Source of the DNA: Bacteroidia bacterium
GTDB taxonomy: Bacteria; Bacteroidota; Bacteroidia; CAILMK01; JBBDIG01
Length of the DNA stretch: 50,049 nucleotides
Direction of reading: 5' to 3'
NCBI GenBank assembly: GCA_040880525.1
Contig: JBBDIG010000005.1
Coordinates: 1-50,049, forward strand
Below are positions 1 to 50,049 of the stretch, piece after piece. The notes below the pieces were generated by a model. The model had not been told where the DNA came from. It worked only from the letters and a program-made list of their open reading frames with translations, and made no database searches. Every line of letters begins with the position of its first letter. The stretch's first letter is position 1. The position numbers were made by a program, and so were the translations under genes.

Positions 1-65
1 TCTCTTTAACATGGAGCAAAAATAACATATTGCTACCTAAGCGCCTATACCTATTCTTTAATATT

Positions 66-111
66 CCTGGACTGCACGCGTTACGCTTTGCTAAACGCGC
101 GCAAACTGAAG
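66..111. repeat. 46-bp imperfect palindromic repeat, copy 1
   Basis: This 46-bp stretch recurs at 917-962 in the same orientation with a single mismatch. Inside it, 73-103 is an imperfect hairpin with two 14-nt arms that match at 11 of 14 positions around a 3-nt loop. It lies on the 3' side of the minus-strand gene at 225-797. The rest of 1-224 holds no gene that I can support. I infer a dispersed mobile or cassette-boundary element; I do not recognise it by name. Confidence 0.85.
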
Positions 112-224
112 ATTTTCTTGGGATGTACTTTAACCTCTTTTCATCTTTCGATGCGGCTGCACCACGGTGGGCGCATGCATGCCTTTGCCGGAAAAAGCCA
201 ACAATAAAAATTGGTGTGCATTCA

Positions 225-797
225 TTATTTAAATTTCACTACCTCGGCTCTTAATAAATTTGTAGATAAAATCAGTGCTTCTCCTTCAGGGCATTTTCTA
301 TTCATTTTCATCCAAAGTTCATGCATCATAGCACCAGGCCCTATATTTCCAGGATGCCCAATTTTTATTTCACAAATTACTTCATACTCTTGTATTGGAT
401 TTGATTTAAAAAACATGTAAGTATTATTTACCAATGAAGTTTTGCCAATATTCTTCTCATCATCCGAAAGTTCGGGGTCGCTGAATTTTATAATCGTACC
501 TACATCCATATCTTCCGTCTTCAAAAGAAGCGCATCGGCTTCTATGCCTTTCTTTTGGAATTTTTCTATCGCAGTGCTCAAAGCTGCCTGCGGGCCAAAA
601 TGAGTCGCCTCCACGCCCTTAATAGTTCCCAGGATTTCATACTCATGAATGGGCTCTGCCATGTAAAAGATCGTAATTCCTTTTACAGAGAAAAACTTTC
701 CCAAACTATTTTTCTCCGGTGTGTCGTCTCCCACAAAGGAGCTCAATATCAGAAGCATCAACATTAACGCGGCTGTAATAAATCGTATCTTTTTCAT
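225..797 (-). CDS. Secreted protein of unknown function with an internal duplication
   Basis: This is a 190-residue protein whose N-terminus (residues 1-22, KK then a leucine-rich stretch) looks like a Sec signal peptide, so it is probably exported. I do not recognise the family. Two halves repeat each other. One runs from about residue 32 to 107 and the other from about 118 to 190. Each has an E/N-P-I-x-E-Y-E motif followed by a short strand, a helix, then an A/E-D/A-L-x-L segment and an I/V-K-F ending. ATG at 797 is the only reasonable start. The gene stands alone between two 46-bp repeats and beside a decayed toxin gene, which suggests an accessory origin. Confidence 0.75.
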   Translation of the reverse strand: MKKIRFITAALMLMLLILSSFVGDDTPEKNSLGKFFSVKGITIFYMAEPIHEYEILGTIKGVEATHFGPQAALSTAIEKFQKKGIEADALLLKTEDMDVGTIIKFSDPELSDDEKNIGKTSLVNNTYMFFKSNPIQEYEVICEIKIGHPGNIGPGAMMHELWMKMNRKCPEGEALILSTNLLRAEVVKFK

Positions 798-916
798 GGG
801 GCCAAATTAGTAAAGACAGAAATGGTTTCCAACGTTACCTTTGGATTGATGACAAAAGAGCCAAAATATTTTTTGCGCATGAATGTTATTTTTTACCTGT
901 TGGCCCTCCTGAAAAT

Positions 917-962
917 CCTGGACTGCACGCGTTACGCTTGGCTAAACGCGCGCAAACTGAAG
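917..962. repeat. 46-bp imperfect palindromic repeat, copy 2
   Basis: Direct repeat of 66-111, with one mismatch in 46 bases. It contains the same hairpin (924-954). It forms the extreme 3' end of the decayed PIN-domain reading frame on the minus strand, supplying its stop codon at 932-934. The two copies bracket the gene at 225-797. Sharp similarity that ends at the repeat edges indicates a discrete element and not a general duplication. Confidence 0.85.
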
Positions 963-1210
963 GAGCCCTCATGGCCTTCGATAGGCAAAACTTTTATGGG
1001 GTATTGGACAATCACGTTCAACAACCGGTTCCTTTTGCCCTCGTCCGTGGTTTTGTTGATTTCTTGAACTACAAAGTCGCACACACAAGTATGGTAAAAT
1101 TCGGCAGCCACATAGTTTTCAAAAAAATCCTCCGTGATCTTTTTCAGGTCAGGTGCATCATCTGCAAAAGGGAAGTTGATGACGGAAGTATCAAGATAAG
1201 CGGTTGACTT
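932..1210 (-). pseudogene. Remnant of a PIN-domain (VapC-like) toxin gene
   Basis: The minus strand reads an open frame beginning K-S-T-A-Y-L-D-T-S-V-I-N, which is the N-terminal strand of a PIN ribonuclease with its first catalytic Asp (YLDTSVIN). A typical PIN helix with V-x-E-I-N-K-T-T-D-E follows. There is no start codon at the expected place. After about 80 residues the sequence runs into the 46-bp repeat, so the second half with the other acidic residues is missing. PIN proteins of this kind are usually toxins of type II toxin-antitoxin pairs. No antitoxin gene is visible upstream. I read this as a fragment truncated at both ends. Confidence 0.7.
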
Positions 1211-1236
1211 TGGCCCCTCAGCGCAAATTTGGCTAA

Positions 1237-1359
1237 AAGTGTCACTTTGAGCAGGAAATGATGGTGAATGCAGGCCGCTCCATGCTTAGGCGGTTTCAGA
1301 TGGAAGGGCAGACGTTGGTGACGCAACTGGTGGCCGAACGGCTGCTATTGACGCATTGA
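1237..1359 (+). other. GC-rich open stretch, possible gene remnant
   Basis: Between the PIN remnant and the CHAT gene lies a stop-free stretch of 40 codons with sequence like E-Q-E-M-M-V-N-A-G-R-S. It is clearly more GC-rich than its surroundings. I cannot assign a family. It may be the debris of an insertion element or of another accessory gene. The remainder of 1360-1518 shows no coding signal. Confidence 0.25.
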
Positions 1360-1518
1360 GTAGATCGGCAAAGGCACGAGGGCATCCTCGCGCCAGGGGG
1401 TGAGTTCGAAATGCTACAACAATAACCATTATAAAATGCTTTAAGACCAGAGTTTATCACCGGTCTTTAAGGACAGCAGGCTTTATAACGAACCTGCGAC
1501 AAGCCAAACCCAGAGCAT

Positions 1519-2196
1519 ATGAAGATGATTAATGACAAGCCCGACTACGGAGTATTCATAATCGAATCAATGGAACTAGAGGATGAGAAGAAGGGAAACC
1601 TTGATGGCAAAATACTTAAATCTATTCTGGATATCTGTCAAATTCCAAATACTTACTTTTACTTAAGGACTAAAAAAGAGTTTAAACATGCGATCAAAGA
1701 ATTTCAAAAATCTAATTTTGGGTTCTTACATATATCATGTCATGGAAATGAAGAAGGAATCTCTACAACATTTGATTATATATCGTTTGACTTATTGGAA
1801 GATATTATTCAGGAGAAACTCTCCTACAGAAGGCTCTTCTTATCTGCTTGTGAAGCAGCCCGCTTTGAACTGGCGCAACGTTTCATTCCCAAATACCACT
1901 GCTATTCTGTTGTTGGATCCCCAGATTCAATCTACTGTGATAAAGCCGCAGTTTTTTGGAGCACCTTTTATCATCTTATGTATGAATCCAATCAAAAGCG
2001 AATGCCTCAGATAGAGATTATGCCAACCTTGGCCAACTTAACCAAGGTTTTTAAAATTAAACTTAATTATTATTCTATTATAAAGAATAGCAATCCTAAA
2101 AGCATAGATCATCTTAGAGAGATCCACTATCAATCAGGTGACAAGGAATTTGATAAGGTGAAGAGTAGCGGGTCTAAGAACATATTTCGGGCTTAA
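1519..2196 (+). CDS. Stand-alone CHAT/caspase-like protein
   Basis: A 225-residue protein with the hallmarks of the caspase-fold CHAT peptidases. A strand ending in F-L-H-I-S-C-H-G-N places the catalytic His-Gly at 75-76. About 35 residues later R-L-F-L-S-A-C-E-A-A places the catalytic Cys at 111. There is no signal peptide, so it should be cytoplasmic. CHAT proteins are usually activated by a partner, and many are in defence or cell-death systems. This one carries no extra sensor domain, only about 65 residues before and 110 after the core. The start ATG at 1519 could also be the ATG at 1525. It lies in an accessory stretch between a PIN remnant and murF. Substrate and partner are unknown. 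Confidence 0.7.
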   Translation: MKMINDKPDYGVFIIESMELEDEKKGNLDGKILKSILDICQIPNTYFYLRTKKEFKHAIKEFQKSNFGFLHISCHGNEEGISTTFDYISFDLLEDIIQEKLSYRRLFLSACEAARFELAQRFIPKYHCYSVVGSPDSIYCDKAAVFWSTFYHLMYESNQKRMPQIEIMPTLANLTKVFKIKLNYYSIIKNSNPKSIDHLREIHYQSGDKEFDKVKSSGSKNIFRA

Positions 2197-2203
2197 TAAG
2201 CTA

Positions 2204-2221
2204 TTGAGCAGCGATGCTCAA
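2204..2221. other. Small hairpin between CHAT gene and murF
   Basis: A perfect 7-bp inverted repeat (TTGAGCA / TGCTCAA) with a 4-nt loop lies 7 bp after the stop of the CHAT gene and on the 3' side of murF. There is no T-run on either strand, so it is at best a weak terminator. Confidence 0.35.
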
Positions 2222-2306
2222 ACTCAATCATGGACCCGCCCAAATTGTCTATCAAAAACTGCCGATGGGCTGTATCCGAACCAAGATTGAATATCTACTA
2301 CCTTGC

Positions 2307-3686
2307 TCAAACATCTAATTTGCCATTTTCCAGTGTTCTTACCACTATCTCAAGTGAGACTGCCTGAGATCCTTGTAATAGAACAATGTCATTTCTGCCA
2401 ATGGCATTCAACAAATGTTTTGAGGCGAGAATTGAATTTTCGAAATGCTCCCAATTATTTATTTTTGCTTCCTCACCAATAAATTTTGCATATTCACCAA
2501 CCGTTACGAGCGCCTCGACTGCCCCTAGCTTTGCCATTAACCTCCCAATATGCCGATGCGCTTCTTCACTATGAGTTCCCAACTCTAACATTTCGCCAAT
2601 CACCGCAACCGTTCGCTTCCCTCTTTGCCTCATTTCAGAAAGGGTATATAAAGCTGCTTTTATCGAGTCCGGGGCAGCATTATAGGTGCTGTCTAAAAGT
2701 ATTGCCCCAATTTTGGCTGTAGAAGCCACACCTCTGCCTTCTGGGGTGTAAGAAGTAGAAATGCGATTGGCTATATCTTCTTGCTTGACTCCAAGTTCCA
2801 TACCTACGGTGTATGCTATAGCCGCATTATATGCGTGATGTTTACCTAAACAATTAACCATTGTAATAGGGACCCCATTCAACCTAAAAGTGGGATTGCC
2901 AGCCTGATTTAATTGAATATCACTTATTCTTACATCAGCATCTTTGTTTTCTCCAAATGAAACCACCCTGCAGTTCGCCAATTCTTTTATAAAATCAAAG
3001 AACTGATCATCCTTATTTAGTATGATCACCGCCTCTGAATCCATGCCTTCATAGATTTCCGCCTTTGCCTTTGCGATATTCTCACGTGTTCCAAGCATTT
3101 CCATGTGGGACATTCCGATATTGGTAATGGCCGAGATAGTAGGTCTCGCAATCTTCGACAAATAATTTATTTGATTAAGCCCTCTCATGGCTAACTCAAC
3201 AACGGAGCATTGATGCTCCTTTTGTAATTTCAAAAGTTCTATTGGAACACCTAATTGATTATTGAAATTCTTCCTGCTTTTATGAGTTTTATATTTACAT
3301 TCCAATGTGTGAGCGATCAATTCTTTTGTGCTGGTTTTGCCAACGCTACCCGTAACCGCCACTAAAGGAATTTTTAGTCTCCCTCTCCAAATTCTGGCTA
3401 AATTACCCAACGCTTCTACCGTAGAGGGTACTATCAATTGAGGAATATTGATATCAAGGTCCTTTACTTCATATTCAACCACAGCTGCAATTGCCCCAGA
3501 GTTTTGTGCCTCCCGTATAAAATCGTGCCCGTCCACGCGATTTCCCCTAAGTGCCACAAACAAAGTTCCTTTCACAACTTCTTTGGAGTTTTGAGTAACA
3601 TCATTCAAATAGTCCACGGGTGAAATGTATTTGTTTGGTCGACCTCCGATAGCTACGCAGGCTTCAAATAATGGAATAGTTATCAT
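2307..3686 (-). CDS. murF: UDP-N-acetylmuramoyl-tripeptide--D-alanyl-D-alanine ligase
   Basis: MurF joins D-Ala-D-Ala to the UDP-MurNAc-tripeptide in the last cytoplasmic amino-acid step of peptidoglycan precursor synthesis. The 459-residue length is normal. The N-terminal Mur ligase catalytic region has T-Q-N-S-K and F-V-A-L-R-G-N-R-V-D-G-H-D-F (42-55). The ATP-binding loop is T-G-S-V-G-K-T-S-T (112-120), followed by the N-x-x-x-G-V-P motif (142-148), and N-I-G-M-S-H-M-E (189-196). The C-terminal domain has D-S-T-Y-N-A-A-P-D-S. It is alone here, outside any division and cell wall cluster. Whether it is the only murF of the genome cannot be told; the P-loop form S-V-G-K-T-S differs from the more usual N-G-K-T-T. 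Confidence 0.92.
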   Translation of the reverse strand: MITIPLFEACVAIGGRPNKYISPVDYLNDVTQNSKEVVKGTLFVALRGNRVDGHDFIREAQNSGAIAAVVEYEVKDLDINIPQLIVPSTVEALGNLARIWRGRLKIPLVAVTGSVGKTSTKELIAHTLECKYKTHKSRKNFNNQLGVPIELLKLQKEHQCSVVELAMRGLNQINYLSKIARPTISAITNIGMSHMEMLGTRENIAKAKAEIYEGMDSEAVIILNKDDQFFDFIKELANCRVVSFGENKDADVRISDIQLNQAGNPTFRLNGVPITMVNCLGKHHAYNAAIAYTVGMELGVKQEDIANRISTSYTPEGRGVASTAKIGAILLDSTYNAAPDSIKAALYTLSEMRQRGKRTVAVIGEMLELGTHSEEAHRHIGRLMAKLGAVEALVTVGEYAKFIGEEAKINNWEHFENSILASKHLLNAIGRNDIVLLQGSQAVSLEIVVRTLENGKLDV

Positions 3687-3712
3687 GGTAAATCATTTTT
3701 AAGGTTGATAAA

Positions 3713-3743
3713 AGCGCAGGCCCTCCCTACGAGAACCTGCGCT
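3713..3743 (-). terminator. Rho-independent terminator (minus strand)
   Basis: Perfect 8-bp inverted repeat AGCGCAGG / CCTGCGCT with a 15-nt loop. On the minus strand it is followed by TTTTATC. It lies just downstream of the headless T9SS tail at 3770-4157, so that fragment kept its original terminator. Confidence 0.7.
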
Positions 3744-3769
3744 CCAAATATAAATCTTTCCGATCAATC

Positions 3770-4157
3770 CTATCTCCTCACAACCTTCCCAACCCAAACA
3801 TCCCCACCAATCCGCCCAGCAGCAACCTCTGCCAAATCCAGCGTCTGAGAGAAAGTACCGGAAGCTGAAGCCTCGCGGGAAAGCACGACATTTCCCACCA
3901 AATTAACCACGGAAAGCTGCACATCGAAGTTGCCATTCAACTCCTTCTGTAAGTGCAGCAGACCATTTGTCGGGTTCGGGATTTTTCCCTCCCTTATGCT
4001 CAAGAAAAACGTTCTCTTCTCTTTTTCGTACTTCATCTGCCAAGGTATAAATGCCCGTTGCTAAATAAAATACAGGAAGAATATTTCTAAAATGAGAGTC
4101 ATTCCTGTTGTAGTCTATTTTAAGAAGGTGATCTAATCTATAGATGTCTGTACTCAT
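3770..4157 (-). pseudogene. Headless, frameshifted T9SS type A sorting-domain tail
   Basis: The minus strand encodes a piece with I-P-N-P-T-N-G, V-V-N-L-V-G-N-V-V-L and L-D-L-A-E-V-A-A-G, the consensus of the C-terminal sorting domain recognised by the type IX secretion system. The usual G-x-Y-x-V-x-V strand after A-A-G is scrambled and the frame ends in V-V-R-R. Ahead of it, two overlapping frames compete (ATG at 4157 and ATG at 4036), consistent with a frameshift near 3990-4040. No cargo domain or signal peptide is present. I read this as the 3' remnant of a larger secreted-protein gene. It begins 10 bp after the stop of the restriction-modification gene. Confidence 0.6.
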
Positions 4158-4166
4158 TGGTTACTA

Positions 4167-7100
4167 TTAATTTATCTTAATATTATCCCCCATCTCTCCC
4201 ACAATCTCCACCGTCCTCAAACTCACCGTACACACTTTCTTCAGCAGTTCTGCCACGTCAAAAATATATTCTTCAAAATCGTACGTATTAAATTTTTCTG
4301 CGATGGTTTTGTCACGGGGTTTTTTGGGTTTGTATTGGTCCAGCACCCACTCCAGGGCTGAGCGGTTGCCGAGCTTGTACTGCCAGGCTTCCTGCGGAAT
4401 GCCGCTAAGCTGGATTGAAGTTTTTCCACTGGAAAGAAAAATTTTCCCGTCTGTCTTATCGGCTTTTAGCAGTGTCTTTAATTTTTGGTTGGGTATCGAT
4501 TCCCCCTTTTCTATTGCGCTCCTCAGCGGGTGGGGTTCTGCATTTTCAAAGTTGATGTGCAGGTCCATAAGTTCTTTGCCCCATGCTGCCCACTGGCCGA
4601 AATCCTCATAGAACGGCAGGCGCGGGAAATCACGCTTCAGGTTTTGGGCGTATTTCTCGCGGTAATGCGGGTTGTGCAGCACTGCGTAGGCGTAGTGGAA
4701 AATGTCCTCGGCCGTGATGCTTTTGTCATTGTAGTGCTCGCGGAATTGTTTCAGGCCCCAAGCGGTGATGTTGTCGGTTCTGCCTTTTTCTAATTTGCGA
4801 TAAAGCGGAATACATTGAGAATCTCCTGTAAAATGAAGGTCGGCAATTTTATCTGTGGCTAAGCAAAAGAAATCCTTACTATTGCCAGGTGCATTAAAGG
4901 TGATAACCGTATTTACTTGAGCAGCCATTATTTCCCGCCACTGATAATTCATAGCATTTAAATGTCTATCAAAGTAAAACCATTGATTTACAAATGGTCT
5001 GAAAGCTCCTTTTATAATTTGATCAGTTGTATAAGTTTTGCTGATGTTTCTTTCAAAATATTTATTCAGTTCCCTGTCCCACTTAATGCTCATTTTACCA
5101 GAAAACTTAGGGTTCTTCCGGGTTTTCTCATAAACCTCAATCAGGTATTTCACCTTCTTTTCCAGCGTATCTTTATTGAAATCATAAACCCATTCATCGC
5201 GCTGGGTCTTAATTCCCGAACTAAACAGTTTAAATACAGCCTTCTCGCTTTTCCCGGTCTTCACCTTTTTGTCTATTATTGGGAGCAAGTCGTCAAAGTT
5301 GTTATCGGTGAGTTTGATCCAATTATGCTTTTGGCTCGGAATAATGTGCTGAAATGAAATGTCTTTTATTCGTGATTTGGCAATGAAATCCAACTTCCGG
5401 TCAGCCTTTGCGTAATCTTCAATCTCATTGTAGTAAATCTTAATGCGCTCGCCCTTTTCTTCTTCTCTCCTGATTAGAAAGTAAATGGCAACACCCACTT
5501 TGATTTGATCGGAAAAGATGTTCCCGCCTTGCTTGCGCCTGGGTTCGCCTGCTGTTCTTGCATCTCCCTTTAAGTTCACCACGTACAGGGAACTGAATTC
5601 TTTCTCAATTACCTTTCTAAATCCATCAAACGCGGTTCCGTTGATGAAGGAACTATTAGAGACAAAGGCAACAATACCATTCTCCTGAATCCGGTCGGTT
5701 GCCCACCTGATAAACCGCACATACATGTCGTACAGCACGATCTGGTTTTGCGCGGAGCCTTGCTTCACATAAGTTTCCTTGATGCGGCTATCAATGAAGG
5801 GGTACTTGCGGTTGGCATTCTGCAGGTTGTAAAATTCCTGCTTGGCGTTGTAGGGCGGGTTGCCAATCACCACCGAAATCTTCTTCCGGTTCTGCTTCTT
5901 GATACGCTCGGTGTTTTCCAGCGAAATGCTGAAAAGATCGTGCTGCTGGCCATATCCGGTAAAGTCCATGTTGTCCAGCGTATCCACAAAGCAGATGTTG
6001 GGGAATTCCAAATACTTTCCCATGCGCTGGCGGAAGGTGTATTCAATGTTCAGATTGGCAATGTAGTAGGGCAGTATAGCCACCTCATTTGCATGAATTT
6101 CATTGAGGTACTTGTACTCCAGCTTGTCTTTGCTAATGTGCTCCATAATGTCCGTGATGAACGTGCCTGTGCCCGTAGCGGGATCAAGGATGTCAACTCC
6201 CGGGTCTTCTAAAAACTTCCCGAAGTGTTTATGCAGCAGCCAGTCGGTGCTCTCCACCATAAACTTCACAATCTCATTGGGCGTATACACCACGCCCAGC
6301 CTGTCGGCCGCTTTAGGATTGTAGACTTTGTAGAAGTTCTCATAAACGATCTTGAGGAACTTCTGCTTTTCCTCATAATTGCTAATGGCGCCCGCAGCCT
6401 CCCGGATGGCGCCATAAAAAGGCTGCACGCGGTTCATCAACTGCCTGCGCACATCACCTTTAAAGAAGGTGTTAATCACTACCTGTAGCTGCTGCGCCAC
6501 GTTATTGTCGCGGTGAAAGTGCGATTCATGGTAAACCGTGGAAAAAAGCTCGTCCGTCAAGATGTGCTGGATGAGCATTTCGCGCACATCGTCCACGCTC
6601 AGCTCGGCATAAATGGCCTGCTTGCCCATTTGCAGGAATTCATCACGCGCCTGCCGGTACTTTGGGTTTTCCGTTGCCTGCTTATCAATCATTACCCGCA
6701 GTGCCTCAATCACCTCTGGAATGTCTTCCTTGAACTTTTGGATGGCACTCCTGAATTGCCGTACCTCTGGCCGTTCGTAACTCAGGAAGGCATTGAGCAG
6801 GCGGTCCAGCGCCTCCCCGTCCCGCATGTTGATGCGCATGGTTTCTTCCCCATGCTGTATCAGCACCGCCTGTTGTGAATCCTCGAATAGGATATTGCTT
6901 TTTGGATAGCCCAGCTTCAGCTTTTTGGCAATCTCCTCGTCCAGCGTGTCGTACTTGTCCTTGCTTTCCCAAAAGCCCCATGGCAGACGCAGCGAATCTT
7001 TCACTGTGCCATCCGGGCGGACGGTCTTTTTGTTGGGGAGTTCGTAGGGCAGTTCCGGGATCAGCATCAAGCCTTTGCTGTCACAGTACTTTCCAAGCAG

Positions 7101-7202
7101 GTTATCAAATGCACCCCGAATTGCCGATTCATTCCTTGAGCCACCATATTGAATTAGCTTCTCTAGCTCACGCTGGTATTCTTTGACAAAATATGTGGTC
7201 AT
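4167..7202 (-). CDS. Single-chain type IIG-like restriction-modification enzyme
   Basis: A 1011-residue protein combining nuclease, adenine methyltransferase and target recognition. The N-terminus has a PD-(D/E)xK-type signature, P-D at 63-64 and E-S-K at 79-81. A helical linker leads to the N6-adenine methyltransferase core, with motif I D-P-A-T-G-T-G (340-346) and motif IV N-P-P-Y (448-451). The last 400 or so residues should hold the target-recognition region, and the extreme C-terminus resembles the specificity domain of type ISP enzymes. Classical type ISP proteins are about 1570 residues long and contain a helicase between nuclease and methylase; that helicase is absent here. It probably methylates one strand and cuts unmodified DNA. 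It stands alone and needs no separate S or R subunit. Both flanks carry T9SS tail fragments, suggesting insertion or local rearrangement. Confidence 0.85.
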   Translation of the reverse strand: MTTYFVKEYQRELEKLIQYGGSRNESAIRGAFDNLLGKYCDSKGLMLIPELPYELPNKKTVRPDGTVKDSLRLPWGFWESKDKYDTLDEEIAKKLKLGYPKSNILFEDSQQAVLIQHGEETMRINMRDGEALDRLLNAFLSYERPEVRQFRSAIQKFKEDIPEVIEALRVMIDKQATENPKYRQARDEFLQMGKQAIYAELSVDDVREMLIQHILTDELFSTVYHESHFHRDNNVAQQLQVVINTFFKGDVRRQLMNRVQPFYGAIREAAGAISNYEEKQKFLKIVYENFYKVYNPKAADRLGVVYTPNEIVKFMVESTDWLLHKHFGKFLEDPGVDILDPATGTGTFITDIMEHISKDKLEYKYLNEIHANEVAILPYYIANLNIEYTFRQRMGKYLEFPNICFVDTLDNMDFTGYGQQHDLFSISLENTERIKKQNRKKISVVIGNPPYNAKQEFYNLQNANRKYPFIDSRIKETYVKQGSAQNQIVLYDMYVRFIRWATDRIQENGIVAFVSNSSFINGTAFDGFRKVIEKEFSSLYVVNLKGDARTAGEPRRKQGGNIFSDQIKVGVAIYFLIRREEEKGERIKIYYNEIEDYAKADRKLDFIAKSRIKDISFQHIIPSQKHNWIKLTDNNFDDLLPIIDKKVKTGKSEKAVFKLFSSGIKTQRDEWVYDFNKDTLEKKVKYLIEVYEKTRKNPKFSGKMSIKWDRELNKYFERNISKTYTTDQIIKGAFRPFVNQWFYFDRHLNAMNYQWREIMAAQVNTVITFNAPGNSKDFFCLATDKIADLHFTGDSQCIPLYRKLEKGRTDNITAWGLKQFREHYNDKSITAEDIFHYAYAVLHNPHYREKYAQNLKRDFPRLPFYEDFGQWAAWGKELMDLHINFENAEPHPLRSAIEKGESIPNQKLKTLLKADKTDGKIFLSSGKTSIQLSGIPQEAWQYKLGNRSALEWVLDQYKPKKPRDKTIAEKFNTYDFEEYIFDVAELLKKVCTVSLRTVEIVGEMGDNIKIN

Positions 7203-7322
7203 GCCGAGTGATAAATGAGCGCCAATAATAAGGACTATTGCAAAGAGTTCCGCTATTTATTATTTGGCCCTAAATCAAACCACTCAATACTGCAATACAC
7301 TTTCTTGGGTGGAATGGGGATA

Positions 7323-7363
7323 ATAAAAAAAACGCCCCATTCCGTACAGCAGAATGGGGCGTT
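7323..7363 (-). terminator. Rho-independent terminator (minus strand)
   Basis: Perfect 12-bp inverted repeat AACGCCCCATTC / GAATGGGGCGTT with a 9-nt loop. On the minus strand it is followed by TTTTTTATTA. It serves the T9SS tail fragment at 7386-7544 and would stop transcription before the restriction-modification gene. Confidence 0.8.
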
Positions 7364-7385
7364 GATAATTATGGGAAGGAGCGTG

Positions 7386-7544
7386 TTACTTCACCACCAC
7401 CAGCCTTCTATAATGTACAGCACCGCTCAATGTTATTTTCACGGTGTATACGCCCATGCGCAGATTAGCAATATTAATCTGGCCTTGAGATTTATAAACT
7501 TCCACCAGCTTACCGCTTCCATCAATCAGTTCCACCGTACCGGA
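7386..7544 (-). pseudogene. Headless T9SS type A sorting-domain tail
   Basis: The minus strand ends in a frame reading V-E-L-I-D-G-S-G-K-L-V-E-V-Y, then I-N-I-A-N-L-R-M-G-V-Y-T-V-K-I, then H-Y-R-R-L-V-V-V-K and a stop. This is the second half of a T9SS sorting domain. Upstream an in-frame TAA (7545-7547) interrupts it, and the expected N-P signature is visible only in another frame (H-N-P-V). The fragment sits 45 bp beyond the end of the TonB-dependent receptor gene. The body of the secreted-protein gene has been lost and only the tail with its terminator remains. Confidence 0.7.
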
Positions 7545-7590
7545 TTATGCCCTGCCACAAATATTTGAAACGGAGGCAAAACCAACCCCT

Positions 7591-9957
7591 CTAAAACTCA
7601 ATCCTATACTGCGGCACGATGAACAGCCCAAGCTGGTAGTTTTTTCTCACTTGCTGGGTTTGGGGATCGTAGCTCAGGGTGAGGATGTTTTGCGTATTGA
7701 ATATGTTCTCCACGTTCAGTATCCATTCCTGGGAGTATTTCTTTTTATTGTTACGGAAGGAGATTAACACATTGGTTTTGAAGAATGGATCGTATTGTTC
7801 TGAATATGCCAGGTCGTTGTTATAAACTGCGCGGCCTTCTCTTGCCGATTCTTCTAAATTGATGGGTGTATAATTTCTGCCGCCAGCGTACGATACTTTT
7901 ACATTTCCTGCCAGGAAATTATTTTGGCCTATTTTTAATTCATATCCGCCAAGCAGGTTGAGGATGTAATTGTAATTAAAAGCCGTATTTCTTAATATGT
8001 TGTCGCTGCCGCGGTATTTCGATTCGAAGAAGGAGCCGGTGAAGAGCAGGTAATAATTATTGCTGAAAAATTTCTCAATGGTGAGCTCTGTGCCGTAGTT
8101 GAGGCCGGAACCATTATTTTCAAGGCTGTCAACGAAGGGTAGTCCGAAATCTGCCCCAAAGTTCAACATGCTGAAAGCGTCTGGACGGCTCATTACGGGC
8201 ACATTGTATATATCCTGATAGTACCACTCCGACTTAAGCCGCCATGATTCGCTAATATTAAAATCGTAGCTAAAAATATAGTGGTTGCTGTAGGTGAAAT
8301 CCAGGTCCATGTTGGTTTTGGCGAGCGTACCATTGCCCATTTCGGTGGTGGTGAAATATACCTGCAAGGGCTGCATCTGGCTGTGAATGCCAAAGGCAAG
8401 GCCGAAAGCATGGCTGCGCCACGGGCGGTATTTCATGCCCACGCGCGGCTCTGCGGAGATAGCATTATTGAGCAACAGGAACTGGGAGGCTATGCCCCCG
8501 GAAATATCCAAGTGCTCTGTAATGGCAAATTTTCCCTGTACAAATGGTTGGAGGGTGTAGGTGCTGCCATCAAATTCGGCAGTTGTTACAAAGCGGTTGT
8601 TTATCCTGCTCACCACGCTGTCGAGTGTTTTGAATGAAATCCGGTTTAGCCTCACACCGGTTTCTGTGGTAAAGTGAGCACTGAATTTTTTATTGAGCGA
8701 AAGGGCAAGCGATTGTCGGATATTGCGGGTGCTGCCCCTGAAAAATGGTGAAGGTTGCAACCCGTTCCGCTCCACAGAATCAAGCTCCGCGAATTCGCTC
8801 TGTCCGCTTATGGAGAGCGTGGTCTTGAGCCAGGTGGTGGTGTTGATGCGGGCGATATGGTTCAAGCCCACCACGCCCATTTGCGTTCCATACCGGGTAT
8901 CCGTTCCATTCAGGTTAAAATCCCATTCATCCGGGTCGCGCTCGGAGTCCAGCATTTCAATCCAGCTAATGCCGCCCAAGCCAAAAAGGGAGAAGCTTCC
9001 CAGTTTGGTCTGCGGAAAGTTGAGCTTCAGGGTAAGGTCCTGGTACTGCGGAATGCCGACCACACCAAAGTTAATTCCCACCAGCTCAAAAATGCCGAGG
9101 GTAGAATAGCGGTAGTTGGCCAGATAGCTGGAACCTTTGCCGCGATTTATGGGACCTTCTGCCCCGGCTTCCAGGCCATTAAAACCCATTTGCAAAAGGT
9201 ACTCGCGCTTTTCGTTGTTGCCATTGCGCATCTTCAGGTCAAATGCTCCGGCCACGGCATTACCATATTCGGCAGGAAAAGCTCCCGTCAGGAAATCGCT
9301 GTTGGTGAGCAGGTTGTTGTTTAGCATACTCACCGGGCCTCCCGTGGTGCCGAATCCGCCAAAGTGGTTTGGGTTGGGAATGTCCACGCCTTCGAGCCGC
9401 CACAGCAGGCCCAGCGGAGAATTTCCCCGGATAATGATGTCATTGCGCGAATCGTCAGAACCGGATACTCCGGCAAAGTTGGCGGCCATGCGCGAAACAT
9501 CGCCCCGTGCACCGGCATAGCGCTGCGTTTCTTCTACTGAAAATTGCCGCGCACTCACAGTGGCCATCTCGTTGTTGGCTTCTTTCTTATCCTTTTTAAC
9601 CACAATGGTTATTTCTTTGGCCATAAATGCCTTTTCTTCCAGTTCAATGTTCAGCACCACCTCTTTTCCTGTTCCCACCTCAATATTGCTGACACGCTGT
9701 TCCTGATATCCAACATAAGTAATGAGGAGGCTCTGCCTGCCAAGTGGCACTTCTTCAATTCTAAACCGGCCATTAATGTCGGTTGTGGTACCGCGCAATG
9801 GTTCTGAATCCAACAGCACAATATTGGCCCCGATGAGCGGCAGTTGCGTTCCGCGGTCTGTTACCGTACCGCGCACCGTTTGCGTCAGTATTTCCTGGGC
9901 ATGGAGAACGGGTTGGGAAAGTAGAATGAGGAGTAAAAATGGGAAAAGCCGTTTCAT
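7591..9957 (-). CDS. TonB-dependent outer-membrane receptor
   Basis: A 788-residue outer-membrane protein. Residues 1-20 are a signal peptide ending H-A-Q. Residues 29 to about 115 form a carboxypeptidase-regulatory-like beta-sandwich (V-R-G-T-V-T-D near its start, I-N-G-R-F-R in the middle), as is common in Bacteroidota receptors. A plug domain follows (I-I-I-R-G-N-S-P-L-G near 175-185, P-A-E-Y-G-N-A-V-A-G-A-F-D near 230). The rest is a 22-strand-type barrel that ends in a terminal aromatic/hydrophobic strand. Such receptors import large ligands with energy from TonB. No SusD partner is next to it, so a polysaccharide-utilisation role is not indicated. The ligand cannot be told. Confidence 0.9.
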   Translation of the reverse strand: MKRLFPFLLLILLSQPVLHAQEILTQTVRGTVTDRGTQLPLIGANIVLLDSEPLRGTTTDINGRFRIEEVPLGRQSLLITYVGYQEQRVSNIEVGTGKEVVLNIELEEKAFMAKEITIVVKKDKKEANNEMATVSARQFSVEETQRYAGARGDVSRMAANFAGVSGSDDSRNDIIIRGNSPLGLLWRLEGVDIPNPNHFGGFGTTGGPVSMLNNNLLTNSDFLTGAFPAEYGNAVAGAFDLKMRNGNNEKREYLLQMGFNGLEAGAEGPINRGKGSSYLANYRYSTLGIFELVGINFGVVGIPQYQDLTLKLNFPQTKLGSFSLFGLGGISWIEMLDSERDPDEWDFNLNGTDTRYGTQMGVVGLNHIARINTTTWLKTTLSISGQSEFAELDSVERNGLQPSPFFRGSTRNIRQSLALSLNKKFSAHFTTETGVRLNRISFKTLDSVVSRINNRFVTTAEFDGSTYTLQPFVQGKFAITEHLDISGGIASQFLLLNNAISAEPRVGMKYRPWRSHAFGLAFGIHSQMQPLQVYFTTTEMGNGTLAKTNMDLDFTYSNHYIFSYDFNISESWRLKSEWYYQDIYNVPVMSRPDAFSMLNFGADFGLPFVDSLENNGSGLNYGTELTIEKFFSNNYYLLFTGSFFESKYRGSDNILRNTAFNYNYILNLLGGYELKIGQNNFLAGNVKVSYAGGRNYTPINLEESAREGRAVYNNDLAYSEQYDPFFKTNVLISFRNNKKKYSQEWILNVENIFNTQNILTLSYDPQTQQVRKNYQLGLFIVPQYRIEF

Positions 9958-10080
9958 ATTTCAGTTGCTTTGAAATTTAATATTCAGCACAAAATTATTA
10001 ACTGCCAATTTTCCCTGTAAAAGAATGGGACGAACTTTAAAATATTGGGACGGAGGGATGAATCTTTGTCCGGGAGAAAA

Positions 10081-11172
10081 TCATCCCACCACCTGGCGAT
10101 ATATTTCCAGCGTCTTATGGGCCGTCTGTTCTTTGGAAAACTGTTGCACCTTTTGGAGGGCTTGCCTGCGAATATTTTCGCGCAATGGCTTATCATTTAT
10201 GAGCCTTAATACCTGCGCTGCCAGCCCTTCATGGTCTTGCACCTCAGCCAGCAGGCCGGTTTGTTCATGCGCCACCAGCTCCGGAATGCCGCCAGCCCGC
10301 GTGCCAACCACCGGCACTCCGGCAGCAAAAGCATCCAGCACCGAAGTGCCCAATCCTTCTGTTTGGGACGTAACGAGGAAAATGTCCAGGCTCTGGAGTA
10401 GCTTTATCACGTCTTTCCGGAATCCTGTCATCACAACGTGATCCTGCAGTTGCTTTTCACGAATGTATGCCTCTAGCGGCTGGCGCTGTTCGCCTTCACC
10501 AATCATGAAGAACCGTGCATTCAATCCGCCCGCCACCAGCACTGCGATAGTATCAAGAAATGTAAAGTAGTCTTTATGCGGTGCAAGAGCCGCCACATTG
10601 CCGATAAGCAGATGATCGTCCGGCACGTTAAATTCTTTTCGCAGGAAATTTTCCTGTGGTGGGTTGGCAAACTTGTTCAGGTCAATTCCGGAATGCACAG
10701 TGACGAGCTTGCTTTGATCGCGAATGTCCTGCTTCATTATTTCTTTGATCGCATCGCTCACGCATATTATCTTGCGGAAGGCCCGGTGGTTATATTTTAG
10801 CCGGGAAATCCACGTTTGCTGTATTCTGAAATCCACTCTCCGGCTCACCACCACCGGGGTTTTATTTGCACTGAGGGCAGAGGCAAAGGCGAGGTTATGG
10901 GCATGCGCATCATGTACATGCACAAGATCGGCTGAGAGTCGCTGGCAAAGGCGCTTCAACCACCTGGCATACAGCAGGGGGTATATAGTCCGTTTTATGA
11001 CCGGCAGGCATTCGACCTGATTTGCATCACACCATTTTTCCATTTCACTTCCTTTGGCGGCCACAACCACTTGCAGGCAACCCTGCTTTATCAATTCCTG
11101 CACAAGGTAGGCTACCTGCTGCTCGCCACCCCGCCAGGTGCGGGCAAGTGCTATGTGAATAATGGTGTACAA
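10081..11172 (-). CDS. Family 4 glycosyltransferase
   Basis: A 363-residue GT-B-fold enzyme of glycosyltransferase family 4. The N-terminal domain has H-I-A-L-A-R-T-W-R-G-G-E-Q-Q, the glycine-rich acceptor-side loop. The middle has C-V-S-D-A-I-K and H-S-G-I-D-L-N-K-F. The donor domain has G-x-G-E-x-x-x-x and T-E-G-L-G-T-S-V-L-D-A-F-A-A-G-V-P-V-V. The EX7E motif is present with Asp in place of the second Glu, a known variation. It probably transfers a sugar in envelope glycan or LPS synthesis. The start is TTG at 11172, because no ATG lies upstream in frame and the Rossmann strand begins at once. Acceptor and donor are unknown. Confidence 0.85.
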   Translation of the reverse strand: MYTIIHIALARTWRGGEQQVAYLVQELIKQGCLQVVVAAKGSEMEKWCDANQVECLPVIKRTIYPLLYARWLKRLCQRLSADLVHVHDAHAHNLAFASALSANKTPVVVSRRVDFRIQQTWISRLKYNHRAFRKIICVSDAIKEIMKQDIRDQSKLVTVHSGIDLNKFANPPQENFLRKEFNVPDDHLLIGNVAALAPHKDYFTFLDTIAVLVAGGLNARFFMIGEGEQRQPLEAYIREKQLQDHVVMTGFRKDVIKLLQSLDIFLVTSQTEGLGTSVLDAFAAGVPVVGTRAGGIPELVAHEQTGLLAEVQDHEGLAAQVLRLINDKPLRENIRRQALQKVQQFSKEQTAHKTLEIYRQVVG

Positions 11173-11229
11173 AATGGGCGTATTCTGTTTTACGAAAAAA
11201 TAGTTTGAAATTTTAATTAAGGACTTCGT

Positions 11230-12336
11230 TCACAATTCTGGATTTAATTCTTCAGGAAATTCATCCTGCAAAAATTCATAAATACTATTGGCAATGACTG
11301 TATTTCCTGCGGCATTATTATGAAAATCATAAGGTGCCAGAAAAATGATTGTATCGCGCCCGGCATTTCGCATATCCGGAGTTAAATCCAGAAATGGCAC
11401 ATTGTGCTGCTTGCACATCGCTTCTATTAATTCGGGCATACGGGTAGAAGATTCAGGCTCATAAACGACAACGATGCTGGGATTATAAATGAAAACCGGC
11501 TGCGCATTTTGCTCCCGGCATGTTGTGAAAAACAAGTGCAGGGCAGTCAGGTAGTTTGCCACCAGTTCATTCGTTCTGGCTGAAAAGGGTTCTTCAAGGA
11601 TCCACTGGTCGCCACCAAAATGTTTTCGAAAGAGGGCGATGTTTTTCTCGTGCTCGTCCGGTTCCCAGTCTATGCCTCGGTTGAAGTAATCAGAGAAGTT
11701 ACTGGTCTTCTGTTCCCAGATGTAGCTGTAAATCGCGTTGCATGCAGCCGAATAATTTATCAGCCAGATAAAAACCTGGTCTGTCAGTTTCATATTCCGG
11801 GGTTGGAAAGGTGCTTTCAGCCGCAGAATTTCGTCCAGGTCTTTGTCAAGCAGTTCAGGTATATCATTGCTGGTAAAAGTGAGGAGCACAATATCAGGGT
11901 TTAAAGGGAGCGCCACTTCCCGCAGCAGTGCAAGTTCTTTATCAATGGATGCCCGTCCCCGCGCCACATTCAGCACTTCGGCCGGTGCACCCTGCGATTT
12001 GAAAAGCTCATTCAGCTTATGCGTCCATATTTCCTCATTATCCAGGAAAAATCCATCGGTTACGGAATCGCCAATAGCGGCAATTCGGAGGGCTGAAGTA
12101 TCTTTTCCTGGCTCGTTGCCCCGCAGTCCCAGCGAGTTGGTTTTCACCCGGTATGGAAAAGTACCCCAGGTGAGTTCCATATCTTCATTTGGCGGATAAA
12201 TTCCTGTATCGGTCATCCGCAGAAAATTGAATTTTTCGTTGGGAAATCCCATCAGACGGAATACAATTTCCACCACGGCCAGGACAATAAGTGTGGGATA
12301 AATGAAGCTGAAAAAACGGAGCAATGAATTTTTCAT
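11230..12336 (-). CDS. Membrane-anchored SGNH/GDSL hydrolase family protein
   Basis: A 368-residue protein when started at ATG 12336; a longer frame reaches 12489 but would overlap the divergent gene at 12448 and has no sensible N-terminus. Residues 8-28 form a single membrane anchor. The SGNH blocks follow in order. Block I is I-G-D-S-V-T-D-G (89-91 is G-D-S). Block III is T-S-N-D. Block V is D-F-H-N-N-A-A-G-N near the C-terminus, with the catalytic Asp-x-His. Proteins of this type act as esterases or O-acetyl transferases on envelope glycans. It follows the glycosyltransferase gene in the direction away from it, with 57 bp between, so the two may be co-transcribed. Confidence 0.8.
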   Translation of the reverse strand: MKNSLLRFFSFIYPTLIVLAVVEIVFRLMGFPNEKFNFLRMTDTGIYPPNEDMELTWGTFPYRVKTNSLGLRGNEPGKDTSALRIAAIGDSVTDGFFLDNEEIWTHKLNELFKSQGAPAEVLNVARGRASIDKELALLREVALPLNPDIVLLTFTSNDIPELLDKDLDEILRLKAPFQPRNMKLTDQVFIWLINYSAACNAIYSYIWEQKTSNFSDYFNRGIDWEPDEHEKNIALFRKHFGGDQWILEEPFSARTNELVANYLTALHLFFTTCREQNAQPVFIYNPSIVVVYEPESSTRMPELIEAMCKQHNVPFLDLTPDMRNAGRDTIIFLAPYDFHNNAAGNTVIANSIYEFLQDEFPEELNPEL

Positions 12337-12447
12337 AGGATATGTGGCGGCAAAAATAAAAACAAGTGAGATAGCAACCCCCTTTGCGTGGAATTGTAGC
12401 CAAACCCAGACCTTTGAACTTTCATTTGGAAATGGAAATAAATAAAA

Positions 12448-12807
12448 ATGAAAACAGCGAAGCCGCACGAACAAACGGATTTCTTTCAAAATGTGTATGC
12501 TGTTGCGCGGCTAATTCCGAGAGGCCGGGTAACGAGCTATGGCGCAATAGCCAGGTATCTTGCCTCCGGTTCGTCAGCGCGGATGGTGGGGTGGGCCATG
12601 AACAAGGCCGGATACCAGGTGCCGCAAGTCCCGGCTCACCGCGTGGTAAACCGCAACGGCATGCTCACCGGCAAGCATCATTTCGCAACCGAAACCTTGA
12701 TGCAGGAGCTCCTGAAAAGCGAAGGCATTACCGTGGAAGATGATAAAGTTGTGAATTTTGCCATGCATTTCTGGGATCCCACATTAGAATTAAAAAATAT
12801 TAAATGA
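12448..12807 (+). CDS. Alkyltransferase-like (ATL) DNA-repair protein
   Basis: A 119-residue protein with the DNA-binding domain of O6-methylguanine-DNA methyltransferases. The helix-turn-helix region reads P-R-G-R-V-T-S-Y-G-A-I-A-R-Y-L (24-38) and the Arg finger region S-S-A-R-M-V-G-W-A-M (42-51). Where MGMT has P-C-H-R, this protein has P-A-H-R (62-65), so the alkyl-accepting Cys is Ala. Such ATL proteins bind O6-alkylguanine without removing it and hand the lesion to nucleotide excision repair. It is divergent from the SGNH hydrolase gene and followed by a TTTCACT-type repeat. ATG at 12448 is the chosen start. Confidence 0.88.
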   Translation: MKTAKPHEQTDFFQNVYAVARLIPRGRVTSYGAIARYLASGSSARMVGWAMNKAGYQVPQVPAHRVVNRNGMLTGKHHFATETLMQELLKSEGITVEDDKVVNFAMHFWDPTLELKNIK

Positions 12808-12831
12808 TATGATAAAACCTCCAGCCCATCA

Positions 12832-12875
12832 TTCACTGTTTCACTGCTTACTGTTTCACTCCTCACTATTTCACT
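12832..12875. repeat. TTTCACT low-complexity repeat
   Basis: A run of variants of the heptamer-like unit CTGTTTCACT between the ATL gene and the EamA gene. It is the reverse-complement type of the AGTGAA-rich stretch at 30825-30911. Its role is unknown. Confidence 0.7.
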
Positions 12876-12889
12876 AATCCCTGTATAAT

Positions 12890-13816
12890 TTGATCTACTT
12901 ATTACTCTGCATCATTTCCTCATCATGTATTTATGTGGTGTTCAGGCTTCTTAAACATTATGATGTAAATACTTTTCAGGCTATTGTATTTAATTATTTT
13001 TTCTGTGTAATTCTGGGATTTTTTTTTCTACAGGTAAATGGAGAGCTGAACCTGGAAATTTTTGAATTGCCAGAATCTCTGTGGATATTTTCTGCTATTG
13101 TTGGGTTGATGTTCATTGTGGTATTTTATCTGATGGCACGCACCACGCAGGTTTTTGGTGTGGCGGCAGGAAGCATCGTTTCCCGGATGTCGCTGGTCAT
13201 TCCCGCAGTTTATGCCATCATTTTTTACAATGAGGTTCTGACCTGGCAGAAAGCAACCGGCATATTGCTGGGGTTGATGGCCATTTATTTTATTATTAAT
13301 AAAGATAAAAGAAAAGCTGCTGAAGGATTTGCTGGCGTAACGCTCAGAAAAGGGGCGCTTGTGCTGTTTCCGGTGCTGGCTTTTTTGGGCAGCGGCATTG
13401 TGGATACCCTCGTAAATATTGCGAAGGAGGAATTTGTAAATGGCGGCTCTCAGAATTTCTTCATCACTTTTCTTTTTACCTCGGCATTTATTTTAGGGAG
13501 TATATTGCTGGCCATTCGCCTGGTGCTGAAGCATGAACGGCTGGAATGGCGTAACCTTGTTTGGGGAATTCCACTGGGAACCGTTAATTTTTTCTCGGTA
13601 TTTTTTATTTTGCTTGCACTCTCAAAAAGTGGACTGGAAGGTTCGGTGGTTTGGCCAATTAATCATGTGAGCATCGTAGCATTATCCACCGCCATCGCAG
13701 CGCTATTTTTCCATGAGCATCTCAATGTCAAAAACTGGATTGGTTTCGGACTTTCGCTTGTTGCTATTTTATTGATTACTTTTCACGCATGGAACGGATT
13801 CCTGATGAATATTTGA
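12890..13816 (+). CDS. EamA/DMT-family membrane transporter
   Basis: A 308-residue, almost wholly hydrophobic protein with about ten predicted membrane segments arranged as two EamA repeats (about 1-135 and 150-300), typical of the drug/metabolite transporter superfamily. The first repeat ends in the conserved Y-N-E-V-L-T-W-Q-K-A-T-G-I-L-L-G, the second in F-H-E-H-L-N-V-K-N-W-I-G. The substrate cannot be predicted. The start is TTG at 12890, giving M-I-Y-L-L-L-C-I-I as in relatives; no ATG is available before the first membrane segment. Its 3' end overlaps the next gene by 28 bp. Confidence 0.8.
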   Translation: MIYLLLCIISSSCIYVVFRLLKHYDVNTFQAIVFNYFFCVILGFFFLQVNGELNLEIFELPESLWIFSAIVGLMFIVVFYLMARTTQVFGVAAGSIVSRMSLVIPAVYAIIFYNEVLTWQKATGILLGLMAIYFIINKDKRKAAEGFAGVTLRKGALVLFPVLAFLGSGIVDTLVNIAKEEFVNGGSQNFFITFLFTSAFILGSILLAIRLVLKHERLEWRNLVWGIPLGTVNFFSVFFILLALSKSGLEGSVVWPINHVSIVALSTAIAALFFHEHLNVKNWIGFGLSLVAILLITFHAWNGFLMNI

Positions 13817-14394
13817 CAATTGCTTCGCCTGCCGAAGGTTATTATCGTGAGAAGGGCAGTAAGTTCCTGGCATTTATCCAACCAACAGAGGATGAGGAAT
13901 CAGTGAAGGAACAGTTGGATGAGATCAAAAATGCGCACTTTAAGTCGAAGCATGTTTGCTATGCTTCCCGGCTGGGAGCTGGCGGAGAACGGGAGCGGGC
14001 CGCTGATGCAGGAGAGCCCGCCAACACTGCCGGACAGCCGATTTTGCGGCAGCTTCAAAAACACAATCTTACGCAGGTACTGGCCGTGGTGGTGCGCTAC
14101 TTTGGCGGTACCAAGCTTGGCAAAGGCGGACTTATAAATGCCTACCGCACCGCCACCGAAGATGCGCTTTCTCACACCACATTTGTATCCCGGTACGTAA
14201 CTGAGCGGATAAAGCTAAGTTTCAGTTACCCGGAACTTGACCGCGTAATGAAATTGTTAGATGATGCGGAAGGCGAGGTGGTAGGGCAGAATTTTGGCAT
14301 TGATTGTCAAATGGAAATAAATATCAGGAAAGGAAATATTTCACTTCTAAATAATTTTCTTGAAAATCATCCCGAAATAAGCGTACTGCAATGA
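13789..14394 (+). CDS. YigZ/IMPACT family protein
   Basis: A 201-residue protein of the YigZ (IMPACT) family. It has the N-terminal R-E-K-G-S-K-F-L-A, the conserved A-G-E-P-A-N-T-A-G-Q-P-I-L block, then V-V-R-Y-F-G-G-T-K-L-G-K-G-G-L-I-N-A-Y. A ferredoxin-like C-terminal DUF1949-type domain follows (about 130-201). The eukaryotic homologue IMPACT regulates the Gcn2 translation pathway; the bacterial role is unclear. Its ATG lies inside the last codons of the transporter gene (28-bp overlap), and its stop overlaps the next start as ATGA. These overlaps point to translational coupling in a three-gene operon. Confidence 0.88.
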   Translation: MERIPDEYLTIASPAEGYYREKGSKFLAFIQPTEDEESVKEQLDEIKNAHFKSKHVCYASRLGAGGERERAADAGEPANTAGQPILRQLQKHNLTQVLAVVVRYFGGTKLGKGGLINAYRTATEDALSHTTFVSRYVTERIKLSFSYPELDRVMKLLDDAEGEVVGQNFGIDCQMEINIRKGNISLLNNFLENHPEISVLQ

Positions 14395-16187
14395 AATATA
14401 TTTTACTTGTTTTTCTATGGCTCTGGCCTGTCGTATTATTAGCGCAATCCTCAGAGGACGACCAGGTTTCTGCAGCGGTCTTTTCGCCCACGGATGGCCA
14501 GCTCTACCCAGGAGAGGCCGGACTGGAACATGAGGTAAGGCAGTATTTATTCAATCATTTTCCACAATTAAACTTTAATAATGCTTCACTGACTACGGTT
14601 TCTGTGGAGCATTCTCCTGTAGGCAGCCATTTCCATTTTCAGCAGCAGTTGATGGGATTGCCGGTATATGGCGCGTATATCAAAGTAAATGTTAGCAACG
14701 ATCATAAAATACTTTCACTTTTTCCTTCTGTTCCTACGTATTCATTAAATATTAAAAATTTAAATACAGAGATAATATTTGAAGAATTGAATTTTAATGG
14801 CTGGGAAATACTGGAAAAGGAAGAAGTAGTTTGGTTGAATAACGGACAACCTGAGCGAGCTATGCGTTACCGGATATTCCGGGGGCAGGAAGGGGAGATG
14901 GTGGAGCGGATATTTGGTGCAACTTCAAATCTTTTGCATGAGGAAAACCTTGTAGCATATTTTGGCCGTAAAGACAGCCTGAGAAAAGTGCTGGCGCTGG
15001 TTTTCCTGCCCGATCCGCTTAGCACGGCCCACACAGTGTACGGTGCTCCTTACGTGGACGCCAATGACGCAAACGTGCCGGAACTGAATGCACAGCGCAA
15101 GCTCGTACCGATGAACCTGGTTATGGAGAATAAACCTTACCGGCTCGGCAGTGAATCAGTAGAATTCAGGGAAATGTCGCCTCCGTTTAATGCTCAGCCA
15201 TTCTTTAAAGGAACTACTCTTTTTTATGAAAGAGGCGATTCGTTGTTTGAAGAAGTCAATGTGCTATACCATCTCATGCAATTCCGGGAGCATATCAATT
15301 TGCTAGGATATGATTCGCTTTTCAACCGCTCAATTGCTGTAGATGCCCGTGCTTATAATGGCGCTGACCAATCCTCCTTTATTGGAATACAGAATGATCC
15401 GCGGCTCTATTTCGGAACTGGCGGGGTGGATGATGCCGAAGATGCAGATGTTATCATCCATGAATTCAGCCATGCGCTCTCAGAATATGCTTCGCCCGGC
15501 ACCCGCAGTGGCGCAGAGCGGGAAACGATTGAGGAAGCATTGTGCGATTATTTTGCCTGCTCATATTCCCGCAATCTTGAAGAATACCGGTGGGAGCGGC
15601 TCTTTAACTGGGATGGTCACAACGAATTTTGGGACGGCCGGTTTTGCACTTCTCAGCGCCAGTACCCGATAGACTTGGCAGGAAACAGCTACACGGATGC
15701 GGAAATATTGGTAGCTGCATTAATGAATATCTGGGCCGACATTGGCCGTGATAAGGCTGATGCCCTGATGCTGGCAAGTCTTTACAGTTTAGCCCGTGAC
15801 ATGAAGATGAGTGATTTTGCGAAACTCTACCTGCAAAGCGATAGCCTGTTATTTAATAAAAAATATAACGGCAGCCTTAAATTGCATTTTGTAAACCAGG
15901 GATTAATGGAATGGCCCGTAGGCATTGAAGCACCGCGGGATTTAAGCCGCGTGAAATTGCAATCCGGTGATTTTTCCGCAGGTGGAAATACCATTTATTT
16001 AAGTGCTTTAAATAATGAAGATTTTACACTTGAATTATTACGAATTAACGGGCAGGTTCTTGCGCAGACCAGAACCGGCCGGGCAGAAGAATTTTCATGG
16101 AACGTACCGCCTGTTGCTCCCGGAGTTTACCTCATTCGGATATCTTCGGCCTCCGGTCAGAGAGTAGAGAAAGTAGTATGTTATTAA
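14391..16187 (+). CDS. Secreted thermolysin-like zinc metalloprotease with T9SS sorting domain
   Basis: A 598-residue exported peptidase. Residues 1-19 are a signal peptide ending L-L-A-Q. Residues about 45-120 resemble the FTP inhibitory propeptide (F-Q-Q-Q-L-M-G-L-P-V-Y-G-A). The zinc site is H-E-F-S-H (357-361), with the third ligand in E-E-A-L-C-D-Y-F-A (381-389), the gluzincin pattern of M4/M36 peptidases. The last 75 residues are a T9SS type A sorting domain (L-E-L-L-R-I-N-G-Q-V-L, then A-P-G-V-Y-L-I-R-I). It should be secreted across the outer membrane and be anchored or released. The start overlaps the yigZ-like stop by 4 bp, so the three genes are probably one transcript. Confidence 0.88.
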   Translation: MKYILLVFLWLWPVVLLAQSSEDDQVSAAVFSPTDGQLYPGEAGLEHEVRQYLFNHFPQLNFNNASLTTVSVEHSPVGSHFHFQQQLMGLPVYGAYIKVNVSNDHKILSLFPSVPTYSLNIKNLNTEIIFEELNFNGWEILEKEEVVWLNNGQPERAMRYRIFRGQEGEMVERIFGATSNLLHEENLVAYFGRKDSLRKVLALVFLPDPLSTAHTVYGAPYVDANDANVPELNAQRKLVPMNLVMENKPYRLGSESVEFREMSPPFNAQPFFKGTTLFYERGDSLFEEVNVLYHLMQFREHINLLGYDSLFNRSIAVDARAYNGADQSSFIGIQNDPRLYFGTGGVDDAEDADVIIHEFSHALSEYASPGTRSGAERETIEEALCDYFACSYSRNLEEYRWERLFNWDGHNEFWDGRFCTSQRQYPIDLAGNSYTDAEILVAALMNIWADIGRDKADALMLASLYSLARDMKMSDFAKLYLQSDSLLFNKKYNGSLKLHFVNQGLMEWPVGIEAPRDLSRVKLQSGDFSAGGNTIYLSALNNEDFTLELLRINGQVLAQTRTGRAEEFSWNVPPVAPGVYLIRISSASGQRVEKVVCY

Positions 16188-16217
16188 AATGAAATCGCCA
16201 GATGATTGAGGCTGGGG

Positions 16218-17921
16218 CTATCTGATCTTTTTCCTTTTGCGTTTTCCAGTTCTTTCTAATGGAGCCGCTTTCTTTTTATCAGCCCTGAATCCACGCGTTT
16301 TTCCTTCCGTCTTTTTTCTAAAACTTTTTTCCCCTTTTTCTTTTTTCTCAGCGCGGGCACGTTCCACCAATGGAGTTTTCTTTCCATACTTTTTGGTAAA
16401 AACTTCAAGGATTTTCTCGGCCTCTTCGAATGGAGCATTTATAAAAGAGAAAGTGTCATAAACTTCTACCTGGCCGATTTTGGACATGTCAATGCCGGTT
16501 TCAGTGCTGATGAATTCTGCCAGGGTTTGCACTGTGAGTTTATCTTTTTTGCCCATTGCCACGAACAGACGCGTTTTGCCCGCCATGTCCACTTTGGGAG
16601 AGCTTCCCTGGTTCAGGGCATCCGGCTGGCCTGGATTCAGCGCCACCTGGAAGGTATGTTTCAGCAACGCGGCCACGGTTTCCTCCGGGCTATGGTCTTT
16701 CAGCAACATTGCCGCGAGGTCATTGTAATCGCTGAATTGCTTTCCTGAGATGATCTCACCTACTTCCTGGTGGATGCGTTTCATGCGGGTTTCCACGACT
16801 TCGCGGTGGCCCGGCAGCGTACCTTTCCTGATGTCTGCATTGGCCGCTTTTTTAATAAACGCAAGGCGTCTGAATTCTGAAGGCGTAATAAAGGTAATGG
16901 CCGTGCCTGCTTTTCCCGCCCTGCCTGTCCGCCCAATGCGGTGAACATAGGACTCAGGATCTTCCGGCAAGCTGTAGTTGATTACGTGCGTAAGGTCAAC
17001 AATATCAATTCCCCGTGCGGCTACATCTGTAGCTACCAGGATATGCATTTTACGCTGGCGAAACTTGTTCAGGATTTTTTCGCGTTGCGGCTGCGAAATA
17101 TCTCCGTGAATAGTGGCGGCACCATATCCTCTTTCATCCAGCTTTTGGGCTACTTTGTCACAATCTACTTTGGTGCGGCAAAATACGAGTCCATAAAATT
17201 CCTTTTCTACATCAATGATTCGGCAGAGCGCATCGAATTTATCGTGGTTTTTTACTTCAAAATAAATTTGATCGGTGAGTGGAGTTGTGAGCTGCTCTTT
17301 CTTTACAGAGATCAGTTCGTATTTGCCCATGTGTTTCTTCGCCAGGTCCAGGATCCGGGAAGGCATGGTAGCCGAAAACAGGAGTGTTCTCCTGTCTTTA
17401 CCAGTCTTTTGGAGGATGAGGTCCACATCGTCTATAAAGCCCATATTCAGCATTTCATCGGCTTCATCCAGCACCACGAATTTGACTTTGGAAAGGTCCA
17501 GCGTCCTTCGTTGCAAATGGTCAATGATGCGGCCCGGAGTTCCGGTCACCACGTCTACTCCGCGCCTCAGCCGTTCCAGTTGGAGCGACATAGACTGGCC
17601 GCCATAAATCGGGACGATTGACAGCTTTTTACCGCCTTTATAACTGTTTATTTCATCCGCAACCTGAATAGCCAATTCGCGAGTGGGAGTTAATATCAGC
17701 GCCTGTATGTGCTTTGATTTTTCTTCGGCCTTTTCAATAATGGGAAGTCCGAACGCTGCCGTTTTGCCGGTGCCTGTTTGCGCCTGGCCTACTATGTCAG
17801 CAGTTCCCGACATCAGCAGCGGAATGGCCTTTTGCTGGATGGGTGTGGGTTCTTCAAAGCCTTTGCGCTCAAGGGCGGCAATGGTGGCTTCGGAAAGTCC
17901 TAAATCTCTGAATTTTTGCAA
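16218..17921 (-). CDS. DEAD-box ATP-dependent RNA helicase with DbpA-type RNA-binding domain
   Basis: A 567-residue RNA helicase. Motifs in order are the Q motif F-x-x-P-T-P-I-Q, Walker A A-Q-T-G-T-G-K-T (47-54), P-T-R-E-L-A, T-P-G-R, D-E-A-D, S-A-T, A-T-D-V-A-A-R-G-I-D-I and H-R-I-G-R-T-G-R-A-G. After about residue 455 comes a DbpA/CsdA-like RNA-binding domain (L-F-V-A-M-G-K-K-D), then a strongly basic lysine/arginine tail. It probably remodels ribosomal or cold-structured RNA. TTG at 17921 is the start, as in relatives beginning with F-x-x-L-G-L-S. The gene converges on the protease gene and has a good -7 box upstream. Confidence 0.92.
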   Translation of the reverse strand: MQKFRDLGLSEATIAALERKGFEEPTPIQQKAIPLLMSGTADIVGQAQTGTGKTAAFGLPIIEKAEEKSKHIQALILTPTRELAIQVADEINSYKGGKKLSIVPIYGGQSMSLQLERLRRGVDVVTGTPGRIIDHLQRRTLDLSKVKFVVLDEADEMLNMGFIDDVDLILQKTGKDRRTLLFSATMPSRILDLAKKHMGKYELISVKKEQLTTPLTDQIYFEVKNHDKFDALCRIIDVEKEFYGLVFCRTKVDCDKVAQKLDERGYGAATIHGDISQPQREKILNKFRQRKMHILVATDVAARGIDIVDLTHVINYSLPEDPESYVHRIGRTGRAGKAGTAITFITPSEFRRLAFIKKAANADIRKGTLPGHREVVETRMKRIHQEVGEIISGKQFSDYNDLAAMLLKDHSPEETVAALLKHTFQVALNPGQPDALNQGSSPKVDMAGKTRLFVAMGKKDKLTVQTLAEFISTETGIDMSKIGQVEVYDTFSFINAPFEEAEKILEVFTKKYGKKTPLVERARAEKKEKGEKSFRKKTEGKTRGFRADKKKAAPLERTGKRKRKKIR

Positions 17922-17944
17922 TACAATGATAAATTTTAAGCGTG

Positions 17945-17952
17945 CAAAGGTA
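17945..17952 (-). promoter_or_regulatory. Bacteroidota -7 promoter box for the DEAD-box helicase
   Basis: On the minus strand TACCTTTG matches the TAnnTTTG box of the Bacteroidota housekeeping sigma factor, 24 bp before the TTG start. A clear -33 TTTG is not visible at the usual distance. Confidence 0.5.
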
Positions 17953-18506
17953 GGCCATATTCACGCGGCCTTTTCTTTTTATTTGTAATACAAAACCCGG
18001 AGAGGGGGAAGGGGTTCAAATTTATTTAATCCTTTTGGAGGTAGGATAAGGCCTTGTTGAAACGGAAAACTTTTTCCGCATAGGTAGGAAAGGTATAGGT
18101 TGGGAAACTCGCTGAACGGGATGGACGACTTAAAAGGCATTTTTATTTAGCTTCTGCCAGATGTTTTTAAAAAAAGCGCCAACTAACCGTGAAATTTGAC
18201 CATGTACTGTGTTGATCCACTGAATATGATATCAAGCAAAATTGGTGAATTGAGGTGCTTTCATTTAGTTTTGGATTAGAGAATTGGAATTTTTGAAATG
18301 TTTAATAATTCTTGGTCGTCTTCAAAGAAAAATTGAAAGTAAATTTAATACAGTTATGGATTTATGACCAAAGGATTTCTTTCTCTTCTCATAACTCTTG
18401 GATATTCCGAACTATACCCCCTTCACCCAATTCCACCAAAAGCTCCCTGAATTTTCTCCATTGCTTTTCTCAACTTTGCCGCTCAAAAAATAAAGGGATT
18501 TATATT
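17953..18506. other. Intergenic region of about 550 bp
   Basis: This divergent spacer between the helicase and SCO genes is AT-rich. I see no coding frame, RNA gene or strong hairpin. An upstream extension of the SCO frame (to 18312) has no signal peptide or domain content, so it is treated as non-coding. The spacer must carry both promoters and perhaps a long cold-shock-type leader for the helicase. Confidence 0.4.
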
Positions 18507-19130
18507 ATGAGGATATGGAGGAAATTGATCGCGGTATGGTGTGTACTGCCCGGCTTGATGTATGGTTGCGGAGATTCGTCATCGAAAAAGCAATTGCCTT
18601 ACCTGGGAAATCCGTCAACGGCTGAATCCGGGGAGGAGGGCCACCCGAAAATTCCGGAATTCCAGTTTGTGAATCAGGATGGAAATACTGTTTCACCTTC
18701 AACTTTTGAGGACAAAATATATGTGGCGGATTTCTTTTTCACTTCCTGCCCTACCATTTGTCCGAAAATGAAGAAGGAGATGTTGCGGGTATATGAGGAA
18801 TTTGAGGATGAGGATGAGGTAGCCCTGCTCTCCCACACCATTGACCCGGTTACGGATGATGTGCAGCAATTGCATGAATTTGCCGAAAAATTAGGAGTGA
18901 AAAGCAGCAAGTGGCATTTCGTGACGGGCAGCCGCGATGAGCTTCATGGAATTGCAGATCACTACCTGGCCAGCGCTATGGAAGATGCAGATGCTCCGGG
19001 CGGCTTCCTGCACAGCGGAACGTTTGTGCTGATTGATAAGCAGAAGCATATTCGCGGAGCCTATGATGGTACAGATCCTTCATCCGTGGATGTGCTGATG
19101 GCTGATATGAAAATATTACTGGATGAATAA
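18507..19130 (+). CDS. SCO1/SenC-family copper-binding lipoprotein
   Basis: A 207-residue periplasmic thioredoxin-fold protein of the SCO family, which helps load copper into cytochrome oxidase or acts as a thiol reductant. Residues 1-20 are a lipoprotein signal peptide with lipobox L-M-Y-G-C (Cys21). The metal site is C-P-T-I-C-P (Cys81, Cys85) with the distant His169 in F-L-H-S-G-T-F. The start at ATG 18507 was chosen because it directly precedes this signal peptide. The gene overlaps the following cytochrome c gene by 8 bp, which suggests joint expression and a respiratory role. Confidence 0.9.
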   Translation: MRIWRKLIAVWCVLPGLMYGCGDSSSKKQLPYLGNPSTAESGEEGHPKIPEFQFVNQDGNTVSPSTFEDKIYVADFFFTSCPTICPKMKKEMLRVYEEFEDEDEVALLSHTIDPVTDDVQQLHEFAEKLGVKSSKWHFVTGSRDELHGIADHYLASAMEDADAPGGFLHSGTFVLIDKQKHIRGAYDGTDPSSVDVLMADMKILLDE

Positions 19131-19521
19131 AAAACGGTGGCTGACTGCGGTTGCCTTGGTATTGCTTTCGGTTCAATGCCATTTTGAATCACGAAATCAG
19201 GGCGAGCAGTTGTATTCCATCTATTGCCAGAATTGCCACGGCTCAGAAGGGGAGGGGCTGAGGCAACTCATCCCACCGCTGGCAGGAGCGGACTTTTTGC
19301 AGCAGCACCAGGAGAATTTGCCGTGTATAATAATGTATGGAATGGACGGAGAAATTTTGGTAAACGAAAAGCGCTACAATCAGCCGATGCCTCCCAATCC
19401 TGACCTGGAGCCCATTGAGGTGGCCAACATTATCAATTACATTAACAGCGCCTGGGGAAACGATTTTGGATTTGTTCCGCTTTCAGAGGTGGAGAGGCAA
19501 CTGAAAAATTGCAGAGAATAA
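19123..19521 (+). CDS. Small c-type cytochrome
   Basis: A 132-residue exported monohaem cytochrome c. Residues 1-19 are a signal peptide that may be a lipoprotein type (L-L-S-V-Q-C, Cys19). The haem site is C-Q-N-C-H (35-39). A candidate axial Met lies in Q-P-M-P-P-N-P (near 90), followed by the C-terminal helix V-A-N-I-I-N-Y-I-N-S-A-W-G. It belongs to the short class I type and is probably an electron carrier or the stand-alone form of an oxidase cytochrome domain. The 8-bp overlap with the SCO gene ties the two together functionally. Confidence 0.9.
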   Translation: MNKKRWLTAVALVLLSVQCHFESRNQGEQLYSIYCQNCHGSEGEGLRQLIPPLAGADFLQQHQENLPCIIMYGMDGEILVNEKRYNQPMPPNPDLEPIEVANIINYINSAWGNDFGFVPLSEVERQLKNCRE

Positions 19522-19595
19522 ATGAAGCCACAAATATTTTATAAACCGGGAATATTTTTCAGCCGGAGAATTGTTATTATTTTAAAGTACAGTCC

Positions 19596-19859
19596 ATGTC
19601 AAATATCATCATGCCGCCCCGCCACCTGCTGCTGATCTGCAATGGAAGCAAGTGCCTGAAAAAGTGTGGAAAGGATATAGCTAAATTGGCTAAAAGGTTC
19701 GTAAAGAAGGAGATTGACAAACGCGATTTGCGCGTGGTAAGAACGCATTGCATGGGCCAATGCGATTTTGCGCCCGTGGTATGTCTGCAACCGGAACAGC
19801 GGTGGCTTCAAAACACCTCAGAAGAGGAGGTGCTGGATATACTAAAGGAATTCAAATAA
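19596..19859 (+). CDS. Thioredoxin-like [2Fe-2S] ferredoxin family protein
   Basis: An 87-residue protein with the cysteine pattern of the thioredoxin-fold [2Fe-2S] family: C-N-G-S-K-C at 15-20, Cys24, then H-C-M-G-Q-C-D-F-A-P-V-V-C with Cys52, Cys56 and Cys63. Such small proteins are electron carriers or cluster donors and resemble the NuoE cluster domain. It may start at ATG 19596 or ATG 19611; the second would give a shorter leader before the first strand. It follows the cytochrome gene by 74 bp. Confidence 0.8.
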   Translation: MSNIIMPPRHLLLICNGSKCLKKCGKDIAKLAKRFVKKEIDKRDLRVVRTHCMGQCDFAPVVCLQPEQRWLQNTSEEEVLDILKEFK

Positions 19860-20003
19860 ATTGTAACCTTCTGCCTGCCTTGAGATTTAATGGACTTTTA
19901 CAGATTGTCGCAATCAGCCGCTCAGGTTGCCGTGATTGCACCCTCTTCCGAATGTTGAAAGACAGTACGTTTGCATTATTCATTCAACTAAATAACAATT
20001 TAT

Positions 20004-20411
20004 ATGGCCAGTCAGATTTTTGTAAACCTGCCGGTAAAAGACCTCGGCAAATCCAGGGAGTTCTTTAGCAAGCTCGGATTCTCCTTCAATGAGCAATTCT
20101 CAAATGAAAAAGCCGCTTGCCTTATTTTGGGAGAAAACCTTTATTCGATGCTGCTCACTGAGCCCTTCTTTAAATCCTTTACAAAAAAAGAGATAGGAGA
20201 TGCAAAAAAAGCTATGGAGGTATTAATTGGAATTGATGCTAAAAGCCGGGCAGAAGTAGATGATATAGTAAAAAAAGCCGTAGCGGCCGGAGGTTCTATC
20301 TATCTGGAGCCGCAGGATCATGGGTGGATGTACAGCCACAGTTTTGCCGATCTGGATGGCCACCAGTGGGAAATAATATTCATGGATGAAAGTCAACTTG
20401 CTCAACAATAA
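20004..20411 (+). CDS. VOC (glyoxalase/bleomycin-resistance-like) family protein
   Basis: A 135-residue protein of the vicinal oxygen chelate superfamily. It shows two beta-alpha-beta-beta-beta modules: V-N-L-P-V-K-D-L-G-K-S-R-E-F-F-S-K-L-G-F at the start, and the second module ending S-H-S-F-A-D-L-D-G-H-Q-W-E-I-I-F. The ending with D-x-x-G-H-x-W-E is typical of uncharacterised Bacteroidota members. Members chelate a divalent metal at an H/Q/E set of residues; function ranges from isomerases to resistance proteins, so the substrate is unknown. The gene is followed after 14 bp by a second VOC gene. Confidence 0.85.
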   Translation: MASQIFVNLPVKDLGKSREFFSKLGFSFNEQFSNEKAACLILGENLYSMLLTEPFFKSFTKKEIGDAKKAMEVLIGIDAKSRAEVDDIVKKAVAAGGSIYLEPQDHGWMYSHSFADLDGHQWEIIFMDESQLAQQ

Positions 20412-20425
20412 AAAATCAAAACGAT

Positions 20426-20839
20426 ATGGCAATTAAAATTAACCCATACCTGGGATTTGACGGAAATACACGCGAAGCCATGAACTTTTATAAGACATGC
20501 TGTGGCGGAGAATTAACATTGCAAACCATTGCAGAAACGCCCCTGGCTGCTCAGTGTCCGGCAGGCATGCAGAATGATATTATCCATTCTATGCTGAAAA
20601 ACGGAGATCTTGTTTTAATGGCAACCGACATGAAAAGTCCTGCGGGATTTAGCTCCGGTACGGATATGTCCATCGCCATTAGTTCAGATGATGAAGAGGA
20701 GATACGAACGCTCTTTGCAAAATTAAAAGAAGGCGGTGAAGTGATTGATGAATTGAAAAGTTCCTTTTGGGGGACTCTATTCGGAGTGGTCAAAGACAAA
20801 TTCGGTAAGGTTTGGATGCTGGATGGAGGGAAAGGATAA
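20426..20839 (+). CDS. PhnB-type VOC family protein
   Basis: A 137-residue protein of the PhnB-like subgroup of the vicinal oxygen chelate superfamily. It opens with I-N-P-Y-L-G-F-D-G-N-T-R-E-A-M-N-F-Y, then has the conserved H-S-M-L-K-N-G-D-L-V-L-M-A-T-D and ends G-K-V-W-M-L-D. The subgroup is often annotated after 3-demethylubiquinone methyltransferase, but no methyltransferase motif is present. It is the second gene of a pair of VOC genes, probably in one transcript. A palindromic repeat begins 2 bp after its stop codon. Confidence 0.85.
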   Translation: MAIKINPYLGFDGNTREAMNFYKTCCGGELTLQTIAETPLAAQCPAGMQNDIIHSMLKNGDLVLMATDMKSPAGFSSGTDMSIAISSDDEEEIRTLFAKLKEGGEVIDELKSSFWGTLFGVVKDKFGKVWMLDGGKG

Positions 20840-20840
20840 C

Positions 20841-21101
20841 TCGCGAATTTATTCGTGAGGTCATTAAAATCAAGCAACTATCCAGAGCGGTTTTAACCAG
20901 TTAAAATATGTGCGGTGTCCCGAAAATTTAAAATCATTGAAATGGTTACGTTTATTTTGTGTCACCCTTTCCCACAGTTTCAACCATGGGCTATGGAAGA
21001 GATCATGATTTGTGAAATGTTCAATCCAGGATCATAGCCCACGAATTTATTCCTGGGTCATAAAGTCAACCAACACCCAGAATGGTTTTAACCATTTAAA
21101 A
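20841..21101. repeat. Palindrome-rich dispersed repeat, one copy plus a partial copy
   Basis: A full unit at about 20929-21101 resembles 34243-34438 in order and orientation of its parts. These are a CATTGAAATGGTT hairpin, a CCCACaGTTT...AACCaTGGGCTATGG block, a TAGCCCACGAAT-T-ATTC block and an AATGGTTTTAACCATT hairpin. A partial unit (20841-20907) precedes it. No reading frame is present. It looks like a REP- or MITE-like non-coding element; a transposase is not in the window. Confidence 0.8.
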
Positions 21102-21130
21102 AAGGTATGGTGATCCCGAAAAATCTATAG

Positions 21131-21167
21131 GCTGCCTCATTTAAAAAGTATAGGCGGCTTTTTTTAT
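21131..21167 (+). terminator. Rho-independent terminator
   Basis: GGCTGCCT pairs with AGGCGGCT (8 bp with two G-T pairs) around a 14-nt loop and is followed by seven T. It probably ends the transcript of the two VOC genes after reading through the repeat. Confidence 0.6.
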
Positions 21168-21363
21168 TCAAATTATTCAAATATTTAAACAAACCCCACC
21201 CAGGCTTCCTATATCTGAAAATAATTATCAAACCAATGACCGGTTCAGTGAAGAGAAGCTAAGCACCTAATTATTAACAAGAATTAATGCGTCAAAACAA
21301 TCCGGATATAATATTTTTGCGCAACATTCAATTGTCCGTTTTAAAATAATAAGAGCAATAATT

Positions 21364-21621
21364 ATGGATCAGGCGCTGGAAGAACCATCTGAAAGTAGGG
21401 CTGAGCGATGGGTGTGGATATTCCGAACTTCGGTTCAGGACGAGGCTGAAGCTCTCCGGCTGCGCTCCGGGCTGGATGCGCTGGCCCCGGAAGGCCACTG
21501 GAACTTCGACCTTGAAGATTGCGATAAGATCCTCCGCATTGAAACCAGTGCTGACGTACGCACGGAAACCAAGGAACTACTCAGGAATTCCGGATTCCAC
21601 TGTGAGGAGCTTGAGGGATAG
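21364..21621 (+). CDS. Small HMA-like/hypothetical protein
   Basis: An 85-residue acidic protein with no signal peptide. The core reads W-V-W-I-F-R-T-S-V, then W-N-F-D-L-E-D-C-D-K-I-L-R-I-E-T, ending G-F-H-C-E-E-L. The strand-helix-strand pattern suggests the ferredoxin-like fold of heavy-metal-associated domains, and related small proteins are common in Bacteroidota. The usual C-x-x-C metal motif is not present, so metal binding is not shown. Length, position and codon use support a real gene; the function is unknown. The spacer 21622-21807 before the next gene holds nothing I can name. Confidence 0.6.
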   Translation: MDQALEEPSESRAERWVWIFRTSVQDEAEALRLRSGLDALAPEGHWNFDLEDCDKILRIETSADVRTETKELLRNSGFHCEELEG

Positions 21622-21807
21622 CGCTGAGCGGTTAATTTATATTCATTTCTGCGGCAGCGTAGATCTTTCCATTTCACAATCTAACCTTCCGTTTAAGGAA
21701 TGGACTTTTTATCACCTCCTTGACGTTTTATCTTAAATTGCCAAGAATTCGCGATTTTGATTCTTAAATTCTTAATTTTTGTAATAAGCGCAATTTAAAA
21801 ACCGGTG

Positions 21808-23253
21808 ATGCTTCAACATAAATATTATGATATTATAGTGCTGGGAGCTGGTTCTGCCGGCCTCAGCGTAAGCGGCTTTATGGGAAAGGCCGGTTTTAAA
21901 ACTCTTCTTGTAGACCTTGAGGAAAAGGATATTGGAGGTGAATGCCTCAATTACGGCTGCATTCCCAGCAAAGCATTTATCCAGGTTTCACGGATGATCC
22001 ATGCTTCCAGGCAGTTGAGCGAATTTGGATATACAACAACCGGAAAAACGGATATTGAGAAAGTGCTGAAATACGTCCGGGAACGGCAGGAAATCATAAG
22101 AAAGCGGGAAAACAGCCTGTACCTGCAAAAGGAAATGAACGTGGATGTGGTGCTGGGGAATCCTGAATTCCGCTCAGAAAATGAAGTGACAATAAACGGA
22201 GACGTTTACAATGGCAAGCAGATCGTAATTGCCACAGGTTCCAGTCCTCGAAAATTGGACGTGAAAGGGTGGGAGCAAACTGATTATTATAACAACGAAA
22301 ATATTTTTAATATTAAATATCTGCCAGACCATTTGCTGGTAATGGGTGCGGGCAACAATGGAGTGGAAATGGCCCAGGCTTTCCAACGGCTGGGAAGCAA
22401 AGTCACAGTGGTGCAGGATAAGGAGCGTATACTTCCGGAAGATGATCCGAAGATCGTGGCGGTGCTGAAGCAAAAAATGGAGGAAGAAGGAGTTAAGTTT
22501 TTTACCGGAATGACGGCAAAATCATTTCCGGATAAAAATACACTGGTCATTGAATCGCAACATGGCCGCACCCAAAAGGTACATTTTGATGCCATATATT
22601 TCGCCATTGGCCGCGAGGTGGACGTTAGTTCGCTGAAACCCGAAAAGGCAGGAATTGAAACAAAAGACAATAAACTAGTGCTGGATGAATACCTGCAAAC
22701 CACCAATAAAAATGTCTTTGCCTGCGGAGACGTGGTGGTTTCACTGAAATTCAGCCATGGGGCAGAATTTCATGCCCGCCTGGTGCTCAATAACTTTTTC
22801 AGCCCCATAAGGAACAAGCTCGATTATAAGCATTTTTCATGGTGTACATTCACTGATCCGGAGGTGGCCGTCTTTGGTTATTCTGAGCAGCAATTAAAGG
22901 AGGAAGGTATAAAGTATGAAAAGCTGGAAATGGACTTCAATGAAGATGACCGCGCTGTAATTGGCGATTATCAATACGGCCGCCTGATGTTGCTGATCAC
23001 GGAGGGAAATTTCTTTGGCCGGAACAAGAAAATTTTAGGTGGAAGCATGGTGGCGCCTGAAGCCGGAGAAATGATCCAGGAACTTATCCTTGCCAATTCT
23101 ACCGGAATTCAGCTACAGGAACTGTTTGACAAGATCTATCCTTATCCGGTGCGCGCCCGCGTCAATCAGGGCATTATCCGGAAGCAGTTTGAGGATAAGC
23201 TGACACCGCTGCTCAAGAGATTCCTTCGTCTCAGCTATCAAATCAAATCCTGA
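21808..23253 (+). CDS. Flavin-dependent disulfide reductase, mercuric-reductase/dihydrolipoamide-dehydrogenase-like
   Basis: A 481-residue class I pyridine nucleotide-disulfide oxidoreductase. FAD binding is at V-L-G-A-G-S-A-G (11-18). The redox-active pair is G-E-C-L-N-Y-G-C-I-P-S-K (Cys46, Cys51). The NAD(P)H loop is G-A-G-N-N-G-V-E and the second FAD contact is F-A-C-G-D-V. Dihydrolipoamide dehydrogenase and glutathione reductase end with a catalytic H-x-x-x-x-E; here the matching region is Y-P-Y-P-V-R-A-R-V-N-Q, so the acid-base His is missing. It also lacks the C-terminal vicinal Cys pair of MerA. The substrate is therefore unclear. The start is ATG 21808, with GTG 21805 just before it. 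A sugar transferase gene follows. Confidence 0.85.
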   Translation: MLQHKYYDIIVLGAGSAGLSVSGFMGKAGFKTLLVDLEEKDIGGECLNYGCIPSKAFIQVSRMIHASRQLSEFGYTTTGKTDIEKVLKYVRERQEIIRKRENSLYLQKEMNVDVVLGNPEFRSENEVTINGDVYNGKQIVIATGSSPRKLDVKGWEQTDYYNNENIFNIKYLPDHLLVMGAGNNGVEMAQAFQRLGSKVTVVQDKERILPEDDPKIVAVLKQKMEEEGVKFFTGMTAKSFPDKNTLVIESQHGRTQKVHFDAIYFAIGREVDVSSLKPEKAGIETKDNKLVLDEYLQTTNKNVFACGDVVVSLKFSHGAEFHARLVLNNFFSPIRNKLDYKHFSWCTFTDPEVAVFGYSEQQLKEEGIKYEKLEMDFNEDDRAVIGDYQYGRLMLLITEGNFFGRNKKILGGSMVAPEAGEMIQELILANSTGIQLQELFDKIYPYPVRARVNQGIIRKQFEDKLTPLLKRFLRLSYQIKS

Positions 23254-23323
23254 CGATGCAACCTTTTTTAGCCAGCCGGGAAATGAATGAATTAATAGAG
23301 GACCGGGAATTGGATTTTATCTT

Positions 23324-24019
23324 ATGAAAATAAGTGTAATTATTCCAACCTTTAAAGAAGAGGGCGTGGGGAATCTTATCTCTTTTTTAAAATCGAACGC
23401 GGAACCCGGAACCATCTGTGAGATCATTGTGAGTGATGGCGGAAGTCCTGACCAAACCGCAGCCTTAGCGCACAATGCGGGTGCTACGGTGATCTCATCG
23501 CCAGAAAAAGGCCGGGCTGCACAGATGAATTTTGGAGCCTCCCATGCCGTGGGCGACATCCTGTACTTTCTCCATGCAGACTCTTATCCGCCTGAAGGTT
23601 TTGCAACTGAGATGTTATCTTCAGTAAAAGCCGGTTTTGATGCCGGCTCCTACCGTTTACGCTTAGATGATGATCATTGGTTTCTGCGGCTCAACTGCTG
23701 GTTTACGCGCTTCAATGTAAATGCATTCCGTTTTGGTGATCAAAGCCTGTTTGTAACCCGTCATCTTTTTTCAACGTGCAATGGTTTTAAAAACCTGATC
23801 TTTATGGAGGATCAGGAAATTATCAGCAGGTTGAAAAAGCAGGGGCGTTTCCGGGTATTGCCGCGGGCAGTGACTACTTCTGCCCGGAAATATCGTGATA
23901 ACGGAATTTTCAGGCTGCAGGCCATTTACTTCCTGATCTGGTTCATGTATAAGGCCGGAGCATCCCAGCAACAGATCCTCAAGCGCTACCGGTTGCTGAT
24001 ACGGCAGGATAAGCTATAG
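23324..24019 (+). CDS. TIGR04283-type family 2 glycosyltransferase
   Basis: A 231-residue GT-A enzyme. The nucleotide-sugar strand reads I-S-V-I-I-P-T-F-K-E-E (3-13), then S-D-G-G-S-P-D-Q-T, G-R-A-A-Q-M-N-F-G-A and the metal site F-L-H-A-D-S. The R-A-A-Q-M-N-x-G block is the mark of the TIGR04283 group, also called rSAM/selenodomain-associated transferase 2, members of which work in arsenosugar biosynthesis. No arsenic methyltransferase or radical-SAM partner lies beside it here. It follows the disulfide reductase by 70 bp in the same direction, so they may share a pathway. Confidence 0.85.
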   Translation: MKISVIIPTFKEEGVGNLISFLKSNAEPGTICEIIVSDGGSPDQTAALAHNAGATVISSPEKGRAAQMNFGASHAVGDILYFLHADSYPPEGFATEMLSSVKAGFDAGSYRLRLDDDHWFLRLNCWFTRFNVNAFRFGDQSLFVTRHLFSTCNGFKNLIFMEDQEIISRLKKQGRFRVLPRAVTTSARKYRDNGIFRLQAIYFLIWFMYKAGASQQQILKRYRLLIRQDKL

Positions 24020-24120
24020 TTACCAAAGCAGAACATTGTGAAACTTTCATCAGTTTAAGCCCCTGAAATGGTGGCACCCGTTGTAGTAAAAAAGTGTAAA
24101 TCATTAAATTTCAAAAGGAA

Positions 24121-24834
24121 ATGACAAGGCTGAGCGTGAACATAAATAAAGTGGCACTGCTGCGGAATTCGAGAGGTGGCAATAATCCTGACCTGATCCA
24201 GGTAGCAAAAGACTGCGAGCGATTTGGAGCACAGGGAATAACCGTGCATCCGCGGCCTGATGAGCGGCATGTCCGCTATTCTGACCTTGCTCCGCTGAAA
24301 GCCGTGGTATCTACCGAATTCAATGTAGAGGGCTATCCCAGCCAGAAATTCATGGATACCGTGCTGGAGGTAAAGCCGCATCAGGTAACGCTGGTCCCTG
24401 ACAAGCCGCAGCAACTAACTTCTGACCACGGATGGGACACACTTGACGAGGCTGACTTTCTGAGAGAGATAGTGGGCGAATTGAAAAGAGCAGGGATCCG
24501 GGTTTCACTTTTTATTGATCCTGCTCTCAGCATGATAGAGGCGGCCGCCAAAACGGATGCTGACCGCATTGAACTTTATACAGAAGGTTATGCCGCTAAT
24601 TATACCCAAAATGCAGAAAAAGCTTTAGCTCCCTACATTAAGGCCGCAGAACTTGCCCATGAGCTTGGTCTGGGAGTTAATGCAGGGCATGATCTGAATC
24701 TGGAGAACCTTGCCTACCTGAAACAACATTTGCCTCACGTTGATGAGGTGTCCATCGGTCATGCCCTCATATCGGACGCGCTCTATTTCGGCCTCGAAAA
24801 CGTAATTCCAATGTATCTTCGGAAGCTTGAATAG
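24121..24834 (+). CDS. pdxJ: Pyridoxine 5'-phosphate synthase
   Basis: PdxJ condenses 3-amino-2-oxopropyl phosphate with 1-deoxy-D-xylulose 5-phosphate to form pyridoxine 5'-phosphate, in the DXP-dependent vitamin B6 pathway. The 237-residue length is standard. The TIM-barrel motifs are [35 protein letters not shown] and [10 protein letters not shown], with E-V-S-I-G-H-A near the end. It lies 101 bp after the glycosyltransferase gene and is probably expressed separately. Confidence 0.95.
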
Positions 24835-25127
24835 GCGATTGTCAAGGTAAACCTGCATGGCCAGTGAAAAAATCTAAAAAAATCCTGTTGTTGCTGAATG
24901 GACTTTAGTGGGAGAATAAATTTTTCAGCAATTCACTGCAAACTTCAGATCATCAGTTACTTATAAAAATTAGATGTTTTTACAGATATTTTTGAAATCA
25001 AACAAAAGCCTTGTAGAATAGGAACTTCAGCGATTTTTTTTAGGCGGTGGTTTGTTTTTCTGATTCCAGTATGTTTAAATTTACCCTTGATAAGAGTCAA
25101 CAATTCACCATTTAATAAAAACAACAC

Positions 25128-25397
25128 ATGAACAAAGGAGATTTAGTAAACCAAATTGCCGAACAGGCCGACATTTCAAAATCCAAGGCACAAACTGCTT
25201 TAAACACCATTCTTGATTCAACCGGTGAGGCATTGAAGAATGGAGAAAAGGTAACCTTGGTTGGATTTGGAACTTTTTCAGTTAACAACCGTGCAGCCCG
25301 CAAAGGCAGAAATCCCCAAACCGGAAAAGAGATAAATATTCCGGCTAAAAACGTAGTGAAATTTAAAGCCGGGAAAGAATTATCTGACAGGGTTTGA
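25128..25397 (+). CDS. HU-family DNA-binding protein
   Basis: An 89-residue histone-like protein that bends and packs DNA. It starts M-N-K-G-D-L-V-N-Q-I-A and has the dimer helices, the G-F-G-T-F-S-V turn (44-50), the DNA-arm sequence R-A-A-R-K-G-R-N-P-Q-T-G-K-E-I-N-I-P-A and the C-terminal K-F-K-A-G-K-E-L. Its own terminator follows closely, so it is monocistronic. The spacer 24835-25127 contains a TACCCTTG sequence near 25080 that resembles the -7 box. Confidence 0.95.
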   Translation: MNKGDLVNQIAEQADISKSKAQTALNTILDSTGEALKNGEKVTLVGFGTFSVNNRAARKGRNPQTGKEINIPAKNVVKFKAGKELSDRV

Positions 25398-25419
25398 AAA
25401 TGTTGACAGCGAATGATTA

Positions 25420-25450
25420 AAAGCGGTCCTGCTACAGGGCCGCTTTTTTT
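25420..25450 (+). terminator. Rho-independent terminator of the HU gene
   Basis: A GC-rich hairpin (AAGCGGTCCTG pairing with AGGGCCGCTT, one bulge) and a run of T. It lies between the HU stop and the next start at 25464. Confidence 0.85.
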
Positions 25451-25463
25451 ATGTTTGCATTTG

Positions 25464-26804
25464 ATGAAAAACCCCAAAATCCAGGCTGTGCTGCTGTTTG
25501 TGCTGGTGCTGATGTCGCGCCTGCCCTTTTTGTCCAGCGGTTTTGGAATGGATCCCGATAGCTGGAATATGGCCCTCGTAGCCCGCCATATTGCTGAGAC
25601 CGGCCATTATGTGACCTCCCGGCTGCCAGGCTATCCCATGCCTGAACTGCTATACGCCATTCTTCCAGAATCCTATTTTATTTTCAATCTCATTTCTGCG
25701 GTTTTCAGTGCTGTTGCAACGGTATTCTTTTTCCTGTTGCTCCGGCATTTCCGGCTTCCGTTCCCGTTCCTTTTCGCGCTGGCGTTTTCATTTGTTCCCA
25801 TTATTTACATCAACAGTGTTTCCAGCGTAGATTATATGTGGGCAATGGCTTTTATCCTGGCCGGAAATTATTTCGCAGTAAAAAATGAATTTCTGCTTGC
25901 GGGGCTTTTGCTGGGCATTTCGCTGAGTTGTCGCGTTACCTCCGTACTCATGTTTGTGCCCTTGCTTTTGTTGATCCCACGCCAGCCGTTACGCATTTAT
26001 TTGAAGCTGTGCCTGGCAGCAGCAGCGGGCAGTTTGCTTTACTTCATTCCTGTTATCAGTACCTATGGCTTTAATTTTTTAACCTATTATACCGGTCCTG
26101 ACATTGGCTTACGCAGAATAGTAAGCATGATTACACAGGAATTATGGGGAAGGGTTGGTCTTGTTTTTCTTCTTGCTGCGGTCTTGTGGCAAGTTATCAT
26201 CTGGCTGAAGAAGCCTGAAACCCTGAAAGCGGATAACAGCCAGAGGCGGCTGCTGATGGCAGGCGGTGCGGGAATTTCGCTCTCATTCCTGCTGTTTCTT
26301 TACCTCCCGCACGAAGCGGCTTATCTTATCCCAACAGTAGTTTGGATCATGCTGTTACTTCCCCTTTTTCTCAGGCGACAGGTATTGCTGGTAGTTATTG
26401 CGGGCTGCTTGATTTCCCCGGTCGTTACTTTTGGCCACACAGGAATTTATAAAGGACCTGTTTTACTTAATATGGAATACCGGGAATATCATTTCAGACA
26501 TTTTAGTACACTCTTACAAAAGCTGTCGCAGGTAGAAAAACCTGTGATGCTTGTTGCCGGCTGGCATGAACATGCTTTGAAATTTCTGAATAAAATACCT
26601 GATTCCGAATTGCTGATCGTGTATAGGGTCGAAGCAGACGGCAAAATCAGCCATTATCATTTGGAAGAAACGATCACGACCGTGCAGGAAGCAGAGCGCA
26701 AAGGCTACCGGATTTTTCTGCTGGAGCAGATGCAGGACGAGTACGAGGTGGATGCGCCACAGCCGGAATTGATACCCCTTTTTCCTAATCATGAGTCGGA
26801 ATAA
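25464..26804 (+). CDS. Polytopic membrane protein, GT-C glycosyltransferase-like
   Basis: A 446-residue protein with about ten hydrophobic segments. Near the N-terminus an extracytoplasmic loop reads G-F-G-M-D-P-D-S-W-N, and a later loop has S-R-L-P-G-Y-P-M-P-E, the layout of family 39/DUF2723-type lipid-linked sugar transferases where the first loop has an acidic catalytic residue. A soluble C-terminal part (about 355-446) follows the last segment. I infer a role in envelope glycosylation; substrate unknown. ATG 25464 was chosen because an upstream extension would run through the HU terminator. The gene ends in a bidirectional terminator. Confidence 0.6.
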   Translation: MKNPKIQAVLLFVLVLMSRLPFLSSGFGMDPDSWNMALVARHIAETGHYVTSRLPGYPMPELLYAILPESYFIFNLISAVFSAVATVFFFLLLRHFRLPFPFLFALAFSFVPIIYINSVSSVDYMWAMAFILAGNYFAVKNEFLLAGLLLGISLSCRVTSVLMFVPLLLLIPRQPLRIYLKLCLAAAAGSLLYFIPVISTYGFNFLTYYTGPDIGLRRIVSMITQELWGRVGLVFLLAAVLWQVIIWLKKPETLKADNSQRRLLMAGGAGISLSFLLFLYLPHEAAYLIPTVVWIMLLLPLFLRRQVLLVVIAGCLISPVVTFGHTGIYKGPVLLNMEYREYHFRHFSTLLQKLSQVEKPVMLVAGWHEHALKFLNKIPDSELLIVYRVEADGKISHYHLEETITTVQEAERKGYRIFLLEQMQDEYEVDAPQPELIPLFPNHESE

Positions 26805-26806
26805 AA

Positions 26807-26846
26807 AAAAACGTCTTGTCCCGGATGTCCGGAGCAAGACGTTTTA
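26807..26846. terminator. Bidirectional terminator between convergent genes
   Basis: AAAACGTCTTG / CAAGACGTTTT stem around a 16-nt loop, with A-run before and T-run after. It can end transcripts from the left (membrane protein) and from the right (hppA). Confidence 0.85.
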
Positions 26847-26873
26847 TCTTGATCAAAATTCAGTTCTGTGAAA

Positions 26874-29285
26874 CTATTCCTGCATTGCCTCTGCCACCGG
26901 GTTTTGGGCAGGTGTAGCCACGCCTGCTGATAACTTTTGATGAGAAACCTCAACTTCCGTTTCAAAATTGGCAGCTTCCGCATCATCTTCAGTTTGGTTA
27001 TCAGCGGGAACAGCCAACTCTATTTTGGGCGATTGCTCCAGTTCTCCCACCGCCAAATCAGCCGGAACCAGCAGCGGAGCAATCACCAGCGCCACAACTG
27101 ACATCAACTTCAGCAGAATATTGAGGGAAGGGCCGGAGGTATCTTTAAAAGGATCGCCTACAGTATCACCTACTACGGCTGCTTTATGAGGTTCGCTTCC
27201 TTTCAGATATTGCTTGCCGTCAATTTCTACCCCTTCCTCAAACATTTTTTTAGCATTATCCCAGGCACCTCCTGAATTGCTCTGGAAAATTGCCATTAAT
27301 ACACCTGAAACCGTAACGCCTGCCAGCAGTCCACCAAGCATTGTTGCGCCTCCGTCAATTCCAAGTAATCCGGGTACCAGGCCTACTGCTACCGGAACGA
27401 GTACTGCAATAATACCCGGCAACACCATTTCGCGAATGGCGGCTTTTGTTGAAATATCCACACACTTTCCATATTCTGCAGCTCCGTCCGCTGCCTGAAA
27501 GGTGTCACGGTCTTCCTGCGTCCAGGTGTCCTGCTCGCGGCCTTCATTCTTACGCATCACGGCAAGTGCATTGGTCAATGCCGGTATTTCATGGAATTGC
27601 CTGCGCACTTCCTGGATCATGCTCATGGCTGCGCGGCCCACAGCCTGCATGGCCAATGCTGAAAAGAGGAAAGGCAACATGCCTCCCAGGAACAGTCCCG
27701 CCATTACCATTGGCTGGGAAATGTCAATGGTTGTGATTTGTGCGGTCGTCATGTAAGCACTGAAGAGTGCCAGCGCTGTTAGTGCAGCCGAACCGATTGC
27801 AAAGCCTTTTCCGATGGCAGCGGTTGTATTTCCTACTGCATCCAGTTTATCCGTTTTTTTGCGCACATCTTTAGGCAATTCAGCCATTTCTGCAATACCA
27901 CCCGCATTATCGGCTATCGGCCCGTAAGCATCCACAGCCAGTTGAATACCTGTGTTTGAAAGCATTCCAACGGCAGCGATAGCGATTCCATAAAGTCCGC
28001 CCATTGCATACGCTCCGATGATAGAAGAAGCGATGATTATGATCGGAATTGCGGTGGACATCATACCCACCCCAAGTCCTGCAATAATGTTAGTGGCCGA
28101 ACCCGTTAGCGATTGATTTACTATAGAGCGTACAGGTTTAGTCCCAGTACCTGTGTAATATTCGGTGATCATTCCTATGAGCAAACCGGCAGCAAGGCCA
28201 ATGATGGTGGCCCAGAAAATACCCGTGCTGGTATAAGTTTCACCATTGAATGTCCAGCTTTCAGGCAGCATCCATGTGATGAGAAAATAGGATGCAACAA
28301 GCATAATAAAGGAAGAGCCAAATTCACCCATGTTCAGGGCTTTCTGCGGGTTTCCGCCTTCTTTTACTTTTACGAAAAAGGTTCCGATTATGGATGTTAT
28401 GATGCCAACACTTGCCAGCGCGAGAGGCAGTAATACTGCTGAAAGTCCATTGAATTCGTCTGCAGTTGCAAACGAGCCTCCTGATTCACCATTGACCAGG
28501 GTGGCAGTGGCCATCAAGGCCGCGCCCAGCACCATCGTTCCAATAATGGATCCCACATAAGATTCAAAGAGGTCAGCGCCCATACCGGCAACATCGCCCA
28601 CGTTATCGCCTACGTTATCAGCGATAGTGGCGGGGTTCAGCGGGTGGTCTTCAGGAATACCGGCTTCCACTTTTCCAACCAGATCAGCTCCAACATCAGC
28701 CGCTTTGGTGTAGATGCCACCACCCACGCGGGCAAACAGTGCAATGGATGACGCTCCGAAGGAAAAGCCCGTAATGATTGTGATCACCCGGTTCAGCGAA
28801 GCAGCATCGCCTACTCCGAACATGTAACTATAGACTAAAAAGAGTGAACCCAGCCCAAGAACACCCAGGCCAACCACACCCAATCCCATGACAGAGCCTC
28901 CGGCAAATGCTACTTCGAGCGCTTTTCCCAGGCTGGTCCGTGCAGCGTGGGTGGTACGGACGTTTGCCTTGGTGGCTACCTTCATTCCAATAAAACCCGC
29001 CAGTGCCGAGCAAAGGGCACCTACTATAAATGAAACAGCCACAAGCCAGTGGGAGGTATCTGCCTGTGCCGAAACACCAAGCAGTATGGCCACGCAGATG
29101 ACGAAGATGGCTAGCACCTTATATTCTGCCCGTAAAAACGCCATAGCACCCTCTGAGATGTAGGCAGCAATTTTTTTCATCCGGTCAGTGCCTTCATCCT
29201 GTTTTGAGACCCACGAGGATTTAAATAGCGTAAACAGCAAGGCAATCACCCCAAATACAGGGATTAAGTAAACCAAGTACTCCAT
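26874..29285 (-). CDS. hppA: Potassium-dependent membrane-bound pyrophosphatase (ion pump) with C-terminal tail
   Basis: An integral membrane pump that couples pyrophosphate hydrolysis to export of H+ or Na+. The start ATG 29285 gives 803 residues and the first membrane helix. The active-site segment reads [12 protein letters not shown], followed by [12 protein letters not shown]. The motif G-N-T-T-A-A has Ala where potassium-independent enzymes have Lys, so it belongs to the potassium-dependent class. H+ versus Na+ use cannot be decided by eye. After the last helix an acidic tail of about 63 residues (741-803) continues, which is unusual; close relatives end near 740. A -7-like box (CATATTTG, 29338-29345) lies upstream. 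Confidence 0.93.
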
Positions 29286-29446
29286 AAGAATTTTTTTGTT
29301 TGTGTTTGAGAAAATGGTTAGTGATAAATTCCGGGAGCAAATATGGACTTTTAGCAATAAACATGTGACAAGAAAGGCTTTTTTGATTTTGAAGACCACC
29401 TCGCACTGATAAGATTGTAATCAGCTATTTTCTGACGGGCTTCCGG

Positions 29447-29962
29447 CTAAAGCGGTGAATGCTGCATTTTTTGGATGGGATTGAGAAAGAACATTTTGGC
29501 CCAGCCCATTGGCGAACCGTCAATTCGCCAGAAATACGGGATAGGCGTGAAGATGCTGTAGTGCAAATGAGGCGGTTTTCCCGCAGCGTTGCCGGTTGAG
29601 CCTACTTCACCAAGTTTTTCGCCCCGGCTTTTCCATGAAAGTAAACCGGCATCGGCCGAGCGCAGATGTGCATAATAATGGAAGTGCCACTTAGGACCCA
29701 TCACCACTACTACCTGGCCGCCACGCCTCAATTCTCCATTGAACACCACAAGGCCATGATCGGCAGATATAACAGGGCGTCCTTCTTCAGCAAAAATGTC
29801 AATGCCCTTATGCACCACTGATTTTCCCCAGGGGTAATACCAGAATGTTTCCGGGTGCCAGTCTCTGGCAGAAGCATTTTCCACAGGAATGATAACTTTC
29901 TCCGGAAGGAGAAAGCCAATCAGGAGAATGATCAGGAAGAGAATCAGCAATTTCTTTTTCAT
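29447..29962 (-). CDS. M23-family (LytM-type) peptidase with N-terminal membrane anchor
   Basis: A 171-residue protein with one N-terminal hydrophobic segment (5-20) and a LytM zinc peptidase domain. Zinc ligands are in H-K-G-I-D (His51, Asp55) and H-L-H (132-134), with a further His in H-Y-Y-A-H-L. Enzymes of this family cut peptide bridges of peptidoglycan; all catalytic residues look intact. There is no LysM or SH3 domain, so it is a minimal form. It is divergent from the MtfA-like gene. Confidence 0.85.
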   Translation of the reverse strand: MKKKLLILFLIILLIGFLLPEKVIIPVENASARDWHPETFWYYPWGKSVVHKGIDIFAEEGRPVISADHGLVVFNGELRRGGQVVVVMGPKWHFHYYAHLRSADAGLLSWKSRGEKLGEVGSTGNAAGKPPHLHYSIFTPIPYFWRIDGSPMGWAKMFFLNPIQKMQHSPL

Positions 29963-30048
29963 GGAAAAAATAAACAGAGCGCTTATTTGGCAATATTATT
30001 AATTTTTGCAGTTCATAGCGAAAGCGGCAGTTCCTTTACTTTTCACGC

Positions 30049-30837
30049 ATGATCGAAACAGCATCCCTCATCATTTTCCTCGTATTCGTGTGGCTGATGA
30101 TAAAAGCATCCCGGAGCAGATGGCGGGGAGCCACATCAAAAAGCAGGGAAACGCTAAAGCCGGGATGGAAGGAAATCCTTGAAGATAAGGTTCGTTTTTA
30201 TCAGCGCCTTGAGCCTGAAGAAAAGAAGGAGTTTGAGGCCGGGGTTTTAAAATTCCTGCGGCAATGCACCATTACCGGCATTAAAACCAAAGTTACTGAT
30301 GAAGACAGGATTTTGGTGGCGGCAAGCGCAGTTATACCGCTTTTCCGGTTTCCTGATTGGGAGTACAGAAACATTAATGAAGTGCTGTTGTATCCTGACT
30401 CTTTTGCTTACGATTACGATCTGGAAGGAGACGACCGGTCCATTTTAGGAATGGTCGGAACCGGAACGCTGAACAATAAGATGATCTTATCCCGCCCTTC
30501 GCTGCGAAAGGGGTTTGGCAACAAGACGGATAAGCACAACGTGGCCATTCATGAATTTGTGCATTTGCTCGACAAGGCTGATGGCAGCACCGATGGAATT
30601 CCAGAATATCTCATGGATAAGCAATACATCATCCCCTGGCTAAAGCTGATGCGCAACGAGATAAAAGCAGTTCAGGAGGGGGATTCAGATATTCATCCTT
30701 ATGGAAGCACCAGCGAAGCCGAATTTTTCAGTGTGGTGAGCGAATACTTTTTCGAGCGGCCCAATCTCTTTGAACGTAAGCACCCCGAACTTTACCGGAT
30801 TCTGGAGAAAATATACCGACTGGACAGTGAGCAGTGA
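30049..30837 (+). CDS. MtfA-family zinc-dependent peptidase
   Basis: A 262-residue protein of the MtfA (Mlc titration factor A) family. A single membrane helix spans residues 5-20. The zinc site is H-E-F-V-H (168-172), and later comes E-A-E-F-F-S-V-V-S-E-Y-F-F-E, the family's second signature. In enterobacteria MtfA binds the repressor Mlc and has aminopeptidase activity; Mlc is absent from most Bacteroidota, so the partner here is unknown. Its last codons and stop are made by the AGTGAGCAGTGA repeat that starts at 30825. Confidence 0.88.
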   Translation: MIETASLIIFLVFVWLMIKASRSRWRGATSKSRETLKPGWKEILEDKVRFYQRLEPEEKKEFEAGVLKFLRQCTITGIKTKVTDEDRILVAASAVIPLFRFPDWEYRNINEVLLYPDSFAYDYDLEGDDRSILGMVGTGTLNNKMILSRPSLRKGFGNKTDKHNVAIHEFVHLLDKADGSTDGIPEYLMDKQYIIPWLKLMRNEIKAVQEGDSDIHPYGSTSEAEFFSVVSEYFFERPNLFERKHPELYRILEKIYRLDSEQ

Positions 30838-30911
30838 AAAGTGAACAGTGAATCAGTGAGCAGTGAACCCAGAACACGGAACCCTGAACATTGAACACGG
30901 AACCCTGAACC
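30825..30911. repeat. AGTGAA/GAACACGGAACC low-complexity repeat
   Basis: Consists of about six variants of AGTGAACAGTGA followed by two copies of GAACACGGAACCCTGAAC. It overlaps the 3' end of the MtfA gene and fills the spacer to menB. The array at 12832-12875 is the same type in reverse complement. The function is unknown. Confidence 0.75.
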
Positions 30912-30917
30912 AATTCA

Positions 30918-31736
30918 CTAAGGAAACCTGGGGAACTTACTGAAGTCCGGTTTGCGTTTTTCGATAAAAGCATTTTTGCCTTCTTTGGCTTCTTCGCTTA
31001 AATAATAAAGCAGGGTTGCATCGCCCGCCAATTGCTGTATGCCGGCCTGTCCATCTAATTCAGCATTAAATCCAGCCTTTAACATGCGCAGGGCAATCGG
31101 GCTTTTCTCCAGGATTTTGTTGCACCACGCAATGGTGGTTTCTTCCAATTGAGCCAGCGGCACCACTTTATTCACAAGTCCCATATCCAGCGCCTCTTCT
31201 GCATTGTATTGATCGCAGAGAAACCAGATCTCACGGGCCTTTTTCTGACCCACAATCCTGGCGAGATAGCTGGCGCCAAAACCGCCATCGAAGCTGCCCA
31301 CCTTGGGGCCGGTCTGTCCGAAGCGGGCATTATCCGCAGCAATGGTGAGATCGCACACCACGTGGAGCACATGCCCGCCACCAATGGCCCAGCCCGCCAC
31401 CATTGCAATTACAGGTTTAGGAATGCGCCTGATCTGCATTTGCAGGTCGAGTACGTTAAGGCGCGGAACGGTATCCTCGCCTACGTAGCCACCGTGGCCG
31501 CGTACGCTTTGGTCGCCACCGCTGCAAAATGCTTCTCCACCTTCTCCGGTCAGGATAATCGCACCGATGCGCTCGTCCTGGCGGCAAAGCTCCATGGCTT
31601 CACTCATTTCCTGCACCGTGAGTGGAGTAAAGGCATTGTGAACCTTTGGCCGGTTAATGCTGATCTTTCCAATTCCATTATAATAGGAAAAGATGATCTC
31701 TTTATAGTCTTTAATTATTTCCCAGTTAATGACCAT
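30918..31736 (-). CDS. menB: 1,4-dihydroxy-2-naphthoyl-CoA synthase
   Basis: MenB closes the second ring of the naphthoquinone in menaquinone synthesis, starting from O-succinylbenzoyl-CoA. The 272-residue crotonase-fold protein has the oxyanion strands G-K-I-S-I-N-R-P, the family-specific [15 protein letters not shown] loop, [17 protein letters not shown] and [14 protein letters not shown], and ends [10 protein letters not shown]. The Q-S-V-R-G loop and the terminal F-P-R-F-P distinguish MenB from generic enoyl-CoA hydratases. No other men genes are beside it. The AT-rich spacer 31737-31957 shows nothing else. Confidence 0.95.
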
Positions 31737-31957
31737 TTTTTTAAAGTTTAAATTTAAATGTTTGGGGATTGAATAAAAGATTTAACACTTAAACAAATTT
31801 CTGATAATTGATAAACAGTAGTTGTATAGCAATTGCGAGATCGTAATTCAGCATTTATATTAAACAAGTATATAGTTAAATTTAAAACTGAATTCCAATT
31901 TAATAAATGAAATTGCCTGCTTTTCAATTTATCTGAATTCACCATTTAAACCTTCAC

Positions 31958-32959
31958 TTATTTGACATACAAGGATTCTTTGGCTTTTTCCACAACCTGA
32001 TCTACTTGCGGCAAATGGGCTTCCACGAGTGTGGGCGCATAGTTCATCGGAGCATCAGCCGTGGTGATTCGCTTAATTGGAGCGTCCAGATAATCAAACG
32101 CGTGCTTTTGAACCTGATACGAAATTTCGGAGGAAATGGAGGAAAAAGGCCATGCTTCTTCAATGATCACGAGGCGGTTGGTCTTTTTCACCGATTTCAC
32201 GATGGTTTCAAAATCCAGCGGGCGAATGGTGCGCAAATCAATCAGTTCCACAGAAATATCTTCTTCGGCAAGTTTGTCGGCAGCGGCTTGTGCTACCTTA
32301 AGTATTTTGCCGAAAGACACGAACGTTACGTTAGAGCCTTCCTGCTTCACGTGGGCTTTGCCAATTGGAATCAGGTATTCTTCTTCAGGTACCTCCATTT
32401 TATCGCCATACATCTGTTCGCTTTCCATAAAGATAACCGGATCATCATCCCGGATTGCGGATTTCAGCAGGCCCTTAGCATCATAAGGATCGGAGGGCAC
32501 CACCACTTTCAGCCCCGGTACGTTGGCGTACCAGTTTTCAAATGCCTGGCTGTGCTGCGCGCCAAGCTGGCCCGCAGAGGCTGTTGGTCCACGGAATACA
32601 ATTGGACAACCGAATTCGCCACCACTCATACTTTTGATTTTGGCGGCTGAATTTACAACCTGGTCAATCGCCAGCAGGGCAAAATTGAAGGTCATGAATT
32701 CAACGACCGGCCGGAGCCCGTTCATGGCTGCACCTACCGCTATTCCTGCAAAACCAAGTTCGGCAATGGGCGTGTCTATCACCCGTTTCGCGCCAAATTC
32801 ATCAAGCAGTCCTTCGCTTACTTTGTAGGCACCATTATAGTCGGCTACTTCTTCACCAATAAGGAATACCGTGTCATCGCGTTTCATTTCTTCGTACAGC
32901 GCTTCGCGCAGTGCATTCCTGAATTGGAGGATTCGGTCTTTGTTTTCGTTGTTGCTCAT
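31958..32959 (-). CDS. pdhB: Pyruvate dehydrogenase E1 component, beta subunit
   Basis: A 333-residue transketolase-type beta subunit that, with the alpha subunit, decarboxylates pyruvate using thiamine diphosphate. Motifs are L-I-G-E-E-V-A-D-Y-N-G-A-Y-K-V, R-V-I-D-T-P-I-A-E-L-G-F-A-G (thiamine site Glu), G-P-T-A-S-A-G-Q-L-G-A-Q-H-S-Q and V-E-L-I-D-L-R-T-I-R-P-L-D. The Q-H-S-Q-A-F-E-N-W-Y-A-N-V-P-G stretch is typical of pyruvate and not branched-chain enzymes. The alpha gene is not in the window. A -7 box lies 28 bp upstream of the start. Confidence 0.95.
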   Translation of the reverse strand: MSNNENKDRILQFRNALREALYEEMKRDDTVFLIGEEVADYNGAYKVSEGLLDEFGAKRVIDTPIAELGFAGIAVGAAMNGLRPVVEFMTFNFALLAIDQVVNSAAKIKSMSGGEFGCPIVFRGPTASAGQLGAQHSQAFENWYANVPGLKVVVPSDPYDAKGLLKSAIRDDDPVIFMESEQMYGDKMEVPEEEYLIPIGKAHVKQEGSNVTFVSFGKILKVAQAAADKLAEEDISVELIDLRTIRPLDFETIVKSVKKTNRLVIIEEAWPFSSISSEISYQVQKHAFDYLDAPIKRITTADAPMNYAPTLVEAHLPQVDQVVEKAKESLYVK

Positions 32960-32987
32960 TTCTCAGTTTTCGCGTGTAAACAGGGCG

Positions 32988-32995
32988 CAAAGTTA
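32988..32995 (-). promoter_or_regulatory. Bacteroidota -7 promoter box for pdhB
   Basis: TAACTTTG on the minus strand matches TAnnTTTG exactly, 28 bp before the pdhB start. The -33 box is not obvious. The rest of the divergent spacer to 33265 holds no gene that I can support. Confidence 0.5.
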
Positions 32996-33265
32996 GGAGA
33001 AATTCGGTTTCAGCCTGCGGACGCTGACCGGGTTTATGGCTGCAATTTGAGAACATGCCAAATTTTTGTGCTTTCCTTCTGGTGCTATGAGCAATTCGCA
33101 ATTGGCGATTGGTAAAAAGAGGTGGCTTCACGGTTTTTAGGCCCAAGCGCATTGTGGGATTAATAAAAGGATTATAGCCAAAAGTAACCAGCGGGTTCAT
33201 GGATTCCAGAGCTGACGTGGTAAAGTGTCTTTTTCAGGAAATGGATATTTTGTTTTAAATGAATT

Positions 33266-33299
33266 ATTGGGTTTATAGAAAGTCAATATTTTACTTTTG
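33266..33299 (+). promoter_or_regulatory. Promoter of the TraB/GumN gene
   Basis: TTG at 33267-33269 and TACTTTTG at 33292-33299, spaced 22 bp, match the Bacteroidota -33/-7 pattern. The start codon is 28 bp downstream. Confidence 0.55.
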
Positions 33300-33327
33300 T
33301 AATCTTTAAAATATATTTTTTGAATCA

Positions 33328-34236
33328 ATGAAAAGAATATTTCAACTCCTATTCCTTGCGATCGTAATTACATGCTCGTGGGCTGATGCACAGGATACTA
33401 CGCTGCTCTATCGGATCAGCGGCAATGGACTGACGCAGAATTCCTGGCTTTACGGCACGATGCACTGGCAGGATGAAAGGCTGACGAGTTTTGGCCCTGC
33501 AGTGTTGGATGCCATAGCCCAAAGCGATGTGGTGGCGGTGGAAGTAATTTTGGATGATGATCTACAGGCCCAAATGGGTTTGCTCAAATATATATTTATG
33601 GATACCACGCTGAGCGCTCTGCTTCCTGAAGAGGATGTGGAAAAAGTGAAGGCGCTGGTGCAAGAAGTGAATCCGATGATGGGCTTGGTCGTGGAAAAGC
33701 TGAAGCCGATATTTATCAGTACCTTAATAATGGAAAACCGTATGGAAAAATCGGGCGATCATACGGTGGATAATTTTTTTGAGAAGTATGGAAAGGCGAT
33801 GGGCAAGGAAGTTACCGGCATTGAAACTGTGGAGGAACAGATGCAGGCACTGGATGCCATTTCGCTGGAAGACCAGGCAGCCATGCTTCAGCAGCAAATA
33901 AGCGATATGGACGAATCGGATTCCCTGAGCGATGAAATGATGCGGATTTATTTGTCTCAGGACATGGATAAACTTTACCGGTTTTATAAGGAACAGGAAG
34001 ATATTCCTTTGAACTTTGACCAATCCCTGCTGGGCGACCGCAACAAGATCATGGCGCATCGCATGGACAGCCTGATGCAGAGCCGGCCTACGTTTCTGGC
34101 GGTGGGTGCGCTGCACTTGCCCGGGAAAGAGGGCGTATTGCAGCAATTACGAAATGCAGGCTACAGCGTGGAATCGGTTTCTTCTCCGTTTGCCGCAGAA
34201 CCTACCCAATTGCCTTTATTAAATGAGGATGAATAG
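33328..34236 (+). CDS. Exported TraB/GumN-family protein
   Basis: A 302-residue protein with a signal peptide (1-21, ending D-A-Q). The TraB/GumN (Tiki-like) signatures are W-L-Y-G-T-M-H (40-46) and, near the end, F-L-A-V-G-A-L-H-L-P-G-K-E-G-V, which together hold the conserved Gly-His pairs of a metal-dependent peptidase-like fold. An E-T-V-E-E-Q motif is in between. The relatives in animals (Tiki) are membrane metalloproteases; bacterial activities are largely untested. It has its own promoter and is followed by a palindrome-rich repeat. Confidence 0.85.
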   Translation: MKRIFQLLFLAIVITCSWADAQDTTLLYRISGNGLTQNSWLYGTMHWQDERLTSFGPAVLDAIAQSDVVAVEVILDDDLQAQMGLLKYIFMDTTLSALLPEEDVEKVKALVQEVNPMMGLVVEKLKPIFISTLIMENRMEKSGDHTVDNFFEKYGKAMGKEVTGIETVEEQMQALDAISLEDQAAMLQQQISDMDESDSLSDEMMRIYLSQDMDKLYRFYKEQEDIPLNFDQSLLGDRNKIMAHRMDSLMQSRPTFLAVGALHLPGKEGVLQQLRNAGYSVESVSSPFAAEPTQLPLLNEDE

Positions 34237-34242
34237 TTATAG

Positions 34243-34438
34243 TTTTAAAACCATTGAAATGGTTTGGGGTGTATGTTTAATCGCTTTTCCCACGGTTAAA
34301 ACCGTGAGCTATGGGTTCGATTTTTATAAGGCTCGATCGTTATTTTGTTGTATGTCATTATCCATAAATATAGCCCACGAATTAATTCGTGGGGCAAGAA
34401 GTTAACCCAACGATAGAATGGCTTTAACCATTTCAATA
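34243..34438. repeat. Palindrome-rich dispersed repeat, full copy
   Basis: About 195 bp made of four hairpins in a row: AACCATT-GA-AATGGTT, CACGGTT-AA-AACCGTG, a palindrome CCCACGAATT/AATTCGTGGG, and AATGG-CTTTAA-CCATT. The order and orientation match 20929-21101. It begins 7 bp after the TraB/GumN stop. It has no coding capacity and probably forms strong cruciform or RNA structures. Confidence 0.85.
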
Positions 34439-34515
34439 TTTTGATTTTTTTCAGCCCTGGCCATATATTCATAAATAAATTGGGGAATATAGAATGGCCG
34501 GATTCATTCAATCCC

Positions 34516-35283
34516 TCATTGAGAAACCCGGCTTGTAAGTGGATACTTTAAGTTTTGGAATTCAGAAAGATCTGCCTGGATATAACCAACGAAAATGGCT
34601 GACTCAATGCGGATGGGAAGTTGATTTTTGTCAGCCGAAACATAGAGGGTCATATCGCGCTGATCTTTAAATATTCTTCCTTCTATTAATTTAGGTTTAA
34701 TTATGTACACTTTGAATTTTCCAAGCTTTGTTTTAATCGTGGTGGTTCCGGTATAGGTGGCTCCAACCGGAAATAATTCGTCATCCAGGAAAGTGAACAT
34801 ATTAAGTGAATCGCCTGCCTTTAGTTTGGAAAGATCAATACAGCGGGCGTAATAAAGGGCGCTAAGAATATCATGTATCTTAGGAGGAACTGCAAATTCC
34901 TTGTCCCCACTTCGCAACATATTCGAGTTGCGCATAAATATATAGGATTCCTTTTTTTTATAGTCACCCTCCGTAACGTTCCTGATAAAAAAGGAGGGAA
35001 GCAAAGTTTTAGTATCCAGATATGTGTTGTAATAGTCGCGCACTTTATAAACGAGGTCCCATCCTCCAGTGGTTCTGCCAATAGCTCCAATCTGGTAGTG
35101 TGGTTTTCCATTTATATTTTTCAGCTCTTCCCCCACTTCGAAGCGAGCATAGCCGGCATTGATCAGCCCGTAGTGGATCCGGTATTCCAAGACCTCACCC
35201 GGCTTAAATGCCCGGTAATCGGACGTTTGGCTAATTGCCATCAAAGGCAGGAGAAAGAAAAATAAAAGGAATGTTTTCATCAA
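34516..35283 (-). CDS. DUF3108 exported protein (first of two paralogues)
   Basis: A 255-residue protein with a signal peptide (1-18) and a DUF3108 beta-rich domain. The pattern is F-K-P-G-E-V-L-E-Y-R-I-H-Y-G at the start, Y-K-V-R-D-Y-Y-N-T-Y-L-D and D-I-L-S-A-L-Y-Y-A-R in the middle, and a final P-I-R-I-E-S-A-I-F-V-G-Y. The family is periplasmic and of unknown function, perhaps an outer-membrane or lipid-linked beta-barrel-like fold. It shares about a third of its residues with the next gene upstream, so the two arose by duplication. It ends near the repeat at 34243-34438. Confidence 0.8.
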   Translation of the reverse strand: MMKTFLLFFFLLPLMAISQTSDYRAFKPGEVLEYRIHYGLINAGYARFEVGEELKNINGKPHYQIGAIGRTTGGWDLVYKVRDYYNTYLDTKTLLPSFFIRNVTEGDYKKKESYIFMRNSNMLRSGDKEFAVPPKIHDILSALYYARCIDLSKLKAGDSLNMFTFLDDELFPVGATYTGTTTIKTKLGKFKVYIIKPKLIEGRIFKDQRDMTLYVSADKNQLPIRIESAIFVGYIQADLSEFQNLKYPLTSRVSQ

Positions 35284-35376
35284 TAGAATGGCGGAAGCTC
35301 ACGAGCAAGCGAGTATCAGACCTGCTTATCGTAATAACAATGAGTGCAGGAAATGTTGCAAAAAGGTTTGCGGCTA

Positions 35377-36195
35377 TTATTTCAGTTTGGAGGTCATTGG
35401 GTTTCGCAGCCCTTCGTAGGTGCTGAGGTCTGCTACTATTGCTCCAACACTAATGCCTGACTCGATCCTCACGGGAATCCGGTTTTTGTCGTCCGTTACA
35501 TATAGCGCCATATCTTCTTCACTCTTAAAGATGCGGCCAACGATAAGAATGGGCCGAAGTTTCAGGCATCTGAATTTGCCGGCTGAGGTTTTTATTTCTT
35601 CAGTACCATAATATTTTACCCCTACCATATAGGTAGTATCATCCAAAAAAGCATTGATCATGAAGCTGTCTCCTACGCTGGCATTTTCGTAGTCAATATT
35701 GCGTGCTGAATAAATCGCGGAAATAATGTCGTACGTCTGCTTAGGTATGGACTGAACTCTTTTTTCACTTTTGGCTAAAAGTTTTTCATGGTTAAAGACC
35801 ACGGATTCATTGAACTTATAGCCGCCTTCATTTACAAACCTGAGAAATACAAGAGGGAGCAGTGTCTCGGTATGTACGTAACTGTCATAGCGGTCGCGCA
35901 CTTTATAAAAAGGATCGTAAAAGCCATAAGTGCGGCCGATGGTGGAAATATGATAGCATCGCTTTCCATTGATTGTCTTGGGTTTATCCTTTACCTCAAA
36001 GGTTATTTCTCCGACATGGATATTCAGATACAGGCTATATTTTACTTTATAGACCAACTTCTCTCCAAAGGTGAAAGAGAAGTTCTCTGCTTTAGGTGGA
36101 GCGGGGGCAGCAGCGTCATCCGGTGGCTGAGCCACCAGGAGATGAAGGGGAAGAAAAATCCATATAACTAATTGTAATATAAGTGCTTGAATCAT
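35377..36195 (-). CDS. DUF3108 exported protein (second of two paralogues)
   Basis: A 272-residue protein, with signal peptide (1-22), a short Pro/Ala linker (24-35) and the same DUF3108 plan: F-G-E-K-L-V-Y-K-V-K-Y-S, Y-K-V-R-D-R-Y-D-S-Y-V-H, D-I-I-S-A-I-Y-S-A-R, and P-V-R-I-E-S-G-I-S-V-G. It lies 93 bp upstream of its paralogue in the same direction, so co-transcription is likely. Function unknown; a periplasmic location is inferred. Confidence 0.8.
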   Translation of the reverse strand: MIQALILQLVIWIFLPLHLLVAQPPDDAAAPAPPKAENFSFTFGEKLVYKVKYSLYLNIHVGEITFEVKDKPKTINGKRCYHISTIGRTYGFYDPFYKVRDRYDSYVHTETLLPLVFLRFVNEGGYKFNESVVFNHEKLLAKSEKRVQSIPKQTYDIISAIYSARNIDYENASVGDSFMINAFLDDTTYMVGVKYYGTEEIKTSAGKFRCLKLRPILIVGRIFKSEEDMALYVTDDKNRIPVRIESGISVGAIVADLSTYEGLRNPMTSKLK

Positions 36196-36327
36196 ATTTT
36201 TCCTGTTTTGATGCTTAAATATTCAATAAACGGTCCAACACCAAACTAACAATTCCGGAGGGCCTGATGTGCGGTGCAATTTCAAAATTGCCTTACTTGC
36301 ACAAATTAATTTTAGACTTTTTCAGAG

Positions 36328-37689
36328 ATGGCAGAACACGCGAAGAAGAATCAGCCAAGAACGATGAATGCCTGGGCCTTTTATGACTGGGCCAATTCCG
36401 TTTATCCATTGGTAATTACCTCAACGATCTTTCCCATTTTTTATGATGAAGTAACCAAAACGGACAGCACAGACATCGTGTGGTTGTTTGGATTCAGCTT
36501 CAAAAATACGGTTATCTACTCCTATACGCTCTCAGTTTCTTTTCTGTTTATAGGTTGCCTGCTGCCGTTCCTGTCAGGCATTGCCGATTATGGCGGGCAT
36601 AAGAAGCGTTTCATGAAATTCTTCGTTTACCTGGGGGCAACAGGTTGTTCAGCGTTGTTCTTCTTCACGGGCGAAAATCTGTTTTTCGGGCTGGCCTGTT
36701 TTGCTACAGCTACCATCGGCTTCACGGGCAGCCTTGTTTTCTACAATGCCTATTTGCCTGAAATTGCCACGCCTGACAGGTTCGACCGGCTTAGTGCCCG
36801 CGGCTACATGATGGGTTATATAGGGAGCGTAGTGCTGCTATTATTTAATTTGAGCATGATCCTTTTTCCGGATTTTTATGGCGTGACCAAAGGTTTTGCT
36901 TCGCGATTTTCCTTTTTACTTGTAGGCTTTTGGTGGGCGGGATTTGCACAGATCACGTTTGCGAATCTTCCCGATTCAGTACCTGCCGGACCTTCTACCA
37001 AAAGAATCGTCAGAAAAGGATTGGACGAACTCAGAAGAGTAGTGTATTCGCTGCACAGGCTGCCGAGGCTTTCGCTGTTTCTCACCTCTTTTTTTTTCTA
37101 CAGCATGGGCGTGCAAACCGTCATGTATATGGCCACCCTTTTCGGATCCAAAGAATTGAAACTCGAAACCGAGAGCCTCATTATTACCATTTTAATAATT
37201 CAAATTGTGGCGATCCTTGGGGCTTTTCTTTTCTCGCGCGCTTCAGAGAAGTTTGGGAATATCAATGCCCTGACCGTTGCCATCATTATCTGGATTGGCG
37301 TGTGCATCGGAGCCTATTTCACCTACACTGAATATCATTTCTACGGTCTGGCATTTGTCGTGGGGATGGTGATGGGCGGAATCCAAAGCCTCTCACGTTC
37401 AACCTATAGCAAACTGCTGCCGCCTTCGCGGGACAATGCATCCTACTTCAGCTTTTATGAAATATCGGAGAAAATCGCCATCGTGGTGGGCACGGCTTCA
37501 TACGGCCTTATTGAAGATATTACAGGCAGCATGAGGAATTCCGTTTTTACCCTCGGAGGTTTCTTCCTTCTGGGATTGTTCAGCCTTCTCCTTGTGGGAA
37601 ACAAAAAGCTGCTGCAGCCGCAGGAACCTGATGAAGCTGAGCCGCAACCAGACATCCTTGACAGCTCACTCCTGCGAAAGGAGGATTAA
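36328..37689 (+). CDS. UMF1/Atg22-like MFS transporter
   Basis: A 453-residue major-facilitator protein with 12 predicted helices. The N-terminus W-A-F-Y-D-W-A-N-S-V-Y-P-L-V-I is the signature of the UMF1 family, related to the vacuolar effluxer Atg22. A conserved G-G-I-Q-S-L-S-R-S-T-Y-S-K-L-L-P-P lies near residue 355. Substrates of bacterial UMF1 proteins are not established; amino-acid efflux is a suggestion from Atg22. The gene is alone, divergent from the DUF3108 pair. Confidence 0.88.
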   Translation: MAEHAKKNQPRTMNAWAFYDWANSVYPLVITSTIFPIFYDEVTKTDSTDIVWLFGFSFKNTVIYSYTLSVSFLFIGCLLPFLSGIADYGGHKKRFMKFFVYLGATGCSALFFFTGENLFFGLACFATATIGFTGSLVFYNAYLPEIATPDRFDRLSARGYMMGYIGSVVLLLFNLSMILFPDFYGVTKGFASRFSFLLVGFWWAGFAQITFANLPDSVPAGPSTKRIVRKGLDELRRVVYSLHRLPRLSLFLTSFFFYSMGVQTVMYMATLFGSKELKLETESLIITILIIQIVAILGAFLFSRASEKFGNINALTVAIIIWIGVCIGAYFTYTEYHFYGLAFVVGMVMGGIQSLSRSTYSKLLPPSRDNASYFSFYEISEKIAIVVGTASYGLIEDITGSMRNSVFTLGGFFLLGLFSLLLVGNKKLLQPQEPDEAEPQPDILDSSLLRKED

Positions 37690-37796
37690 ATCATCCAGAC
37701 TGAGCTCGTAAGATTATCTGTACTATTTGTTGATGAATACTTAGAAAAAAGGATTTATATTAAAATTTGAACAGGAAAGATTATAGTCATTGAGTG

Positions 37797-37827
37797 TTGG
37801 TTGTCGCCTGTTCTAACAGTTTCTTTG
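37797..37827 (+). promoter_or_regulatory. Promoter-like pair upstream of the PKD protein gene
   Basis: TTG (37797-37799) and TTTCTTTG (37820-37827; 7 of 8 to TAnnTTTG when the second base is relaxed) spaced 20 bp. The start codon is 28 bp downstream. Confidence 0.4.
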
Positions 37828-37854
37828 TAATAGAAATTTAAAAAATAACTAATT

Positions 37855-39852
37855 ATGATGCACTTAACAAAAATTTTCAATTTGACAGCGGCAAAGGCCA
37901 AATGGTGTTTGCCATTAATAATACTGGCAGGAATGATGACTTCCTATGCCCCTGCTGCCGCACAATGCAATGCCTCGTTCACCTTCAATGTGCTGAACGA
38001 TTCGACCGTAGATTTTACCAACACCTCCACTTACTCAGGATCACAGGTTTACTGGTTCTGGAGTTTTGGTAATGGCAACTCATCTAACCTCGAGAATCCA
38101 TCCAACCATTATTCCCAACCCGGACAATACGGAGTTAACCTTCAATTAATTGATAGCCTCAATGGTTGTTTCGATTCTTACTGGGACACCATTTGGGTAG
38201 GAAGCAAAAATTGCTATGCAGATTTCAGCTATAGCATTAATGGAAGTCAGGTTAATTTTTACAACAGTTCGGTAACTACCACAGGCAGCCTCAGCTATGA
38301 ATGGATTTTTGGTGATGGTTCGTCTAATTCGACAGCAGAACATCCTGTTCACAACTACAATACATCCGGCACTTTCGATGTAATACTGTTGGCACATCGA
38401 AGCGGTTGTGCAGATACTATTGTTAAACAAATACAGATTCAGGCTTCCTCCTGCCAGGCTGATTTTCATTATTCAGTCAATGGTGCGCAGGTAAAGTTTT
38501 ATGATACCTCCGTCTATAGCGGCCACGTAATCCATACATGGGACTTTGGTGATGGAGATACTTCCGCTCAGGTCAATCCCACCCATACTTATTCGGCTAA
38601 TGGCACCTACGAAGTGTGCCTTATCATCTGGAATTCGTCAACCAATTGCTGGAGCCAATTCTGCGATTCTGTAACGGTCTCTTTGCCAACATGCAATGCT
38701 GACTTTTCTTATGCTCCGGCAGGCGCCAATTATATCAAATTTACCAACCTAAGCACCCCGACCAACGGGAATATGCACTGGAATTTTGGAGACGGACATA
38801 CCTCTACACAGCATTCGCCACAGCACTACTATTCCATTGCGCCTGATACGATGGCTTATGTCACTCTTATCGTAAGCAGCTCCCATTGTGCTGATACGAT
38901 CGCCAAGTGGATCAACCTGCCACCACCCCAGTACTTTATCCAGGGAATGATCTATAAAGGACTGCAGGGAAACAATATTGCCTCAAGCCTCACCGCTTAC
39001 CTGATAGAGCATGACAGCTCTGCCGGTACGCTCACGTTTGTTGACAGCATGAATGGCGATTCAATGTATGCATTTGAGGTAACACCCGGCAACCGCTACC
39101 TCGTGAAAGCTGCCCTTACAAGCGCAGATCCTGATTACACCGATTTCCTGCCTACTTATTATGACAGTGTGTTGTTCTGGAATAATGCAATTGAAATTAA
39201 CGTAGTGGCGAGCCAAACAATTTACAACCACTCTTTCCGGTTGTTGAGCGGCACCAACCCCGGAGGCCCCGGCTTTGTAGGTGGTTTGATTTCACAGGGT
39301 GCCAACAAAAAAGGTGGCCCTGGCGATCCACTGGAAGGTGTGCAGGTAATGCTGCTGAATATGGACGATTCTCCGGTAGCGTATACATATTCTGGTGCTG
39401 ACGGCAAATTCGCTTTCGATGATATTCCGCTCGGCCAGTTCCAGGTCTATTCTGAGGTAATTGGCAAAACTACCGTTCCCCTTGTCGTAGACCTGACCAA
39501 TGATAATCCTGAAGTGGAAGACCTTGAAATTGAGGTAGGAACAACTACGGTTACCGGAATTTTCGATAAGGCCAATGTTTCGCTTCCTCTGGCATTGGAG
39601 ATATTCCCGAATCCTGCCAACGGACTGGTGAATATTCTTCACAACAGCAAGGAAAGCGGTGATGTCACCATCCGCGTAATGAACCACCTGGGCCAGGAAG
39701 TGATGCGCACCAATGAGCAGGCGGCAGCAGGGCAAAAGAATCTCTGGAAACTGAATTTGGATGAAATGCCTGCGGGACTGTATCTGGTGGAAGTGATGAA
39801 AACCACTAATAGCAATACAGCGGTAAACGTGAGCAAATTGATGATAAAATGA
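37855..39852 (+). CDS. Secreted PKD-repeat protein with T9SS sorting domain
   Basis: A 665-residue exported protein. The signal peptide covers residues 1-37 (ends A-A-A-Q). Four PKD-like beta-sandwich domains (about 38-115, 120-196, 198-276 and 279-350) follow, each beginning with C-x-A-S/D-F and containing W-x-F-G-D/N-G. A linker strand domain and a carboxypeptidase-regulatory-like domain (about 475-560, G-G-L-I-S-Q-G ... G-K-F-A-F-D-D-I-P) precede the T9SS type A sorting domain (L-E-I-F-P-N-P-A-N-G ... M-P-A-G-L-Y-L-V-E-V). It is probably a cell-surface or secreted adhesive protein. A catalytic domain is absent. Confidence 0.9.
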   Translation: MMHLTKIFNLTAAKAKWCLPLIILAGMMTSYAPAAAQCNASFTFNVLNDSTVDFTNTSTYSGSQVYWFWSFGNGNSSNLENPSNHYSQPGQYGVNLQLIDSLNGCFDSYWDTIWVGSKNCYADFSYSINGSQVNFYNSSVTTTGSLSYEWIFGDGSSNSTAEHPVHNYNTSGTFDVILLAHRSGCADTIVKQIQIQASSCQADFHYSVNGAQVKFYDTSVYSGHVIHTWDFGDGDTSAQVNPTHTYSANGTYEVCLIIWNSSTNCWSQFCDSVTVSLPTCNADFSYAPAGANYIKFTNLSTPTNGNMHWNFGDGHTSTQHSPQHYYSIAPDTMAYVTLIVSSSHCADTIAKWINLPPPQYFIQGMIYKGLQGNNIASSLTAYLIEHDSSAGTLTFVDSMNGDSMYAFEVTPGNRYLVKAALTSADPDYTDFLPTYYDSVLFWNNAIEINVVASQTIYNHSFRLLSGTNPGGPGFVGGLISQGANKKGGPGDPLEGVQVMLLNMDDSPVAYTYSGADGKFAFDDIPLGQFQVYSEVIGKTTVPLVVDLTNDNPEVEDLEIEVGTTTVTGIFDKANVSLPLALEIFPNPANGLVNILHNSKESGDVTIRVMNHLGQEVMRTNEQAAAGQKNLWKLNLDEMPAGLYLVEVMKTTNSNTAVNVSKLMIK

Positions 39853-39881
39853 TTTAGTTCTTGAGTATCCTTTTTTCAATT

Positions 39882-39914
39882 AAAGCCCCACCTGTTTTCA
39901 GGTGGGGCTTTTTT
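39882..39914. terminator. Strong Rho-independent terminator
   Basis: AAAGCCCCACCTG / CAGGTGGGGCTTT, 13-bp perfect stem with a TTTT loop, then TTTTTT on the plus strand. It ends the PKD gene and may work in both directions. Confidence 0.9.
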
Positions 39915-39973
39915 AATGTGTACTGGTATTTTAATGGAAAGGTGCTCAAAGTTACTATCGGCTTTACTTTGTA

Positions 39974-40013
39974 GCTCAATAGCGTGGGGTTTTAAACCCT
40001 ACGCCTGTTGAGC
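39974..40013. repeat. Long imperfect hairpin, REP-like
   Basis: GCTCAATAGCGT / ACGCCTGTTGAGC with an inner GGGTTT-TAAACCC stem; nearly the whole 40 bp folds on itself. It resembles in style the hairpins of the repeats at 20.9 and 34.3 kb (stem with a GGTTTTAAACC centre). Spacer between the PKD gene terminator and the tmRNA terminator. Confidence 0.55.
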
Positions 40014-40109
40014 CTGGCATTGAGTAAAAATTGAGATATATATTCCACTTTTTAATTTAATTAAAAAATAAACTCTTAACCTCCGTGGGACAAATTGGCT
40101 TTAAACATA

Positions 40110-40133
40110 AAAACCAGCCTGGGGGCTGGTTTT
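40110..40133 (-). terminator. Terminator of the tmRNA gene
   Basis: AAAACCAGCC / GGCTGGTTTT with a 4-nt loop, followed on the minus strand by TTATG. It lies 42 bp beyond the 3' end of ssrA. Confidence 0.7.
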
Positions 40134-40174
40134 GTCTTAATAAATATTGGTCTTAAATTTTGAAAAAATAAAAG

Positions 40175-40545
40175 TGGAGCCGGAGGGATTCGAACCCTCG
40201 TCCGGTCAAAAAAAGTCATGCGCTTTCTTCATGCTTAGCAAATTATTGGTTCTCGGCAGCGCCTGGTCTATTGCTTACCGTAACGCTACCAAAGCCCTGA
40301 TTGAATTTTCGACCCTGAGGCAAGGCAACCTCAAAGCTTATCCTGTAATGTTTCGAAGTTCCGAGGAGCGCCTTACAAGCATAACGCTCCGGGAACTGCT
40401 TACTGTGTAACGCCTAGGTTACGCAGCGTAAGCGTAAGAATAATTGTTGCCGTTTAAAGCAAGTTGAGAATTTTGTTTCGGACAAACTCACAAAGTCCGG
40501 CATGCTTACGCAACACCTCTTATGCCGTCAAATCCGGTCGGCCCC
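40175..40545 (-). ncRNA. ssrA: Transfer-messenger RNA
   Basis: tmRNA rescues stalled ribosomes and tags the unfinished protein. On the minus strand the 5' end GGGGCC (40545-40540) pairs with the 3' acceptor GGCTCC (40181-40176). The T-arm reads GGGTTCGAATCCC. The length is about 371 nt. The tag frame (40451-40419) encodes G-N-N-Y-S-Y-A-Y-A-A then TAA; Gly as first coded residue and a YAA-type end are typical of Bacteroidota. The 3' CCA is not fully encoded (genome reads ACTT after the acceptor stem). A -10-like box is not clear; TACCCTTG lies about 50 nt upstream of the mature 5' end. Confidence 0.93.
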
Positions 40546-40685
40546 AAATATTAAAAGAACATTGATAAAACACGTTGTTTTAGGCGTTGCAAGGGTACAA
40601 AAAACAATCCATAGTTGTTGTGGATTGAAAGCTGCCAAAAGGGCAAACTTCCTATATACCGGAAATGGCCTGTTACCGATTTTGC

Positions 40686-40693
40686 TACCTTTG
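40686..40693 (+). promoter_or_regulatory. Bacteroidota -7 promoter box
   Basis: TACCTTTG is an exact match to TAnnTTTG, 21 bp before the start of the alanine dehydrogenase/LYS1-like gene. It implies a very short leader. Confidence 0.55.
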
Positions 40694-40714
40694 CCCGCCT
40701 AATTTTTCTAATGT

Positions 40715-41926
40715 ATGCCTACAAGTGTTTTTGGAGTAATAGCTGAAAAAAAAGAGGAACCGGACAAACGGACACCTCTTACACCTATTCAGGCTGCCGA
40801 ACTCATGGCACATTTCCCCAAGCTTACCATCATCGTGGAGCCATCAGAATTCAGATGCTTTACCAATGAAGAATATGAGGCAAAGGGCGTAACAGTATCC
40901 ACTGATCTCAGCAAATGTTCCTTGTTGATGGGCGTGAAGGAAGTGCCGGTGGAAGAGATGCTGGAGCAGAAAACCTACATGTTCTTCAGCCATACGATGA
41001 AGGAGCAGGAATACAACCGCGATATGCTGCGCGCGATTCTCGAAAAGAAAATTTGCCTTATTGACTACGAAGTGCTGATGGACAGCAGCGAAAACCGGCT
41101 TATAGGATTCGGACGATTTGCCGGTTTGGTGGGTGGCCACTATGCTATGCTGATGTACGGAAAACGCACAGGAGCCTATAAAATAAAACCTGCGGCACAA
41201 TGTGACGGCCTCAAAGAGATGTTACGGGAATACAAATCCATTGAGTTGCCGGCCATGAAAATAGTGTTGACCGGCAGCGGCAGGGTTGCAGGCGGAGTTT
41301 GCGAATTGCTTGATGAAATAGGCGTTACTTCAGTAACCCCCGAAGATTTTCTTAATAAAACTTTTGAAGGTCCGGTATATACGCAGCTTTTTTCCCAGGA
41401 TCTGTTCCGGCACAAATACAATTTTGGTTATGACCGCGATGATTTCCATCAAAAGCCTGATGAATACAAAAGCCTTTTTCAGCCCTATGCTGAGGTGGCA
41501 GATGTGCTGATCAATGGCATTTATTGGAATCCTGCCGCCCCGCCACTTTTCACGAAGGAAGACGCCAAAAAAAGCAGTTTCAGGATCAGGACCATTGCGG
41601 ACATTACGTCTGATATTCAGGGTTCCGTACCGATTACCCTAAAGTTTACTACCACCGCAGATCCCGTCTGCGGATACAATCCATTTGAAGATGCGAATGA
41701 AGCACCTTATCAGCCGCATACGATTGATATAATGTCTGTTGTAAACCTGCCGAACGAGCTCCCGAAAGATGCTTCCCGCGAGTTTGGCGAAGCGCTGTCA
41801 ACCCAAGTGCTGCCACGGTTCCACGTAAATCCTGGTGACAAACTCTTTGAACGCGCTACGATAGCACAGGATGGCCATCTCACTAAAGATTTCCAATATC
41901 TGGAAGATTTTGTCCGCGACAAATAA
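40715..41926 (+). CDS. Alanine dehydrogenase/PNT-family, saccharopine-dehydrogenase (LYS1)-like oxidoreductase
   Basis: A 403-residue NAD(P)-dependent enzyme. The N-terminal half shows the alanine dehydrogenase/PNT fold (F-G-V-I-A-E-K-K-E-E-P-D-K-R-T-P-L-T-P, then V-K-E-V-P and F-F-S-H-T). The C-terminal half has the Rossmann segment I-V-L-T-G-S-G-R-V-A-G-G-V. The F-S-H-T and G-F-G-R-F-A-G-L-V-G motifs match lysine-forming saccharopine dehydrogenases. The exact substrate is uncertain; many Bacteroidota carry this as a conserved single gene. It has a -7 box just upstream. Confidence 0.75.
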   Translation: MPTSVFGVIAEKKEEPDKRTPLTPIQAAELMAHFPKLTIIVEPSEFRCFTNEEYEAKGVTVSTDLSKCSLLMGVKEVPVEEMLEQKTYMFFSHTMKEQEYNRDMLRAILEKKICLIDYEVLMDSSENRLIGFGRFAGLVGGHYAMLMYGKRTGAYKIKPAAQCDGLKEMLREYKSIELPAMKIVLTGSGRVAGGVCELLDEIGVTSVTPEDFLNKTFEGPVYTQLFSQDLFRHKYNFGYDRDDFHQKPDEYKSLFQPYAEVADVLINGIYWNPAAPPLFTKEDAKKSSFRIRTIADITSDIQGSVPITLKFTTTADPVCGYNPFEDANEAPYQPHTIDIMSVVNLPNELPKDASREFGEALSTQVLPRFHVNPGDKLFERATIAQDGHLTKDFQYLEDFVRDK

Positions 41927-42006
41927 TCCTCTTTTTACCCGTCTGAAAAAAATATTTTGTTCTTGTGTAACTTTTAGAACAGCCAGCCGTAAAAGGTTCC
42001 AGGACG

Positions 42007-42507
42007 ATGACACCACAGGAATACAATAAATGTGTGACCCTTTACTCTGACAGAGTTTACAGGTTTATCAAAAAAAACCTGAAAGACGAACTGACGGCTG
42101 AGGATGTGATGCAGAATAGCTTTGAGATCCTGTGGAGGAAACGCGATGAGGTAGCTTTTGAAACCGCCAAAGCCTATCTTTTTAAAGTAGCTTATCATAA
42201 TATGATTGACCAGATACGAAAAACAAAGCGCGAAGTAGCATTGGAAGAAGTACACTGCGAAACGTATGGCTATGAAGATGAAGGATATACCGGCCGCATG
42301 CAATTGCTTGAAAAAGGTTTGGCCCTGTTGCCTGAAGCACAGCGATCAGTAGTGATGCTGCGCGATTATGAAGGTTACAGTTATGATGAGATCGGCACCA
42401 TTACGGGCCTGAACTCAAGTCAGGTAAAAGTCTACATTTTCAGAGCAAGAAAATACCTCAAAGATTTTTTTTTCAAAATGGAGGGCATTAATGAAAATCA
42501 ATTATAG
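42007..42507 (+). CDS. ECF-type RNA polymerase sigma factor
   Basis: A 166-residue extracytoplasmic-function sigma factor with only regions 2 and 4. Region 2 includes T-A-E-D-V-M-Q-N-S-F-E-I-L-W (30-43) and the -10-binding helix; region 4 has the helix-turn-helix G-Y-S-Y-D-E-I-G-T-I-T-G-L-N-S-S-Q-V-K (about 128-146). It is the first gene of a three-gene operon with a membrane protein that fits an anti-sigma factor (17-bp overlap) and an outer-membrane protein. The signal sensed is unknown. Confidence 0.92.
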   Translation: MTPQEYNKCVTLYSDRVYRFIKKNLKDELTAEDVMQNSFEILWRKRDEVAFETAKAYLFKVAYHNMIDQIRKTKREVALEEVHCETYGYEDEGYTGRMQLLEKGLALLPEAQRSVVMLRDYEGYSYDEIGTITGLNSSQVKVYIFRARKYLKDFFFKMEGINENQL

Positions 42508-43456
42508 TAATTACGAAGAATATCTTGTAGCATATCTCGAAGGAGAGCTTGTGCCAGCGCAGGAGGAAGAGGTCCGGGAATTCCTGGAGCAAAATCCTGA
42601 ACTCAAAGACGAGCTGGTGTTGCTGCAAAAGACTTTTCTGGATACGAAAGAGGAGCCACCGGTATACCGGAACAAAACATCGCTTATGCGCGAGGAGCGG
42701 GGGCGTGTGATCAAGCTCTCAACGGGTTGGAAAATGGCAGGCGCTATAGCAGCCGCTGCAATGATGGTTTTCGCCATAGCGCTTGTACTCGTGCTTATGC
42801 GGCCATCGGACGAGCCACAAAATTCTGTTGTGTTTTCACAAAACAGTGAAATTGAGAAAGACTTAAATGAAAAAGAAAACTCAATTCTTAATGGACAAGC
42901 TCATTCACATTCTGAAGAATTAATTGCTGCAGCGGGAAAAGAAGAATTTGAGGATAAAAAAGATGGTACTAAAATAAACGTTGTAAAATCAGACATTAAA
43001 ATTCAAAGTAAAGTGAATAATAATGATTTGATTAAAACAACACTTTCGGGTGCAGATGCAACACAAGAGGCTTCGGTAAAATCTCAGCCAAAGACCGGAA
43101 TATTAATTAAAATGCCGGTAGAACCGGAAGCATTGAAGATTGCTGCCACTGAAATCAGGGTGGAGCGAACGGAACCCAAAAGGATCCTTGAAAAGCCTCG
43201 ACAATCGGAGAATACGGCCATAGCAAAGACAGACCCTTCTGGGATAGGAGAAGTGAAGGAAAAAATATTTACTTCAGAAATTAGTACACAGCAGAAGGGA
43301 TTGTTGGCAATGGGGGGCAATTTACTTAAAAGAATTACCGGGTATAACGACCAGGTAACTGTGGAAAAACACGAAGTTGAGGGCAAGAAGCGCTATAAGT
43401 TTAAGCTGGAAAGTGAGCAGTTCGTTTTCTCAGCAAATTTCCCAGGGTTGAAATAA
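42491..43456 (+). CDS. Single-pass membrane protein, putative anti-sigma factor
   Basis: A 321-residue protein. The first 70 or so residues are acidic and helical (Y-L-E-G-E-L, V-R-E-F-L-E-Q-N-P-E-L), resembling the sigma-binding anti-sigma domain but without its His/Cys zinc ligands. One membrane helix spans 81-103. The periplasmic part is lysine- and glutamate-rich, apparently disordered, and ends in a short beta segment (H-E-V-E-G-K-K-R-Y-K-F-K-L). The start overlaps the sigma gene by 17 bp, which indicates coupled translation. I infer that it holds the sigma factor at the membrane. Confidence 0.75.
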   Translation: MKINYSNYEEYLVAYLEGELVPAQEEEVREFLEQNPELKDELVLLQKTFLDTKEEPPVYRNKTSLMREERGRVIKLSTGWKMAGAIAAAAMMVFAIALVLVLMRPSDEPQNSVVFSQNSEIEKDLNEKENSILNGQAHSHSEELIAAAGKEEFEDKKDGTKINVVKSDIKIQSKVNNNDLIKTTLSGADATQEASVKSQPKTGILIKMPVEPEALKIAATEIRVERTEPKRILEKPRQSENTAIAKTDPSGIGEVKEKIFTSEISTQQKGLLAMGGNLLKRITGYNDQVTVEKHEVEGKKRYKFKLESEQFVFSANFPGLK

Positions 43457-43487
43457 TTAAAACAATTTTAAATATTAATTAAAAATT

Positions 43488-44462
43488 ATGAAAACGATCA
43501 GATTTATACTGATGATGGCTGTGCTGTGCATTTCGCAGAACGCGATGAGCCAGGAAACGAAGACCGGCAGTGAAATGACTGAGGAGCAGCGAGAGGCGCT
43601 GGAAGCGCGCCTCAACTCGGTGCGTGCAGAAATGCAGGGAATCAGGACAACGCTGGATGAACAGCTTGACAGCCTGGCAGATTTGATGAAAGATCTGAAA
43701 ATGAAACCGGCACCCGATACCACTCGCAAAAATGACAGGGTGAGTGTGTCAATATCCGACCAGGGAATGCAATTAAATTTTGGAAATGAATCTGGAAAAG
43801 GGGATAAGCAGAAAAAGGAAGAGCTGAAGAATTTTCAGACAGAATGGTTGCTGCTGGACCTCGGAATAAATCCTTATCTTCATGAGAATTCCTTTAACAT
43901 GCCGGATAGTGGCGGTGCTGCGGGTTTGGACCTGAATTATTCACGTTCCGTGCATGTGGGCCTGCACCTTTTTCAGCAGGCCATGCGGCTCGGAACCGAT
44001 AAACTGTGGCTTCGCTATGGACTCTCGGTTGATTACCGCAATTACTCGTTCCAGGATGACATTGTTTTAATTCCTGATTCCAGCCGGTTTGCTTTTATGG
44101 GCTCAGAAGTTCCGCTTAAAAAGAGCAAGCTTACTACGCAAAGCTTCCTGGTGCCACTCATGTTGCAGTTTGAAAACAATGCAGAAGAACGGGGAAAAAG
44201 CTTTCGGTTAATTGTTGGCGGTTATGGCGGTTATACATTCCGCATTTATTCCAAAAGCGTAAACGAGGACAATCATAAAACAAAACTGGTGGATAATTTT
44301 AATGTGCAGCAGATCCGCTACGGAGTTACTGCCCGCTTGGGCCTGAGCAAGTTTACGCTATACGCCAATTACGATATGTCCCCGCTTTTCGAGGAAGGAC
44401 GGGGCCCGGAGCTATACCCGGTTACGGCCGGCATCGTTTTGCATGGGTTTAGTTTTAATTAA
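43488..44462 (+). CDS. Outer-membrane beta-barrel-like protein of the ECF operon
   Basis: A 324-residue exported protein with a signal peptide (1-21, M-S-Q). A coiled-coil or helical region (24-70, E-E-Q-R-E-A-L-E-A-R-L-N-S) precedes alternating strands typical of a PorT-like outer-membrane barrel (L-L-D-L-G-I-N-P-Y-L, V-G-G-Y-G-G-Y-T-F-R-I-Y, G-V-T-A-R-L-G-L), ending with the terminal aromatic G-F-S-F-N. It lies 31 bp after the anti-sigma-like gene and so is probably the target or the sensor of the system. Confidence 0.75.
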   Translation: MKTIRFILMMAVLCISQNAMSQETKTGSEMTEEQREALEARLNSVRAEMQGIRTTLDEQLDSLADLMKDLKMKPAPDTTRKNDRVSVSISDQGMQLNFGNESGKGDKQKKEELKNFQTEWLLLDLGINPYLHENSFNMPDSGGAAGLDLNYSRSVHVGLHLFQQAMRLGTDKLWLRYGLSVDYRNYSFQDDIVLIPDSSRFAFMGSEVPLKKSKLTTQSFLVPLMLQFENNAEERGKSFRLIVGGYGGYTFRIYSKSVNEDNHKTKLVDNFNVQQIRYGVTARLGLSKFTLYANYDMSPLFEEGRGPELYPVTAGIVLHGFSFN

Positions 44463-44516
44463 TTGGCAGTTGGCTGTTGGCCGTTGGCTGTTGGCGTTGG
44501 CAAAAGGCAAGTTGCT
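44463..44516. repeat. GTTGGC low-complexity repeat
   Basis: Six or so variants of the unit CTGTTGGC(C/A) in tandem between the ECF operon and the rnpB promoter. Such arrays are frequent in this type of genome; no function is apparent. Confidence 0.65.
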
Positions 44517-44583
44517 GCGGGGGGGACAATTGGATTTAAGTTATCGGGTTTATTCTGAGACCCCAATTGGGAGAAGAAACCCT

Positions 44584-44617
44584 TTTGCACTGGGTTTGCA
44601 TGATTGCCATATCGTTC
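44584..44617 (+). promoter_or_regulatory. Likely promoter of rnpB
   Basis: TTTG (44584-44587) and TATCGTTC (44610-44617), 22 bp apart, match the Bacteroidota -33/-7 pattern loosely. The expected start point near 44624 agrees with the 5' end of the RNA at about 44628. Confidence 0.45.
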
Positions 44618-44627
44618 TTTTAAAGCT

Positions 44628-45016
44628 TGACATGCACCTGGTTCTATCGTTCCGTTTTAATGTACGGGAAGGAAAGTCCGGGCAACACAGGGTGCCGCAC
44701 CGCTGGATAACAGCGGGTTCCGGTGCAGAGATGCACAGGAAACAGACAGTGCCGCAGAAAATAACCGCCTGAAAGGGTAAGGGTGAAAACGTGAGGTAAG
44801 AGCTCACGGCCCGGGTTGGTAATAATCCGGGCGGGTAAACCTTGCGGGTTGCAAGGCCGAATATACCTCGCTTCTCCTGCTGCTTACACTTTTTGGAGAG
44901 AAGAGTGCCCACTCAACTTCTGCCTGAAAGGGTAGAAAGCGGGGAGGGTTGGCCGCTCAGATAAATGATAGAAATTCCTTTGGGAATACAGAACCCGGCT
45001 TACAAGGGTGCATGTT
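44628..45016 (+). ncRNA. rnpB: RNase P RNA (class A)
   Basis: The catalytic RNA that matures tRNA 5' ends. Conserved parts are visible: GGAAGGAAAGTCCGGGC (P4 5' strand) near 44667-44684, CAGGAAACAGACAG-like loop near 44735, GAAAGGGTAAGGGTGAAA near 44771-44788, the GGTAAACC segment near 44834-44841, and ACAGAACCCGGCTTAC (P4 3' strand) near 44988-45003. The P1 helix is closed by ACATGCACC (44630-44638) and GGTGCATGT (45007-45015). Ends are given from P1 and may be off by a few nucleotides. Confidence 0.93.
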
Positions 45017-45026
45017 ATTTTAAAAT

Positions 45027-45062
45027 CCGGAAGGAGCTGATAAAACGGTTCCTTCCGGTTTA
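45027..45062 (+). terminator. Terminator of rnpB
   Basis: CCGGAAGGA / TTCCTTCCGG stem with a 16-nt loop, followed by TTTATTAT. It lies between rnpB and the tRNA gene. Confidence 0.8.
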
Positions 45063-45090
45063 TTATAGTCCTTATCTTTGCCCCACAATT

Positions 45091-45167
45091 GGCCTCATAG
45101 CTCAATTGGATAGAGCGTCAGATTCCGGTTCTGAAGGTTGGGGGTTCGAGTCCCTTTGAGGTCACCA
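45091..45167 (+). tRNA. tRNA-Arg (anticodon CCG)
   Basis: A complete 77-nt tRNA with encoded CCA. The acceptor stem pairs GGCCTCA with TGAGGTC, the D-arm is AGCTC...AGAGC, the anticodon stem is CAGA/TCTG, and the loop TTCCGGT places CCG at positions 34-36, reading the Arg codon CGG. The T-arm is GGGGTTCGAGTCCC. It lies just 28 bp after the rnpB terminator, and accessory genes begin on its 3' side. Confidence 0.96.
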
Positions 45168-45175
45168 GATTCATC

Positions 45176-45215
45176 AAAAATGCACTGCAAGCACTTGACC
45201 TGCAGTGCATTTTTT
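45176..45215 (+). terminator. Terminator of the tRNA gene
   Basis: AAAAATGCACTGCA / TGCAGTGCATTTTT, a perfect 14-bp stem with a 12-nt loop, followed by T. It is 9 bp after the CCA end. Confidence 0.85.
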
Positions 45216-45429
45216 GGTTTTTGAGGGACGGAATTCAGAGCAGCTGTTATTGGTAATAATGCATGTAGTGTCGATTGGGTGGCGTTGAAGGCACGGTTTG
45301 CAGATAAGAAACGTGGTGCTTTTCGAAGCCTTTTCCTGCCCAACTGTCAGAAACGTAGCCTCGAGAAACGAACCTTGAGGATCTTTTTTTCGCCCCAAAT
45401 CTTCTTAAGTGTTAATGGCAAACGTTTTA
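45216..45429. other. Gene-free spacer between tRNA-Arg and the accessory genes
   Basis: No reading frame here is believable. A CCTCGAG / CTTGAGG hairpin with a T-run at 45359-45390 is terminator-like on the plus strand, although no plus-strand gene precedes it apart from the tRNA. A small RNA in 45220-45390 is possible but not shown. Confidence 0.3.
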
Positions 45430-45987
45430 TTAGTCACACCTTTTTCTAAACTCATAATCAGGTCTTAATTTTTTTGGAATCACTTTATTTATCTTTTTAA
45501 TTAATGTGTCAAGTTGTTCTTCACAGAGATAGTATCTAATAAAATATGATTCAAAGTTATTATCAATAATCAGTATTCTGGTTCCTAAATCATGTGAAGA
45601 AATAAGACGCTCTTTTGTTAAGGTATCATCTTCAATTATTTGAATTTCACTTTCTTTATTCAGCGGTTCGAAGGACTTGTAATTAAATTCATTTAAAAAT
45701 TCTAATAAGTCACTAAAGTTTTTCCTATAGTCTTTTAAATCTGAACCTTCTAATTCTCTAAAATTAACGAGTTTGGATGTATGGTTAGAATTTCCCGATA
45801 AGTCTGTTTTTCTTAAAGTCAAACCATTAATGTCCATTTTCAATATATGAGTTCCATTTTTTGTCGGTCCAGTGAATACCTGAATTTCATGAAAGTTAAC
45901 GGTCAGCGATTGGGCACTGCATTTTTGTCCAAATGGCAATAGGCAACAAAAGGTCAAAAATATGTTTAAAAATATTATATAGCTCAT
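45430..45987 (-). CDS. Exported protein of unknown function
   Basis: A 185-residue protein with a signal peptide (1-25, ends C-S-A-Q). The mature part contains mixed strands and helices and ends in a basic stretch R-K-R-C-D. I recognise no domain. Codon use is AT-rich like the neighbouring minus-strand genes and unlike the core genes to the left. It is the last gene, in the direction of transcription, of the run that starts beyond the window's right edge. Confidence 0.7.
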   Translation of the reverse strand: MSYIIFLNIFLTFCCLLPFGQKCSAQSLTVNFHEIQVFTGPTKNGTHILKMDINGLTLRKTDLSGNSNHTSKLVNFRELEGSDLKDYRKNFSDLLEFLNEFNYKSFEPLNKESEIQIIEDDTLTKERLISSHDLGTRILIIDNNFESYFIRYYLCEEQLDTLIKKINKVIPKKLRPDYEFRKRCD

Positions 45988-46025
45988 CGTGAAAATTTTT
46001 ACATGTTTATCAATCGAATAATGTA

Positions 46026-46066
46026 TGCTGGCGCGCGCCTGTGGCGCGTGTCCTGATCTCGCTTAT
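46026..46066. repeat. Short palindromic intergenic element, copy 1
   Basis: The core GCGCGCGCCTGTGGCGCG lies on the 3' side of the minus-strand gene at 46079-46672. Aligned with 46732-46776 and 47733-47770 it shares TGCT...CG-CTGT...CG-GT-CCTGAT-TCGCTTA. It holds a perfect 10-bp palindrome GGCGCGCGCC. GC content is far above its surroundings. Confidence 0.6.
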
Positions 46067-46078
46067 ATACCCAGTATT

Positions 46079-46672
46079 TTATTCATTCTTCAGTATTATT
46101 TGTGTCGTAATTATTTCGTTTTGGTCTGTCAATATAGTTATAATGTATTGTCCTGCCGATATGTCGGAAAGAGAAATTACTTGCTTGTCAGTCGTGAGGG
46201 ATTTTACTATTTTTCCATTCAGGTCTGTTACAATAATTATCTTGTTACCGGCTAAAGGAATTGATATGCGGTCAATTGTCGGGTTAGGAAATATAAGAAC
46301 TTTGTCATCTGGTTTGTTATCTGAAATACCTGTAACAGAGCCACATTTGATGGCATATTTAACTATACTTTGGTTTGAGCCGATGTCAAGCCGAACGAAA
46401 TAAGCACCGTCATCTAAGCTGTCTCCAAGTAAATTTACGTTGTACGAGCCGCCTGGTAAAATTGTCGCCTGAAAAAAGGTTCTTACTGTTTCTCCAAAAC
46501 GATTAAATACACGTAAAGAAATTGTGTCAGGTTGAACAATATCAAAATGAATGGTAGTGGAATTTTTAAAAGGGTTGGGAAAAATACTTAAACTGTCTGT
46601 TGTTTGAGAAAATGTTGTCCCAAAGCAAAAGGTCAAAAAAATGACTAAAAGGTGTCGTATTAAAAATTTCAT
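46079..46672 (-). CDS. Secreted protein composed of two T9SS sorting-domain-like modules
   Basis: A 197-residue protein starting at ATG 46672. Residues 1-23 are a signal peptide (F-S-Q end). Residues about 28-107 (S-I-F-P-N-P-F-K-N ... L-D-D-G-A-Y-F-V-R-L) form one complete T9SS sorting-domain-like unit, and residues 123-197 (L-I-F-P-N-P-T-I-D ... I-S-A-G-Q-Y-I-I-T-I) form a second. No cargo domain lies between or before them. T9SS proteins normally carry one such domain after a large cargo. This may be a relic or a small adaptor; both modules look intact. Confidence 0.75.
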   Translation of the reverse strand: MKFLIRHLLVIFLTFCFGTTFSQTTDSLSIFPNPFKNSTTIHFDIVQPDTISLRVFNRFGETVRTFFQATILPGGSYNVNLLGDSLDDGAYFVRLDIGSNQSIVKYAIKCGSVTGISDNKPDDKVLIFPNPTIDRISIPLAGNKIIIVTDLNGKIVKSLTTDKQVISLSDISAGQYIITILTDQNEIITTQIILKNE

Positions 46673-46731
46673 TGTCGTCAATTGTCATTCATGCAAATAT
46701 AGGATAAAATATGGGCACGCAAGAGTGATTG

Positions 46732-46776
46732 TTGCTTGCACGGCTGTGTCGTGTATCCTGAACCGGATTCAGTTAT
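46732..46776. repeat. Short palindromic intergenic element, copy 2
   Basis: Diverged relative of 46026-46066: TTGCTTGCACGGCTGT, then TCGTGTATCCTGAA, then GGATTCAGTTATA. It overlaps the stop codon of the minus-strand gene at 46773-47678 (46773-46775), so it directly follows that gene's 3' end. Confidence 0.5.
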
Positions 46777-47678
46777 AATTTCACAACAAAGCTGATATAT
46801 GGCATGCCTACAATTAAAACTTCAGCAAGGTCGGCATTATTGATGAAAGCCAGGTCAACAGCCATCGTTTCGCTAAAGAATCTTATTCCGTATGAGAAAA
46901 CACCGTAGTAACTATCAATCGGAACGAACCAATTCTCAGTTACTAATGCTGTTTTTTTAGCTATTCGCGTCATTCCTGAAAAAGTAATAATTGGCCTTTC
47001 TGAAAATTCCTCCTCAAAAAATCCCCAGCCTAATCCGCCAGTTATATTGTGGTCTGTAGAACCGTATGTTCCAACTCCGTAACCAATCCCAAATCCCCTT
47101 CTCCTAAAAGAACCAAAAAGTGGAAGACTGGCATATAAAAGCCCACCACCGGCATGAAAGCTTTCCGTAACTTCAACACCAATCTTAGGTGTGATAAAAA
47201 ATATGGGTTCAAAACTACCGGCTGCAAGCGAGCCGAATGTAGAAATAAACTCCAACCCTCCACCTATGGATATATTATCTGTAATCCCCACATTGAAAGA
47301 GTTTATAGAAAGGTATGTATTCTGATAATACGCTTCCCCTTTTTTTAAATTAAAAGCTGATGGTGAGAATAAATATCTTGTTGCATTTGGATTGGGGAAC
47401 CAGTAACTCCCGTTTTTTAGATTTGATTCATCAATTTCATCTATTCTTTTTATTTTTAAAATCGGGATTTCAAGCTTAGGTATGGATGAGGTTCTCATTA
47501 CCATATTAATCGAATCTTTTAGTAGAATATTACCGAAAAATGCCGAGCCGTCATTCAGTTCTATTTTATATGTTTGCGTGGAGTCAAATGAATCGCTGAT
47601 ATTTGTATTTTGACCATATACATTACTTGAAGCGCAAACCAGTAAGCTGACGAAGAGTGCCTGAATTAATTTTTTCAT
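46773..47678 (-). CDS. Exported outer-membrane beta-barrel-like protein
   Basis: A 301-residue protein starting at ATG 47678, with a signal peptide (1-22, V-Y-G-Q). After a short N-terminal domain (about 30-75, I-E-L-N-D-G-S-A-F-F-G-N-I, which resembles a small RNA-chaperone-like beta fold) come alternating amphipathic strands (N-I-S-I-G-G-G-L-E-F, G-G-L-L-Y-A, F-G-I-G-Y-G-V-G-T-Y-G), ending I-S-F-V-V-K-L. A longer frame to 47792 has no signal peptide. It is probably an outer-membrane protein of unknown role. Confidence 0.7.
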   Translation of the reverse strand: MKKLIQALFVSLLVCASSNVYGQNTNISDSFDSTQTYKIELNDGSAFFGNILLKDSINMVMRTSSIPKLEIPILKIKRIDEIDESNLKNGSYWFPNPNATRYLFSPSAFNLKKGEAYYQNTYLSINSFNVGITDNISIGGGLEFISTFGSLAAGSFEPIFFITPKIGVEVTESFHAGGGLLYASLPLFGSFRRRGFGIGYGVGTYGSTDHNITGGLGWGFFEEEFSERPIITFSGMTRIAKKTALVTENWFVPIDSYYGVFSYGIRFFSETMAVDLAFINNADLAEVLIVGMPYISFVVKL

Positions 47679-47732
47679 TTTTTCGTGTTTATAAATTAAA
47701 GATAATCGGTTCTTGCAAGGGTATTTCACCAT

Positions 47733-47770
47733 TGCTGCTACGCCTGTCTCGCGCGTTCTGATTCGCTTAA
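47733..47770. repeat. Short palindromic intergenic element, copy 3
   Basis: TGCTGCTACGCCTGTCTCG followed by CGCGTTCTGATTCGCTTAA. It matches copies at 46026 and 46732 and lies 65 bp beyond the 3' end of the small gene at 47835-47999, between it and the barrel-protein gene. The copy on the minus strand starts GTTAAGCGAATCAGAACGCG. Confidence 0.6.
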
Positions 47771-47834
47771 CTTGATAAATGATCAATATCAAAATTAAGC
47801 AGTAAAAGCTGAAATAAAAGTTTTTACATACCTA

Positions 47835-47999
47835 TTAAGAATTACATTCCTTTATCAAAGCTCTTAATCTTACTGGGTTGCCACCTGTAGGATAGCCTAA
47901 TGCTTGCGTTAATCTTCTTGCTCCGATGGCTGTTGCCCTACCTTGCCTTAAAGCAGTTAGAAGTCTTTGTCTATCTTGTTGACTAAAACTATTCGGCAT
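47835..47999 (-). CDS. Small basic protein overlapping the methyltransferase gene
   Basis: A 54-residue protein from ATG 47999, overlapping the end of the methyltransferase gene by 11 bp. The sequence is helical and basic: Q-Q-D-R-Q-R-L-L-T-A-L-R-Q-G-R-A-T-A, then R-R-L-T-Q-A-L-G-Y-P-T-G-G-N-P-V-R-L-R-A-L. It looks like a small winged-helix-like DNA-binding or specificity module. It could be the head of a truncated restriction endonuclease or a true small partner. Function unknown. Confidence 0.55.
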   Translation of the reverse strand: MPNSFSQQDRQRLLTALRQGRATAIGARRLTQALGYPTGGNPVRLRALIKECNS

Positions 48000-49287
48000 C
48001 TGATTGTTTTGAAAGATTAATGAACTTTTCTTTGTATTTGAATTCTTGTAATTGGTCAGGTTCAGCAAAACCTTCTTTAATAAGATGGGCATTCAAAAAG
48101 GTTTTGTTCTTCAAATACAGATAGCACAATAGATTATTTTCATCATCATACTTCTGATTATCGAACTTCATAAAAACCTTTTGCCCCTTCGTTTTATCGT
48201 AAAGAAATTGTTTTGCTGAACCATTCGAAATATCCTTCTCTTTAACGCCAATTAGTCTTACAACGAGGTCATTGTTTAGCTTTACAAGCTCAGGGCTAAT
48301 AATTTCTTTTACAGAATAATATTCTTCCCTTTTACTCCCATTCTTGTCGATTTTTGAGCCAAATTGCAACTTTTTAGGATCAACCTTTTTATCAAATTTT
48401 TGAAAATCCACAAAACGATAAGGCAAATTTTGAAACTCATTTTCGATATCTAAATCAATGGAATCGTTTAGGAATTCATAAGATGTATCCGAAATATTAT
48501 CGGCCTTGTTAATATTCAATTTGTCCTTTGCTATTTCAATGAATTCGGGATTTACTTCATAGCCAATAGAGTTCCGTTCCAAATTTCTTGCAGCCAATGA
48601 GGTTGTTCCACTTCCCATAAATGGATCTAAAACGGTTTCCCCTTTGAAAGCAAACATTTTTATAAGTCGTTTGGGTAGTTCTTCAGGGAATATAGCTATA
48701 TGACTGTCCTGTCTTGCTCCCCCAAAATTCCAATGACCCGCAAAATATTCTTTCCATTCCTCCGTGGTCATTTTTGATTGTTCTTTTATTTCCTTAGTTA
48801 CTTTAGCTGTCGGTTTTCCAAGTTTTTTAAAAATTAGAATAAACTCGTAATCAATTGAAAGAATACCATTTCTTGGTGTTGGAAAACTACCCATCAATGA
48901 AGCGCCTCCAGTCGTGTTTGTAGTAGTCTGTTTTTGCCAAATAATGGCTCCCATATAGTCAAATCCGATGCTTTCACAGAATTTGATTATTTCAGTCCTG
49001 ATGGGGATTACTTTATATCGACCATAGTAAACGGCCCTGGCAAATTGGTCTCCGATATTTACACACAACCTGCATCCATTATCAAGAACCCGATAACACT
49101 CTTTCCAAACAAGATTTAAGTTGTTGATATAGGTTTCATAGTCCTCATGATACCCTATTTGATTCTCTGTTCCGTAGTCCTTCAATTGCCAATATGGTGG
49201 TGAAGTAATTACTAAATTAACCGAGTTGTCTTCAATGAGATTCATCTGTCGGCTGTCACCATTTACTATTTTATGTATTGTATTCAA
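47989..49287 (-). CDS. DNA methyltransferase fused to an SNase-like domain
   Basis: A 432-residue fusion. Residues 1-260 are a beta-class DNA methyltransferase, with the catalytic motif T-S-P-P-Y-W (28-33) ahead of the AdoMet motif D-P-F-M-G-S-G-T-T (221-229); the order and S-P-P-Y fit N4-cytosine or N6-adenine enzymes. Residues about 338-425 match staphylococcal-nuclease-type domains: V-V-R-L-I-G-V, G-S-A-K-Q-F-L, G-Q-K-V-F-M-K-F-D, L-L-C-Y-L-Y-L, L-I-K-E-G-F-A. By that alignment the first catalytic Arg is kept (344) but the second Arg is Asn (385) and the Glu is Asp, so nuclease activity is doubtful. Start is TTG 49287, since the next ATG would cut the first strand. A 54-residue gene overlaps its end. 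Confidence 0.8.
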   Translation of the reverse strand: MNTIHKIVNGDSRQMNLIEDNSVNLVITSPPYWQLKDYGTENQIGYHEDYETYINNLNLVWKECYRVLDNGCRLCVNIGDQFARAVYYGRYKVIPIRTEIIKFCESIGFDYMGAIIWQKQTTTNTTGGASLMGSFPTPRNGILSIDYEFILIFKKLGKPTAKVTKEIKEQSKMTTEEWKEYFAGHWNFGGARQDSHIAIFPEELPKRLIKMFAFKGETVLDPFMGSGTTSLAARNLERNSIGYEVNPEFIEIAKDKLNINKADNISDTSYEFLNDSIDLDIENEFQNLPYRFVDFQKFDKKVDPKKLQFGSKIDKNGSKREEYYSVKEIISPELVKLNNDLVVRLIGVKEKDISNGSAKQFLYDKTKGQKVFMKFDNQKYDDENNLLCYLYLKNKTFLNAHLIKEGFAEPDQLQEFKYKEKFINLSKQSDAE

Positions 49288-49517
49288 TTGTCTACGTTTT
49301 TGTTTGCAAAGTTAGCCATTATATAAGGTAGTTCCGTCTGATTTTTCGGGTTTTCTTAGCCTTTGTTGGGGCATCGTGCTTTTCATTCTTTTTGTTTTTT
49401 TCAACATTGACAACCGATTAAAATATTCTTAATTGTCCATCTGATTTAGAGTCATCGTCTTTCTTTTTAGTCGCGCGTGGGGCATTTTTGAAAATTTCTC
49501 TTTCCAGGATGGGCAGG

Positions 49518-49575
49518 CACACTCTTTGGCTGGCTTTGGTTTGCGGGAGGCTTTGAGCGGCCAGCCATTGTGTGT
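49518..49575. repeat. Palindromic element at the 3' side of the edge gene
   Basis: CACAC-4 nt-TGGCTGGC, a 25-nt centre, then GCCAGCCA-2 nt-GTGTG. These nested arms make an imperfect 58-bp palindrome. It lies 16 bp past the 3' end of the minus-strand gene at 49591 and is rich in G and C, unlike the AT-rich spacer (49288-49590) around it, in which I see no gene. Its position on the 3' side matches the three elements at 46.0-47.8 kb, but its sequence is different. Confidence 0.65.
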
Positions 49576-49590
49576 TACTGCTGCGTTGGC

Positions 49591-50049
49591 CTAATCTTTA
49601 AATCCATATTTTTGTACTTTTTTTAAGTTTAGCCCGGCTATATATAAATTTCTACTGGTCATACCTTTTTTACCGTCAGCAAGGTCTGACATGAAACGAT
49701 ATTCATAGGGCTTAAGTCGTTTATTACGTTTATCCCATTGAACTACTTTCTTAACAAGGTCAATCGTAATTTCTTCTGCTTCCTGTTTTTTGTTTTCATC
49801 TTCATCAAAAAATTCTTCCATGTCAAAGAATAGTTCCGGGTTTTCATTCGCCACGACATTTAGAATTTCTTCTCCCTGCTTTCTTTCAATATCCGAAATG
49901 ACTCTGTTTGATCTAATACGATTTCCTAAAGTGTTTGCCATATCGATCTGGTAGTGCGAAACTTTTGAAGTTTCCCTGCCCCAGTTTTCTATCTTCTTCC
50001 AGGTTTTTGGATGAATTGATTTAATGCGTTCAAGGGAAGCGTCAATTTC
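49591..50049 (-). CDS. C-terminal part of a gene cut by the window edge
   Basis: An open minus-strand frame runs off the right edge; 152 residues are visible. An ATG at 49941 is internal, because the frame stays open upstream with protein-like sequence (L-E-R-I-K-S-I-H-P-K-T-W-K-K-I-E-N-W). It is helical, charged and acidic in the middle (F-D-M-E-E-F-F-D-E-D-E), and ends L-K-K-V-Q-K-Y-G-F-K-D. I do not recognise the family from this part. Next to a DNA methyltransferase it may be an abortive-infection or restriction partner, which is a guess from context. Confidence 0.65.
   Translation of the reverse strand, partial: EIDASLERIKSIHPKTWKKIENWGRETSKVSHYQIDMANTLGNRIRSNRVISDIERKQGEEILNVVANENPELFFDMEEFFDEDENKKQEAEEITIDLVKKVVQWDKRNKRLKPYEYRFMSDLADGKKGMTSRNLYIAGLNLKKVQKYGFKD

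Follow-up and report, generated by a model that had tools for sequence, protein, structure and literature searches.

Remnants of a probable integron-like cassette array beside a tRNA gene in a Bacteroidia genome

Short palindromes lie behind the genes at one end of a Bacteroidia contig. Do they mark a system of mobile gene cassettes and, if so, which of them are its recombination sites? The window, i.e., the whole stretch of DNA analysed, is contig C5 in its entirety (50049 bp), one of 60 that make up a 3.8-Mb genome. From 45 kb onward its GC content is 0.34-0.38, as compared with 0.40-0.51 in the rest. The last feature before this low-GC cassette region is a tRNA-Arg (CCG) gene on the plus strand (45091-45167; ARAGORN, Rfam). 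The genes beyond it are all encoded on the minus strand: G5 (45430-45987; 185 aa, no Pfam match), G4 (46079-46672) with a type IX secretion C-terminal sorting domain (PF18962, E 1.7e-17), G3 (46773-47681; 302 aa, no Pfam match), G2 (47989-49287), a type II DNA methyltransferase with an SNase-like C-terminal part (PF01555, E 1e-45; PF00565, E 6.5e-7; PDLC03259, E 8.2e-170), and G1 (49594-50049), which is cut by the contig end and shares 64% identity with the final part of a 775-aa protein from locus L121. An 85-aa open reading frame (47835-48092, minus strand) overlaps the 3' end of G2 out of frame. The original prediction had placed palindromes at 46026, 46732, 47733 and 49518, and there they are. 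It had also stressed that most of the minus-strand genes have one on their 3' side. This is true for four of the five genes; since all of them run the same way, however, every gap is 3' of a gene.

A gene-plus-palindrome plan had been seen a second time, at the left end of the window. This parallel does not survive, as the left-end repeat belongs to a different family, unrelated to the cassettes. It measures 47 bp and occurs on the plus strand at 65-111 and 916-962. A model made from both of these and from the copies on either side of a Y1 (RAYT) transposase pseudogene at C19:54607 detects 41 copies in the genome at E<=0.001, four of which are the training sequences. Because of its many dispersed copies and those flanking the Y1 transposase, the repeat is an ordinary REP of a RAYT. 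It resembles what the sections of PMC6006769 dealing with subclass 2.6 transposases of Bacteroidetes describe, namely transposases flanked by atypical structures with copies elsewhere; the likeness lies in a multi-copy palindrome flanking a Y1 transposase. The genome has eight Y1 genes, and several of them (L011 = C48:51222-52052, L013, L016; one a tandem duplicate) each have a flanking palindrome type of their own. The genome thus contains several REP families. All this could invite the view that every palindrome discussed here is a RAYT-mobilised or stray hairpin, and that the genes are simple genes of a low-GC island and no cassettes at all.

The three short hairpins fit that view in part. 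Hairpin a (46026-46057) reads GGAC-A-CGCGCC-ACA-GGCGCG on the minus strand; b (46733-46762) and c (47724-47769), also on the minus strand, are diverged copies of it, b by alignment and covariance model, c by alignment alone and with a poor fold. To judge homology, each element was aligned locally with tiles of 110 bp that cover the window in full on both strands. Among non-self matches, 46026 has its best in 47733 (score 33), followed by 46732 (24), while unrelated tiles reach at most 23, and 46026 is in turn the best non-self match of each of the other two. The pair 46732-47733 taken alone is unremarkable (18). When 46732 and 47733 are kept out of the training, a covariance model ranks 46732 second in the window (E 0.022) and does not recover 47733 there. 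In a shuffled window, an exact match to the 20-mer core of hairpin a is expected 0.00 times. The fold of 46026 is clear (z -3.2 on the plus strand, -1.7 on the minus strand); those of 46732 (z -1.1) and 47733 (z +0.6) are poor, and that of 49505-49575 is good (z -2.4). Element c lies about 67 bp beyond the stop of the 85-aa reading frame.

Elsewhere in the genome such hairpins keep no company with cassettes. A model trained on a and three further copies, d (C55:1201), f (C55:6075) and e (C9:30330), finds these four strongly, then three weak candidates, then b. Copy d sits inside a long gap away from gene ends and f between convergent genes; the neighbour of e is a gene of opposite relative strand. 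Among 295 genomes of the class that were searched, the window's own is the only one with the 18-mer core of a, up to one mismatch being allowed. The attC-like model R3, introduced below, gives nothing above 7 bits at 46026, 46732 and 47733, i.e., no AAC/GTT boxes and no attC arms. As their other copies lie away from cassettes and are tied neither to gene 3' ends nor to attC, hairpins a, b and c look like private REP-like insertions, not recombination sites. They share with the REPs of RAYT (TnpA-REP) transposases the short hairpin preceded by GGAC, but they differ in having few copies and a tetranucleotide other than GTAG or GGAG. Moreover, no Y1 gene flanked by a hairpin of this type was found when the flanks of the eight Y1 matches in the genome were scanned or read, which also speaks against mobilisation of all palindromes by RAYTs. 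The advice to collect all copies and to look for a shared fold thus led to few copies of the a type and to 41 of the left-end repeat. The caveat of simple REP elements, which the original prediction had itself named, applies to the left-end repeat and to the REP-like 46026, 46732 and 47733, but not to 49518.

The palindrome at 49518 had rightly been set apart as another type. It belongs to a widespread family of hairpins of about 80 bp, here called hairpin II, and spans 49510-49590 on the minus strand, directly 3' of the G1 stop codon. In a similarity search of 60 relatives, 5 besides the window's genome gave matches, four of them to this palindrome. A 21-base pattern run against a species collection yielded 96 stretches, mostly from Bacteroidota and from many families, with Cyclobacterium and Algoriphagus among the genera; such named matches, together with the type IX sorting domain of G4, point to class Bacteroidia for the window's genome. 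Of the stretches, 80 were fetched, and three (L125, L164, L173) were dropped before the counts as chance pattern matches whose second arm is absent. The alignment (A8) takes in 66 of 77 hairpins. The copies keep both arms and show compensatory changes in two inner pairs (A-U 52 / U-A 11 and A-U 49 / G-C 13). When loci are compared pairwise, similarity stops sharply at the border of the gene. Directly in front of hairpin II an open reading frame of at least 60 aa ends in 64 of 79 copies, versus 70 of 395 random points. Among these genes (58 of the 64 were scanned, set A7), type III and type I restriction, SWI2/SNF2, AIPR and similar defence families are frequent. Integrons are known as stores of anti-phage genes.

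What follows hairpin II is more telling. The hairpin is preceded by the stop codon of a cassette gene, and an attC-like site of about 130 bp comes after it. Such a site lies within 300 bp downstream on the same strand in 53 of 78 copies, or in 44 of the 59 with enough sequence; near the remaining 25 of 78 (15 of 59) R3 detects none. The strands of site and hairpin II agree in 86 of 86 pairs. Stray or RAYT-mobilised hairpins leave this association unexplained, as they do the arrays at recombinase genes described below. For 49518 an origin of this kind is refuted, and as an account of the whole locus we consider it very improbable. The idea that hairpin II marks cassette genes of reversed orientation was dropped: the gene is on the same strand in 45 of 53 cases with the hairpin and in 18 of 22 without it (p 0.74). 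Since gene strand is the same with and without hairpin II, the order is gene, hairpin II, site. An intrinsic terminator finds no support, as no T run follows the hairpin. Within the open-licence literature, no paper was found on its core letters or on any such hairpin.

Hairpin II could alternatively be a second attC-like site, catalytically changed, which acts as a decoy or regulator of the recombinase and not as a 3' structure of the mRNA. It does open with a site-like box, TGCCAAC, right after the stop codon, and it comprises an outer stem, an internal loop and an inner stem with covarying pairs. Yet it has no closing GTT box, and its stems are devoid of an AAC/GTT pair, so we regard this as quite unlikely. 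Hairpin II is an accessory, optional hairpin inside cassettes, beside the real site, and it would serve the mRNA 3' end or the folding of the cassette. Long stretches that contain it recur in distant records. In L143, L145 and L183, labelled Aureibaculum, a Chloroflexi MAG and Cyclobacterium, respectively, a 5.4-kb stretch is about 94% identical, which suggests either recent transfer or contamination of a MAG; in L183 the attC bodies are different. Similarly, 2.9 kb with hairpin II and site are 99.7% identical in L150 (Cyclobacterium plantarum) and L161 (Membranihabitans maritimus).

Integron sites carry boxes of the type RYYYAAC/GTTRRRY. The element that lies 48-170 bp past hairpin II has AAC...GTT boxes as well; it is palindromic and about 130 bp long, with two pairing arms. 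It scores at least 14 in 30 of 77 loci, while shuffles (one per sequence) reach 13 at most. Model R3 was built from 33 sites (A6; 33 of 38 candidates, five longer or duplicate rows being left out). In this training set 96.7% of the cells are paired, 17 of 23 pairs are changed on both sides, and covariation is 0.596 versus 0.04-0.12 with the structure slid, but the boxes and the pairing of the arms had been the selection criteria, so that the measured pairing is in part built in. Tests independent of the training set therefore matter. One comes from 33 sites near recombinases: 27 of them abut the stop codon of an open reading frame (-6 to +54 nt), in contrast to 68 of 330 random points. Many genes without hairpin II, too, end at the attC-like site itself. 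R3 finds 85 sites at E<=0.01 in the 80 hairpin II loci and, at E<=1e-4, 13 sites in the window's genome, 7 of which lie some 1.5 kb or less from where a contig ends. At the latter threshold 93 of 119 genomes of the class have a match. In related genomes, then, the canonical attC features are seen: AAC/GTT boxes, covarying arms and a position at gene 3' ends.

Some other observations were made around these sites. L163, a chimera of two relatives, was considered as a case of site-specific exchange; its switch point lies in the spacer and not at the box, and it was not used. Near some sites a group II intron was suspected by eye; for 9 loci Rfam returned nothing at gathering score. A stretch GAGTAGACGGCCGG...GCGCCTCTCACACCA is common to L032:13200, L178 and L184, where it lies beside sites or integrase fragments; it, too, has no Rfam match at gathering score.

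What remains of such an array inside the window? Read along the gene strand, G1 is followed by its stop codon, hairpin II, a spacer, CCCCAACA, a site that is cut off, and then G2. This truncated attC-like site (49350-49371, minus strand) consists of the box CCCCAAC at 49371-49365 and a short first arm; its second arm was not found. L121, a MAG record labelled Tissierellia, has the same gene end, hairpin II, spacer and box, followed by an intact site, and its identity to the G1 side breaks off right after CCCCAACA. Hairpin II and spacer are visibly more alike between the two than are the coding ends. At the other border, beside the tRNA gene, there is a decayed site at 45289-45420 (gene strand minus, model strand plus; R3 20.2 bits). 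With an E value of 0.00096 in 5.15 kb and of 0.7 genome-wide it is weak on score alone; we take it as a site because its strand fits and because it abuts the G5 stop codon at a distance of 9 bp. Between G2, G3, G4 and G5, R3 found no attC-like site, so these genes are candidate cassettes only. One decayed and one truncated site, no intact one and no recombinase are thus what the window holds. The stretch 45289-50049 is probably what erosion has left of the end of an integron-like cassette array next to the tRNA-Arg gene, a reading drawn from sequence comparison.

Intact arrays have to be sought in relatives. Thirty genomes were surveyed for recombinases: 20 rich in sites (10-28 each) and 10 of the 26 without an R3 match. 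The integron integrase model TIGR02249 was above its cut-off in none of the 30, nor in the window's genome, in line with the earlier remark that no integrase was visible. A recombinase above Xer level, in contrast, is present in 16 of the 20 site-rich and in 1 of the 10 site-free genomes (Fisher p 4e-4), the level being a best E of <=1e-24 that was chosen after the table had been seen. The exceptions are four site-rich genomes without a recombinase at this level and G094, which has a recombinase and no sites. Ten regions were fetched around the recombinase gene. Eight of them hold sites, 33 in all and on a single strand per region (8 of 8), and thus represent one-orientation cassette arrays beside the recombinase; in L305 and L306 no sites were found near it. 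In the window's genome there are recombinase fragments only, beside attC-like sites (C6, C45). The search for a recombinase gene that the original prediction had called for accordingly failed at home and succeeded in site-rich relatives, where a tyrosine recombinase turned up.

All 18 aligned recombinases (A9) have the Pfam Phage_integrase and SAM-like domains and an N-terminal region without Pfam match. A HARP-like nature of this region was considered and rejected, as Pfam HARP matches 1 of the 18 members with a non-significant E of 0.072. In L267 and L271, with recombinases of 547 and 646 aa, an N-terminal 'WSxxxKxWYV' region is repeated. The A9 proteins score highest for NF040815 and TIGR02249, and the member shown falls under both cut-offs. 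A predicted structure of the recombinase (pLDDT 84, pTM 0.53) has as its best fold match 2A3V, the IntIA of Vibrio cholerae, followed by XerA. Core-binding and catalytic parts align (residues 6-183 and 243-320 of 2A3V), but the 59 residues 184-242 of IntI are replaced by 16. The recombinase thus lacks the IntI-specific insertion (I2, or additional domain). In the pages of PMC7790495 that treat it, the I2 helix is presented as the innovation by which integron integrases gained single-strand recombination.

The likeness to chromosomal integrons and CALINs is evident: genes are each followed by an imperfect AAC...GTT palindrome, arrays run on one strand, a tyrosine recombinase gene adjoins the intact ones, and defence genes are among the cargo. 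The differences are the recombinase, which is without the insertion, below the IntI cut-off and endowed with an extra N-terminal region, and the additional hairpin between gene and site. One might still see ordinary attC clusters here, left behind by, or shared with, a lost or distant IntI, with the I2-less recombinase a mere bystander. CALINs are defined in the relevant section of PMC9024848 as at least two attC sites without integrase, and its authors, those of IntegronFinder 2.0, there read such clusters as degraded integrons; that only integrase fragments are found in the window's genome would agree. Against this stand the complete lack of IntI above cut-off in the surveyed genomes, although 20 of them are so rich in sites, and the fact that another recombinase tracks the sites and adjoins the arrays. 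We deem canonical integrons an unlikely explanation, if less so than either of the alternatives weighed above. The cassette system with its own recombinase, judged from the sequences, appears to function in the manner of an integron, and it is kept apart from the canonical ones because the feature of an IntI integrase was looked for and not found. The proposal of a mobile-cassette system unlike known integrons is thereby upheld as far as the array remnant and the different recombinase are concerned; the palindromes that it had named are not the recombination sites.

A hint at the insertion point comes from contig C6 of the window's genome, where three attC-like sites occur together with integrase C-terminal fragments. 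Behind each of three integrase C-terminal ends there, a stretch of about 110 bp is nearly identical. Copies 1 and 2 are alike up to AAACTYGTTA and part after it; in the alignment, copy 3 drops out about 18 bp sooner, at GTGGATATAAAC, its next letters by eye being TCGTTGTGC. A similar ATAAACAAGTTAT is seen 3' of the recombinase in L281 and L272. The break point suggests a possible crossover at GTT. On the same contig (L032:10170-17000), two repeats of about 390 bp, 94% identical and containing integrase C-terminal ends with attI-like sequence behind them, lie among cassette genes, with a third partial copy at 10176; they look like captured or duplicated integrase-attI ends.

How such a system might operate can be sketched. 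A cassette consists of a gene, an optional hairpin II and the attC-like site of about 130 bp with its paired AAC ... GTT arms. The recombinase, which presumably acts on attC-like sites, would join the folded site of a cassette to the attI-like site beside its own gene, with a crossover at G/TT, and genes would enter and leave the array as units. In the window, the sites are decayed or truncated.

Whether the Bacteroidia as a class harbour a widespread integron-like cassette system of this kind, run by an I2-less recombinase whose N-terminal region may replace I2, and with the hairpin as a mark of large defence cassettes, appears to us evenly balanced. Such a system could have been overlooked because its recombinase is without the insertion thought to be needed for folded single-stranded attC. 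As far as the survey part of PMC9024848 (IntegronFinder 2.0, 2022) goes, Bacteroidetes proper had a single complete integron, in Salinibacter, and the 11 taxa listed for the attC models of Ghaly 2021 in PMC8352920 do not include Bacteroidetes. If the reading is true, a cassette system in most genomes of the class would question both the requirement for I2 and the survey result of a single integron, and, with its covarying sites arrayed next to a recombinase devoid of I2, it would offer a direct test of the purpose of I2. Joined as it is to unrelated genes immediately ahead of attC, the hairpin is also relevant to the origin of cassettes. Finally, since the cassettes carry many anti-phage genes, the system would constitute a large, hardly surveyed store of mobile anti-phage defence.

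Follow-up and report, generated by a model that had tools for sequence, protein, structure and literature searches.

What does a DNA methyltransferase do with a nuclease-fold tail, and what is the small open reading frame (ORF) that overlaps its end? These questions arise from a 50,049-nucleotide contig of a Bacteroidia bacterium, the whole of which was analyzed and which we call the window. A first-pass annotation had proposed that the two genes form a joint unit, possibly a new modification-based defense system. Our results lead to a different reading. The gene is very probably the modification methylase of a MjaI-type type II restriction-modification (R-M) system with the predicted target CTAG, which has lost its endonuclease and whose SNase tail would be noncatalytic. 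We therefore regard the locus as an ordinary R-M system in decay, in which the conserved, apparently dead SNase domain is the point of moderate interest.

Both ORFs were confirmed at their annotated positions (Table 1), with an overlap of 11 nt at 47989-47999. The gene upstream of the methylase was considered as a further member of the unit and ruled out, since it does not recur at other loci.

Table 1. Features of the window, numbered from its first letter.
Feature	Position	Strand	Details
Beta-class SPPY DNA methyltransferase with C-terminal SNase-like domain	47989..49287	-	432 aa; TTG start; coordinates include the stop codon
Methyltransferase domain, residues 1-267	48487..49287	-	motif IV TSPPYW 28-33; AdoMet motif LDPFMGSGTT 220-229
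SNase-fold domain, residues 321-432, degenerate active site	47992..48327	-	Pfam, structure model, alignment
54-aa ORF: 52 codons of winged-helix gene, then NS-stop	47835..47999	-	ATG start; comparison with relatives
tmRNA gene	40174..40545	-	tag GNNYSYAYAA
tRNA-Arg (ccg) gene	45091..45167	+	overlapping small ORF call spurious
Open-ended upstream ORF	49591..50049	-	152 aa or more, truncated at the edge of the contig; Peptidase_S74 (endosialidase chaperone) scores weakly, under the cut-off

The methylase and its nuclease-fold tail

The fusion holds at the level of protein families, with two Pfam domains in the one ORF: N6_N4_Mtase at residues 23-254 (1e-45) and SNase (PF00565) at residues 357-427 (6.5e-7; 30.2 bits against a cut-off of 21). 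In the former, the SPPY motif precedes the AdoMet motif, which is the order of a beta-class amino-methylase, and both motifs are invariant or nearly so across the family alignment. Wherever an alignment column reaches 95% conservation, the window methylase is free of substitutions; it does have one single-residue insertion. Together with a dN far below dS, the unsubstituted columns suggest that the enzyme is intact and probably active.

The tail has the SNase OB fold, as the first-pass annotation had supposed, according to both the Pfam match and the superposition of a structural model. Specifically, AlphaFold2 modeled residues 321-432 with a pLDDT of about 85-92, and the predicted tail (about residues 320-432) superposed on staphylococcal nuclease with a Z of 16.7 and an rmsd of 2.0 Å over 112 residues. 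The catalytic set of staphylococcal nuclease consists of Asp40, Glu43, Arg35, and Arg87. The equivalent of Arg87 is Asn385 in a profile alignment, and when the sequence was read by eye, Arg35 corresponded to Arg344, and so is kept, while Asp40 corresponded to Lys349 and Glu43 to Asp352. The tail thus does not carry the residues of an active SNase. Of these changes, the two at Arg87 and Glu43 had been recognized from the outset and are borne out by alignment, but the one at Asp40 had been missed.

The same degeneration is found across 83 family sequences. Lys occupies the Asp40 site in 79 of them, the Glu43 site (position 352) varies among K, P, E, and D, and the Arg87 site (position 385) is Asn in 55, His in 15, and Arg in 6; the Arg35 site is Arg in 63 and Lys in 19. 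Given the loss of the acidic catalytic residues, nuclease activity is unlikely family-wide, and the tail is most likely a noncatalytic accessory OB-fold module, in line with the original suspicion, although the six sequences that keep Arg at the Arg87 site mean that inactivity may not extend to every member. Other positions in the domain are invariant, e.g., G347, D376, Y389, N394, T396, N399, and H401, which shows that the domain is under selection for a purpose other than cutting.

Could the domain still be a nuclease that supplies restriction itself, for example by cutting unmethylated or damaged DNA? Its fold is complete in the model, the Arg35 equivalent is kept, and E333, which aligns with Asp21 of staphylococcal nuclease, is conserved in 71 of the 83 sequences. 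Yet the substitutions at the other three catalytic sites, along with the retention of a separate endonuclease in intact systems, make such activity very improbable.

Our best guess is that the noncatalytic tail probably helps the enzyme to bind or hold DNA, with regulation as the rival role. The SNase domain has a median pI of 9.1 across the family, and the window copy, at 5.9, is not basic, which weakens a DNA-holding role for this particular protein. Alternatively, the dead domain could belong to a large, so far undescribed subclass of CTAG methylases and serve them specifically for regulation or sensing. It might, for example, read DNA or RNA to control methylation or operon expression, and in some intact systems it would act together with a winged-helix middle protein. 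We consider this possibility unlikely.

The operon in relatives

The fusion is not peculiar to the window. A scan of genome contigs returned more than 570 relatives of the methylase, and the best 80, which were analyzed, are 68-88% identical to it along almost the whole protein. In all 80, the alignment takes in the C-terminal SNase domain, so that the fusion is present in each. A lack of conservation in other genomes, which the first-pass annotation had named as a ground for refutation, was therefore looked for and did not apply to the fusion. The 80 relatives come from Bacteroidota, Ignavibacteria, Neomarinimicrobiota, Calditrichia, Desulfobacterales, Nitrospira, and others. Of two viral contigs, one has the SNase domain and the other is without it. 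A search of the open literature for SNase-methylase fusions found nothing relevant.

The survey of neighboring genes revealed what the methylase belongs to. The downstream gene in relatives encodes a MjaI-type restriction endonuclease (PF09568; E values down to 3.7e-68), which is present at 73 of the 80 loci (59 intact, 14 decayed); at the remaining seven, it is absent in four and truncated by the end of the contig in three. This neighbor identifies the SNase-fused methylase as a modification enzyme of MjaI-type R-M systems. In a reverse survey, 395 genomes of the phylum were searched for PF09568; it turned up in 62, and we read 30 loci. An SNase-fused methylase adjoins the endonuclease gene at 21 of these loci, and a more distant methylase lacking the SNase domain is found at seven, from which it follows that the fused form is one subtype of the MjaI-type modification enzyme. 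At L122, L125, L127, L128, L129, L130, and L132, the endonuclease lies near a different methylase, 30-39% identical and without the SNase domain, in another gene arrangement. The surveys show that a nuclease fold, conserved but apparently dead, is part of a widespread subclass of MjaI-type methylases.

Loss of the restriction half has occurred more than once, and the 14 decayed loci lost it independently. At L017, L024, L037, L040, L069, and L073, different parts of the endonuclease are deleted and the SNase-fused methylase is intact; restriction was repeatedly lost at these loci and the methylase kept.

Tetranucleotide counts in the window's genome bear on the target of the system. CTAG occurs 8 times in the window against 49.5 expected (observed/expected, 0.16), making it the most depleted palindromic tetranucleotide, and its ratio of 0.20 in 288 kb of the same genome is again the lowest of the palindromic tetramers. 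Only two same-order genomes were compared; both lack the methylase family, and their ratios are 0.43-0.44. Many bacteria are poor in CTAG, and the depletion seen here agrees with past CTAG restriction without being proof of it. From the depletion and the partner family, both of them indirect indications, CTAG is the predicted target of the methylase and N4-methylcytosine (m4C) the predicted product.

The orphan methylase and its truncated neighbor

The PF09568 endonuclease was not found in the window's genome, a 60-contig draft that is 98.4% complete; the same search returned a match in all seven other genomes, five of them strong and two weak. We thus detected no cognate endonuclease in this draft assembly that would complete a type II R-M system. 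Because PF09568 went undetected, we call the methylase an orphan in this assembly, the status that the first-pass annotation had offered as its second option, with the caveat that a draft may hide an unassembled or very divergent endonuclease. Among 11 other genomes of the same order that were searched, the endonuclease occurs in only one, which suggests that the R-M system was probably gained by transfer and that the restriction half was lost afterwards.

It is conceivable that the methylase is instead a functional orphan kept for gene regulation or replication timing, comparable to Dam, CcrM, and the haloarchaeal CTAG orphans. The intact enzyme, with its conserved columns unchanged and its restriction half gone, would fit this role, and orphan CTAG methyltransferases are conserved in Halobacteria (PMC5867850). 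Yet the orphan state is absent from close relatives, and the sole same-order genome with a full-length relative of the methylase (G001) keeps the endonuclease. Since no close relative shares the orphan state, recent arrival and decay is favored over long retention, and we give regulatory retention a small chance.

The second ORF also bears on this history. The 54-aa ORF has no match in Pfam or NCBIfam, and it was recognized solely through comparison with relatives. L009, L065, and L071 each encode a protein of 120-122 aa whose gene overlaps the methylase in the same place and runs up to, or slightly into, the beginning of the endonuclease gene. Over its first 52 residues, the window ORF is 69% identical to the 120-aa L009 protein; two extra residues and a stop follow. 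The model of the full middle protein (mean pLDDT, 87.5) shows a winged helix and a long C-terminal helix, and a fold search with it returned weak winged-helix-type matches, none with an E below 0.1. The window ORF stops after helix 3 and is missing the wing and the C-terminal helix. We thus read what had been taken for a 54-residue partner as a relic, the N-terminal half of a winged-helix protein of about 120 aa, which in its full form may be a regulator. Related middle genes are found at 18 of the 80 loci, and in most relatives a middle protein is missing altogether. At L008, L013, L032, and L068, the place of the winged-helix protein between methylase and endonuclease is taken by a protein (217 aa in L013) that looks GIY-YIG-like by eye but has no Pfam match. 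The L013 copy was ruled out as a replacement endonuclease, as that locus also has an intact MjaI-type endonuclease.

These observations undercut the proposal of a new defense system, in which the methylase-SNase protein and the 54-aa protein would act together without an endonuclease. The same-strand 11-nt overlap is real and an SNase fold could sense nucleic acid, but the small ORF is incomplete, the unit in relatives includes the MjaI-type endonuclease, and a middle protein is usually dispensed with. We found no evidence for such a system and regard the proposal as scarcely credible. In relatives, the operon comprises the methylase, an optional winged-helix or GIY-like protein, and the MjaI-type endonuclease, in that order. 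In the window's genome, a deletion very probably took the 3' half of the winged-helix gene along with the endonuclease. What it left is a methylase, intact but orphaned, and a relic of 54 codons across its end, with the conserved tail probably helping to hold DNA. What appeared to be a new defense unit becomes a readable case of R-M decay, with the endonuclease and middle gene lost and the methylase kept.

Relation to known systems

The closest known counterparts are the CTAG methylases M.MthZI, M.BfaI, and M.MjaI, which are m4C enzymes of the beta class with reported lengths of about 303-364 aa (PMC5867850). The window methylase is likewise a beta-class SPPY enzyme, and the operon partner of its relatives is a PF09568 endonuclease, as in R-M systems of the M.MjaI, M.BfaI, and M.MthZI type. 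Those enzymes are too short to have this tail, whereas the window methylase, at 432 aa, ends in an SNase fold. The nearest solved methylase domain is that of the putative modification methylase TTHA0409 (PDB 2zie; Z of 25.6, 36% identity), and the likeness is confined to the methylase part of the window protein.

For the tail, staphylococcal nuclease (PF00565) has the fold in common, but in the window protein the key acidic residues and the second arginine are replaced and the domain is fused to a DNA methylase. The eTudor domain of Tudor-SN (PMC7641849) likewise keeps an SNase fold that has lost its catalytic residues, although it is eukaryotic, has a Tudor domain inserted, and is not joined to a methylase. 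Finally, HVO_0794 of Haloferax volcanii (PMC5867850) is also a CTAG-type methylase without a cognate endonuclease. That archaeal orphan is conserved across its class, whereas the window methylase is apparently a recent remnant that has a truncated neighbor and carries an SNase-like tail.
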